DNA from: Umbilicaria muhlenbergii
Lineage: Eukaryota; Ascomycota; Lecanoromycetes; Umbilicariales; Umbilicariaceae
Direction: 5' to 3'
NCBI GenBank assembly: GCA_000611775.1
Contig: KK106983.1
Location: 434,378-498,377, forward strand
DNA length: 64,000 nucleotides
The notes under the pieces are model-generated. The model was not told the origin of the DNA. It did not search any database and saw nothing but the letters and a program-made list of their open reading frames with translations. Position 1 is the stretch's first letter. Each line of letters opens with the position of its first letter. The position numbers and the translations under genes were made by a program. Below, piece by piece: positions 1 through 64,000 of the stretch.

Positions 1-240
1 GCTGTTTTTCATTCATCACCTTCTTTTATTTATATCTGGTTGAATGCTCTTGAAATGTTGAACTTCATGAATCATTATGCTTCCTGAAATCTGTCCTGCA
101 GTTTTGACGTGAGCAGCAGTGAATAACTGTTTTTTATCATTATGTTGTTCAGTGCTCTGTAGTTGACACACAGTCTTAATGATTCATCAGATTTTGAGAT
201 AAACAATATTAAATATTCAGCTGAAGACTGAGATTCTTGA
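1..240 (-). pseudogene. Reverse transcriptase fragment of element A
   Basis: Minus-strand translation gives the gypsy RT palm in order: a LRLCVNYRALNN block (usual LRLCVDYRxLN), then NSYSLL, then LQDRFQEA, then KFNISRAFNQI followed by IKEGDE-stop-KT, matching the gypsy pattern KLDIRxAFNRIRIxEGDEWKTAF. The stop replaces the conserved Trp (TGG to TGA) and another replaces Arg. The YxDD box would lie beyond the left edge. The region 240-1277 upstream on this strand is the protease-RT linker, where I see no confident motif. Confidence 0.75.
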
Positions 241-1277
241 ATGAATTCTTTTCATAAGTTCTTCTTTAAATATTCTCACAATGTGTTTAACTTCTGAGGT
301 GACAGTGAGTATATGAATTACTTCATTGATTTGCAACCTTTCATGATCTTGATTTCATGATTTCATTCTTAATGTTTCAGTAAGGTGTTCTGTTCTTTAA
401 TTACTATAAACAACTCTTCAAAGTCTTTGTATTCTTTAGGGATAAATAACTTGATAATAGAGTCTCAGTCATCATCAACTCACTTAATTCACAGTATCTT
501 TGTGTTGAGATTTTTTAATTCCTCACGTGTCTCTTTCACTGTCATAATGAAGACTTTCACTCCTTCAGATGAGTACAGGACTGAATATAACTTCATGAGT
601 ATATTATCTTTCATGAAGTATATCTCATTCTCAGCTCAATCAATCATAGGATTGACTTTTCAGAGTCAAGATATACTGAGGACTATGTCACTTCCTGACT
701 GCTTCATATGTTGAAATTGATTTTCTCTCAGTGTTGACTTATTCAGATAAATGTTAAAACTGTTTCTTTATTTACCTGACTGTTGTTGTGTTTCATGAGG
801 GTTTCATTAAACTCTTGAAGTAAATAAAGATTTCACTTCTCTTGAATTTTTATCCTGTTTGCTTCTGCAAATCATGAATTTAAGAAATTTCCTGTGCAGT
901 CACTGTTGATCAGCAGTCTGACTGAGTGATTTTTCACTTTAACTTAAACACAGAAGTTGCTCATGTTTTCTGTGATAATGATTTCTTTAACAATTGCTTC
1001 TTCTGAAGGCTTTAAATCAGATGTCTTCAAAAGCCTCTGATCTGAAAAGCTCTTTAATTTTTTGAATTAAATGAGAGGAATCTCAGATTCTCTCTCACAT
1101 ACTTGAAGTTCTTTGAGTTGACTTTCTTATCTGAGTACCACAGAGGGTTTAACTTTAAGTATTCACTTCAGAGTTCTCAAACTTTCATATGTAGTCTCCT
1201 TGAGATGTGCACTCTGTTGAGGGTAATGTACTCTCCTTTCATGATGAATTTTGAACCCTTTGAAGATGTTTCTCTGA

Positions 1278-2397
1278 CATCAGCAATTTAGCAAGTTAGC
1301 TCTGAGTTAGTTTTTAGCACTTTGAGCGCTCTGAGCTTCTGATCTCATGTCTCAGATAACAGCCGCTCTTAGCAACATCTGAGCACTTTGAGCTCAACCT
1401 TAAATCTTGAGCAGAACATCAAAATTTTGTGATAAAAAAATAATTATTAAAACAATTGTTTAAACAAGTACACACACAGTGTTATAATAACAGTAAAACT
1501 TATAATAAGTAAACTTTTGCTAAAATTCACTTTTCTGCAATAAAAAATCATGATTTGTTGAGTCTGAAAGCACTGTATAAGTGTTGAGTTCTGAATATTT
1601 AAAGAACTTCAAGATTTTCATCACTTAAAAATCTACACACTTTAATAACTTTTGCACCTCAACAGATATGAAGAAACTTTCAATGCATAAATTATAAAAA
1701 ACAGTATTATCTATTAATGTTAAATTAAAAGTTTCTTCATAACTGCTATTGTTGTTAAGTTATATTTAATTCAAGTCTTCAATAGCGAAAAATCTTTCAA
1801 AAAAAGTCACATACTTTGAATAACTATTGCGCTTTTATACTTATAATATAACTTTCAGTCTATAAGTTGTAGAGAATAAGCTGTTTAAGAGTTTTCTTAT
1901 ACAAACTTTCTTTTTATGTGTTGTTGTTGTTGAGTTATTCAAAAAGTCATTAAAAATCTGTTTATTAATGTTGTAATTTTCATCACTGAAAGTTTGAAAT
2001 CAATATAACTTTTTAACAACAACAGTTATAAAAAAACTTTAAGTTATAAAACAGTTTAATAGCTTCTTCTCTACAACTTATAAACTAAAAGTTATATCAT
2101 AAGTATAAAAGCGCAATAGTTATTCAATATGCTAATATATTTATAATTAATTAAAAGTTTTTTAATTCATAACTATTGCAAATTAAAACTTATAAAGAAA
2201 TCTTTAGTCTATAAAGTGTACAGAATAAAGAGATCTAAAACTTTTCAATAAAAAGTTTTTTATTATTCATGAAGGTATAATAGTTATTTAAAGTGTAAGA
2301 TTTGTATGAGCTCATTTACTGCTCAGAGAGTGCTCTGAGCGCATAAAGTACTATTAACTAAAACCTTATTTTTGAGCGGGCTGTCAAGTTGTGGATG
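1278..2397. mobile_element. Palindromic (foldback/MITE-like) non-coding element, copy 1
   Basis: The same sequence recurs at 46772-47741 in an unrelated host element, which defines both ends to within a few bases. It encodes nothing. It has subterminal GAGCGCTCTGAGC-type motifs near both ends, related in inverted orientation, and a large internal inverted repeat: left arm about 1819-1890, right arm about 2058-2130. The arms flank a loop of about 200 bp (1866-2076). Ends begin CATC on either strand. The TSD is not clear; 2 bp at most. The superfamily is not assignable. Confidence 0.7.
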
Positions 2398-2599
2398 AAG
2401 TATGTCTTGATAATTCATATTCTTAGTCTCATCTTTCTGAGTGAATGTGTTTTTGATTATTCACAGGATTCACTCCTGCAATTGATTTACATGATTTTCA
2501 TAATTCTCAAGAGATTCTTTCATCACTTTAAATACTTCTTTATAAGTTTTCAACCACGGTTCTTCATGAGTGAATGCTTAAATGTTGTCATTCTTCTCA

Positions 2600-3830
2600 A
2601 TGAGCTCTTCTGAATCTTTAAAGTTTATTACCTTCATGAAGTCTTCTTCCTCATTAAATGAGGGTATTATTTCATCACTGTTAATGTAGTTGCCTTCTTG
2701 ATTGAACTGATCTTGTTAAACTTGTCATTTCTTCAAGTCCGTGGCTTGATTTAGGTGAAAGGTGATGACATATTTTCTTATTTCTTTTAATTAATGTGAA
2801 AATCATTCAGAGCCGTCCTTATCACTCTGATGTGTATGACAGTCATTATTATAACATGCTGTTCAAGACATAATGTTATATTTATTCTTGTTCATCACTT
2901 CTTGCATGACAGTGTATGTCTTCCTTAATTGAATGATCTTTTCAGAAATTTAACAATCTCAGGCAAAATGTTCTGATTTACTGCAGTTATAACAGTTACC
3001 TCTGTGAGGCTTTTCTTTCTTCTCTGAGTTCTTCCCTGAGTCTTTCCCTTGCTGAAATTGATTCACTTGAGTAGCTGCATTGATTTTTATAAGTTAAGGT
3101 TCATAATAGAGTTGATTATTATATTGATGCTCATGATTCTTCTCAGCCCTTCACTTCATGATACAAAAATCTTATGACTCTTCTTTAAGCTTTATTCATA
3201 AGCTCAGTTGTTGATAATGATTGATTATTCAATCATTTCTGAGAGTATGACAGGGTGTTCAGCTTTAAAGATTTTATCTTTTGTCACATCCTTCAATCTC
3301 TTATAATATTGCGCCATCAAAGCAATATCATCTTAATTCATATGTGAGGTGAGTCTCTGAAAGTTTACTGCATACATAACAGCTGCTTCTTTCTGTTGAA
3401 TGTTATAAATTTCTCACTCTGCTGTTCTCTCTTCATCAATTGTCTTAAACATTATTCTTATTTGCTTCTTGAACTTCTTTAACTCATGAAAGATTTTGTT
3501 AATCAGGTCATCCTGATCTTCACTTTTATTATCAAGGTAATCTTGAAGGATAAGTTTAAATCAGTTTAAAGTATTTAATCTTAAGAATGAAGAGATGAAC
3601 AACACTTTCTCTGCTTCTGACATGAATAAAGACTTGTTGAACCGCAGGTATGTGTTAAGCTGAGTAAAAAACAAATTTAATAATCTTCTCTCATCAAGAA
3701 ACTTATCTGATAACAGAATCTTAACTCAGACTACTTTGTCAAAGAGGTGTTCAATGACTGATTCTTCTCTGTCAGAGGATTTGAATGTCATGAGACTGAT
3801 GAGTCAGTTCATTGCATGACTGATACCTCA
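2600..3830 (-). pseudogene. gag of element A with CCHC zinc knuckle
   Basis: Minus-strand reading at 2994-2953 gives C-Y-N-C-S-K-S-E-H-F-A-stop-D-C, a retroviral C-x2-C-x4-H-x4-C nucleic-acid-binding knuckle with one Arg codon turned to TGA. The preceding stretch up to the LTR at 3848 is lysine- and glutamate-rich with many in-frame stops, as expected of a ruined capsid domain. Between the knuckle and the palindromic insertion (2952-2398) protease sequence is expected, but I cannot see its Asp-Thr/Ser-Gly motif. Confidence 0.6.
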
Positions 3831-3847
3831 TAAGTTGATGCTCAAAG

Positions 3848-4233
3848 TGTAACAAGTGATGTCATAGTGACTGAAGTAGTACTGTTATTCACTAAATTAT
3901 TAACTTTCACAATGAAATAGAACTTAGAAGATAGAATTAATAAATTGCCTTTAATACATGAGTTGAGTATGAGCTTCTAACTATGAATCTACCTGTGATT
4001 ATATAAATTATAAGAGACTCATGTGCTTAGTGTGCTCATCATGCTCATCTTGATGAGCAAGGTGAGCAACATGATGTAACACTTCATGCTCAGCATGCTC
4101 AACAGGTGAGCAAGATGAGCAATATGATGTAATTCTTCATGCTCAACATACTCAACAGGTGAGCAAGGTGAGCAGTATCACATGTACACTTACACTGCAT
4201 ACTTCACTAATACTATAGTGTGGGAGCTGTAAT
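3848..4233 (-). repeat. LTR of element A
   Basis: Begins TGTAACAAGTGATG and shares blocks with the solo LTR at 41766-42170: the TGTAACARGTGATG start, the GTGACTGAAGTA block and the ATGAGTTGAGYATGAG block. The right end is estimated from a TGTAATA that would be a mutated TGTAACA. The centre holds short tandem GCTCATCTTGATGAGCA-like palindromes (about 4030-4170). Confidence 0.65.
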
Positions 4234-4269
4234 AGTAGACAAATTAAATGAGTTGAATTTTTTTCACAA

Positions 4270-5990
4270 TTCAACTTTATGATCACTTACTGAACAGGCA
4301 AGGAAAATGAAAAAGTGAATGCACTTATTAAACACTCAAGTGATTAATTAAAGAAGAATGAAAATAATGAGTGATTATGATATCAATCTTAAATCATGCT
4401 ACTGAGTCACTGTTTAAACTCATGTATTATTATTAAACAAAAGGAAAAAGCTCCTCATCTTTTAAAATCAACTCTGAATGAATCAGCTCTGAATGAATCA
4501 ACTGAACAGGCCTTGAATGAAACTTTAAATGAGTTGATTACTTATTATGTGAAAGCAGATGATTTCTGTCAGGAAATTCTAAACTTATTATAAATTAAAG
4601 TAAGACATTTAACAAAGATCTCTCTCAATGACTGCACTGAGGACAAAGGCTGACTGCTTTATTAAGAATGTGTATGAGTCTCAGGTATTAATAATGATCT
4701 GAATTAAAACAAATTATGATGATGATTGATTCAAGAAGCTCATGAACAGCTGACAGTAAAACATATAAAACATTAAAAGACTCTGAAACTTCTTGTACAA
4801 TTCTACTATTGACCCTGAATGAATTGAACAGTCAGTTATTTTATTTAAAATTGTCACATCTGCTGCTGAACAAAGAACATGAATGAGCAGTATCAAGGAG
4901 CCTTAAGATCACTTTCAATTTCAAGCTGTCTCTGACAAGATATATCATTAAACTTGATCACTGAATTACTTAAGAGTGAAGGATTCAATGTAATTTTAAT
5001 TATTATTTATTGATTAATTAAGAAGAGACACTATATCCTTTATTCAACAAATAAAGAAGAAGGAACATCAACTGAATACATTATTAAACTTTTACTTCAC
5101 AATGTATGAAGATTTCATGAATTATCACAGACAATTATATCAGACTGAGGATCACAATTTGTAATATTACTGTGAAAACACCTATATGAATGACTTTAAA
5201 TCAGATTAAAACCTTCAACTGCTTTTCATCCTGAGACAGACAGGCAGTCTAAAAATGTGAATGTGAATATTAAACACTACCTTAAAGCATTTGTGAACTA
5301 TCAGCAAGATGACTGAGTTAAATGATTATCAATGATTAAGTTTACAGCCAACAATGCAGATTCTGACTTCATCAAAGTTTCATCATTCTTTGTGAATAAA
5401 GAATATCACTCTTGAATGAGCTTTAACTTTAAACAGTTGATCACTTCACCTCTGTCAACAAGAGAACAAATTCTGAAGAAAAAAGCTGATTTCATAATAA
5501 ATCATATGAAAGCTTTACATGTGATGTTACAAAAAACATGACAGCAGCACAACTTCAACAGAAAGACTTTATAAACTGAATTTAAATATTAATCTTAATA
5601 TATCAAGTAAAAAACCTGATATGATTGTTAATAAAAAATATTCAAATGACTCACTCATTCAAAAAGCTGAATCACAAGAATGAAGAATCTTTTTGAATCA
5701 AGAAGAAAGTATCAACTTAAGCATATGAGTTTAAACTGCTTAAGTCAATGAAAGTACACCCTGTATTTCATACCTCTTTATTATGACTCACTGTGAATGA
5801 CTCTTTGCTTAAATAAATTAAGTCATCACCGTCACCTGTAATAACTAAACAGGCTGAATCAGAATGAGAAGTTGAACAAATTAATGATAACTGTTGATGA
5901 AAAAACAAGTTACAGTACAGAGTGACATGAAAAAGATACTCACTTGACAAGACTTGATATAACACTGATGAATTTAAACATTCACCTGAA
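4270..5990 (+). pseudogene. RNase H end, integrase and chromodomain of element C
   Basis: An RNase H tail block TGKENEKVNALIKHSSD (usual PGKxNGKADALTRRxGD) starts near 4309. Integrase follows: an HHCC zinc-binding region with EAHEQLTVKH and NCHICC (about 4735-4860), then the core with LITELLKSEGFN, TIISD and STAFHPETD (about 4930-5240). One catalytic Asp and the catalytic Glu are altered, and many TGA stops replace Trp/Arg. The C-terminal chromodomain (about 5862-5990) reads KLQYRVT-stop-KRYSLDKT-stop-YNTDEF, where both stops stand at the aromatic-cage Trp positions of YxVKWxGY and TW. Chromodomains direct integration to methylated-histone chromatin in this clade. Confidence 0.75.
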
Positions 5991-6111
5991 CTGAAAGAGG
6001 CATTTCATGAAAGGTACTCAAACAAGCTGATTAAATCACTGAATACATCAACAACAAAGCAGAAAAGTAAATGATCAACTCATAAAGCTCATTAAATAAA
6101 GAAGAAGATAA

Positions 6112-6329
6112 TGTCAGGTTTATGCTTAAATATATTACTGAACACTGAACTGAATGTTGTATTAAACTGAATGACTGAATGAGTTAGCAGTGATTAAACT
6201 AAATAAATTAACAGTGATTAAATTAATGAACTTAACATGCATATAAAGATTTTAATCTTTGCACTCTTTCTTTCTTTTGCTCCTTAAATTAAAATCCTTC
6301 TCTGTAGCTAAATGTCAACTGTTAAAACA
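6112..6329 (+). repeat. 3' LTR of element C
   Basis: Starts TGTCAGGTTTATG directly after a purine tract (GAAGAAGATAA, 6101-6111), the usual polypurine-tract/LTR junction. The end is placed at the ACA at 6329, before sequence that behaves as D1 gag. No second copy is present to confirm the end. Confidence 0.5.
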
Positions 6330-6339
6330 TATATATTAA

Positions 6340-7800
6340 TTCATAATCTGCATAGTCTTAACACTTATAACAACTTTCTGAAGGTGCTAAAGAAAAACCT
6401 ATTCTCTGATGAAGACATGAATGAATGAAATATCATCACCTTTAATGCAGTTGAATTTTATAATCATGATATAATCACCTTCTGATATGACAGATTATCA
6501 GAACTCTATTACTTTCTTTCAACTTCACATATGAAAATCAGTGAGATGCTCATTCAAGATCATTAATGATCAAGACTTTCACATCACATCTTGACTGAAT
6601 TATAATGTTGAGATTCAACTCAGGTTGCAAGACAGTTAATGCAGAAAATTTCAACATATCTTGATGTCATCATCAATCATGAATTATTCTGAAGCCGCTT
6701 AGACACTAAAAAGAATCATTAAAACAAGATTAATGACATAAACAAAAGTATAACATTGATGTCATATTATGACAGAAAAAAATCTTTCACTGAACAATAA
6801 ACCTCTCATCCTCAACAATTCAACTGTGAAAGAGGAAACAATTCATGAGGTTTTTATTAAAAAAGTAATCATGATCAAAGCTGAAATTCAAATCACATAT
6901 CAGTTGTGAAGAAAGTGATTATGACAACAACATAAACATTCACAGGACCCTCATGCTGATATGAAGACTTTATTTCAAAGAATGAAGTAAATACATGAAA
7001 AGCAGCAGGCCTCTGTATCAAGTGTAAAGTCATCAGTTATTGAATAAATGAATATATGATGAGATGATCAACAGCAGTCATTACTGCAGTTGATGTAAAT
7101 AAATAATTCACAGTTAACCTTCAGCTCATCTTTTTACTTATCATTAATGATATCTCACATCTGATATCAGAGCAGTTAAAGGTGAACTTTCATACAACAA
7201 GAGATGATCTGAAGAAAAAATACTCATATATTATTAACAACAGCAGTCAAGGCAATATTATCACATGAGGTGTTGTCAATAAACTGTTTTTACAAACTGA
7301 ACTTTATGAAGCTCAAGTTAATGCATGAGGCAATGTGATTAACTTATCAGAGTTCATCATACTGACAATTACAGCATATGACATCAATAATTAATCTTAT
7401 CACTATAATAACTGCTTCTTTGTTACTTTAAATAATGCATTAATATTTTTTATCCTCAGGTTATCATTCTTAATCAATGTAAACCTGAATCATGAATATA
7501 ACACGGGGAAATTCCTATAGAAAAAGATGAAGCATACAACAGCACACTGAGTATTCATCATCAGTGAAAAGAAGGCGCTGAAGAACATTTTACATATAAA
7601 CAACCTTTTTATTACAGAATACTTTATAGGACCATTAAACTTAATGATTGATATAAAAGAATATACTCTACAAATGAACTCATTGTGATATGACAAAGGG
7701 TATGACAATATTTATGACAGTTTACCTCTTGAATATCATGACTTTACAGACATATTTTAAACAACTGAGAAGCAGTCTCTGCCTGAGAGAGGTTCACATG
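6340..7800 (+). pseudogene. gag and protease region of D1
   Basis: A long plus-strand frame with TGA stops contains an alpha-helical capsid-like stretch, a proline-containing FTGPS segment near 6940, and half a zinc knuckle (AAGLCIKCK, near 7002), equivalent to D4 at 38282. Downstream 7100-7500 corresponds to the protease/linker segment by its position and by conservation with D2 (14790-15180) and D4 (38400-38620). The protease catalytic triplet is not recognisable, so that part is inferred from position. Confidence 0.5.
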
Positions 7801-8174
7801 ATCATGTCATTAACTTGAAATCAGGGCAACAACCTTCATTTAAAAAGTTATACTTGATGTCCTCAGCTGAGCTCAATGTACTGAAGGTATATTTAAATGA
7901 TGTCATAAAAATAAGCATAATTTGTAAATTAATATCATCTGCAGCTTCACCTATTATGTTTGTACTAAAATCAGATGACAGCCTACAATTAATCATTAAT
8001 TATAAGCACTTGAATGATATTATTATTAAGAATCATTACTCACTATCATTTATATCAGACATGTTGAATCATCTTCAAGAAGTTAAGAAGTTCACTAAGC
8101 TGAACTGCAAGAATGCATATAATTGAATATGAATCAAGGGTGAAGATGAGTGAAAAACAACATTCTGAACATGA

Positions 8175-8962
8175 TACGCTGCACCATGGGTTGGGTTTGG
8201 GTTGGGTTTTGACTATTGTGACCCAACCCAGACTGGGTTGGGTTTTTTTTGGGTTGGGTCACACTGGGTTGAGTTTTTTTGGGTTTGGGTTGGGTTTTTC
8301 ACTGGGTAACCCAGTTCAAGTTCACGTATATGACTCATCCAAACAGCTTTCAAAGCAGCTTCCAAAACGGCTTCCAAAACGGCTTCAACGACAGCCTCAA
8401 AAAACGGCTTCCAAAACGGCTTCAACGACAGCCTCAAAAAACGGCTTCCAAAACGGCTTCAACGACAGCCTCAAAAAACGGCTTCCAAAACGGCTTCAAC
8501 GACAGCCTCAAAAAACGGCTTCCAAAACGGCTTCAACGACAGCCTCAAAAAACGGCTTCCAAAACGGCTTCAACGACAGCCTCAAAAAACGGCTTCCAAA
8601 ACGGCTTCAACGACAGCCTCAAAAAACGGCTTCCAAAACGGCTTCAACGACAGCCTCAAAAAACGGCTTCCAAAACGGCTTCAACGACAGCCTCAAAACA
8701 AAATGGCTTTGATGACGGCCTCAAAAAATGACCTTGAAAATGACTTGAGAAGGCACCTTTTGAACTGACGTTTTTGACTACCATAAAGACTATCATAACT
8801 ATTTGTATGTACTGGGTTAACCCAGAATTTTCTGGGTTTGGGTTAAATGGGTTGGGTTTTTTCTGGGTTGGGTTTTGACATGTATAACCCACCCCAAAAC
8901 CCAACCCAAACCCAACCCAAACCCAAACCCACTGGGTAAAACCTAACCCATGATGCAGCGTA
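8175..8962. mobile_element. hAT-type MITE, copy M1 (788 bp)
   Basis: Termini TACGCTGCACCATGGGTTGG at the left and the inverted form ending GATGCAGCGTA at the right. It is flanked by a perfect 8-bp duplication GAACATGA (8167-8174 and 8963-8970), the hAT hallmark; D4 (about 39286) shows the uninterrupted target. Subterminal regions are built of TTGGGT/AACCCA units on both sides. It has no transposase, so it is non-autonomous. The translations spanning it are repeat artefacts. CpG sites are retained although the host sequence around it is depleted. Confidence 0.9.
8365..8697. repeat. 37-bp minisatellite, about 9 copies, inside MITE M1
   Basis: The ACAGCC landmark recurs at 8391, 8428, 8465 and so on to 8687, exactly every 37 bp, with essentially no divergence between units. 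Each unit is two CGGCTTCmAAmG-like 12-mers plus a 13-mer ending in AAAAAAC. Because 37 is not a multiple of 3, all three frames are open and give the same 37-residue peptide; this is not evidence for a protein. Confidence 0.9.
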
Positions 8963-10249
8963 GAACATGATTCAGCCTGTTCAAATATCTCATCATGTCA
9001 TTTAATCTCATGAATGCTCCTGCTATGTTTCAAACCTTCATTGATAAAGCGCTTAATGAGTTTCTAGACATCACATGCATGATTTACTTGAATGATATCT
9101 TAATCTTTAGCAAAGATAAGTTTAAGCATAAAGAGCATGTACAACAAGTACTAAGTGCATTATAACATCATGATCTTCATCTTAAGATCAGTAAGTGCTC
9201 ATTTAATGCAACAGAAGTGAACTTCCTAGGATTTAAAATCAACACAAAAAGCATATACATGAACTTGAAGAAAATTTAAACTGTCAAAAAATGACTGCTC
9301 TCAGAGAACATTCATAAATTGCAGATTTTTTTAAGCTTCATTAACTTCTTCTGAAGGTTTATAAGAGATTATTCATAAATTACAGCATCACTGTTAAATC
9401 TCCTCAAAACAGGAAAGAATAAAAAGAAGACTGAGGATATATCATTCTCTTCTCTTTAATCTCAATAAATTGTTATTAAAAGAAAGTGAAACAACCTGAC
9501 CTCATTATGAAAGTTTAATACAGAGTATTCAGCATGTAATCTGCAAATCAAAGAAAAGTTATAATAAGAAAACATTATACCTGCCTCTTTTTCACTTTCA
9601 GAAGCTGCATTGAAAGCATTTAAAGCTCTGAAGAAGACCTTCATGAGTGTTTCATTACTACATTACTTCAATGAAAACAAACTCATGAGGATTGAAATGA
9701 ACACCTCTGAATTCATAATTAGTGAAATCTTGATGCAACACTTCAAGGTCAACAGTCAATTGCATTAATTATTAATTACTTACTACAGCAAGAAGCTGCT
9801 AAATACTGAGACTTGATATGATACAAGTGAGTAAAAGCTCCTTGTTATCATGAAAGTCATGCATCATTGGCAGCACTACTGTCAGAGTGCATGATATCAA
9901 ATTATTATATTAACTGATTATGAAAACCTTGTTTGATTCATGACTACCTCAAACTTCACATGAAGGCAGCTTAAATGAGCTGAGAAGCTTGCTGAATATG
10001 ACTTCAAAGTCACATATCAAGAAGGCAAGAAGAACTCTGCTGATGATTTATTAAAACAGCCTGATTATAAACTGCTGAAAACTGTCAGTACCTCAACTGC
10101 TGCTGAAATAATGTGACAGTTTTTTCATTTAGAAAGTAAGAATTATAAGTCAGTGTAAAAGAAGTTATACATACTTGCTGTGATGACATTGCAGTCAAAA
10201 CACTCAATATGATAGAAGTTATGACAAGAGAACATTATATCTGTCACAA

Positions 10250-10990
10250 TGAATACTATCAGTATGATGAACACTGAAGATGATGATATCATTAAAACAT
10301 CAGCAGTGCATCATCTACTCAATACAATAATTACTGAAGATAATGATCTCATTAAAACATCAGCAGTGTGAAACTTACCTGCTCAAGAAGAAGCAAGCTG
10401 TAATGAAAATAATAAAAGTGTCATGTCAGATAAAGTCAGTGATATCATTAAAATATCAGCAGTGCAATACTTATTCAGTATGATGAATACTGAAGATGAT
10501 GATATAATTAAAACATCAGCAGTATATAACCTGCATGCTCAAGAAGTAAGCTGTGATGAATATAATATCAATATGATGAATACTGAAGATGATGATATAA
10601 TTGAAACATTAACAGTATGTAACCTGCATGCTCAAGAAGCAAGCTGTAATAAACTGCAGTTAAAACACTCAGTATGACAGAAGTTATGACAAAAGAATGT
10701 CATATCTATCATAATGAATATTATCAGTACAATGAATACTGAAGATGATGATCTCATCAGAACATCAGCAGTGCAGAACTTATTTACTTAAGAAGAAGTA
10801 AACTGTAATGATGAGAATGTCATGTCAGAGAAGATCAGTGATTTTATTAAAACATCAGCAGTGTGAAACTTACCTGCTCAAGAAGCAAGTCATGTCATGT
10901 TAAAAGAAATCAGTAATATCATTAAAGCACACATCATGTAACACTTATCTGCTTAAGAAGCAAGCTGTTACTCAGTCAGAGAGTTTAAGT
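10250..10990 (+). repeat. Acidic coding tandem repeat in D1 pol (about 93-bp unit)
   Basis: In the pol frame, units of about 31 residues recur with the core MNTEDDDIIKTSAV, then NLHAQEVSC and a short NEN/DEYN link. The linker lies between RNase H and the integrase zinc domain. The same unit is seen in D2 (17150-17560) and in D4 (40370-41080 and 41520-41675) with different copy numbers. The repeats keep a coding period of three, so they expanded while the frame was in use. Confidence 0.75.
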
Positions 10991-11039
10991 ATGCAGAGTC
11001 TCAACAGCACTTAATTAAGAATAATTCAACAAACACTGC

Positions 11040-12765
11040 AATTATAAACAATGATGCAAGTCATGTTTTTATTAATCTTTAAATTAAGAATAATGCTTTT
11101 GCTGACACTGTTGAAGCGCTTCAACTCATGTCTACTCACTCATCAATAGGTGAGGAGATAACAGCTTATATAAAAATGTTTATTAAACAACTTAAACATG
11201 CAATTCATACTGAGCAGTTGAAAGATGATTTGATATGATGAGTATAACAGGGATTAGCTACCTCTATTGAGAATAAAAACAACTTGACTGAGTCTGAGAT
11301 GATAAACATGAATATAGACATAAACTCAGAGATGATCATAACATCAGAGATGCAATCAAATATGACATTTATACTGTCAAATGTATGAAAATGTTGGCAG
11401 GAAATTAAGGATGTCATATATTATGATGATAAAATTTATATTTCACAGAACTCTGCCCTCTGCAATGTAATAATTAATTGATATCATGATGATATCTTCA
11501 CAGGTCATTTCAGGAAGTTAAGAATAATAAAATTAATGCAATGATTTTATGATTGACTTAATATCATCAGAGACATATGATGCTACTGTCATAATTATGT
11601 TAAATATCAAAAGGTGAAGTCATCTCATCATAAGTCATATGAGTTATTAAACTCATTGTCAGTCTCAACTGAGCTGTGACATATGATGACAATGAACTTC
11701 ATTACAGACCTGTCACTGAGCAGCATGTATAAAAGTACAACATGAGATTTAATCCTTGTCATAATTGATAAATTAATCAAAATGACTCATTATATTTTAA
11801 TACAGAAGACAATGTCAGTTGCTGACTTCATTAAAGTGTTTATTCAGAACATAGTTAAGCATCATGACATATCAAAAATCTTAATCACAGACAGAGATAA
11901 GCTGTTTACATTAAAGCAGTGAATCAACTTCTGCTTTCACATGCAGTGTCATTATAACATGTCAACAGCTTTTCACCTGCAAATTAATGATTAAACTGAG
12001 AGGCAGAATCAGTCCCTGAAGGTGTATTTATACATATTTATTAATGAGCAGCAAGAGGACTGAGTGAAGCTTTTACTCTGCACTGAGTCTTCATATAACA
12101 ACTTCATACATGCTGTCATGAGTATGAGTCCCTTTCAGCTTAACCTAGAATGAAACCCTCAGATAAGCTTAAGTAGGCTGCTTATACAACACTCACATGA
12201 ACAAATAAGATCTTATGCAGATGCACAGCAGCTTCAAGATCAAATTATAACAACTTAAAAACAATTATGACAAGTTAATGAAATGTATGCAAACTACTAT
12301 AATCAGCGCTGAACAGAGATAACATTCAAAGAAGGTGATTTAATACTGATTAATGAAAAAAATATGTCAGTGAATAAGCAGATGAAGAAACTGCATTGAA
12401 AAAAGTTCAACTCATTCATGATACAACATGTGATAAGTCAGTCATCATACAAACTCAACCTCTCAGAGGATTGAAACATTTATAATGTATTCAACATCAC
12501 TTTATTGAAGTCATTTTAAAACACATGTCATGTGTTTCCTGCTTTGGCAGGAAAAGACCTACTACTTAATTAAGATGATAAGTGAGAAGTTGAAGTAATT
12601 GTGAATAACTGTATTCATGATATCAGGCTTTAATACCTTATTAAATGAAAGTTGACAGATCAGGTGTGAGATGACACATGAAAATCATTATACTTCATTC
12701 ACAATGTGAAGACAAAAATGTGAAAATTTCATGCTGATAATTTTAACAAGCTGAAATTCAGATGA
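11040..12765 (+). pseudogene. Integrase and chromodomain of D1
   Basis: Zinc-binding remnants around 11460-11640, with VKYQKVKSSHHKSYELLNSL preceding the core. Core: MTMNFITDLSLSSMYK, LVIIDKLIKMTHYI, KILITDRDKLFT and MSTAFHLQINDxTERQNQS (about 11690-12020); the D,D and E positions are largely recognisable. C-terminal: FKEGDLILI, then SYKLNLSED and FNITLLKSF. The chromodomain (about 12585-12765) has EVEVIVNNCIHD, then LxYLIKxKL and a broken Trp. Closely matched by D2 at 32600-34140. Confidence 0.75.
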
Positions 12766-12981
12766 GTTGTATGATATGAACATAACTGAAGATTATCTTA
12801 TTTACATGAGAACTTTATTAACTTTGTTCAGCTTAATCTTCTATGATGAAAATGTAACTGTACTTTATAACAAGACTATGACAGGAGCTATGACAATTAT
12901 ATTACTTTTTATAAGAAACATTGTGAGTCACGTGTGCATAATACATGTGTTGAAATGAGAAAATAATTTTATTATTAATTA

Positions 12982-13959
12982 TTACTCTGCTGTCTTATTT
13001 TCTTCTTCATTATTTGATGAAGCCTCTGACTTCATCTTCTTAATATGATGTTATTCATAGAGTTCAATATACTCCTGATGATGATGAAATTAATGAGCAT
13101 TGAGGACACAGAGAGCATGAGCAGTGTCTTTCAGCAAGATAATAAGAGCTTGAATAAACTCCTCAGAATTACTAAATTAACACATTTCAACCTTAAGAGA
13201 GTCAAGAAACTCATGTTGAGAAACAGCTGCAAAAGGTGCAAAAAGTGTTAATAATGATTAATAAAAGACAGCAGCATGAGGATCTGATGATTAATCATTA
13301 AACATTATGATTAATTAACAATGCAAAAGTACAACAAAAGTATGACATAAAGTATGACAATTAATATAACACTTTGTCATACTAAACAAAACAAAAAGAG
13401 ATTAAGAAAGATAAACTTACAGTGTGCTGTCACTCCTCTGATCATCATAAACATGCATATACAGGACAACAACATCAGAGCTTTTAAAGATTAAAGCAGT
13501 GATGATTAAAGACTCTGTTATGCATTGATCATGAGGATTGCAGAGTGATGTGTAATGAGTGTAAGCTGAATTGATTTGTGACATGAAGCACTGATCAACT
13601 TTAACTCTTCTGCAAGAGTCACAGTGAGCAGTACTTGACAGCATGTGACTGAGGTTCTCTTAAATCACACACTCATAATGATGAGCCTGCTGCACATGAG
13701 CTGACAGCAAGGTATTATTATGACATCACACAAAGTAAAACTTCCTGTTGAAAGCATCATTTAAAGATAAACACTTAACTCTTTTTAAATATTAAACAGA
13801 TTATTTTCTTCTCCTGCTTTTTTATTTCTTTCTGAAGATGTTGATCATCATAAGCTCACTTGTTAATGATGATACCTCAGAGCCCTCCTCATTACACTGA
13901 GTACAAAGATTGACAGGCTTGCTCAGCAGAGGCAGGTCTTCATCATTGTTCATGATCAT
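12982..13959 (-). pseudogene. Antisense cargo gene of D1, Cys/His-rich product, intron-containing
   Basis: On the strand opposite to pol, between the chromodomain and the 3' LTR. The ATG is at 13959 (MIMNNDEDLPLLSKPVNL). One frame of 181 codons runs to 13417, with five codons turned to stops. It contains CTQCNEEGSEV, then FVxCHNNTLLSAHVQQAHH and AHCDSCRRVKVDQC, suggesting zinc binding. It meets a GTAAGT donor at about 13420; a pyrimidine-rich TTTTGCAG acceptor lies at 13227. The downstream exon (13226-12982) reads EEFIQALIILLKDTAHAL, CVLNAH and QEYIELYE, ending ENKTAE-stop. The exact splice phase does not close, probably because of mutation. The D2 copy conserves the protein sequence. The family is unknown to me. 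Confidence 0.6.
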
Positions 13960-14438
13960 GAATTTAAATGTTCAGATGTTGATGAGTTATATACACATCA
14001 TGTCAGCATTCATACACTGTATGACAGGAAGTATGACATCACAGAAAGATTTAAGCATGAGTTATAAACTTTACATGCCTTCACACCTGAGGTAAACATC
14101 TTTACAGTGAGATTAATGTCATGTGAGCTGTTAGAATATCACAGCAGGCTGTGAGCTGTAAATAATACAACAACATATCATAAGACCAACAATGAAGAAT
14201 AAACACAAAGGGAAGAATGTTTTGAACTTATGATAAACATGTTGATTTTGATGTTTATGTTATGAAGAACTTACTGCCAGGCGTGATATCATCACAATTA
14301 AGTGAAGGCATGTGATCAGCTTTACTTTAATGCAGTTTCAACACACTCACCCTACAACCTCAACTGTTATGATGTCATAATGAAGCTTATGAGCATTCAG
14401 TTGACCCTGAGGACAGCATCATGAGAAGGAGAATGCTG

Positions 14439-14718
14439 TGTCAAGATCATTAAATAATGATATGACAATATAACAGTACAACAGTATGACAGTATGACAG
14501 TACATCACTATAACTTAAATATGATGACTCAGCACTTAGCGCCTTGACATTAAGTGAAAACTCTTCACAAGAAGATGCAGAATCCTGTTTCCTTAATAAT
14601 CAGTTTTATCACTGAATAGAAGATATATAATCATTGCATTAATCTTATCATGACTTTACTGTCTATGATACCCTGTTCAACACTTATATGATGATCATCA
14701 TACACTCAGCCCCTTACA
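14439..14718 (+). repeat. 3' LTR of D1
   Basis: Starts TGTCAAGATCATT after a purine tract (GAGAAGGAGAATGC) and ends CCCCTTACA. Homologous to the D2 LTR (36601-36876) and the D4 LTRs. Contains a short run of TATGACAG units whose number varies between copies. Confidence 0.8.
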
Positions 14719-14789
14719 GATTATACAATAGGATGATTTATAATTATCTTTATTATAATTAATTTAAACAAATAACTCACAGATCACCT

Positions 14790-17560
14790 TCAGTTTGCTT
14801 TATTATTTATTATTAATAATATCTCACGCCTGATATCAGAGCAACTAAAGGTGAAACTTCACAGAATGACAATAAAGGATATGACAGAAAAATCCTCATG
14901 ATATTTATATATTATCAACAACAGCAGTCAGGGTAATATAATTATATAAAATGTTGTCAATAAGCTGTCTCTGTTGACAAAATCTTATGAAGCTCAAGGT
15001 AATACATGAGGTAATGTGATTAAGTTATCAAAGTTTATCATATTAACAGTTACAGTATATGACATTAACAGTTAACTTTATCATTATAACAACTGCTTCT
15101 TTATCATATAAGATAATGCATCAGCATCTTTTGTTCTTAGTTTATCTTTTTTAATTCATGTGAACTCAAATCATTACTATGATACAAGTAAATTCTTATG
15201 AAGAAAAGCAAAACATACTACTGCACACTGTATATTCATCACTGATGAAAAGAAGGTGTTGAAGAATGTTTTATATATAATCAACCTTTTCATTACTGAA
15301 TGCTTCATAAGGCCGGCAGATTTAGTGACTGATATGAAAAAATATACTCTTCAGATGAACTCATTACAGTATGACAGAGGTAATGATGTGTATGACATAT
15401 TATTACTTAAATATCATGAATATATGAACATTTTTCAAGCAGCTGAAAAGTAGTCCTTGCTTGAAAAAGGCTCTTATGATTATATTATTAACTTGAAATC
15501 AAAGTAACAATCCTTCTTCAGAAAATTATACTCAATGTCTTCAGCTGAGCTTGATATGTTGAAGGTGTATTTATATGATATTATAAAAATTAACATCATT
15601 TATAAATTAATATCACCTGCAGCTTTACCTGTCATATTTATGCTTAAATTGAATAAAAGCCTGAGATTAGTCATTAATTATAAATATTTAAATAATATTA
15701 TTATCAAGAACTGTTATTCTTTACTGCTTATATTAAATATATTGAACTGACTTTAAGGAGTTAAGAAGTTCACAAAATTAACTGTAAAAATACATATAAT
15801 TGAGTACAGATCAAGGCTGAAGATAAGTGAAAAAAAGCATTTTAAACATGATTTAAACTGTATGAATATCTCATTATGTTTTTTAATCTCATGAATGCTC
15901 CTGCTATGTTTCAGGCCTTTATTGATAAAACTTTTAATGAATTCCTTGATATAACTTGTGTGATTTATTTAAATGATATCCTCATCTTCAGCAAAGATGA
16001 ATCTGAACATAAAGAGCATATATGACAAGTATTAACTGCATTATAATGTCATGATCTTCACCTTAAGATTAGCAAATACTTGTTTAATGCAATAAAAGTG
16101 AACTTTTTAAGGTTCAAGATTAATATTAAAGGCATATATATAAGTCCTGAAAGGATTCACGCTGTCAAAGAATGATAATTATCAGAGAACATTTATGAAC
16201 TGCAAGTCTTCCTGAGCTTTGCAAATTTCTTTTAGAGGTTTATAAGGGATTATTTTTAAATAATAACATTATTACTAAACCTTCTGAAAACAGGAAAGAA
16301 TAAAAAAAAGACTGAGAATACATCACTTTCACCTCTTCAATCTCAATGAACTTTTATTAAAAGAAAGTGAAACAGCTTGATCTTATTACAAAGGTTTAAT
16401 ACAGAGTATTCAGCATGCAGTTCACAAGTTAAAGAAAAATTACAACAAAAAATATCATACTTATGATCATACTTACTTCTTTTCCACTTTCTGAAACTGT
16501 ATTGAAAGTATTCAAGGAATTAAAAAAGACTTTTATAAACACTTCATTGCTATATTACTTCAATGAAAATAAACTCATAAAGGTTAAAATGAACACCTCT
16601 GAATTCACAATTGACAGAATATTAACACAATGCTTTAAAGTCAACAGTCAATTGCACTGATTATTAATTACATATTACAGCAAGAAGTTGCTAAATACTG
16701 AGACTTAATATAATACAGAAGAGCAAGAGTTCCTTGTCATTATAAAAGTTATACATCATTAACATCACTACTGTTGAGGTACTAAACACTCAATTGTTAT
16801 ATTAACTGATCATGCAAATCTTGTTTAATTTATGACTACCTCAAACCTCACATGAAGGCAGCTCAAGTGAGCTGAAAAGTTCACTCAATATGACTTTAAA
16901 GTCACATATCAAGAGGACAAGAAGAACTTTATTAATGATTTATTAAAATGACCTGATTATAAACTGTTAAAGATCATCAGTATCTCAATTATTGTTGAAA
17001 TAATGCAACAGTCCTTCTGTTTAGAAAGCAAAAATTATAAGTCAGTGCAGAAGAAATTATACACACTTGCTGCAATGACACTGTGATCAAGACACTCAAT
17101 ATAACAGAGATTATGACAAGATAATGTCATACTCATCATAAGAAATATAATCAATATGATGAATACTGAAGTTGATAATATAATTAAAACATCAGCAGTC
17201 TGTGACCTACATACTTAAGAAGCAAGCCGTGATGAATATATTAATATAATGAATACTGAAGCTGATGATACAACTGAAACATCAACAGTTCATGACCTAT
17301 ATGCTTAAGAAGCAAGCCGTGATAAATATGTTAATATGATGTATACTGAAGTTGACAGTATGACTGAAACATCAGCAGTTCATAATTTACATGCTTAAGA
17401 AGTAAGCTGTGATGAATATATCAATATGATAAATACTGAAAGCTGACAGTGCAGTTAAAATATCAGCAGTTTATGACTTATATGCTCAAGAAGCAAATCA
17501 TGGTGAACATGATAAAAATGTCATGTTAAACAAGATCAGCAGTGTCATTAAAGCACATAT
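14790..17560 (+). pseudogene. Protease region, RT, RNase H and acidic repeats of D2
   Basis: 15256-15453 gives NVLYIINLFITECFIRPADL and YHEYMNIFQAAEK. RT from about 15535: SSAELDMLKVYLYD, FMLKLNKSLRLVINYKYLNN, NAPAMFQAFIDKTFNEFLD and CVIYLNDILIFSKDE (about 15890-16010). RNase H: FKELKKTFINTSLL and MNTSEFTIDRILTQ (16520-16635). Acidic repeats NTEADDTTETS.. at 17150-17560. It is more degraded than D4 but collinear with D1. Confidence 0.75.
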
Positions 17561-17614
17561 TATGCAGCACTTATCTACTTTAAAGGCAAGCTGTGACTGA
17601 ATAAAAAGACTTGA

Positions 17615-17748
17615 TGTTGAGGGTCAATAAGCATGATCAGTGATGTGTGAAAAGTTTGCTTGTTTTAAAAAGGTTGAAGTCAGCTATTTATACTCATTAA
17701 TTAATGTCATGCTAATACTAGTGTTAACATCATGATAAGATTGTGACA
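17615..17748 (-). repeat. 3' LTR of element E
   Basis: TGTTGAGGG..TTGTGACA, 134 bp, preceded by CTTGA. Pairs with 32278-32411. Confidence 0.9.
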
Positions 17749-18479
17749 AATCTCTTGCATCAGCAATACTTCACATCCTCATGAAGTGTTGAAACTTTCA
17801 TAAAGTGAATCACTCTCTTCAGCATGTGACATGATCACTCAGAACACTGTGATAATCATGTTATAATTTAATCATGAAGGTGTAGTTCAAGATTATACAG
17901 ATGAACTCTGAGTTTATTGTTTATTAATTGATATAATGATTAAAATGATAGTGCTGATGCTTTTTTGATGAATTCACATAATTATTTCTCATTGTTTCCC
18001 TTCTTGAACTTTAAACTCTGAGAAAAAAGTTTTAAAATTCTTAATAATGATTTTTAAGTCATCCTCAGGTCTTCTTACCTCATCAGTCTTAATTAAATCA
18101 CACTTTTTTCAGTGTGAATGAATTTAATGAGGTTGTTACCTGCAGTTGTGCTTCACTGTTATTAATAGAAACTTGTTTAGTGCTGTTACATGATTCTGCT
18201 GATCTCTTTGCATCTTCATCCCTTTGCTGCTTAATGTTATGAATTAATGAAGGTTCATTCATATTTCCTGTCAGCTGATGTGTACTCAGAGGTGATGAGT
18301 TTAAAGATGATTTGTATTCTTGCTTACTGACAGCACTTTTTAAAGATTTGTTTTTTATGAACTTGTCTCTCTGATCTGATCTTCAGCTTTCATTGGTTGT
18401 TATCTTTATCAGATGAGATTTGAGACTGCTCACAACACTTTCATTACCCTGATGTTTTTTAAAATTGAGAATTATCTTT

Positions 18480-21400
18480 AAGCAGCTGTTTAGTAGGTCT
18501 TCATTATATCACTCATCATGTTGTGAATCATAACTTTTTCAGTGAATGAGATACTCAGTCATGATCTTTCCCTTTTCATATCAGCATAATCAGCTTTTTA
18601 AGATTTTTTTTATCTCATATGATTATCATTCCCCTGATTTCTTCATGATTGATGAGGGGTTTATAAGTTGAAGTCAGTTATATGAGTTCCTCACTGAGTT
18701 TGAGCAGAGTTCAAGATGAGTGATAAAGATGATTGAGTGTATATGCATTATGTGAGGCAATTTTAACTTGTACATCAGTGACTCAACTTTCTTGATAACC
18801 TTAAAAGGCTCTGTCTGTTGATTTGATAACTTGAGATTTTGCAAGCCTGGCAAGTTGTAGTTGTGATGTAATCATAAATATATTAAGTCATCTTTCTTCA
18901 GGTTAAGCTTCTTGTGCTTATTATTATACTGTCATCTTGCTCATGCCTTCATGAACACCTGTAAATTCTGAGTCTGTCTTTAATGAAGGTCTCTGAATTC
19001 TGTTATGTTAACAACCTGTAAATGTAGCCTGATGTCATTAATGAGTGATAATGACTTATTGACCTTGAACTTATACATCAGCTCTGTAGGTGACTTTTCT
19101 GTAAAAGTGTTCATTAAGTTATTTAATGTGACTTGAAGTGAGATTATGCATTCTGGCCAGGGGGTGTCTGAATTCTCAGTGACATGATATCACAGTGTAA
19201 TTTTCACTGTTTGATTCATGCATTCTGAAGCTCTGTTTATCTGTGAGTGTCACACTGTAAAGAGTAAGAGCTTGACTTCAAGGTGAGCAAACAGGTCTGA
19301 TCAGAGCTCAGATAAAAACTTTAAATCTTAATTTAATAAAATTTACTGTGACATTCTTCAATCTGCTGCTTGTAGACTTCTCAACAAAGCTGTCATTCAA
19401 TTCTTCATGATATAAGTGTCTTTGCCTGAGATTATGAGAATTCACTTTGAGAATTTATCTGTTACATTTAGTAATGTGTTTACAGTTTCATCACGGAAGG
19501 TTGCTTCTGATAATGTAACAATGAAGTTCATAACTATTGTATCAAATGAGACAGGTGCAGAATATATGAGATTAAGTTCATCATATAATTTATGTCTCTT
19601 TGTTTGATTTAGCTGACAGGTCAAGCAGTGCTCAATGTATTTTTAAAATCACTTCATCACATTTCAATCAAAGTACATGAATGTTGTAAGTCTGTCAAAG
19701 GCGCAGTGAAACTCTTGATAATTTAAGAAGTCATGACTTATTTCAAACACTTCCTTCTTCAGCACTCTTGAAACCACAAGTTGTTTCTATTCATCATGAT
19801 TGATGAGGTATATTAGGTCATTGCAGAGGTGAAAGATTAAAAATGTCATGATTTTATCATTGTTGACCTGTGAAAGCGTCTCTTGTATTTTTGATCATCA
19901 CTCATTCATGACATAAACTTTCTTTAGTTAATCCTTAAGTTCATTCATCATCTTGATAAGAATTACATTAAAAGCTCCTTGATCCTCCTGTTCTTCAAGC
20001 ATAAAGAGGACTTCAATCATCTTTATTAACATGATGTCAACCTCAGTTAAATCATCAAGAATATTTAACTTCATGTTAATAATTTTGCCTAGGACTGACA
20101 GTCTTGATAAAGCATTCAGGATGAGGTGATGTTTTCTTAACTTATATCATATATTAATGTCAAATTGCATGAGGTACTGACTGATTCATATGAGGTGATT
20201 GTTCAATTTGTCAGTGTTTAAGCTTGACAGCATTGTTTGCCTCACTATAAAGGTAACAGCAGAGTGATTAATATAAATAATGACTGATTTAACTGTAAAG
20301 TTCACAAGGTGATGAAGCTTTTTAATCATTTACATCAGATTTATCATCTTTAGCTCTGTCAATCAATAACATGTTTCTGCTGTAGATAACAGCTTGCTTA
20401 AAAACATTATTAATTATATGTCTGCTTTATGAATATCTGTCACTTTAACTGAGTCTGAATCACCTTTGACATGATAAACAATGACACTCACACCTCTCTT
20501 TGATGAATTCAGGTTGATGTATAACTGTCAGTTGAAGTTGAAATGATGCAGGAAATCACTCTTGCTTAAGATTATTTATAAACAGTTAAATGACACCTTC
20601 TTCTTCTCTGTTGATTCAATCAGCTTCATTGAACATGCTGTGCACTTTCACTTCATCTTTAACTTCATGAGACTTTTCAGCATTTCTGTTTTATGTGCCT
20701 GTAGTGGCTTCATTATCTGAGCATAGTAAGGTATATAGTCTTGCATTCACTCAGTTAAATCAAGGTAGTGCTTCAGATCCTGAAGAATTATAAGAAAAAC
20801 AAGTTGATTAATTGCTTAAATCTTTTTCACAGTTGTGATTATCTTAAATGAGTTCACCTTCTGCCTGAGGAGGGTGATAGAAGGAAAGTTAAAAAACATT
20901 TTAATTAATATTAAAATTATATCAAGGCTCATAAGCAATTTAAACATGATGTTAAGATGCTGTAGGTGTTCCTTTAATATTTTTAAGAAAATAACAATAT
21001 CATCAATGTAAGCTCACGCGTAGCCGTGGTGTGACTGCAGAATTCAGTCAATTTAACATTAAATATAAAGTGATGAGTTCTTAAATCTCATAACAGTCAC
21101 TTTGAAATTTTTTAAGCCTCAATGAGTAATAACTGTAAGCTTGTGATGATCTTTGTGAGTTATCAATTATTAATAAAAGAAAGCAACTCTGTTCATAATA
21201 AATATAAATGAATAATCTCTTACTGCAGCAATGATATCTGACTGTCATGAAAGTGAATAATTATTTAACATCATTATTTTGTTTAATTCCTGAATGTTGA
21301 TCACAACTTGTGCTTTATGCATGATTAAATCATCTTCCTTAGTGATGATCCTTCATATCACAAAAACAGAGTAGGTGAAAGGGGTAAATTTATTAAAAAA

Positions 21401-22395
21401 CTTCATTCAGCCCTGCTGATGAAGCTTGTTGAACACTTTGTTTATCTCATCATGATTTTTCTCTGTCATTGAATATACCTTTATGATGATCTTAGTAGGG
21501 TCTCAGCTGTCAATTAAAGGAATTATCATTCAATCAGCTTTTGAAATCTTGATCATGCACCCTTTATCAGCTCATAAATCAGAGTAATGATTAATGATCT
21601 CTGAGTAAAGATCTGATACTTCTTTATTGCTGTATGCAGTTATGCTGTTCAGCAGGATGATCTCAAGTGATATTAATATAAATGATATGATCAAGACTAC
21701 AACAGTCTTTCTTATGCTTAAAGTCTTTGACATCTCAGAACTCCTGAGATTTCCTGTAAAGACAACTTCAGTGATTTCAGATAATAAGAATATCACAGTC
21801 AAGACTTTGTGAATTCAGAATTCTCAGTAAATTTTGATAAAAACTTTGCTGATGAGTTCATGTGTCTTTGATTCAATTAAGTAACAGTCTTCTTTCAGGT
21901 ATTCTGTAATATACTTTACATGTGCATGATGCTTTAATGAAATTAATTCATCACTGTCATTTCATATCTGCACAAATGTCATGTCATTATTTATCATGTG
22001 TGTATATATTACCTCATCTTCTTCTGCAAGCTGTTGAGTGATGTTATGATATTCAAGCTGAAACATCAAGGTCTGATCTGATAATTCTGTGACTTCATGA
22101 AGGCGGATTGAGACCTTTATGAGTATATATGACTCAATGATCACTTTTCACTTTGTCTGAATATTTCATCTGATTGGTTGAGTGAATCTAGTAGTAGTGT
22201 TTATCAGTATGATCAGGGCTTTATAGTTATTTATTATCATTTTGTTGCTGATGAAGAGGAGGTCAATCTTTTCAGAGTTTAAAATATTAATGCTCAGTTA
22301 TCAGAAGCTTTGCTTTTAAATTATTAATTATTTAAGTCTTTCTTTTAATGTGAGCAGTCATTTCCTTTTCCTCTAGAAGACTGATGATTCAGAGG
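18480..22395 (-). pseudogene. pol of element E: protease end, RT, RNase H, integrase, chromodomain
   Basis: Read from high to low coordinates. Protease end NNLKAKLLI near 22330. RT 21560-20880: KVFNKLHQQG, then QVVINIQELNKIMM and the active box AYIDDIVIFLK (about 21025-20990) with both Asp kept. RNase H/connection about 20900-20050: DYIPYYAQIMKPLQAHKTEML. Integrase about 19760-18850: LTCQLNQTKRHKLYDELN, MNFIVTL, NVTDKFSK, then KSPTELMYKFKVNKSLSL and TEFRDLH. Chromodomain 18640-18480: TEYLIHxKSYDSQHDExYNEDLL, with both aromatic-cage Trp lost to TGA. The 17750-18480 stretch is the 3' untranslated part, with no motif seen. Confidence 0.8.
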
Positions 22396-22400
22396 TTTAA

Positions 22401-22546
22401 TGTTATGATTATATCATAATTTCATGATTTCACTACTTGCTGAAGTCAGCTACATTAGATGTAGCTTAAATTTAATTAGTATTTAACAGGTTTTTATGTC
22501 ACTAGAAAGAATTAATCCTTTTCTCACATATAAAACATGTACAACA
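22401..22546 (+). repeat. 5' LTR of element F
   Basis: 146 bp, TG..CA ends, TSD TTTAA at its left. Differs from the 3' LTR at 12 positions, all transitions. Confidence 0.95.
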
Positions 22547-22549
22547 ATT

Positions 22550-22560
22550 TGGTAGCAACA
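22550..22560 (+). promoter_or_regulatory. Primer-binding site of element F
   Basis: TGGTAGCAACA begins 3 bp after the 5' LTR. TGGTAGC is complementary to the GCTACCA 3' end of fungal initiator Met tRNA, the usual primer of many yeast and fungal LTR elements. Only the first seven bases fit clearly. Confidence 0.6.
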
Positions 22561-23045
22561 CTGAATCAAGCATCATAAACTGCTTGATTAAATCAAGCCT
22601 CCTCATATCACTCAATTTAAGTGAGTCAATCAAGGTTTTCTGTCATTTTTCCTTCATCATCAGACTGAGTCCTCAAGCCACCTAGCTGAGTCTGAGGCAG
22701 TCACGTCATCATACACTACTTCATCATTAAAACTTCACATGAGTGTCTTTCAAGCTGACTTTCAGCTCAGATTCCCCTGTCTTGAACTCATCTATAGTCA
22801 ATTTGTGCTTTCAGCTTCAGGACTTTATTGAGTCTGAGCACATCTAGACTGAAGATATCACTGCCTCAAAATGACAAGCTATAGCTTGAGCTACATGTGA
22901 ATGAACTCAGTCAAACCAGCCCTCTGAATGTCACACTGAACGTCAGACTCAGTCAAGCTCAAGGGAGCTTCTCACCTGGCCTGCTGAGTGAGCTACTGAC
23001 AAGTCACGCTTACACTGAGACCTAAATCAAGTACTCAATCAGATC

Positions 23046-26000
23046 TTGAATCACCTCTTCAGTCAAGCCTCTATGAGCTCAGTTTCTGAAGAACCATCAA
23101 GTTTGACAGCTGATTTCATCACTTCTCTAAGTGAAGCTGACACAGCCAGACGTCAGAGCTCTTCAACAGACATTGTCAATAACTTCAATCAAGGAGTCAT
23201 GGCAGATAATGAAAGAGCAGGCCTTCTTGATCAAGGAATAAGAGAAGATCAGGGTTTTATCAACACTCAACAACAAGAGCTCACTGACCTCATAGCTCAG
23301 GCAGTCACAGCGGTCATGATGATCCAGGCAGGCAATAATGAGAATGATATGACTGAAGCTACTCCTGCAAATTCTACACCTACACCTACGCCTATGTTAC
23401 CTACATCACCCTTAACTCATTAAAGAGCTGATGAAATTGGCCTGTTTGACCCTCACCTCAATAAGTCTCATGGAGATGGAGAAATCATCACTGTTGAAAA
23501 GAATGTCTACTATCAGAGTGTAATGCTGTTCATTGAACGCGTTTGAGATATGGCTACTATCAAGGGAGCTCAACTAGTGAGGATGAACCTCAATACCTGC
23601 CTGTGAGGTGCTTCTCTGGCTTGATATACCTTTGAACTCTTCAACTTAGAGAGAGTAGGCCTTCAGAACAACAAGAACAGCGTTGAAGAGTGATGTTGAG
23701 CTTTAAAAAATCAATTTAAGGAATCAGCGTCTGTCACCCTCATCAGCCTCACCTCTATTAAGTACATCATGGCTGACGCATGAAACCACTGAGAGCCTTC
23801 TGCCTATGTGCAGACAATTCTACGCCATGCTAAATCAGCCAACATTGAGAGTGTTGAGAATCAGCTGACCTTTGCTTATCAGAACATCACCACTGACCTC
23901 TGAGCGTTTGTTGACCCCCCTACTGCTGCTACTACGGTTAGCCAATTCATCCAAACCCTCGACCTCAAGAAAGACACTTGGTGGGACATGCATCAGCATG
24001 ATGGTAGTGGACAACGCATGATTGGCCAGCGTGACTGAGAGCGTGATATTCAAGGCCCTCAGTTTGAAGGTCAGAACAGTCAGTATGGCGGTTTTCATTC
24101 AAATTTTCCTAGTCAGGCTCAGTATCAGTCCCCCTATCAGTCTTTCTATCATCAGCCTCCTTTTCCTACTTCAGATCACCCTGGTCAAGCCGTGTACTGA
24201 GGGTTTTCTTCTTTCATTCCTCATCCGACGTCGTTTGTTCCGAACCAGCAGTCTAATGATTATCAGCAGCGGCCTATCAATCCTGTGGTCCCACCACAAG
24301 CCGGCTATACCCCACGCCAGCCGCTACAACCCACAAGTGGAAACGGGTCTCAAAATCCGTATCATGGGCCCTTGAACCAGCAGCGTACTGGTCAGCCGCC
24401 GTACAATCAACGAAATGAAGGCAGGTACAGGCCTAACTACCCTCAACCACCTAGAGTATATCATGGTGAATCGACCAATCAGCTCAGTCAATTCAATGAC
24501 TACGAAAATGACTACTACGACAATGGCCGGTTTGAGCAGGAAGATGGCTGGGCAAACTACGCCATTGACAAGGACTGAGCCTCTTATGACGCCTATGAAG
24601 AGGCTCCTGAAGCCAATGACGACGTTGACGTCAATCATGCAATCGAGCAGGCGTCCTACCATTGCCGCCGCTGCTCAGAAGCGTTCAACTCAAATAATGC
24701 TCTGCACAAGCATGTGTGAGCCGACCATAACCCTGGTTCCATGAAGGAAAAGAAGGATTTAGCCCAAGTAACTGAGTTTGAATCAGTCTATTCATCAACA
24801 TCAAACAATATCGTGGTCCTACCGAACGAAAATCTAGTTCGATCAAATGCCACGAACGTTTCAGCCAAAGGCTATGGATTTCAAGGATGGCGCTACGCCA
24901 CAGTTCAAGCAAGACTCTTCAAGGACGGCCAAATCAGCTCAATTTGCCTGAACACCGGGTGCACGGCCAGCCTAATTGATCAAGGCTTTCTGAAAGAACA
25001 TGCCCCTGACGTTGCAGTGAGAAAAATGGCCTCACCTATGAAGGTTCAAGGACTAGGCTTCAGTTCACACGCGGCCGGTGACTACGTAGAGCTAGACCTC
25101 TACTTTTCAGCCCACGGTAGGACCGCAGTCATCCGGCGTGAAGTCCATGTCGTCAATGACTTGAAGGCTAATATGCTCATCAGGACTGATATCCTGGTTC
25201 CTGAGCAAATTGACGTACTTCTATCCCAGCGAAAAGCAGTCATAGGGAGCTGCGAAAACGCTGAATTAGAGGTCAATGTCCCCACCCTACCTAATCAGAC
25301 CAACCGCCTCTTAGTGTTGAATAGCCAGACCACCATACCAGCCTATGAGTTGACCGTCATTCAAATCAGACCTCTACAGGGACTACCCATTGACCGGGAC
25401 CTCCTCTTTGAGCCAGATTGCAGCCTCGCTGAGGCCTACACTTTGATAGTGGACCACCAGCTTTCTAGCATCAAGGTCTGAAACAATTCAGACAAAGTCA
25501 TGATCTTACCACGATATACTCATTTGAGCTGAATCATTGAATATGAGGCTGACAGCTGCTTCCTAGTCAGCCCTGACCTACTTCAAGCAAACCCTAGGCC
25601 TACTAATTGAATCAAATCAACCTTTTGAACCCTACTGACTGCATCAGCAGCTTATCATATTGCTTCTGATACAACCCCTGAGGTAGAATGAATGATGATG
25701 AATGATATTACCATATATGGTAAATCACCTGAGGTATCAGCAAGCATTGAGCAAGTCTCTGTGAAATATCCTCAGCTGTGAGAGGACTGAGGAAATGTTG
25801 TGAACATCTCAGAGGAGAAATGAATAAAAATATCACTCCTAAAGAATTGAAAGAAGCTATACAAGCCTGATCAAGTGAAAGTCTACCCTCTTGAACCAAA
25901 AGACCGTGACATCATCAACAACTCATTCAACAAGCTACATAGCTAAGGATGAATGAAATGAATCAGTCAAGTCACCCCTTTCACCTATTCATGCTTTGTT

Positions 26001-29000
26001 GTGTGGAAAGACACCCCTACAGGCAAAAAGGGCCGTGTTGTTGTTGATATTCAAGCACTAAATTGAATTACAATACCTGACGTCTATTCAGTACCAAGTC
26101 AAGCTAATATTCTTGCTGTGGTACAAGGCGCCGCCTACATATTCATTGTTGACTGCAGCTCATTCTTCTATCAATGAAGAGTCAAGCTTAGTGACTGTCA
26201 TAAGCTTACAGTCACCTCACACTGAGGCTAAGCAATATTCAAAGTAGCAGTCATGAGGTACAGGAATTCTTCAGCATATGTTCAGCAAATAATAAATCAA
26301 ATTTTAAGGCCTCACTGACTCTTCTCAAGAGCATATGTTGATGACATTGTTATTTTCATGAATGAGACTTTAGTGGAACACCTCAGTCACCTTGACAAGG
26401 TGTTCAGCACCCTAAATGATATCAACATATGCCTGTCACTGAGCAAATCCTTCCTTGGTTATTCAACTGTTCAGCTACTTGAACAGTGAGTTGATGCCCT
26501 GAGCCTTGCAACAGCTGAGGACAAACTGGCGGTCATAACAAACTTGAAATTTCCTTGAACGCTTCATCAGCTAAAGACATACCTTGATATGATCAAGTAC
26601 CTGTGTCAGTACATACCTTACTACACAGTGATAATAAAACCGCTACAGCTCAGGAAGATAACACTAAATCAGTTCAATATCAACAACATTGAGGGCAACA
26701 TGTGAAAAAAATTTGCTGACAGAATCATGGTTGAACTACTTACTCTCAGTGAGCTAAACGCCTTTCATCACCTTCAATTCATGTTTTTCAGATCTACAAA
26801 CCTCACACACTATGACCTGAAGCGCCAGCTATACATCAACATGAATGCATTCAAAGAATTTGACTTTGACGCTCATGTTTATCATATAAAAAGCCAGTCA
26901 CCGCCCTCCTTCAAGTTGATTGATCAGAAAAACTTAGAGTCTATACTCTTCCTCAGCAAAGTGTTGAGTAATGTTGAGATCAGTTATTGATCAACTGAGT
27001 TGAAGATAGCAGGCTTAGTCTGAGTAATTTAAAAGATACATCATATGATTGAATCTGCTGAGAAGCTCATGATAGTCTATACAGATCACTCAGTCACTAC
27101 GTTCATAATCAAGCAATTCAACTTAATAATTACTACTTTCATTGAGAGGATGAACTTATGACTGATATATGTCAGCAAATTCCTACAGCGCTTTCACCTT
27201 GACATTCAGTATAAAGCAGGCAAAGTAAATATAATCTCAGACACCTTGTCTCAATTAGTCAGCTCAAGTACTTCAGACTCATTGAATCAGTCACTTGATA
27301 ATCTGGCAGTTGACACCCTTATAGCTGAAGTTCAGTCTTGATTAGCAGATTAAGTGACTTAATTGAAGCTGAAGGTCCTACTGACTGAACATACCCTGAT
27401 TTACTCAGTCAGTCTAGTTGAAATGAATGAAGCTTTTCAAATCAGACTGCTTGAAGCTTATGATGCTGAATTATGATGAGACTGCATTTAAAAAATGATT
27501 TCAGACAATAACATCTTGAGGAAGAATGCTGCAAAGCTTTCTTATTATCTAGTTCAAAAGCTCATCTACTTTGATGACTCTGAGCAAAGCCTCCGGTTAT
27601 GTCTTTCTACTGGTTTAACCAAGGAAGTGTTTCAACTCACTCATGATGAATTAAAACATTCAGGTTACACTCAGATGCATGAACACCTTACTTAAGGTCT
27701 GTACATTCACAACTTGTTGAAGCAGCTGCATAAGTTCATTAGGTATTACCTGCAATGTCAACTAAATCAAACTCCTCAGCACGCCTCTTATGATTTTATG
27801 CAACTGATACTCTCATCACTGTGACCTTTTTATATCATTACCCTTGACTTCATCTTAGGGCTTTCAACTTCAGTTGAAGGCTACAACTCAGTCATGTCTG
27901 TTACTGATAAGTTCAGTAAAGCAGTCATGTTCATCCCTGAGAAGATCACCTGAGGAGACAAGAAATGAGTGATGCAGCTACTTATGAGGCTAAATTTACT
28001 CAGATGAGGCCTACCAAACGTGATAATATCAGACCGTGACGTCAAGTTTGTAGCAGGCTTGTGAAGGACAATATTTGAACATCTTCATGTTAATTTGTTC
28101 TATTCAACTGTTTATTATCCTCAGACTGACAGCGCTTCTGAGGTCATTAATCAGCAAGCTGAAATCACCCTTTGATATTATTTAATGATAATGAAGAACC
28201 TAGCTGAGTGACTCACAGTACTATCATGTCTTCAAGTTGTTTTAAATAACACATATTGATCAGTGACCTGACAGACCCTGAATGAGGTGCTCTATGAGTT
28301 TCAATCAAATGAAGCACTCAATCTACTCTGAATGAACATTCTTACCAAGTGAACACCTGACTCTGTTATAGCAGCTGAGCCTGATGAGCCTGATAACAAT
28401 CATGATCTTATCACAGTTGAAGTACACCCTACGGAAGAAGAATGCGCCACTGAGTGAGTCATCAAGTGAGTGAGACTTCAAGAAGCTCAAAAGAAAGCTT
28501 TATTACTTATCATGTTCAACTATCAGCCAAGTCATATAGATGTGAAAGATGTGATTGCTTGAGCAGCTATGCAGATTAAGTTCTATTATGATGTGAATCA
28601 ACAACCTTGATTCTTTGCCGTTGAAGATGAGGTCTTACTACGGCTGCACTGTGAATACAAGCTCTCAGGTATTATGAATAAAAAGATCAAACAACAGTTC
28701 ATCAGATCATTCAAAGTCACTGAGTGAATAAAGCGCCTTGCATATCACTTAGACTTACCACTGAACTGGTTAATTCATGATGTTATTTCAATAGCTCACC
28801 TTGAATCAGCTCATACTGATGACCTCTATCATAAGTCTCAGCTGAATCACCCCTCTACTGTCACAGTTGATGAAGTCACGACTGATGATCACTATGAAAT
28901 TGAATGACTTCTTCAAAAGTGAGTAAGCCGCTGAGGGTGAGGTGTATGCACTCAGTGCCTTGTAAGATGAAAAGATTATGAGTCAGAGCATGACGCCTGA

Positions 29001-29090
29001 TACAACATGAAGGATTTGAGGAATGTGAAGGAGTTAATCAAGGACTATGAGGAGTGTATAGTTAAAGAACAAGAAAAAGCACTACCTTAA
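23046..29090 (+). pseudogene. gag-pol polyprotein of element F (single frame, stop-riddled)
   Basis: One frame runs from ATG 23046 to TAA 29088-29090, about 2014 codons, as in sushi/Tf1-type chromoviruses. Gag 23046-24740 has a Gln/Pro/Tyr-rich C-terminus and a C2H2 finger at 24657-24728 (YHCRRCSEAFNSNNALHKHV). Protease about 24930-25290: LNTGCTASLID (Asp to Asn) and NDLKANMLIRTDIL. RT 25900-26500: RVVVDIQALN, active box AYVDDIVIF at 26331. RNase H tail HLDIQYKAGKVNIISDTLSQL near 27210-27260. Integrase 27700-28330: YYLQCQLNQTPQH, TLDFI, SVTDKFSKAVMFIP, VIISDRDVKF, TVYYPQTDSASE. Chromodomain 28890-29060: HYEIE, CTQCLVRxKDYESEHDAxYNMKDL. The part 23700-25480 is far less mutated than the rest. 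Confidence 0.9.
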
Positions 29091-29138
29091 TATGACATCA
29101 CTCATCAGAGTGATGACTTTTCTTTGTTGCCAGCAGAT

Positions 29139-29284
29139 TGTTATGATTATATCATAACTTCATGATTTCACTACTCACTGAAGTCAGTTACATTAGGCGT
29201 AGCTTAAATTTAACTAATATTTAGTAGACTTTTATGTCACTAGAAAGAATTAATCCTTTTCTCACATATAAAACATGTACAACA
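29139..29284 (+). repeat. 3' LTR of element F
   Basis: 146 bp, TSD TTTAA at its right. Context of the 12 differences from the 5' LTR: 6 CpT, 3 CpG, 2 CpC, 1 CpA. No clean polypurine tract precedes it (GCCAGCAGAT). Confidence 0.95.
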
Positions 29285-29289
29285 TTTAA

Positions 29290-31420
29290 GATGACAAACT
29301 CATTCATAATCTCAGATTCAATGATGCTGTTAATGTTGACTGATTTAAATTACTGAATGCAGGCTGTAAGTGTCACCTGCTTAAGAAACTTTTTATCAAC
29401 TAAAGTCATTAAGCAGCTTGTATTAAAACAGACATTATGCACATCTTCATCATGATCAAATCATACTTCAGCAGTGATATAATGTCAATCATGAAACTCA
29501 TACTCAGGTTGATGATCTTGAGCTGTGTTTGACTTTATTATGTCTTTAGTAGAGATTCTACCTGCTTGAGTATTCTCCCTCAGTATTGAGCTCATCATGA
29601 CATGATTGATGTGATGTTGACATTGTTCACAGCATGATTTCATCTTGTTTTCAGTGATAAATTGTGCATTTGCTTCCTCATGATCCTCAAGATACTCTTC
29701 ATCATCATAAGAAATGAATGACTTATTATCATAAGCTCCTTGATAAGCATTTAGTTATGAGAAAGGATTGATGTCTTGTTCTTATGACATATAATGATTT
29801 GATGAGATCATGTTGTAGGCTCCTGATGAGATCTCATGAGGATCATAGTCATTTTCAACCTCATTGTAGATCTCATTATGATTCTCAGCATACATGACTT
29901 CTTCATAAACATCTCTGTTATATGTAATCTGCTGATTCTCTGAGAGAGATCTGCCTTCAAATAAACATCTGTTATAGTTTAACTTATTGTACAGCTGTTG
30001 ATATTGTTGCTCATAAAAGTTGAATGTATAATGATTGAGAGGTTCTGTCATGATGAGACTGTTATACTGACGGCTGTTTGATAATGCATAGGTTGAATTT
30101 GAGACGTTTGAAACTGAGGGTACAACAGAAGTGTTGACAGTGAGCATTAATAAAATTACTTAAAGCTGCTGCAGCTGATTTCTGTAAGCATTGTTCTCTG
30201 TATTCTGCAGATAGATGCTTTCTTTGAAATTATTATGTTGATAATTCTCCTTCATTAATCTTCTTTCAGCTTCAAGATTATACTTTTGTGTATAACTCAT
30301 GTCTTGATTAAACCCCTGATCATACCTGTGTTGTTGATTGTTGAAATCATATAATTAAGTAAACTATTTTAACACCTGATGAAGTGTAATATGCTGATAC
30401 ATATAAGAGTTTTAATACTGACCTGAATTTCAGTTACTTTATAAGTTAAGTTTATTGCTGCACTTCTGATCCTGTCTTTTCTTTTAAGTGTAATGATTAA
30501 ATCAGTTAACTTTCTTCTTGTTGAAGAGGTTAATAAATTTCTGAACTGATGTTCTTTCCTTTAGCTCATCAATTCTGAAACATCATAAGTCACTATTGAT
30601 GTCATGAAAAGCATGAAGCACTTAAGTGAACTCTGTATCACCTTGACTGCATCTCTTGACAGCAGTGATAATAATGATTACATACTTAAAAAGTTCCTGA
30701 TGAGATTATGCATCTTGAACTGTGTATTTCATGACTTGAAGTTTATTTAAAGTTACATTCAGAGCCTCCTGAAATTATTTCTTCAAGACTTTAACTCATT
30801 CCTTCACTCTGTTGTTGTCAGCCATTATACTGACTCAGGTGACATGAGAAAGTTGATTAATTTATCAGTTTTAAACTTTTCTCTTAAGGCAAAGGTTGAG
30901 GTTCTGTCTCAAGACTGAGGTGTCTCTGATTAACACTGCAACTTTAACTCTGATTATGAAGGAGTTAATATTGCAGTAATATTACTTCTTTTCTTCATTG
31001 ACAACATCTCTGATGCTGTAGCTGTTTGAGATATTAAGTTAAAAGATCTCTACATCATGAGACTTTCATGAGGTTGCTCATGAATCATTATTATTATCAT
31101 TAAATTCTGAAGGACCTTGCTCTTCAGGAGAATTAAATGCTCTGAGTGAACTTTATTAAATAAGCATATTTCAGATCATTTCAGTCATCATGATTTATAT
31201 CTGAGCAAGTGCTGTATTGAATAAGCTTTTCTCATGAAGGTCTTCATTATCATCTTTTTATTCTGAGCCTGACATCATATTCCTGATTTGATTAAGGTAT
31301 GAATCTTTAGTCAGTGAGTTATATGACTGCTGAAATGATAAGTACCTCAGGAGGTTGACATTTATATAATATAAAAAGATTTAAGATCATTTTATGAACT
31401 TGTTGACAGATGTTTTTGAT
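29290..31420 (-). pseudogene. gag and protease N-terminus of element E
   Basis: A glutamine/asparagine/tyrosine-rich gag C-terminus is open at 30147-29782 (MLTVNTSVVPSVSN.., EQQYQQLYNKLNY, YNEVENDYDPHEI). A Cys/His finger remnant CCEQCQHHINHV follows near 29640, then protease: VCFNTSCLMTLVDKKFLKQ (about 29440-29380), equivalent to the DTGC..LVD active site with Asp changed to Asn. The protease continues beyond the inserted element F at 22395. More N-terminal capsid sequence (30150-31420) is inferred; it is full of stops. Confidence 0.7.
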
Positions 31421-32277
31421 TTTTTTAAAATTCAACATAATGACTTCTTCAGTGATTTGAAAGTCTTTGATCATGGTTTGCTTTTTGATCTTGATCAGGC
31501 TGAATTTAATGCAGAGTTTAATCATGACTGTGAGTTAATTGTGAAGGTTTTTGAGGGTGAAAGAATTATGTTGAAAGGGTAAACTTCTGATATCTGAGCA
31601 GGTGTCACTGATTTTGAAGAGAATATTTTAATTATGAACTTCACAGTAAACTGTTCTCTTTAAAGGTGATTTATTTCTGCTGCTCTTCTTTGAAATTTAA
31701 AGCTGACTCATATCTCTTTAATTTGATCACAGAAGATCTTCACAATCTTGTTAAGTTTTAACTTATCAATAACTCAACTTGATGAGTACTGTAATGATTC
31801 AATGTTTACAGATCTTTCTCATTAATGTCTTTATATGCTTTCTGATGATGATGATTATCCTCATACAGAATTCAGGTTCTTATTTTAATTAATAATGTGA
31901 CTTATTATGTCAATGAGCTCATCATTAAATATTAAGGAGTATCAGTGACCTGTTATAATAAAAACTTTCAACTGATACACAAGGTCAGCAATGTGATCTG
32001 ATACCTGAGGTGATGACTTCAGATCAGCTTGATTATTCAGCTTAACTGATCACAATTCAACTGCAGAGACAGAGCAGCTTAATGATTAACTTAAGATGAA
32101 TTATCTGTCAAGGGGAGGACCTCAGATTTAATGTTTATAAAAATGATGAGTTTCCTGTGAAGTGCACTCAGTGAGTCTAGTAAATATATAAATATAATAA
32201 AGATTTTTGAAACAGTTAAACTGAAATCAAATACTTATTATTACTGCAGAATACACCCTGATGATGTTGTTATCATT

Positions 32278-32411
32278 TGTTGAGAGTCAATAAGCATGAT
32301 CAGTGATGTGTGAAAAGTCTGCTTGTTTTAAAAAGGCTGAAATCAGCTATTTATACTCATTAATTAATGTCATGCTAATATTAATGCTAACATCATGATA
32401 AGATCATGACA
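32278..32411 (-). repeat. 5' LTR of element E
   Basis: TGTTGAGAG..ATCATGACA, 134 bp, followed by CTTGA. Nine differences from the partner LTR: 6 at CpT, 1 at CpC, 2 from one CpG; none at CpA. Confidence 0.9.
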
Positions 32412-32416
32412 CTTGA

Positions 32417-34140
32417 GTATGCAGAATCTGAGCAGCACTTAATTAAGAATAATGCAGTAAACACTGCAGTTATAAACATCAACAACAGTCATGTTCTTAT
32501 TAATCTTTAAATTAAGAATAGTGCTTCTGTTGACACTGTTGAAGCACTTCAGTTCATGTTTACTCACTCATCTTTAAATAAGGAGATAACAACTTATATA
32601 AAAATATTTATTAAATAACTTGAATGTACAATTTGTACAGAGCAGTCAAAAGACAGTTTAATATGATGAGTATGACAAGAATTAACTACCTCTCTCAAGA
32701 ATAAAAACAACTTGATTAAATTAAAAATAATAAATATGACAATGATACTTTCTGACGTAAGAAAATGTTGAGAAAAAATTAATAATGTCATATATTATGA
32801 TAATAAAATCTACATTCTAAAGAACTCTGCTCTTTACAATGCAGTAATCAGTCATTATTATGATGATATCTTTGCAAGTCATTTCAGGAAGTCAAGAACT
32901 GCAAAGTTGATGTAATAATTTTATGACTGACTTAATACTGTCAGAGACATATGATGTTACTGTCATGATTATATTGAATGTCAAAAGGTGAAATCAGCTC
33001 ATCACAAATTATATAAGTTATTAAACTCATTATCAGTCTCAACAGTGTTATAATATATAATAACAATGAACTTCATTACAGACCTATCATTGAGCAGTAC
33101 ATATGAAAGTATGATGTGAAACTTAATTCTTGTCATAGTTGATAAATTAATCAAGATGACTCATTATATTTTTATACAAAAGATGATGACAGTTGCTGAC
33201 TTCATTGAAGTGTTTATTTAAGATATAATCAAGCTTCATGATATGTCAAAAATCTTAATCACTGACAGAGACAAGCTGTTTACATCAGAGCAATGAATCA
33301 ACTTTTGCTTTCACATGTGATGTCATTATAACATATCAACAGCCTTTTACCTGCAAATGAATAATCAAACTGAGAGACAAAATCAGTCCCTAGAAGTGTA
33401 TTTACACATATTCATTAATGAGCAGCAAAAAAACTGAGTCAAGCTTTTACTCTGTGCTGAGTTCTCATACAACAACTTTATATACACTATTATGAGTAAG
33501 AGCTTCTTTCAGCTTAACTTAAAGTTAAACCCTCAGATAAGTCTAAGTAAGCTGTTTATACAACACTCACATGAATAAATAAGACTTTATGCAGATGCAT
33601 AAAAGCTTCAGAATTAAATTGTTATAACTTGAAAAAAACTTCAACAAGTCAACAAGACATACACTGAGTACTATAATCAACACTGAACAGAGATAACATT
33701 CAAAGAAGGTGATTTAATACTGATTAATTAAAAAAATGTATCAATGAACAAGCAGATGAAGAAACTACATTAAAAAAAACTTAACTTATTCAAAATATGA
33801 CATGTGATAATTTAATCATCATATGAACTTGATCTCTCAGAGGATCAAAATATCTATAACATATTTAATGTCACTTTTTAAAGTCATTTCAAGACACATA
33901 TTATGTCTTTCTCACCTTGATGAAAAAGGATTTACTACTCAATAAGAACAATGAGTGAGAAGTTGAAGTAATTGCAGATAATCATGTTCATAATAATAAG
34001 CTTCAATATCTTATCAAGTGAAAGTTAACAGATTAAGCATTAGATGACACATGAAAATCAACTCACTTCATCTGAAATACAAAGACAAAAATTTGAAAGT
34101 TTTATATTAACAACTCAAATAAGCTGAAATTCAGCTAAAT
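32417..34140 (+). pseudogene. Integrase and chromodomain of D2
   Basis: Continues the D2 frame after element E. HHCC remnants near 32830-32990, core MNFITDLSLSS, LVIVDKLIKMTHYI, ILITDRDKLFT and the NQTERQNQSL block (about 33060-33390). Chromodomain about 33951-34140: EVEVIADNHVHNNKLQYLIK followed by TGA at the cage Trp. Collinear with D1 11040-12765. Confidence 0.75.
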
Positions 34141-34387
34141 AGTATGACATCATGATCATGAATAAATAAATGACTGCTGTGAGAGGACTTCATCAGCTTT
34201 ATTTAACATTATCTTATTCATGACTTAAATTATTTGATTTAAATAAGCAACAGTGACATAGTCAAAAGATGTTTGAGTGATTCATTATATTAAAAATTAT
34301 AATAACTATGTTACCTTCTACAAGAAACACTATGAGTCACATGTATATAATACAAATGTCAAAATGAAAAAATAATTTTATTATTAT

Positions 34388-36120
34388 TTACTCATTCATC
34401 ATCTCATACTTTTCTTCATTATTTAATGAAGCCTTTGACTTCATCTTCTCAACATGATATTGCTTAAAGAGTTCAATATACTCTTGATGACAGTGAGATT
34501 AATAAGCATTGAGGACACAGAGAGTATGAGTATAACTTTTTAATAAAACTGCAAGAACTTGAATGAACTCTTTAAAATTATTAAATTAATATTAATCACC
34601 TCATTATGAATGTTATGAGACTCATGTTGAGGAGCAGCTGTAAGAAACATGAAGATTATTAATAATAATTAAAAAAAAGACAACAGCATAAGGATTAATT
34701 AATTAATCATCAAATATTATAAACAATTAACATATCAATAATATAATAATATGACAGTACAACAAAATGTCATATGTATGATAAATAATACAACATAATC
34801 ATATTAAATAAAATAAAATAAAAGAAAATTAAAAAAGATAAACTTACAATGTGCTGTCATCTCTCTTGTTATCATAAGCATGTGCATACAAAACAACAAC
34901 ATCAAATCTCTCAAAGGTTAAAACAGTGATGATCAAAGACTCTGTCATGCATTAATCATAAAGATTGTGAAGTGATATACAACAAGTGCAGGTTGAATTA
35001 ATCTGTGATATAAAGTACTGATCAACCTCAGCTCTTCTGCAAGAGTCACAGTGAGCAGCACTTAACAACATATGATTGAAATTCTTTTAAATTACACACT
35101 CATGATGATGAGTCTGCTGCACATGAGTTAACAGTGAGGTATCATCATGACATCACACAAAGCAGAAACCCTCATCAAAGATATCATTTAAAAATAAACA
35201 CTTAACTTTCTTTACGCTGCACCATGGGTTGGGTTTTACCCAGTGGGTTTGGGTTTGGGTTGGGTTTGGGTTGGGTTTTGGGGTGGGTTATACGTGTCAA
35301 AACCCAACCCAGAAAAAACCCAACCCATTTAACCCAAACCCAGAAAATTCTGGGTTAACCCAGTACATACAAATAGTTATGGTAGTCTTTATGGTAGTCA
35401 AGAAAGTCAGTTCAAAAGGCGCCTTCTTAAGCCATTTTCAAGGCCATTTTTTGAGGCCGTCGTCGAAGCCATTTTGAAAGCTGTTTTGGAAGTCACTTTG
35501 GAAGCTGTTCTTCGAGGCCGTCGATGAAGCCATTTTGGAAGCGTTTTGGAAGTCGCTTTGGAAGCTATTTTTCGAGGCCGTTTTGGAAGCCGTTTTGAAA
35601 GCCGTTGTTCGAGGCCGTTTTCCAAGGCCGTTTTCCAAGGCCGTTTTTCAAGGCCCTCGTCAAAATTGTTATGGTAGTCTTTATGGTAGTCAAGAAAGTC
35701 AGTTCAAAAGGCGCCTTCTCAAGTCATTTTCAGTTTTGGAAGCCGTTTTGGAAGCTGCTTTGAAAGCTGTTTGGATGAGTCATATACGTGAACTTGAACT
35801 GGGTTACCCAGTGAAAAACCCAACCCAAACCCAAAAAAACCCAACCCAGTGTGACCCAACCCAAAAAAAACCCAACCCAGTCTGGGTTGGGTAACAATAG
35901 TCAAAACCCAACCCAAACCCAACTCATGGTGCAGCGTAACTTTCTTCAAGCATTGAATAGATCATTTCATTACTTTGTTTTCTCATTTCTTTTTGAAGAT
36001 GTCAATCATTATAAATTCATTTGTCAACAACAATACCTCAGAGCCCTCCTCATCACATTGAGCATGAAGGTTGACAGGCTTACCTGATGAAGACAAGTTT
36101 TCACTGTTGTTCATAATCAT
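34388..36120 (-). pseudogene. Antisense cargo gene of D2 (interrupted by MITE M2)
   Basis: Homologue of 12982-13959. ATG at 36120 gives MIMNNSENLSSSGKPVNL, then QCDEEGSEV. The frame is cut by the MITE at 35213-35938, then resumes with FNDIFDEGF-like sequence and MLLSAAHCDSCRRAEVDQ.., reaching DDSTL just before GTAAGT at about 34850. Downstream exon about 34640-34388 reads LCVLNAY, QEYIELFKQYHVEKMKSKAS and EEKYEMMNE-stop. Cysteines, the donor site and amino-acid identity are conserved with D1 although the DNA is heavily mutated. Confidence 0.55.
35213..35938. mobile_element. hAT-type MITE, copy M2 (726 bp), inverted relative to M1
   Basis: Ends TACGCTGCACCATGGGTTGG and GGTGCAGCGTA; perfect 8-bp TSD ACTTTCTT (35205-35212, 35939-35946). 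It is the reverse complement of M1 in arrangement. The interior repeat is diverged here: GAGGCCGT(C/T).. and GGAAGC.GTTTTGAAAGC.G modules (35450-35670) instead of a perfect array. Confidence 0.9.
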
Positions 36121-36600
36121 GAGTTTAAGTGTTCAGATGTTGATGAACTATATACATTATGTCAACATTCATACTATGTATGACAGGAAGTATGACATCA
36201 TAAAGAATGTTAAACTGTGAGCTGCAAGCTTCATGATACTCTCTTTATGAGGTGAATACCTCTGCAATAAAGATAACATTATGAAGTCATCATGTCACTC
36301 AATGAGCAGCAGAGGAGCCGTGAGAAGTATGATGACATGTTATAAGAAAGATGATGAAGAAGAAACACAAGAGAGAGATGTTTTAAATTTATAATAAACA
36401 TGTTGATTTTGATGTTGTATTATGAAGAAAGAACTTACTGTCAGGTGTGATATTATCACATTAAATGAAAACATGTGATCAGCCTTATTTTAATGTAGTC
36501 TCACATGCTCACCCTACAACCTCAACTGTTATGACGTCATAATGAAGTTTATGAGCGGTCAGTTGACCTCAGAGATGGCGTCATGAGAAGAAAAATGCTG

Positions 36601-36876
36601 TGTTAAAGTCATCATATAGTGGTATGACAGTACAACAGTATAATAATATAACAGTATGTCATTATAACTCATTTATATGATGACTCAGTGAATAGCACTT
36701 GAGCATTGAGTGAAAACTCTGCATGCAGAGAAAGAGATTTTCTTCCTCAGTGATCAATCTCTTGATGATCTTTAATAGAAGACATATAATCACTGTGTGA
36801 GCTTTATTATGACTTTACTGTTTATAACACTCTGTTCACACTAAATATGATGATTCATCATAGATCAGCCTCTTAC
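36601..36876 (+). repeat. 3' LTR of D2
   Basis: TGTTAAAGTCATCATATAG.. to CCTCTTAC, aligned with the D1 and D4 LTRs; the last base of the usual CTTACA end is altered. Contains GTATGACAG/GTACAACAG units. Confidence 0.75.
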
Positions 36877-37129
36877 CTTAATAACTTTTATTATTATTTT
36901 TAAATTTAAAAGCAGGATTGAAGCTTTTGAGTGTTTTTAACAGATTAACAAATGATTATAATGAATAAAAGAAGTGAATTATATATATTATTATTAATTA
37001 AAAAGTTGAACATTTAAAGAATTAAATAAAAAAAGTATCACTTTAAATGTTAACTGTGATTAAAGTCATACAAAAGGTGAAGAAAGATTAAAAGTTCATA
37101 TTCAACATTCTTCTCTTTATTAATCAGGC
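36877..37129. other. Left half of the insertion target of D4, unclassified AT-rich DNA
   Basis: 253 bp between the D2 and D4 LTRs, ending in CAGGC, the D4 target duplication. It continues at 50652. The final part is in frame with the coding-like tract at 50652-50979 (FIFNILLFINQ..). Nothing else is recognisable. Confidence 0.5.
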
Positions 37130-37405
37130 TGTCAGGGCCATCATATATAATAATATGATAATATGACAGTATGACAGTATGACAGTATGTCACTATAACT
37201 CACTTATATGATGACTCAGTGAGTAGCGCCTTGGCATCAAGTGAAAACTCTTCACAAGGAGGTTCAGAAACCTGTTTTCTCAGTGATCAATTTTCTCACT
37301 GAATAGAACACATATCATCACTGCATTGACTCTATCATGATTATATTGCTTACAACACTTCATTCAACACTTATATGATCTCACGTCATAGATCAGCCTT
37401 TTACA
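37130..37405 (+). repeat. 5' LTR of D4
   Basis: TGTCAGGGCCATC.. to CCTTTTACA, 276 bp, preceded by CAGGC. Its last 78 bp compare with the almost unmutated 50574-50651: 15 transitions, all in this copy. Confidence 0.9.
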
Positions 37406-37438
37406 TACTGATCACTCAGTACCTTCAGATAAACGGTC

Positions 37439-38340
37439 ATGTCAAAAGCATAAGACATGATGACATCAACACTTCAATCTCATCAGGTCAGCAAAACAGT
37501 TGATAATTATGCTGAGGCAGGCCCTTCAATTAACAGGTTTACATTATCAGTCATTAATATTTCTATCTATGATAATGATAAATATATCAATCAAGGTGAT
37601 TCTCATGACATCATTAAAAATCTTGAAGCAGTCACTGCTCACAATCAAGAAGTCATTGAGCATCAGTGATTACAATTATAACACATATGACAAGAAATTA
37701 AGTTTAAGAATAATAAAAGAGAGCTCTGAGAGTTTAATCAACATCTGCAAGAAGGTCCTTCAACTATGATTATAATAAACTCAGAGAACAACATAAGTTC
37801 TTCACATAAATTATAATGTTGAGTTATGACAGATATCACACCTTCACCTTTTCAACATCTTATAAAGTCATGAGAGCCTCATCTTTATGCAGGAGGCGTC
37901 AAAGTCATGAGATGAAAACTTCAGAAAATCTCAACACATCTTAATGTCATTATCAATTATGAACCCTTTCAAAGCCGCTCAGACACTAAAAAGGACCGCT
38001 AAAACAAAATTAACAACATAAACAAAAATATAACATGAACATCATACTACAACAGAAAAAAATCTTTCACTGAACAGCTTTTTCACCCTCAACAATTCAA
38101 TTATGAAAGAGGAAACAATTCATGAGGTTTTTATCAAGAAAGTAATCATGATCAAAGCTGAAATTCAAATCACATACCAGTTGCAGAGAAAGTGACTATG
38201 ATAACAACATAAACATTCACAGGACCCTCATGCTGATATAAAGACTTTATTTCAAAGAATGAAGTATATACATGAAAAGCAGCAGGCCTCTGTATCAAGT
38301 GTGAAGAAGTTAATTATTGAATGAATGAATGTATGACAGG
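37439..38340 (+). pseudogene. gag of D4
   Basis: ATG at 37439 (MSKA-stop-DMMTSTLQSHQVSK), then VDNYAEAGPSINRFTLSVI, HDIIKNLEAVTAHNQEVIEHQ, and further capsid sequence with stops. The zinc-knuckle remnant SRPLYQV/CIKC lies at about 38282-38310. Collinear with D1 6640-7060 from about 37930. The N-terminal part is the only copy of D gag start in the window. Confidence 0.6.
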
Positions 38341-38399
38341 ATGATCAACAGCAGTCATTATTACAATTGATGCAAATAAATGACTCATGATCAACCTTC

Positions 38400-41300
38400 A
38401 GCTCACTTCTTTATTTATCATTGATGATATCTCACATCTGATATCAGAGCAGCTAGAGGTGAACTCTCATACAATAAAAGATGATTGATTATTACAGCAT
38501 ACAACACTGACAGTCAACTTTACTGTTACAATAATCACTTCTTTGTCACATGAGACAGTGCATCAGCACTTTTTGTTCTCAGTTTACCTTTTCTAGTTCA
38601 TGTGAACTCAAATCATTACTACAATACAGGTAAATTCCTATGAAGAAAAGCAAAATATACTATCACACACTGTATATTCATCACTGATGAAAAAAAGGTG
38701 TTAAAGAATGTTTTACATATGAATAATCTTTTTATTACTAAACGCTTCATAGGGCCGGCAGACCTAGTGGCTGATATGAAAAAATATACTCTACAAATGA
38801 ACTCATTGTGATATGACAAAGGGTACAATAATGTTTATGACAGTTTACCTCCTGAGTATCATGACTTCACAGACATATTTCAAGCAGCTGAGAAGCAGTC
38901 TCTGCTTGAGAGAGGTTCACATGATCATGTCATTGACTTGAAACTGAGGCAGCAACCTTCATTCAGAAAGTTATACTTAATGTTTTCAGCTGAGCTCAAT
39001 GTATTGAAGGTATATTTAGATGATGTTATGAAGATAAACATAATTCAAAAATTAATATCACCTGCAGCTTCACCTGTTATGTTTGTATCAAAATCAGACG
39101 GCTTATGACTAGTCATTGATTATAAGCGCTTGAATGATATTACTATTATGAATTGTTACTCACTACCACTTATATCAAACATGTTGAATCATCTTTAAAG
39201 GGTTAAAAAGTTCATCAAGCTGAACTGCAAGAATACATATAATTGAATATGAGTCAAGGGTGAAGATGAGTGAAAAACAGCATTTTGAACATGATTTAAT
39301 CTGTTTAAATATCTTATTATGCTTTTCAGTCTCATGAATGCTCCTGCTATGTTTTAAGCCTTCATTAATAAAGCGCTTAATAAGTTTTTAAACATCACAT
39401 GTGTAGTCTACTTGAATAATATCTTAATCTTTAGCAAAGACAAGTCTATGCATGAAGAGCATGTATGAATTCCTAGAATTCAAAATCAACACAGAAGGCA
39501 TATACATGAACTTAAAAAAAATTCAAACTGTTAAAAAATGACTACTTCTGAAGAACATTTATAAATTACAAGTCTTTTTAAGCTTCATCAACTTCTTCTG
39601 AAGGTTTATAAGAGATTATTCATGAATTACAGCATCACTGTTAAACCTTCTGAAAACAGGAAGGAATAAAAAGAAGATTAAGATTATATTAAATCTTCTT
39701 TTAACTCACTGAACTGCTCCTCATCAAGACATTGAGGGAAAGCAGAGCAGCTCAATCTCATTGTAAAAATTTAACACAAATTATTCAACATGCAGTTCAC
39801 AAGTTAAAAGAGAGTTATAACAAAAAAACATCATACTTGCTTCTTTTTCACTTTCAGAAGCTGCATTGAAAGTGTTTAAAGCTCTGAAGAAAACCTTTAT
39901 GAGTGCTTCATTACTGTATTATATCAATGAAAATAAACTCATGAAGGTTGAAACTGATGCCTCTGAGTTCACAATTGATGGAATTCTGACACAACGCTTT
40001 GAGGTCAACGGTCAATTTCATTGATTATCAATCACATACTACAGCAAGAAGCTGTTAGATACTGAGACTCAATATAATACAAATGAGCAAGAGTTTCTTG
40101 TCATTGTGAAAGTCATGCATCATTGGCGGCACTACTGTCAGGGTGCAAGACATCAAATTGTCATATTAATTGATCATGCAAACCTCATTTGATTCATGAT
40201 TACCTTAAACCTCACGTGAAGGTAGCTCAAATGAGCTGAGAAGCTTGCTGAATACAACTTCAAAGTCACATATCAAGAAGAAGCAAGCTGTAATGAAAAT
40301 GATGAAAGTATCATGTCAATACAACAGGAGCTACAACAAGAGAATGTTTTATTTATCATAATGAATACTACCAGTATGATGAACACTGAAGACATTGAAC
40401 ACTGAAGATGATGATCTTATTGAAACATCAGCAGTGCAGAACTTATCTGCTTAAGAAGAAGCAAGCTGTAATGAACTGCAGTCAAGATGCTCAGTACAAC
40501 AGGAGTACAATATACACTCAGTATGACAGAGGTTACAACAAAAGAATGTCATACCTGTCACAATGAATACTACTGGTACAATGAATACTGAAGACGGCGG
40601 TCTCATCAGAACATCAGTGGTGTGAAACTTATCAACTCAAGAAGAAGCAAGCTGTAATGAAAATGAAATCATCAGTATCACTGAAACACTAACAGTGCAT
40701 CACTTATTCAGTATGACAGATATCACTGAAACATCAGCAGTGCATCATCTACTCAGTATGATGAACACTGAAGATGATGATCTCATTAAAACATCAGTGA
40801 TGAGGAATTTACCTGCTCATGAAGCAAGTCATAATGAAAATGAAATCAATGATATCATTGAAACATCAGCAGTGTGATATTTATTCAGTACAATGAATAC
40901 TGAAGCTGATGATATAACTGAAACATCAGCAGTTCATGACCTATATGCTCAAGAAGCAAGCCGTGACAAATATATTAATACAATGAATACTGAAGTTGAT
41001 GATATAACTGAAACATCAACAGTCTGTGACTTATATGCTCAAGAAGCAAGCTGTAACTGAATAAAAAAACTTAAGTATGCAGAACCTGAGTAACACTCAA
41101 TCAAGAATAACACAGCAGACATTGTAGTTATGAATAACAGTGCAAGCTGCATTCTTATTAATCTTTAAATTAAAAATAGCGCTCTTCTGCTGACACTGTT
41201 GAAGCGCTTCAACTCATGTCTACTCACTCACCCCTAGGTGAGGAGATAACAGCTTATACAAGAATGTCTATCAAACAACTTGAACATATAATTCATGCTG

Positions 41301-41515
41301 AACAGTCAAAAGACGGTTTGATATGATGAATACAACAGGGATTAACTACCCCTCTTGAGGATAAAAACAACTTGGCCGGGTCTGAGATGACAAACATGAA
41401 TATAAACATGAACTCAGAGATGATCATGACATCAGAGATGCAACCTCATGTGGCTTTTATACTGTTAAATATGTGAAAGCGCTGGCAGGAAATGAATAAT
41501 GTCATATATTATGAC
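38400..41515 (+). pseudogene. pol of D4: protease region, RT, RNase H, acidic repeats, start of integrase
   Basis: Linker 38560-38890, then RT about 38970-39610: SAELNVLKVYLDDV, FVSKSDGL, NAPAMF-stop-AFINKALNKF; the usual YLDD box reads VVYLNNILIFSKD (near 39410). RNase H: KVFKALKKTFMSAS, ETDASEFTIDGILTQRFEVNGQ (39870-40015). Acidic repeats 40370-41080. The integrase zinc-region start (VRR-like ITAYTRMSIKQLEHIIHAEQ) at 41240-41300 ends abruptly at 41515. RT is deleted around 39465 relative to D1. Confidence 0.7.
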
Positions 41516-41519
41516 AGTT

Positions 41520-41675
41520 ATTTCCGTGGCCTACATGCTCAAGAAGAAGCAAGCCGTGATGAATATATCAATACAATGAATACTGAAGCTGATGATACAA
41601 CTGAAACATCAGCAGTTCATGACTTACATGCTCAAGAAGCAAGCCGTGATGAATATATTAATACAATGAATATAC
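41520..41675 (+). repeat. Displaced acidic repeat units in D4
   Basis: Two units of the DDTTETSAVHDLHAQEASRD type follow the truncated integrase start, directly joined to the 3' region at about 41675. This marks the deletion junction that removed integrase core and chromodomain, likely through recombination between repeats. Confidence 0.6.
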
Positions 41676-41765
41676 ATGAGTATGACAAAAGTATGACAAT
41701 TACTATGACATTTTGTCGTACTAAACAAAAATGAAAGGGGAGTAGGAAAGGCAGACTTACAGTGT

Positions 41766-42170
41766 TGTAACAGGTGATGTTGTAGTGACTGAAGTAATAT
41801 TATCATTCAGCAAACTATAGGTATGATTCAATGAACTAAGCAAGGTTCAATGAACTATACTTGACAACAACCTTTAAGGTTATGACCAAGTGAGGGAACT
41901 AGTAGTCATAGACTTAAGAGATTGCATTTGATACATGAGTTGAGCATGAGCTCCTAACTATGAATCTACCTGTGATTATATAGACTCTAGGAGACTCATG
42001 TGATTGAGGTGATCATAATGATTGAACCCTTGATCACTCTGAACAGCTTGATCACCCTGATTGAGGTAATTGAGGTGTTTGAGCCCTTGCTCACCTTGAT
42101 CACTTCAATCAGTATCAGCTGTTCACTGCAAGTGTATACTTTTAAGTACTGTTCTGATTAAGTCATAACA
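41766..42170. repeat. Solo LTR of the element A family (405 bp)
   Basis: Starts TGTAACAGGTGATG, ends AAGTCATAACA, with exact 5-bp duplication AGTGT (41761-41765, 42171-42175). Removing it restores the D-family sequence seen at about 13420-13460. No internal element sequence remains, so it formed by LTR-LTR recombination. Confidence 0.9.
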
Positions 42171-42209
42171 AGTGTGTCATTACCCCTCCTGTCATCATAA
42201 ACACGCGTG

Positions 42210-42990
42210 CATGAGACATTGAACATGTTGAATAATCTGAACAGTTCAAACAGTCTGAACAGTTTGAACAGGACTTAATTAATGTCATAAGAACACTCTT
42301 TCCTGATTTTCCTCAAGGGGTTTTACAGGTTTTATTGAGGCCTTGCAGGACATTGAACTGTTGAATTTTAATGCTGTCAGCTTCTCAGCAGTGATTTAGC
42401 AGAGGTTGAATATAAGGCAGTGATCTAATAGAGGTCAGAGTTTAAATCTTTTAAAAATTCAAGCAATCATGATGAGGCCTTATAATTAAGTGATTCTCAC
42501 ATTATTCTTAGCAAGTTAGTCAGTCCTTATTAATATTTTCAACATAAACATGCTGAACAATCTGAACAGTTTGAACAGTTTAAATGATTTGAACAGGACT
42601 TAATTAATGTCATAAGAATACTTTTTTCTGATTTTCCTCAAGAGGTTTTACAGGTTTTATTGAGGCCTTGTGAAACATTGAACATGCTGAATAATCTGAA
42701 TAATTTAAACAGTCTGAATGATTCTGAACATGCTGAACAATCTGAACAGCTCAAACAGAATTTAGTTAATGTCATAAGAACACTCTTTCCTGATTTTCCT
42801 CAAGAGGTTTTACAGATTTTATTAAAACCTTATAGGTGATCTACAGCAAGGGTTAAGAGTGACAAGTTCATTAAGAAAGATGACTCATCAGTACAGATTT
42901 TATTAAGATCTTATAAGTGATCTACAGCAAGGGTCAAGAGTGACAAGTTCATTAAGAAAGGTGACTCATCAGTAAAGTAAAAAAGAAAAG
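42210..42990. repeat. D4-specific tandem repeats in the 3' region
   Basis: A block with the landmark CCTGATTTTCCTCAAG (or its TCTG variant) recurs near 42302, 42627 and 42788, each preceded by GAACA-rich runs (GAACATGTTGAA, CTGAACAGTTTGAACAG). A second block CTACAGCAAGGGT.AAGAGTG occurs at about 42841 and 42911. D1 and D2 carry the antisense gene at this position instead. In one plus frame it reads VIRTLFPDFPQEVLQVLL, which I cannot assign. Confidence 0.6.
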
Positions 42991-43182
42991 ACAATATTAT
43001 TATCACTGCAATTTCATTACTATTTAATCATTCATCATCTCATACTCTTCTTCACTATCTGTGCAGTTTCACACTTTCACCCTACATGATCAATCATTTA
43101 TCAGGCTATCATGATGATGTCTATGATGATGAGTTCAGAGTCAATTAGCACCAGGGATGACATCATGAGAAGGGGAATACTG

Positions 43183-43404
43183 TGTCAGAGCCATCATATA
43201 TAGTAGTATGACAGTATGACAGTATGACAGTATGACAGTATGACAGTATGACAGTATGACAGTACATCACTATAACTCATTTATATGATGACTCAATGAG
43301 TAGCGTCTTGACATCAAGTGAAAACTCTTCACAAGGAGGTTCAGAAACCTGCTTCCTCAGTGATTAATTTTCTCACTGAATAAAACACATATTATCACTG
43401 CATT
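43183..43404 (+). repeat. 3' LTR of D4, first part (cut by element G)
   Basis: TGTCAGAGCCATC.. with seven tandem TATGACAG-type units (43206-43262), interrupted at GCATT, the target of G. Confidence 0.9.
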
Positions 43405-43611
43405 TGTTATGACATGATCAATTGACACTGATGAATATTGAACTACCTGATGTTAAATTAAATTGAGACTAGTGTGTCTTGCCACTCTGACATTTATGTT
43501 ATGACTGCACTCACAAGACTGCTTTCTTCTTTGTACTTTTTTAGTTTCAAATAATTCACCTCTTGCAATAATTTTAGACCTGCTTATGAAGTGAAATAAT
43601 TAACTGTAACA
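43405..43611 (+). repeat. 5' LTR of element G
   Basis: 207 bp, TGTTATGACATG..CTGTAACA. 21 transitions plus one transversion against the 3' LTR; in every transition this copy has the T or A. Confidence 0.95.
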
Positions 43612-44479
43612 TTAGAAAAGTACCTACACTCTTTTCAACCTCTGAAGGTAACAGAATATCAGCTGAAACAAACATATGTGTTAATGAGAAAATTCTTCCT
43701 CAACATCATCAAACATCTCAACTCACAATTTATCAAGTGATCAGGAGGTTCTTAGAACATTTTAAATTCATTAATTAATTATCAACAATCAATTCTCAAG
43801 TCCTGTGAGAAGTAAGCAATGAATGATCAAGAAGTACTCTGTCATGATGACAGATAATTGTGAGAAGTAATCATAATAAACAGAAAGTCCTGTAATATGT
43901 AGATGCTTTTAAAGATCTATTTGTAAGCACAGACAACTGCAGTAGAGGCAGTTGAAAAAGCAAGGTTCTGAATCAAATAATCTCAGCACTAAAAGTAAAT
44001 GTCTGAAGCATTAAAGAAATCATGATTAAATCACATCAGGAGGGAGGGATTTCTTTTTAATTTAAAAAATTATCCTTGACTGAAGAACAATCAGATGATC
44101 ATGAAAGATCAGAAACAATAAACATCATGAAGATGAACTCTTGAGATGAGATGACCTTTGAAAATTTATAATAATGAGCAGCACATGATCTGAAGAACAC
44201 CTGTCATTTAATGTTGAAGACACTAAATCAGAGAGATTCATACAAGACACAGATACAGAATCTAGAAGAACAGAATAATTAAAAAGACTCTCAGATAAAA
44301 AAGTTAACAACTGAGAAATAAGAATTGAAACAGAATGTGTTGAAGTTAATCTGATGATTTAACAATTCTGAAGCAGAGCGGTCAAGAGAAGGCACACTTA
44401 AATTGAACATGAATGATGTAATGAAGAAGCATTCAGTGAAGTTTTCAGATTCATCAATTCTGAATGATGATCTTAAGCT

Positions 44480-45230
44480 CATGTTTCAGGTATGAAATGA
44501 TCAGATGAAGAGCAAGTTATTAATCAATGATGATTGATTTGATCAGTTAGATCAAGATGAAGCTGAACATGTCAGAGTGATTTACATCAAGATGTGAGTT
44601 GACAGCAAGGCTGCTGAACACCTTTATTCATGATTGAAGGCTCAGTCAGGAAGAGATATTTATGTTGAGAAGATTATTCAGTACCTGAAGAACATCTTCA
44701 AGGATTTAAATCATCACTTGAAGGCATGAAAGCAGCTGAAGAAGTTCAAGATGTCTTATCTTAAGAACTTTAACATGTTTCAGTCAGAGTTTCTATGATT
44801 GATGAACTCAGTGAAGATGTCAATAAATCAGTGAAAAGAGGAAATTCATGACAAGCTATATGACTCACTTTGAGTTCAAATGGAAATTTATGTCACTGAT
44901 AAGAACATGTCATTTGATGTTTATTATAAGAAAGCTCAACAGTTCATGAGAGATCTTGTTAAAGCAGATGAAAGAATCAAGGAATGAAAAAATCAACAGA
45001 AGCTGCAGAGGAAGCAGTCAACTTTTAAATTTAAAAAGAAGATAATCACTGCAATCATCACTATTACATGAGAAGTAATCAAATTAATATTAACTGATGT
45101 AATTTATTACATCTGCAATAAGAAAGAACACCTGGTGAGGGATTATCCTGATAAGTTAAAGAAAGCTGAGGCAAAGGCTGTAGACTCTGATTATTCAGAT
45201 TCAGAAAATGAGCTACTCTAGATGAAGTCT
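44480..45230 (+). pseudogene. gag of element G with CCHC knuckle
   Basis: Capsid-like stretch about 44560-45010: FDQLDQDEAEHVRVIYIKM, IQYLKNIFKDLNHHL, SYLKNFNMFQSEF, EEIHDKLYDSL. A zinc knuckle at 45105-45146 reads Y-Y-I-C-N-K-K-E-H-L-V-R-D-Y, a C-x2-C-x4-H-x4-C box whose first and last Cys codons became TAT (G to A), so it is inactivated. Confidence 0.75.
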
Positions 45231-45289
45231 TCACCCTAGAGTCAACAGAAGGAGCAAAGATAAGCAAAATGAAAATGTTAAACATTTTA

Positions 45290-48200
45290 AAAAAGTCATC
45301 ATTAACCTGAGATTATCAACTTGCAGTCAACAACTTAATCATAAGAGTAGCAGCTCTGCTAAATATCAGTGCTGTTGAAAAGGCTTTCATTCACAAGAAG
45401 CACTTTAAATTTGTGAAAAAGCACCTGCAGTTATACATCAGGACAGCACAGAGGTCAATTCTTTTAACAAGATACAATAATTGAAATGCTGAGATGATCT
45501 TCAGAGCATTTACAGCAAACTTAATGATTGACAGAAGATGAATCTCTACTCACTTTTTATTTTATAACATCAGCAGGCATGATGTTCTGATTGAGAGAAA
45601 ATGATTCAAGAAGATTAAAATATTGATTGATTACTTCAATTGAAAGCTGATTTAGCCTGAGGAGGCTTAATATCAGGCAAGCAAAAACTTGATGATATCA
45701 AGGTGAGAATTACAGTTATCAGAAGTCAAATCAGAACATCAGACAGATGCTGAACAACATGATAATCTGCATGAGGCAGCAACACTGACTCAGATCTTAA
45801 GAAGAGCAGAAAGAGATGAAATCATAATGATGTTTAACAAAACTGACCCTGAGGATACTGAACATTCAACAAGATTAAATGAGTGAAAGAAAAGATTTAT
45901 TAAATCACTTAAAAAGTCAGTCCTGCAGCTACAGGCACAATCAAAGACATGAAGAGCTCAACAGCAAGTCAACATCAATGAGATGAAAAAACAACTGAAT
46001 GAAAAGAAAAGTTCAATAAATCACATGAGTAGTTTAATGAATGAAGGTCAAAGTTCATTGAATGTAAAAAAATTAAAGGATCATAAACCTCCTTTTTATC
46101 AAGGAGTGAATATTATACTTCTGAAAGCAGAAAACTTCCTATGCAATGTCAGAAGAAAAGAGATGATTATTAATATCATTAATATTCATGAGGTCAATCA
46201 CTTAATAAAAAATAAAAAGAACCTCTGTCTGCTGCTGCAGAATAAAGCAGAGCTGAATTAAAGAGTAAAGGAAAAATTACCTCATCAGTATTAAGAGTTT
46301 GTGAAGGTTTTCAGCAAGACAGCATCAAATCAGCTACCTCTACACAAGGAAAAAGTGAATCATGATATCATCTTGAAAGATGAGAACAACCTGACCTCAA
46401 GCTTCTTGTACAGTATGTCATTGAAGCAGTTAAAGTTAATCAAGGCTTATCTTGAAGATCATTTAAAAAAGAGTTTCATAATCCTTAATGATGCTTCTTA
46501 CATGTCATCAGTTCTCTTTGCAAAGAAACCTGAAGAGGGGTGATGTTTTTGCATTAACTACTGAAAGCTCAATGCAATCATTAAGAAGGATAAGTACCTC
46601 TTGCCTTTAATTGAAGAGACTCTAGCATGACTGGTTAAAGCAAAGGTTTTTATCAAGCTGAATGTTAAGCAGGTGTTTTACTGAATACAGATGAAGAAGT
46701 TTGTTGAGGATTTAATCACCTTTTGAATGAGGTATGAACTTTACAAATACAAGGTCTTACCTTTCAGCCTTCATCAGCAATTTAGCAAGTTAGCTCTGAG
46801 TTAATTTTTAGCACTTTGAGCGCTCTGAGCTTCTGATCTCATGTTTCAGATAACAGCCGCTCTTAGCAACAACTGAGCACTTTGAGCTCAACCTTAAATC
46901 TTGAGCAGAACATCAAAATTTTGTGATAAAAAAATAATTATTAAAACAATTGTTTAAACAAGTACACACACAGTGTTATAATAACAGTAAAACTTATAAT
47001 AAGTAAACTTTTGCTAAAATTCACTTTTCTGCAATAAAAAATCATGATTTGTTGAGTCTGAAAGCACTGTATAAGTGTTGAGTTCTGAATATTTAAAGAA
47101 CTTCAAGATTTTCACCACTTAAAAATTTACACACTTTAATAACTTTTGCAACTCAACAGATATGAAGAAACTTTCAATGCATAAATTATAAAAAACAGTA
47201 TTATCTATTAATGTTAAATTAAAAGTTTCTTCATAACTGCTGTTATTGTTAAATTATATTTAATTCAAGTTTGCAATAGTGAAAAATCTTTCAAAAAAAA
47301 GTCACATACTTTGAATAACTATTGCGCTTTTATACTTATAATATAACTTTCAGTCTATAAGTTGTAGAGAAGAAGCTATTAAACAGTTCTATAACTTAAA
47401 GTTTTTTTATAACTGTTGTTGTTAAAAAGTTACATTGATTTCAAACTTCCAGTGACGAAAATCACAACATTAATAAACAGACTTTTAATGACTTTTTGAA
47501 TAACTCAACAACAACAACACATAAAAAAAAACTTTGTATAAGAAAACTCTTAAACAGCTTATTCTCTACAACTTATAAACTAAAAGTTATATCATAAGTA
47601 TAAAAGCGCAACAGTTATTTAAAGTATGTGACTTTTTTTGAAAGATTTTTCACTATTGAAAACTTGAATTAAAGATAACTTAACAACAACAGCAGTTATA
47701 AAGAAACTCTTATTTTTGAGTGAGCTGTCAAGTTGTAAATGTTTGCAATGAACCCGCCTCCTTTCAGAGGTATATTAATGATGTTTTATTCAATCACCTG
47801 AACAATTTCTGCACAACTTATGTGAATGATATCTTGATCTACTCAGAGGATCTGTTGAAACATGACGCTCAAGTTAAAAAAGTGCTTCAATACCTTAAGG
47901 AAGTAAGCCTACAAGTAAACATAAAGAAGAATGAGTTTAACATTCAATTTATCAAGTTTCTGAGCTTCATCATCAGCACTGAAGATATTGCAATGAACTC
48001 AAACAAAGTTTCTGTCATTAAGGAAATTCAATCTTTCCTGAGATTCTGCAACTTTTATTGTTGTTCATTAAAAAAATGAGGTTGAGTTGTACACCTGTTG
48101 ACAAAGCTGACTGCAAAAGAGGCCTGACACCCCTTAAAAGAGCTGAAAATTCAAGTTTTTGAGAAGACAAAAGAGCTGATATTATCAGATGCTGTCTGAG

Positions 48201-50340
48201 CTCACTACTCACCTTATTTGAAAACTCAAATGAAGACAGACGTCAGCAGTGAAGTTGTTGCAAAAGTGCTCACTCAACAACAGAAAGATGATAAGTGAAA
48301 ATTTATAATTTACTTCTCAAAGACAATGTCACCTGAGGAAATGTGATATGAGATTCATGACAGAGAGATGTTAACAGTTGTTAAAGTCCTTCAAGAATGA
48401 TGTAACATGTTATTAAATCTACAAGCAGCTTCTTTTGTCATAATTATAAATCATCATGCTCTAAAGTACTTTATCATCAAGTGATTACTTAATTCACGGC
48501 AAGTTAGATGAGCTGATATTATGACAGATTACAACTTCAAGATTATTTACTGCTCAAGAACAGTCAACATTGTTGTTGATGCTCTGACAAGAAAACACAG
48601 TGAGTTGATCACTCAGAAAGAAAAGAACATCACTGCATGAACACAGCTGTTTCTGAATCCTAATTGTGTAATAATCACAATAAGTGAGGGTTCAATGAAC
48701 ATCAAAAGTAATTCACTGAATGAGACTGAACAGATGAAAAATTCTTATCAGCTGATGAATCAGATTCTGCAAGTCAATCACTCTCATGAATCACTGAATC
48801 AGTATCATCAGATGACAAGAAAGAAGAAATGAAGCTGAAAGCTTCAAGATAATCTTCTTACATAATTTAAGAAGCTCATGATGCTGAATGTTGACACTTT
48901 GCAGACTCATTTGATTAATGAAGCTCATTCAACATCAGTGACAGCACACTCAGGCAAGATTAAAATGACAAAGTTATTATTAATTCAATATTACTGATCA
49001 GGTCTGTCAAATGACTGTTCAGTTTTTATTTCAAACTGTTGAACATATCATTGAATGCATGTACTCTGAGACAAGACCTCAGGCTTACTTCACTCTTTAT
49101 CAATTAAAGATAAGTGCTGACAGCATGTCTCATTCAACTTTAAATTCTTCTCATGAGACAAGAAAGGCTTTGACAACATATTTATCATTGTCAATCACTT
49201 TAAAAAAAGGGCCTTCTCACTGTCATGTCAGAAGACAGTTACAACAGCTCAAGTTATGCAATTGTATTATGAGTACATCTGAAGAATCTATGAAACACCT
49301 GAGACAGCAACATCAGATTGAGGGCTTCAGTTCATCTCAACATTCATGAATGAACTCTGCAAGCTTGTGAGGGTAAAGCAAAAGCTTTCAACAGCATATC
49401 ACTCACAGACAGATGAAAGCACTGAGGTACTGAATCAATACATTAATCAACAGCTTCACCTCTTCATGAATCATTTTCAAGACAACTGATCAGACCTTTT
49501 ACTGATAATGAATTTCACTCAAGCAGTTCTCACTCATGAGTTCACAGGCATGTCATCTTATGAGTTAAAGCTGAGACAGACCCCTCATCTACACTTTCAT
49601 TGAAAAGAGTGAATGCAATCCTTGAACATCATAAGGGAGCAACTGACAAGAGAAGAAGCTCAGACCTTTATTATTAAAGCTCATGATGCAGTTAAATGAG
49701 CAAAGGAAAACCTGAAACAGGCTTAAAATAAAATGACAGATCAAGCAAATAAGCACTGAAGGAAACTGAACTTCTTCATTGAAGACTGAGTCTATATTAC
49801 TTGAAAGAGTTGAATCACTGAAAGACTTAGCCTAAAGTTGAATCATCAAGCAGCAGGCTCTTACTGAATCCTCAGCATGAAAAATCACTCTTATGTTTTG
49901 AAGCTACTTAAACACATGAAGATGAACAACATCTTTCATGCTGATCATTTAAGGAAAGCAGTGAATGACTTAATGTTAAATTAAATTCAGGACTTGAAGC
50001 TGCTGACTGAAGTTAATGATCAGCCTGAGTACACAGTGAAAAAAATTTTAACAAGCTGAATTCACAACAACATCCTGCAATATCAAGTGACTTGAGAGGG
50101 ATATGATTCAGACTCAGAATGATATGATGCTGTTGACTTTATAAAGTCACCTCAAAAGGTAAAAGATTATCATGATGCTTATCTGAACAGGGCGGAGCCA
50201 CTGAGGAGGCTACAAGTTTGATTAAATGCTTATAAGTCAGGTGAAGAGCTGAACCTGACAGATGAAGACAACATGACAGTCAATAAAGAATTCAAGAGGC
50301 AGTCAAGATGAAAAGTTTAAGATGAAAACTGAGAACAGTC
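45290..50340 (+). pseudogene. pol of element G: protease, RT, RNase H, integrase, chromodomain
   Basis: Protease/linker 45300-46280. RT from 46290: FVKVFSKTASNQLPLHK, VLFAKKPEEG, broken W, CINY-stop-KLNAI, LPLIEETLA, FIKLNVKQVF, then cut in the VLPF..NxPASFQ box by the palindromic element and resumed at 47745 with NEPASFQRYINDV; active box TYVNDILIYS (YVDD, Asp to Asn). RNase H 48100-48600: TKELILSDAV, MKTDVSSEVVAKVLTQQ, FIIYFSKTMSPEE, YEIHDREMLTVVK. Integrase 48880-49700 with AHSGKIKMTKLL, IVNHFKK, STAYHSQTDESTE. Chromodomain 50027-50170: EYTVKKIL, LQYQVT-stop-EGYDSD, YDAVDF. Frames shift between segments. Confidence 0.8.
46772..47741. mobile_element. Palindromic (foldback/MITE-like) non-coding element, copy 2
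   Basis: 970 bp, nearly identical to copy 1 (1278-2397) over its left 600 bp. Inverted-repeat arms here are longer: about 47225-47360 against 47573-47705. The central loop (47361-47572) is the reverse complement of the loop in copy 1. It is inserted in the RT of G; the host seems to have gained only 2 bp (TT). Confidence 0.75.
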
Positions 50341-50350
50341 CTCCTGTCTG

Positions 50351-50568
50351 AAGGGGGGTGATGTTATGACATGATCAACTGACACTGACGGATATTGAAC
50401 TACCTGATGTTAAACTAGATTGAGACTAGTGTGTCTTGGCACCCTGACATTTATGTTGTGACTGCACCCACAAGACTGCTTCCTTCTTTGTACTTTTCTA
50501 GTTTCAAATAGCTCACCTCTTGCAACGGTTCTAGGCCTGCTTATGAAGTGAAATAGCTAGCCGTAACA
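50351..50568 (+). repeat. Polypurine tract (50351-50361) and 3' LTR (50362-50568) of element G
   Basis: AAGGGGGGTGA precedes TGTTATGACATG. The LTR ends CCGTAACA and is followed by GCATT. CpG and CCA/TGG sites survive here, unlike in the 5' LTR. Confidence 0.95.
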
Positions 50569-50573
50569 GCATT

Positions 50574-50651
50574 GGCCCTATCATGACTATATTGCCTACG
50601 ACACCCCGTTCAACACCTATACGACCCCACGTCGTAGACCAGCCTCTTACA
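50574..50651 (+). repeat. 3' LTR of D4, last part
   Basis: 78 bp after the G duplication GCATT, ending CTCTTACA, followed by CAGGC. Retains CpG and CCA sites lost from every other D LTR in the window. Confidence 0.9.
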
Positions 50652-51021
50652 CAGGCTCAGGTTGATCTCATTGACTTTATGAAGGAATATAGCCTCAACT
50701 TCATCAATCAGTTGAAAGATGAGACAAAATCTAAGCTTACTGCAGTATGATTTCTAGACGCAAAAAAGAAATTATTAAATAAGAAGAATTATGAGGAGGT
50801 TCATAATGAATGACAATTGAGAGAGCATGATGAGAGTGAAGGTGATAAGATCAGAAGAGGAGAAGAATAACAGTCTATTGTCTGAGAAGTATGAAGGTCA
50901 AAGAGCTTAAAGAGAATTCTGATTGACCTGAGGGGCTGACTTGATTGAGAGGCAGAGATGTTGACAGGTGACTTCTGAATGTAGATTAGCTTAACTTAGT
51001 CAGGCTTGCATGAAAGAGCAG
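50652..51021 (+). pseudogene. Unclassified broken coding tract flanking D4
   Basis: From 50651 one frame gives TQAQVDLIDFMKEYSLNF, INQLKDETKSKLTAV, FLDAKKKLLNKKNYEEVHNE, then ..HDESEGDKIRRGEE.. and SLKRILIDLRG, interrupted only by TGA and TAA codons of the hypermutation type, for about 110 codons. The frame extends left across D4 into 37090-37129. Lys/Glu-rich and helical. I do not recognise the family; it may be the remains of a host gene or of an older repeat. Confidence 0.4.
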
Positions 51022-51030
51022 GATTTCCTT

Positions 51031-51859
51031 GAGTCCTCATAAAATGACACCTCATTTTCTTAGAATGACACCCCAATTTAATACATTGACACCCCCTCTA
51101 ATCGGGTAATTCTAACGTGACTAGCTAGCTATATTGGGTATAATTAAACACGTACGACACGTAGAAAGGATTTTTCAACGCGTGACTACCCTTATACACC
51201 CCTGAAGCTCAACTTACACCTCAGTACCCTACGCCTCAACCCTCTCTCAGTTTGCTGACTTTGCCCCTATAGCCAACCGTCTCAGCGATATAAGATCTCA
51301 GAGGCAGCAAGGGCAGTGAGGGCAGTGAGCTCAGAGGGCTCCTTCCTATCAGGGGGTCCCAGAAGGCCTGGTGAGGTCAGCTTGTCAGTCAGTAGATCTC
51401 TGGCCTAGAGGCACGCCGCCAAGCCAGTGATCCACTGCATGGCAGGCTGGGCAGGATTGAGCAGCAGTTCATTGATTGAGGCCGCCCCAGATTTTTGGTA
51501 GGAGGGGTGGTGTAGTGATGTTGACAGCGGCGGCGATGAGCCAGCTGTTATAGGGGGGTGAGGCACTGACGGCGGTGGCGGCGACGGCGAGGTGAGGGCA
51601 GCGAGGTGAGGGCGGCGGCGGCAAGGTGAAGAGGTCTTGACATTCCCCTGTCAATGTTAGCTACATCTCTATAAATTGAGCATGAAAAATGCGTGAAGAC
51701 AAGCGTTCAAAAGCACTTGAAAGCACGCCTTGATATCTGAAAGATAAAAACACGAATTCTTGAAATAATTGCCCGATTAGGCTAGCGTAGAGGGGGTGTC
51801 AATGTATCAAAAAAGGGGGTGTCAATGTATTAAGGGGGGGTGTCATTTTACGAGGACCC
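51031..51859. mobile_element. Mutator-like (MULE) MITE, 829 bp
   Basis: Terminal inverted repeats GGGTCCTCGTAAAATGACAC (right end, read inward) and its slightly mutated left partner GAGTCCTCATAAAATGACAC, each followed by further copies of ATACATTGACACCCCC. Exact 9-bp duplication GATTTCCTT (51022-51030, 51860-51868) points to a Mutator-type transposase. The interior has a GC-rich GGCGGCG/GAGGTGAGGGCAGCG stretch (51520-51630) and no transposase. Confidence 0.85.
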
Positions 51860-51868
51860 GATTTCCTT

Positions 51869-52605
51869 CATCCAATGCACGAGACATCTTTCCCGACCGA
51901 CCAATTTCTGGAACGCGCTGACTACCAGTGCTACCTTAGAAGGAGCTCGCTAGGCAAAATGCTTGGCCAGCACGCCGTGCACGCTAGGAAGCCACCGTCG
52001 AGCTTCATTTTAGGCGAAAACCAACCCGGGAAATTACTGCACAAGAAACAGAACTCTTGATACGGGAGCACAAAGGATATGTTACTGTTGCATGTAATAC
52101 GACTAGCGTAAATCCTTACCCCTTTTTCATAAACCCGCCGCACAGTACGGAGTTTCACCGAGGAGTTGAAAGCAACCTGGGACAGGCTAAGAATGAACAA
52201 GGCAGACGATCTGTTCTCCCTTGCCGCTTGGACCACTGCACCAAGAAAAAGGAGTCGCCAGCTTGGAAACTTATCGAGGCTAAAAGAAGGCAACATCTCA
52301 ATTGGAGCCCACAAGCAAGACGAGGTGAAACGGACTGCTAAAGGCGCACCATTAGTCTTCTGTGTTCACTTGCTGATGCCTGCCATGGAATGGTTGCACA
52401 CATTTGCGGCTGAGAATGCCCCCTCTACATGGCAAGGCAGTCTCGGCGGCGTTATTTCTTCGTAACTACTATATGACTTTCAAAGTGTCAGTCTCTTAGC
52501 ATACGTCTCTCGCTGCGTTATCTGTTCTTCACTTTACCTGTCTACGAGAATCGTTTATTAAATGACTCAGTCTGAAGGCCAATACCGTCTCTGTCCAGCC
52601 TCACC
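51869..52605. other. GC-balanced intergenic DNA upstream of the gene
   Basis: Ordinary composition with CpG kept. Both strands have unrelated short open frames (at most 127 codons, minus strand 52314-51931), none with motifs or splice support. The last 100 bp are pyrimidine-rich (CTCTCGCTGCG, TTCTTCACTTTACCTG), typical of a fungal promoter/5' UTR. No gene is supported. Confidence 0.5.
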
Positions 52606-55600
52606 ATGAATCCCTACCTCGAGCTTGCTCAATTTGAGGATCGCCTTACCCAGAGCGAGGAGCCCCTAATCTCCCTCATCACGCCTGTTGGATCACCACG
52701 AGCAGTCCGCTCCCTAAGAATAATGTCAAGCGGTAAAGGCCACTAACATTTTTCTGTAGAGTCTTGAACGAGGCAGAGATGCACGGCCCCGAAATGACCA
52801 ACTTCACCCCGATCATACAAGTCAACTCGACCATGCAAGGCCACGATCGAGATCGCAGCGAAGCTCGAAGAGATCAAAATACGAGATCGCCCTAGAGCAG
52901 GCCAGAGAAGAGAGCCTGCTGGACGTTGATGATCCTGGGTCACAATTGTAAGCTGACAATCCCCATATCCAGTGGTTCTCTTTTCACTAAGGGGTAAAGA
53001 CATCCGCTTCCAAGGGCTATAAGTGAAACGGCCGACATATTGATTCAGATAGAAGCTACCGACATACCATTCCGGCAGCCACGCGCATTAGACGAGCTCT
53101 ACGGTACAGAAGGCACCTCAGGACAAGCTGCAAAGTTTTGTGTGGCATGCGAAGGTTTTGGGGAGAGTCATTCATTCTGTAATATTTGCGCCATCACATT
53201 ATGCAACGCATGCTGGGATACTGTGATCCCACACCGGCTAGGCACCCGAGGTCCTGACGATGTGCCGCATGAGAAAACCAGTTACATCATTGCCGAGAAG
53301 ATTAAGGCGGTCCTCGAGCCGAGGATCACCGACGAGGAACGGCGAGAACTACATAGGGAAGACGAGAATACAGCTTGGTTTGGTGTGGCAAGAAATGAAA
53401 CGGAGGACCTTATTTTTCAAGATTGTGGGACGTACGCCTCTCTTATGGCAACTTGCTCATCGAGGAGAAGAGATATTCAATATCCTGGATTAGTATCCTT
53501 TGTGGGCCAAACGGGTAGGTTCGCGTGTTCTAATCCGATGCACAGCTGATGAGCTTGCAGGAGCAGGGAAGAGTACACTAATCAAGATGCTCATCGAACT
53601 TAGAAGCCAAGCAAGGCATGAAGCAGTACCTGTTTCAGGGTCCATTGATGACAGTGTTCCAACGTCCGGGGACGTTCATTTGTATCTGGATCCTCAGAGT
53701 TGCTTAACCGATTATCCAATCCTGTATGCCGATTGCGAGGGTTTGGAAGGCGGAGAGAAAGAACCGATGGCTCTCCAGGCAAAACGGGCAAGCAGCTCAA
53801 GCTCTCGATTTGGGCAGCCAAGCAAGCGGACTGGGTCGTTTCAAAGACGACTCCGGAAAAAGCACCATAGCTCCCAGAGAGAGATCACCTGGGCAACAAC
53901 AGCTGAGAAGAGAACCCGCCAGTATGCGGTCACAAACCTGTATCCTCGCTTACTCTATACATTTTCTGATGTAGTTGTCTTTGTGCTTAAGAATCCGAGG
54001 TAGAGGAGACCTCCAGCTAAGCTTAGAAGAAGGTTGGGCGCTAATATTCATGCTAGGGTAATTGAAAACGTAATTGAGCAACTCATCATGTGGGCTTCGG
54101 CGGCGCTCGAAAAGTCTACCAACCAGCCTGTACTTCCCCATCTAATCATAGTCCTCAACGCAACGGAAAATGCAATTAAGGCCGATCAATGGGATGTGAA
54201 TACTGCTACGGCGAACCTTCTGCAATCGATCACCGAAGCACTCGCCAGCAAGCCAAGCTTTAGGCACTACGTGCAATACTGGAAAGAACGAAAAAGGGTG
54301 ATACACAACGCTCATGATCTTCTCTGCTCTTACTACTCCAGCGTTCGAGTGGTACGTGTTCCCACGAGAGGTCGTCCTCAACTCATCAGCGAGCAAATGG
54401 CTAAGCTCTACGATGAGCTCTCGGAGGACTGCAAGTTGTCACGAGATGATAAGCGGAAGAACAGAATGCTCCTTGACGCCGATGAGCTACAGCCTTATCT
54501 ACAATATGCCTTCGACCACTTTTCTACTAATCTGGAGATGCCTTTCGACTTCGTCAAAGCAAGCTTTTTGAACAATGATATACCACGAGATTTTGGCGGC
54601 AATATACTGAAAGTGGCGATCAAAATAATGAATATTTGGGAGAACAAGCTAGATGCAGCCGGAATCTTCAGAGAGCTGAGCCCTTTAGTGGCCTCCTGCA
54701 TTATGTTGGATTCTGCGCGGCATAAGACTAAGGGTGAGGCGGACTCTGTGTGTGTAGGGTTTTACGGTGACTGAAAGATGTACAGGGACCGCCGAGAGCA
54801 TATTCCGAGAGAATTACATAAATCACTGTGACGACGCGCTCGAAGACTTCTGTGCTTGGCACTGGCCTTGCGAATTCAGTAGTACTGCCGGCCGTTGCGT
54901 CAATGTTAGAAGTGGACACAGCCCCAAAGGACATCAACTCAGAAATGGTAAAACCTTCGGGTCTGGACCGTACATGTCGAATTTCTCAGCAGCCAATTTC
55001 AGCCACTATTGGAAGAGCAAAATTCACCATGATCTTAACCTGCTTCTTAAAAGGCTTAGGGACGCGAGCAGTGACAGGGAATCCGAAGAGCTAACAGCGT
55101 CGAACATTCACAAGACCGCAATCTTGAAACCTTTCTACAAGCACATCGGCTCTTCAGACAAATACGTGAGCCATTCGACCTGTCTATCCTGTCTCATAGC
55201 ACCCCCTGAACATGCGCTGCCATGCAGTCATGTGCTTTGTACACCATGTCTGCAAGCTTTTGGTTCGCCTAGAGGAAAGTTTCTATTCGAGATAAAGGGT
55301 TGTCCATTGTGGCATGAGAACCCACAAGTGTGGAACATGCCATGGCGAATTGAGTTCAAGCCAGCATCAGCGGGTGTTCGTATTTTGACTCTCGATGGGT
55401 GAGTTTCGAGGCTCCAACCATCGATAACGTCTGCTGATACGGCACCATTTCCAGGGGAGGCATTCGGGGTATCATTGAGCTAGAGACGCTTAGGCATCTA
55501 GAGAAAACCCTCGGCGGTAGAATTCCAATCCAAGATTTCTTTGACCTGATAGTAGGAACAAGGTAGGCATCTGATTCTCTTGTTGAGGAGATCCTCATCA

Positions 55601-57406
55601 CGTCATTGACCTCAAGCTGCAGTACTGGTGGTATCATCGCCCTTGATTTAGGTGTCAATGCATGGCGCGTTGATCAGTGCATCACTGAGTTTATGTCATT
55701 GTGTGAACAAGCTTTTATGCATCGCAAAGGGTATAGTATTTGGGGCATTGGACATCTGGTTCAGGCACATCATGGTAGCATCTACGAGACGCAACCGCTG
55801 CAACAAGCCCTTGAGAGTACTTTTTCCGATGGCACTTTGTTTGGCGGCCGACGGTACGATGACAGGCCGCGGACCAGAGTTGCTGTAACGGCCACATCTG
55901 CGGCTGGACTGCTACCGGTGCTTTTCTCCAACTACAACCGACTTAATCCAAATGAAGAGAAACGTCTGTCTACAGCAGCAAAGTCTTAGTCTTGAGTAGT
56001 CACTGACTTGCAGCAGGGAGCTATGTTTTCCAGCGGCCTGAAGAACCCGAGCATGAGCTGAAGGTCTGGGAAGCGTAAGGAACTTCATCATGGAAGAGCC
56101 AAGATAGAAGAATGCTGACTCTCCTCTGCAGCGCTCGAGCCACTTCCGCGGCACCGACGTATTATAAACCGTTCCCACATGCGCCATCAGGACAAGTTTA
56201 CATTGATGGCGGCATCTGGCACAACAACCCGGTAGTCATTGCTGATTCTGAGCGTAAATTGATTTGGCCAGACGTGGCAGGCTTGCCGCCTGACATTCTG
56301 CTCTCTGTCGGCTCCGGGTGGTGTAGCACACTTCGCTTGCCTAAGCCTTTATCTAGGCCAACTCGCAGGACGGGCATTGGATCGAATTTCAAGGCTCTAT
56401 ATCGGATTGCGGTGGATCATATTGAGAGTAGTCTAGATTCGGAAAGAGCATGGCGGGATTACCTTGCTCTAACTTCCCCGCAGCCAGGTCCGCATTGCCC
56501 ATACAGGAGATTAAACGTTAATCTCGAGGAGCCTCCACCAAAGTTAGACGATATCGAAAGCCTAAAGGAGTTGCAAGACCTAGCTAAGCGGCATTGGGCG
56601 CGGGATGAGAGTATCGCTTCGACGGCAAGATGTCTCATTGCTTCCTGCTTTTACTTTGAGAAGTCAAAACTTGAGCATCTGGAGGACGGATCAGTTTCCT
56701 ACACAGGTTTGGCTCGTGCTCAGCCTGTATGACTCACGTTAACGAAGATACAGGGTCTCTCCAATGCCGCTTTACTCCAGGTTCGCAAAATCTTCGAGAG
56801 CTGGGAGCGTACCTACAGGACCACCCGGTCAACGGACAGAATCCCTATTTCTTAATCCAGCAGACAGACAAACCAGACTTTCCAAGGGTGGTTCCTTTGG
56901 GCCAGGACGTTGTAAACAACATGAGACGTTGCGGGCAATTCCAGATGCCGCCCATTTCAATGAACCTACAACCTCTTGACAAGACAGATATTCTTTTGTG
57001 CCTAGACCACAAGGAAGCGACACAGCGGATTAGCGGGTTTCCGAGGTCTCTACAGCGGGAGGAATTGCCGAGAGGTGGGAAGCTTCCATCACCAGGGCAA
57101 TGTAACGGTCAAATAGCTGACAACCAAGCAGTCATCCGCAGACTCGAATGCAATTCGCACCGAGCACGCACCGAGTCACAGCTTTATCGCCGCGGGCAAT
57201 GGCCTGGACCTCAGTCGCTAGACGCCCCCCAGGAAGACGACGATACCATTTCTCACTACTCCAGCTCCGACTACGTGGTGGGCGATTTGACTCCAGCCGC
57301 GTTGGGCGAGATTAGGGAGCAGTTTCAAACGTCTACCGCAGAACTTTCTGGGACTGAAACGGCTATATATGAGATGCCTGACAACGAGATCTCTGAGTTA
57401 CCTTGA
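52606..57406 (+). CDS. Large GTPase / RING-like / patatin phospholipase fusion protein (11 exons)
   Basis: My model has ATG 52606 (CACCATGA context) and introns 52733-52778, 52948-52999, 53515-53560, 54000-54056, 54734-54785, 55399-55454, 55563-55622, 55964-56013, 56075-56131, 56707-56753, with the stop at 57404-57406: 4278 nt, 1425 residues. The last eight introns are fixed by motif continuity; the first two are chosen by phase and length and are less sure. Domains: B-box/ZZ-like Cys cluster (C146,C149,C159,C162,C167,C170,H177); P-loop GQTGAGKST (268-276), switch-like DCEG (328-331), LNATEN (450-455) in the place of NKxD; RING-like C775,C778,C789,H791,C794,C797,C815; patatin DGGGIRG oxyanion loop (846-852), nucleophile GTSTGG (S883), dyad DGG (D1042). 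Patatins hydrolyse acyl lipids; a GTPase-linked form could be a regulated immune or incompatibility effector, which is inference only. Codons are intact and not hypermutated. Confidence 0.8.
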
Positions 57407-57469
57407 TTGCTGACAAAATAGTCAGCGGATCTGAGTGAGATGGGAAGGCCGGACTATGATGTATAGTGC

Positions 57470-57698
57470 TGTTCAGGTAAGAGAATCAGACATAAGTCAT
57501 GCATTAATAGATATGCTAGATAGATAGATAGATAAAAGGTATCTAAGCATATGATAGATGTCGTACGACACTTTTGTGAGTAAGTGATGCAAACTCTGCA
57601 TGCTATGTGGCCTCGCCAGCCACCACTAGTGACAGCTTATTAAGCTGTCCTAGCCCTACACTTGAGCCCTAGATTGAGCCTTAGACGCATATCTAACA
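57470..57698 (-). repeat. Probable Ty1/copia LTR with adjacent polypurine tract
   Basis: On the minus strand a tract GCAGGGGGAG (57708-57699) is followed by TGTTAGATATGCG.., the usual copia PPT/LTR junction. The other end is placed at TGTTCAGG (57470), which is uncertain. Mostly unmutated. It contains a (TAGA)4-5 microsatellite at 57517-57534. The element body should lie to the right, on the minus strand. Confidence 0.45.
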
Positions 57699-57708
57699 CT
57701 CCCCCTGC

Positions 57709-59271
57709 GGCTAGCCTCAAGCTGCTCCCTAATTCATAGTCGTAGACATAGAGTAATCATGTTTTTCATGAATCATGTTAGTGAATAGTGAGTGGTAAGA
57801 ACCTTATCCTGATGTTTGTACATCATCAACTTTTCCTCCTTAATCATACAATAATCATGACTGATGATGTCAGTGTTGCCTCTTCAGAGGCCTTTATTCT
57901 GATTATCATGATCAGTAAGTGTTCTTGTTGTAGTTGTAGTTGCACTATTATCACTTTTGACTGATCTGTGTGTAAGTGTACTACCGTGAGGTAGTATCAT
58001 AACTAAGGAATTATGAAGTTATGTGACAATAATGACTTAAACTTATAGTTGATAATTCACAATAATATGATATTGCTAGTAGGTAGAGAATTATTGTTAA
58101 GAAAGAAAGTGAGACATGCTCTGACCTCATAATATATCTCTTTCAAAGTTAATCAGTCTGAGGAAGATCTCATGAAGCAATCACCTCAGTGAAGCTGCCT
58201 TCATGAGATGTTCATTGCTGAATCACATCTTCATGAGATGTCATCAATGATGTTGACTCCTTTAGTCACTTTCATGAAGTGTTGAGAGTGATATTCATTA
58301 ATTGAATTCCCTTGTGAAGTTGATCTGCATGAAGCAGTCACCTCAGTGAAGCTGCTCTCACAAGATGTTCATTGTTGAATCACATCTTCATGAGATGTCA
58401 TCAATGATGTTAACTTCTTTAATCACTTTCATGAAGTGTCAGGAGTGATGTTCATTGACTGAGCTCTCTTATGAGATTAATTCATGTGAAGCAGTCACCT
58501 CAGTGAAGCTGTCTTCACAAGATGTTCATTGTTGAATCACATCTTCATGAGGTGTCATCAATGATGTTAACTTCTTTAATCATTTTCATGAAGTGTCAGA
58601 AGTGATGTCTATGACTGAGCTTTCTCATAAAGTTGATTCATTAGTGAAAGTTACCTTCACAAGGCTGTGCTGTTGTTAAGTATAATCTTTTCTATTCTGA
58701 ACTAGCACCTGATGAGTTTTGTACATTGAATGCTCACATTGCCTCCCTCCTTTAAAGGCTCATGCCCTCATGAGTATGATGATATTCACAGTTGCAAGCC
58801 TTCACTGAGAAGTGCTTCATAATGCACTGATAATAGTAAAAAAAATGACCCTGTAAGTCAGAAAAAAAATAAAAAAATAAAAAAATATATCATGAAGTTT
58901 ATTAAAACTCAGTGAGAAAAAAAGTCTCCCTTCATAAGATGTTTGTAAAGTTATGATTAATTTATACACTAACTCAGTGTTCATAATGATTGTTGCTCAT
59001 TTGTAAGCCTGTTCAGCTGTTCATGAGGTCATTCAGATTCACTTTGTCAAGCATCATGAATGACTTCATGCAGATCATAAGGTCAGAGTTTTCATTATCA
59101 GTGATCTTCACAACTTCAACCTTTCACCCCTCATCAGGTAAGTTCATGATAATGATTTTTATTTATTTTCTCTCTTCATGCAGGTTGTTAACAGTGCCTC
59201 ATGTAATCATATCTTCTGTGAGATAACTTGATCATGAGTAAAATTATGAGTGATTTGTAAGTATTCTTTAT
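57709..59271. other. Repeat-derived, hypermutated DNA between copia LTR and element B
   Basis: Composition changes to the mutated type from about 57750. No confident protein motif on either strand. Holds the 157-bp tandem repeat, an AAAAAATAAAAA run (58860-58895) and a GGAGGGAGGC purine tract on the minus strand (58757-58748). It may be the non-coding part of the copia-like element. Confidence 0.4.
58171..58665. repeat. 157-bp tandem repeat, 3 copies plus a partial
   Basis: The landmark TGAAGCARTCACCTCAGTGAAG recurs at 58173, 58330 and 58487 (exact spacing 157), with a degraded fourth start at 58644. Units contain ATCTTCATGAGATGTCATC and CATGAAGTGT. Copies differ by transitions. Confidence 0.85.
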
Positions 59272-59500
59272 TGTCACGGGTTAATGACAATTTAAAACTC
59301 ATGTAGAGCATGTGACCTACAAGTGACTTAACAGCATTAATGAGTCACAATGAAAACTCTGCACTGCTTAATCTCATCTTCATTCCTTAGTTATTAGTTT
59401 TATATAATTAAGATCATATAATCTTTATACATTTATATCTCATGCTGTCATGAACCTTGACTATACTTCCTTTTCTAATAAGGGATGCTATAATCTCACA
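59272..59500 (+). repeat. 5' LTR of element B (approximate)
   Basis: Begins TGTCACGGGTTAATGACA, a common gypsy LTR start. The end is placed at ATCTCACA (59500) by the TG..CA rule only, because the partner LTR is not in the window. No primer-binding site is recognised. Confidence 0.45.
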
Positions 59501-59592
59501 GTTTTAATAACTTTACCTTCAAAAGGATGATGGCCTGAGATAAGATACAAACTTAAAATTAATTATGTTAAACTTCTGAAGCAGAATGAGAC

Positions 59593-60790
59593 ATGATGAT
59601 GAAGAATCAACAAAATAATCATGAAACATCACTCATTTCTTCTGACATCAGTGAAGTGAACCTCATGAGTGGAGGATCCTCAGGTGATATGATGCACAAC
59701 ATTAATGATGAGATAACACAAGTGAGATGACAGTGAGATGAACTCTTAAAGTGATAAGAGTTGCAGCAGCTTCAAATAGAAGTTTAAATGCTGCAAGTCA
59801 ACTTACTCAAAGATCCTATCACTCATGTTGATACCTCAGCTGAGAGATTTTTTGACTCAATGAATGAGAAGTTCATAATTAGCAAGTGAAGTGCTGATGA
59901 AATGCTGTCAATATGAAATGTATGATCAAGGATTCAGGCAAAGGAGTTGCTGTTATATTATGATAAGAATGTGAAGGAGCATCTGAATTAAATGCAGAAT
60001 GCAAGAAATATCTTCTGTTTCAACTTGACTGATTTCCCTCATGAAGAGGATAAGGTGATTTACATCATGTAATACTTAAAGAACAAATCAAAGGAGGCAT
60101 GACTGCAAGATGATGAGATTAAAGATTATTTCACTGTTATCTGAGATGATTTTATGAAATTCCTGCTCAACATTATCAAGAACCCTGTGAATCATCAGTT
60201 TTACATCACTCAGTTGTATAATGATGCTGTTCAACTACCTCATCAATCAGTTCAAGCTTTCAATAGTTATTTGAGCACCTTGAAAGCTCAGTTACCTTCT
60301 TACAGTGAAGAGCACATGAGGACTCACTTCTTCACAAAATTGAAGCCTGAGGTTCATGCAGCCTTGATGAATTATCAGGACTTACTCACAACTTGAAAGA
60401 AAATCATCACTTTAACTGCATGCTTGAAGAATAACTTACATTTGAGAGATGCTGTGAAGTTGAAAGCAAATTCTAATGTGACAGTTATCTTCAGCTGCAA
60501 ACTTGAGTCATCATTAAAGCCTGCTGAGAATAAAAATCACAAGCCTGATGAGGGCAAGGAGAAGAGCAAGTGAGATAATAAACATGAAAATGAATCAATG
60601 AAGGCTCCTGAAATAAAGAACTTGTCACACATGACTTGTTGAAATTGTAATCAGAAGAGACATTATTCCCCTGATTATTCACAGTCTGTGAAGAACTCAA
60701 ACTTGAATAAGACTCTGATTGCAGCTGTTTCAGCATTAAAAAATGAGAACACTTCAGTGAAGGCTTCACATCACTGAAGTGCTGAACAAA
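59593..60790 (+). pseudogene. gag of element B
   Basis: Open with stops from ATG 59593 (MMMKNQQNNHETSLISS). A coiled leucine/glutamine stretch LQQLQIEV..LQVNLL is at about 59760. The retrotransposon capsid domain is clear at 60154-60396: FLLNIIKNPVNHQFYITQLY, QSVQAFNSYL, HFFTKLKPEVHAAL. Knuckle at 60637-60678: C-stop-N-C-N-Q-K-R-H-Y-S-P-D-Y, with the last Cys changed to Tyr. Pol continues in the -1 frame. Confidence 0.8.
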
Positions 60791-60829
60791 AGTAACCTCA
60801 AAGCTCAGTTTAATTGTTGATGAACAAGT

Positions 60830-63800
60830 TCTTCACAATGATGATGTCATACTCATGCAAGCCTTATTGAATACAGGAGCTGAAGTCAATGTGATTTTAC
60901 AACACTTCATTATTAAACATCAATTGACTCATATGAAGGACTTGTTGTCTCAATCTTAATTCTTAAATGATCAAAAGGCTTACTGCTTCAGTGCTTACTG
61001 TGTGCATTATCAGCTTACTGACAGTTGAGGATAATCTTATGAATGTGAACATGTGTTTTACACTTTAAACAAGTTAAGATCACCTCTTATCCTTGAACTC
61101 CCTGCATTAAAGACTGAACATGTGTGAATTGACTGCAGAATGAAGGTGTGACACTTCAACATTAAGAAGCAGTCTATCAAGTTACAGTCATCTGATGAAT
61201 TCATAAAGGAGATTCAAGACCACTCTGCTGTCTACATCATGATATGAGTCAGTCTGAGTGATGATGCTGTATCAGAGGTGCGCATACAAAGTGCTGAAAT
61301 AACACAAGCTTTATCTGAGAAGTATGCTGATTATGTGAATGTGTTCTCAACAGAGAATGCTGACCTTCTTTCACCTCACAAGATCAGTGATCATGCAATT
61401 GACCTGAACAGCACAGATTCATCTTATGACCCTTTGTATAACCTCTTCAATACTGAATTAAGGGTACTATGAGAATACTTGAACAACATCTTAATGAAAG
61501 GTTGAATTCATCATTTCATGAGCTCTGCAGAGGCACTCATCCTTTTTGTTTCAAAGAAAGATGAAGGGCTGTGATTATGTGTTGATTATCAAGGGTTAAA
61601 CAAGGTGATCATCAAGAACAAGCACTCATTATCCTTTATAAGTGAAATGTTGAATCAGCTTAGTGGAGTCAAGTTATTTATAAAGTTAAATTTAAAGAAC
61701 ACCTATCACTGTATCTGCATCAAGGAGGGTGATGAGTGAAAAACAGCATTTCACACTCATTATGATCACTTTGAGTATATGATCATGCCTTTCAGATTGA
61801 CAAATATGCTGACTACATTTCAGACTTACATCAACTGAGTGCTGATGAGGCTTGTGAATGTCTTTTGTGTTGTTTATCTAGATGACATTCTTATATATTC
61901 AAGATCACTGATGAAACACTGAGAGCACATTAAACAGGTGTTAAACTGACTCTGTTGATTTCAACTTTATGTGAACTCTAAGAAGTGTGAATTCTTCATT
62001 ATCAAGGTGAAATTCTTAAAGTTTATTATCACAACTGAAGGTGTAGTGATGAATCTGTGATGAGTGAACATCATACAGGACTGATCAGTATTAAGGACTT
62101 TTCAGAAAGTACAAGTTTTCCTGAGCTTTGTGAACTTTTATAAATACTTTATTAAGTGCTATTCACAAGTTGCAGCCCCCTTGACAAACCTTATGAAAGA
62201 TAGCAAGAATGAAAAGAAGTTTAAGTCTTTTAAATTCTCAAATGATGCAAAGAAGGTGTTTGATCACCTTCATGAAACTTTTACAACAGCACTCATCCTG
62301 ATTCACTTTGACTTAAAGTTACAGATACAGGTGAAAACTGATGTGTTAATCATTAAACTCAATGACATCCTGTCTCAGCTGTTAAATAATAAAGAGTGAC
62401 ATTTAATTATGTTCTGATCAAGAAAGCTGTCTTCTTCAGAGACTTAATATAAAACTCATGATCAGGAGCTCCTTGCCATCATTATGATGTTTAAACACTA
62501 ACGCCACTATCTTGAAGGCAGTTGTCATATCATAGAGGTATTGACTGATCATAACAATTTATGAGGATTTATGAACGTGAAGGAATTGAATGATAAGCAA
62601 GCATGATGAGCAATGAAGCTCACTGCTTTTGATTTTAATATTCTGCATCAGTCTGAAAAGATCAACCCCGCTGATGTATTGTTGAGGTGATCAGACTACA
62701 GAGATGTCAAAAAGGTGAATGAAATTATGAAGAAATTACTCTCAACACTTCAGAGAAAGTTAATCACTCTTGTGAACATATTCTCACTCAGATATGCCTC
62801 TATTGTGAGGCAGTTGCTCACAGGGGTGAGGAGAATGATCAGAATTAAAGATTTTAAACTTCAGAAAAAATGCTGAAGAAGTGATGACAAAACATCTGCT
62901 CATGATGACTGTGATGTAACTGTGAAACAGCTTAACCCTGTCACTGAAACTGTTGATTGCAAACAACTCATTTCACATGTGATGATAAGAGATCTTGTCA
63001 TTCATGAAACAGCTGATAAAAGCCTGAGTTTACCCTTAAGGGATTTGATTTGAACTCTACAAAATGATGATTCATTTGTAGAAGTGACACACAACACTGA
63101 TTGTACATCAATGAAGTGCAAGATTAAAGTTGAAAATCTCTGAAGATTTGACTCTGAAGGCCTTCTGTTTCATGAGGAACAAATATACATTCTGAAAGAA
63201 GAGTCTGTAAGGGCAGAGATCTTAAAACATCATCATGATGATGTCTTGACAGAGCATTTCAGGGTAGAAAGAACTCTTGAATTGATTGACTGCAAATATT
63301 ATTGAATTGATATGAGTCAAGATGTTAAAGACTATGTTGCGTCATGTGACATCTGTCAAAGGGTGAAAGTATTTAGACATCATCTTTATGATGAGCTACA
63401 GGTGTTGCCTCAGCCAGAAGAATCATGACAGCAAGTCACAATAAATTTTATCACTGACTTGCTGTCAAGTAAGCGCAAGGGTTGCGTCTATGATGTGATC
63501 TTAATGATTATGAATCAGTATACAAAAATGGCTTGATACATTCAAATCATGAAAATGATTATGACAACAGAGTTGACTGACTTGTTCTATGAGGAAATAA
63601 TATGCTGATTTAATGTATTAAAAGGGGCTGTCTCTGATTAGAAATCAGTTTTCACAAGTGCTTTCTGATCTGAAATGTGCTATTATTTAAGGATGAAGTG
63701 TCAGCTAAGCACTGCCTTTCACTCACAAACAGATGAATAGACAGAATGATAAAATTAAACCTTAAAACACTACCTTCACTGTTATTGCTCAGATGAACAA

Positions 63801-64000
63801 GACAACTGAATGAACCTTTTACCTCTGACAGAATTCATTTATAACAATGAAATGCAAGCATCAATAGAGTGCAGCTCTTTTTATGTCATGTATGCTTATC
63901 ATTCAGAAGTAAGATTCAAAGTTGAGGATGACTTCAGGAAAGAAGAGGTACTCACAGTTAAAAATCAAGTGAAATGATTTCATGACATACAGGAAGTGCT
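60830..64000 (+). pseudogene. pol of element B: protease, RT, RNase H, integrase
   Basis: Protease: ALLNTGAEVNVI (about 60860, Asp to Asn). RT: LFVSKKDEGL, LCVDYQGLNKVIIKNKHSL, IKEGDE-stop-KTAF and the intact active box VVYLDDILIYS (61870-61900). Connection FLSFVNFYKYFIKCYSQVAAPL. RNase H: QVKTDVLIIKLNDILSQLL, THDQELLAIIMMFKH, LTDHNNL, then FNILHQSEKINPADVLLR. Integrase from 63190: ILKHHHDDVLTEHF, SCDICQRVKVFRH, ITDLLSSKRKG, STAFHSQTDE.. and on to the window edge. Confidence 0.8.

Follow-up and report, generated by a model that had tools for sequence, protein, structure and literature searches.

The window analysed here, a 64,000-nucleotide stretch of contig KK106983.1 from the lichen-forming ascomycete Umbilicaria muhlenbergii, contains AT-rich stretches with a GC content of about 0.29-0.37. 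Three pairs of long terminal repeats (LTRs), designated E, F and G, and copies of a further repeat, D4, could be delineated in the window (Table 1). The 207-bp LTRs of G are bordered on both flanks by the same five bases, GCATT, which identifies G as a real insertion.

Table 1. Repeats and other features of the window (positions are those of the 64,000-nucleotide stretch)
Feature	Position	Strand	Remarks
E 5′ LTR	17615..17748	+	9 transitions relative to 3′ LTR
F 5′ LTR	22401..22546	+	12 transitions relative to 3′ LTR
F longest open frame, 253 aa, lightly mutated DNA	24720..25481	+	reference for stop counts in four relatives
F 3′ LTR	29139..29284	+	partner of F 5′ LTR
E 3′ LTR	32278..32411	+	partner of E 5′ LTR
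D4, heavily mutated copy, end part	37328..37405	+	15 transitions relative to 50574-50651
D4 left part, severed by G insertion	43161..43404	+	
Left 5-bp target-site duplication, GCATT	43400..43404	+	
G 5′ LTR	43405..43611	+	heavily mutated, GC 0.31
G 3′ LTR	50362..50568	+	lightly mutated, GC 0.42
Right 5-bp target-site duplication, GCATT	50569..50573	+	
D4 right part, lightly mutated, severed by G insertion	50574..50651	+	
Gene-like control DNA	52000..57400	.	C followed by A/C/G/T: 0.28/0.23/0.21/0.29
192-bp repeat, lightly mutated	57504..57695	+	copy in locus L055: 25 transitions, 0 transversions

A sequence-only reading of the window had counted 57 transitions and one transversion in the G, F, E and D4 pairs, and our gap-free recount is identical, with 21 transitions and the transversion in G and the remainder distributed as in Table 1. 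Where the two copies agree in the 3′ neighbour, the changed cytosines amount to 2/86 for CpA, 14/20 for CpC, 7/9 for CpG and 26/77 for CpT; at sites with a variable neighbour, 6/13 followed by a purine (CpR) and 2/11 followed by a pyrimidine (CpY) had changed. The earlier tally of contexts (CpT 26, CpC 16, CpG 13, CpA 2) is reproduced once CpR is read as CpG and CpY as CpC, and the figures then given for the G LTR (about 35 CpA sites with one changed, 10 of roughly 30 CpT) become 1/35 and 10/32. Over the four pairs, CpA differs from CpT (Fisher, p = 4e-8) and from the other three contexts pooled (p = 2e-12). Although of equal age, the LTRs of G are unevenly affected: compared with another copy, L020, the 5′ LTR carries 22 C-to-T and no T-to-C changes, the 3′ LTR 5 and 4, respectively. 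Between the 192-bp repeat and its L055 copy, C-to-T changes affect CpA 1/25, CpC 6/12, CpG 4/8 and CpT 12/35.

The same spectrum characterizes repeats elsewhere in the genome. In 19 LTR pairs from three families, the changed fractions were 49/555 for CpA (8.8%), 37/92 for CpC (40%), 15/15 for CpG and 139/529 for CpT (26%); the D4 pair, which had no BLAST hit in the 20-pair analysis, is absent from this total and counted only among the window pairs. The CpA rate was below the CpT rate in 17 of the 19 pairs and not in the other two, with an overall ratio of 0.34 (bootstrap over pairs, 0.23-0.46). Transitions outnumbered transversions 292:7, an approximately 40-fold excess, and were balanced between the strands (149:143). 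In 14 long pairs both copies were mutated, with the strands alike, and no same-strand tracts of changes were found. The ratios of 57:1 and 292:7 point to hypermutation rather than slow divergence. When 41 copies of the G LTR were polarised against the real copy L020, C-to-T changes affected 87/1429 CpA, 190/525 CpC, 77/164 CpG and 392/1430 CpT sites, with T-to-C changes at 48/4782, and CpA was hit at a lower rate than CpT in 40 of the copies and tied in one. In a fourth family (L067, seven copies), the variable sites comprised 36/228 CpA, 26/41 CpC, 5/5 CpG and 80/211 CpT, CpA being the lowest context in 21/21 pairs. Ten polarised chunks yielded CpA 24/289, CpC 43/122, CpG 27/55 and CpT 58/271; these were selected from 49 that passed filters favouring strongly polarised chunks (GC difference of at least 0.05, at most 2% transversions, few T-to-C changes). 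Even the lightly hit pair L103/L104 displays the pattern (CpC 8/12, CpG 4/4, CpT 6/31, CpA 0/28), and a simulation of the counting method revealed no bias against CpA. Collectively, these alignments, which cover part of the repeats of the genome, confirm that the spectrum is genuine, linked to repeats, strand-symmetric and present on several contigs, and that CpA is the least-hit context.

The contrast is not uniform. The 2/86 of the window is an extreme value, the CpA rate in the genome-wide LTR pairs being about one third of that of CpT. The contrast is flatter in 46 wider, unpolarised pairs (CpA 0.161, CpC 0.315, CpG 0.443, CpT 0.221), a set that compresses it and in which diverged subfamilies and a single 100% identical pair are represented; in some of these pairs taken singly, CpA reaches or exceeds CpT. 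In the two-copy duplicate L069/L106, CpA (33/260) equals CpT (25/200), with higher values for CpC (25/65) and CpG (12/22). Polarising element F against its relatives leaves CpA lowest overall (0.227, against 0.277 for CpT, 0.382 for CpC and 0.408 for CpG), but is of limited use because the copies differ by about 7% transversions and ordinary divergence is mixed in; CpA (38/80) exceeds CpT (22/75) in the relative L060, and the lowest context is not CpA in the GC-richer L056. In a low-GC stretch of the locus sample (L066, 450-1050), CpT is as abundant as CpA and TpA/ApT is 0.96. The 3.87-kb duplicate L030/L031 is 100% identical and thus has escaped mutation since it was copied. The claim that mutation avoids CpA, opposite to classical RIP, therefore needs softening: CpA is least hit and the order nearly reversed, yet "least preferred" describes the data better than "avoids". 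Per site, CpA was not the most frequent context in the alignments made, and gene-like DNA, where a general mutation bias would produce the same spectrum, carries no skew.

Association with repeats was evident in a sample of 20 loci, in which contigs C6 and C7 are not represented. All six low-GC loci proved to be repeats with skewed C contexts, four by genome search and two by being covered by fetched repeats, whereas the 14 gene-like loci, compared with the fetched loci rather than the whole genome, had none (C followed by A/C/G/T, 0.28/0.25/0.22/0.25). One of the six, a 1.5-kb repeat with only a single further full-length copy, was also hit, unlike a 2.7-kb duplicate of 68% identity (CpA 48/327, CpC 33/246, CpG 49/224, CpT 73/312), in which CpC is lowest. 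The repeats thus display features of RIP in the broad sense, namely changes that are nearly all C:G to T:A transitions, mutation of both strands and both copies and, in the 20-locus sample, restriction to duplicated DNA; a methyltransferase gene of the RID/Masc1 type is also present.

RID- and DIM-2-like genes, which the sequence-only reading had proposed to look for, are both encoded in the genome, as is a DNMT5-like gene. The RID-type gene (locus L014) has one 51-bp GT-AG intron, is 64% identical to its Lasallia pustulata homologue and contains PPCQ, EQT and IGNAVPP motifs; PPCQ and EQT are common to nine aligned homologues, with ENT in one, and EQT is what we take to be the mark of the RID class. 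The DIM-2-like frame spans 1323 aa, and the DNMT5-like gene matches PDB 7r76 across its methyltransferase and SNF2 parts. Between the latter and a related pseudogene, C-to-T changes affect CpA 14/128, CpC 20/89, CpG 20/99 and CpT 14/108, with 121:55 transitions to transversions. A search for APOBEC_N gave no match here and none in control genomes either, and is hence uninformative; one for PF00383 gave eight matches.

The composition of the AT-rich DNA bears the imprint of the spectrum. CpG is nearly exhausted, G following C in only 1-3% of cases, and the scarcity of CCA and CpG and abundance of TCA noted from the sequence are borne out by 61 CCA, 3 CGA and 4290 TCA (both strands, 48 kb of AT-rich window DNA). 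Equally, in-frame stops are mostly TGA (17 of 18 among the four relatives compared with a single F frame), and only 1/48 CAA/CAG codons in these copies had become TAA or TAG. The prediction that standard RIP indices would under-call this DNA also holds: none of 96 AT-rich 500-bp windows passed both indices, six passed TpA/ApT alone, and TpA enrichment was not found in them. Such tests miss the repeats because C is hit before G, C and T and mostly spared before A. Classical CpA-type RIP, with CpA as main target, TpA enriched and CpA+TpG depleted, can accordingly be rejected.

Comparison with known systems, as described in the available passages of the cited papers, places the pattern close to RIP but at an unusual position. 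As in Neurospora crassa, where RIP is RID-dependent, C:G to T:A changes affect both strands of repeats and RID- and DIM-2-like genes are present; the order there is CpA>CpT>CpG>CpC (PMC5496416), whereas here CpA is last, CpC second and TpA not enriched. RIP in Trichoderma reesei, demonstrated in crosses, likewise is not confined to CpA and strongly hits CpG, but there CpA and CpG lead about equally, followed by CpT>CpC (PMC5496416). Magnaporthe oryzae, Botrytis cinerea and Sclerotinia sclerotiorum share CpT as a major target and a RID/Masc1-type gene, yet CpA is first or second in their CpT/CpA-biased signatures, and all RID-bearing species studied in the same paper carry a CpA signature (PMC4352252). 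CpG-biased mutation of Tuber melanosporum (with CpA), Microbotryum (TpCpG) and Coccidioides/Uncinocarpus (PMC4352252, PMC2621366, PMC4014442, PMC7862722) similarly depletes repeats of CpG and leaves or raises CpA/TpG; here CpC and CpT are hit too and, in contrast to Microbotryum, a RID-type gene is present. The CpG-only process of basidiomycetes, with a Masc2-type enzyme and no RID, is rejected on the same grounds (CpC 37/92, CpT 139/529). Another lichen-forming ascomycete, Cladonia rangiformis, has homologues of both RID and DIM-2, and its transposable elements are strongly mutated; the GC peak of these, about 16% (PMC12542154, the passages of which give no dinucleotide contexts), lies below the 0.29-0.37 of the AT-rich stretches of the window, so that the pattern may not hold for lichens generally.

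We consider it probable that the repeats are hypermutated by a RIP-like defence that strikes CpG at least as strongly as CpC, then CpT and finally CpA, nearly the reverse of the classical order. Duplicated DNA would be recognised by homology, presumably during the sexual cycle, and cytosines of both strands converted to thymine by the RID-type methyltransferase, perhaps together with the enzyme of the DIM-2 type; the system would resemble that of Neurospora except for an altered neighbour specificity. The fuller version, a RID-based system of inverted specificity that evades index-based detectors, has in our view about an even chance of being correct; repeats would be silenced through TGA stops derived from CGA and TGG rather than TAA/TAG from CAA/CAG, and the sparing of CpA would set a GC floor near 30%.

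Methylation-coupled mutation outside RIP is a possible but doubtful alternative: DIM-2- and DNMT5-type methylation of heterochromatic repeats would be followed by deamination of 5-methylcytosine during vegetative life, the spectrum mirroring the methylation context rather than RID. Both genes are present, and a Dim2-dependent mitotic C-to-T process has been published for Zymoseptoria (PMC8016269); the available passages also report a preference of Neurospora DIM-2 for CT (PMC8016269) and a presumed role of DNMT5 in maintaining CG methylation (PMC7862722). The Zymoseptoria process, however, acts at CA, Dim2 there methylating CG, then CA, then CC and hardly CT (PMC8016269), and CpC as second favourite matches none of the enzyme contexts in the cited passages. 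Moreover, 292:7 is a very high ratio for decay, the LTRs of one insertion differ as 22 to 5, and mutation extends to a repeat that has just one further full-length copy. It is rather unlikely that two processes are superposed, one acting on CpG (DNMT5 or Masc2-like) and another on CpC/CpT, with CpA changes mainly background. CpG exhaustion and CpA changing at the CpT rate in some transversion-rich pairs would fit, but CpG, CpC and CpT changes co-occur even in lightly hit L103/L104 and the window pairs. A general mutation bias, visible in repeats because they are unconstrained, is disfavoured and very improbable: the DNMT5-like gene and pseudogene tilt weakly in the same direction, but with many transversions and CpA about equal to CpT, while the 14 gene-like loci are flat and the 68%-identity duplicate has CpC lowest. 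Hardly credible, finally, are APOBEC-like deamination acting on single-stranded cDNA in the course of reverse transcription, for which the retroelement origin of the LTR pairs speaks and against which stand strand symmetry and the lack of same-strand tracts, and an assembly artefact, since mixing of copies would presumably be independent of the 3′ neighbour.

RIP not led by CpA is in itself established, CpT, CpG and joint CpA-CpG biases having been published. What appears new, as far as the available passages show, is that CpA is last and CpC second, whereas CpC is last in both published orders. Among the matches listed in the open-licence literature, the titles and abstract openings held no report of an Umbilicaria repeat mutation spectrum or of CpA-last RIP, and a term search of PMC4595289 and PMC10512270 gave nothing on the question. 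The broad survey by Clutterbuck (2011) may contain similar cases.

CpA ranks last and CpC second in this spectrum, which implies that the neighbouring base favoured by such a defence is open to reversal and offers a way into the question of cytosine selection by RID-type enzymes. The damage also looks different, stops in the F frame being mainly TGA. RIP surveys commonly rest on the TpA and CpA indices, which jointly flag nothing in plainly hypermutated DNA here; if RIP of inverted specificity is indeed at work, it evades index-based detectors, and RIP may be under-reported in fungi with such an enzyme.

Re-alignment by program of the four repeat pairs of the window (the LTRs of the retroelements G, F and E, and the paired copies of a further repeat, D4) returned, without gaps, the 57 transitions and one transversion that a sequence-only reading had counted by hand. 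Among cytosines with the same 3′ neighbor in both copies, C-to-T changes on either strand affected 2/86 CpA, 14/20 CpC, 7/9 CpG and 26/77 CpT sites (Fisher p = 4e-8 for CpA versus CpT). Element G is a true insertion, bordered on each side by a 5-bp duplication, GCATT, and it splits a D4 repeat. Its two LTRs are of equal age and unequal mutation load: relative to a GC-rich copy of this LTR at another locus (L020), the 5′ LTR shows 22 C-to-T and no T-to-C differences, and the 3′ LTR five and four, respectively.

The same spectrum extends beyond the window. In the genome examined (34,788,950 bases, seven contigs), 19 LTR pairs that belong to families F, E and G and are spread over several contigs, a set without D4 (a twentieth pair, which had no match in the alignment script), yielded CpA 49/555, CpC 37/92, CpG 15/15 and CpT 139/529. 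C/T and A/G differences were nearly equal (149 versus 143), with seven transversions, and CpA was changed less than CpT in 17 pairs (ratio 0.34; bootstrap over pairs 0.23–0.46). In 41 other fetched G LTR copies, with L020 as reference, C-to-T changes reached CpA 87/1429, CpC 190/525, CpG 77/164 and CpT 392/1430; the direction is clear, since T-to-C changes numbered only 48/4782. Because these copies have a common history, sites were counted as well: those changed in at least five copies comprise 7/35 CpA versus 18/35 CpT. Variable sites among seven copies of a high-copy repeat, the L067 family, which differ by few transversions, gave CpA 36/228, CpC 26/41, CpG 5/5 and CpT 80/211; the 1.5 kb query of this family occurs in at least 39 other places (best 39 of 185 candidates scored, identity 84–91%).

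The avoidance of CpA proposed from the sequence alone therefore stands as a rank but not in its magnitude: CpA comes last, but 2/86 is extreme, and 46 wider repeat pairs show 16% for CpA versus 22% for CpT, 32% for CpC and 44% for CpG. In a two-copy duplicate (L069/L106), CpA (33/260) equals CpT (25/200), with CpC (25/65) and CpG (12/22) higher. The sound statement is the order CpG ≥ CpC > CpT > CpA, the gap between CpA and the rest being largest in lightly mutated copies. The pair method showed no anti-CpA bias under a simulated uniform rate and recovered a simulated Neurospora-like order.

A general mutation bias would leave this spectrum in unique DNA as well, but the gene-like loci sampled do not show it. 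Six of 20 loci of 1.5 kb, sampled at round coordinates on contigs C1 to C5, contain DNA below 44% GC, and all six are repeats: L067 (at least 40 scored matches, itself included), L066 (40), L082 (16), L069 (one other full-length copy and three short matches), and L075 and L079 (wholly covered by repeats fetched before). Their low-GC parts are all skewed (C followed by A 0.44–0.54, by G 0.02–0.06), L066 being the least typical, with CpT as frequent as CpA and TpA/ApT of 0.96. The other 14 loci, putatively unique from comparison with the fetched loci, are flat (C followed by A/C/G/T 0.28/0.25/0.22/0.25). Likewise, a DNMT5-type methyltransferase gene and its partial degenerate copy (L016; 79% identity over 0.9 kb) show ordinary divergence, with CpA near CpT and transitions to transversions of 121:55.

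The expected marks are evident in AT-rich window DNA, where CCA (61) and CGA (3) are nearly absent versus 4290 TCA. Four relatives of the longest F frame together contain 18 in-frame stops, of which 17 read TGA and the remaining one TAA; 1 of 48 aligned CAA/CAG codons has become TAA or TAG. At nine codons CAA is aligned with TGA, as we would expect if a CGA had been resolved either way. Under-calling by standard indices of RIP, the repeat-induced C-to-T defense, was also borne out: at thresholds quoted from the literature, both indices were passed by 0/96 AT-rich windows, and TpA/ApT alone by 6/96. AT-rich 2-kb stretches of the window have a GC content of about 0.29–0.37, whereas repeats of Cladonia rangiformis peak near 16% in the available text of PMC12542154.

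Methyltransferase genes of both RID and DIM-2 types are present among four PF00145 places in the genome. A 1323-aa frame (best PDB match 9bap, E 1e-178) is judged a probable DIM-2 class member from this match and its architecture. The RID-type gene has the motifs PPCQ and EQT and is interrupted by a single intron of 51 bp, past which its reading frame runs on as in relatives; its protein is 64% identical to the homolog of Lasallia pustulata, a member of Umbilicariaceae. The DNMT5-like gene combines methyltransferase, RING-like (below Pfam cut-off) and SNF2 parts and matches 7r76, which we take to be Cryptococcus DNMT5; the fourth place is L016.

RIP is favored over slow methylcytosine decay by the transition excess, by the unequal load on equal-age LTRs and by mutation of a repeat that has a single further full-length copy. 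A serious alternative is mutation driven by DIM-2 or DNMT5: Zymoseptoria has a published Dim2-dependent process, although in the portion of PMC8016269 consulted it acts at CA. Deamination of cDNA is disfavored, because in 14 long pairs both strands and both copies are mutated without same-strand tracts; in several of these pairs adjacent changes alternate slightly above expectation.

Other repeats and features are tabulated below. The identical copies at L030 and L031 hold 12 CpG and 118 CpC contexts (both strands counted), all unchanged; copying was therefore recent or the process is inactive there.

Coordinates of features (window positions unless a locus or contig, C, of this genome, G000, is named)
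Feature	Coordinates	Observation
Already mutated DNA, 100% identical	L030:3945-7815 (C5 near 2.63 Mb); L031:257-4127 (C3 near 4-8 kb)	3,871 bp
DNMT5-like degenerate copy, L016	G000 C1:6,525,500-6,530,000	
Tandem array	8290-8772; 35213-35938	Unit 12-13 bases, higher period 37 bases; in part within 202-aa open frame; flanks have complementary copies 26-27 kb away (95-99%)
AT-rich copies, direct and inverted	1278-2127; 46772-47716	GC about 0.25; direct alignment has 41 transversions > 29 transitions, contrary to other repeats
Gene-like, adjoining frames	54004-57406	Weakly resembles patatin-type phospholipases (Pfam, E 2.5e-5; curated cut-off not reached)
Stretch with a diverged duplicate	53196-55908	Duplicate about 90 kb off, same contig

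According to the accessible text of PMC5496416, N. crassa follows the order CpA>CpT>CpG>CpC, and in T. reesei CpA~CpG come first, ahead of CpT>CpC. In the text available from Amselem et al. (PMC4352252), all RID-bearing species covered also have a CpA signature, and CpT- or CpG-leaning signatures are known; CpA is reportedly less preferred, with TpA raised, in Monacrosporium haptotylum (PMC3828140, in part). Within the open-licence literature, mostly titles and abstract openings, we found no report of an order with CpA last and CpC second. Departure from CpA-led RIP is thus already known and, as far as we have found, what is new in U. muhlenbergii is the last place of CpA together with the second place of CpC.
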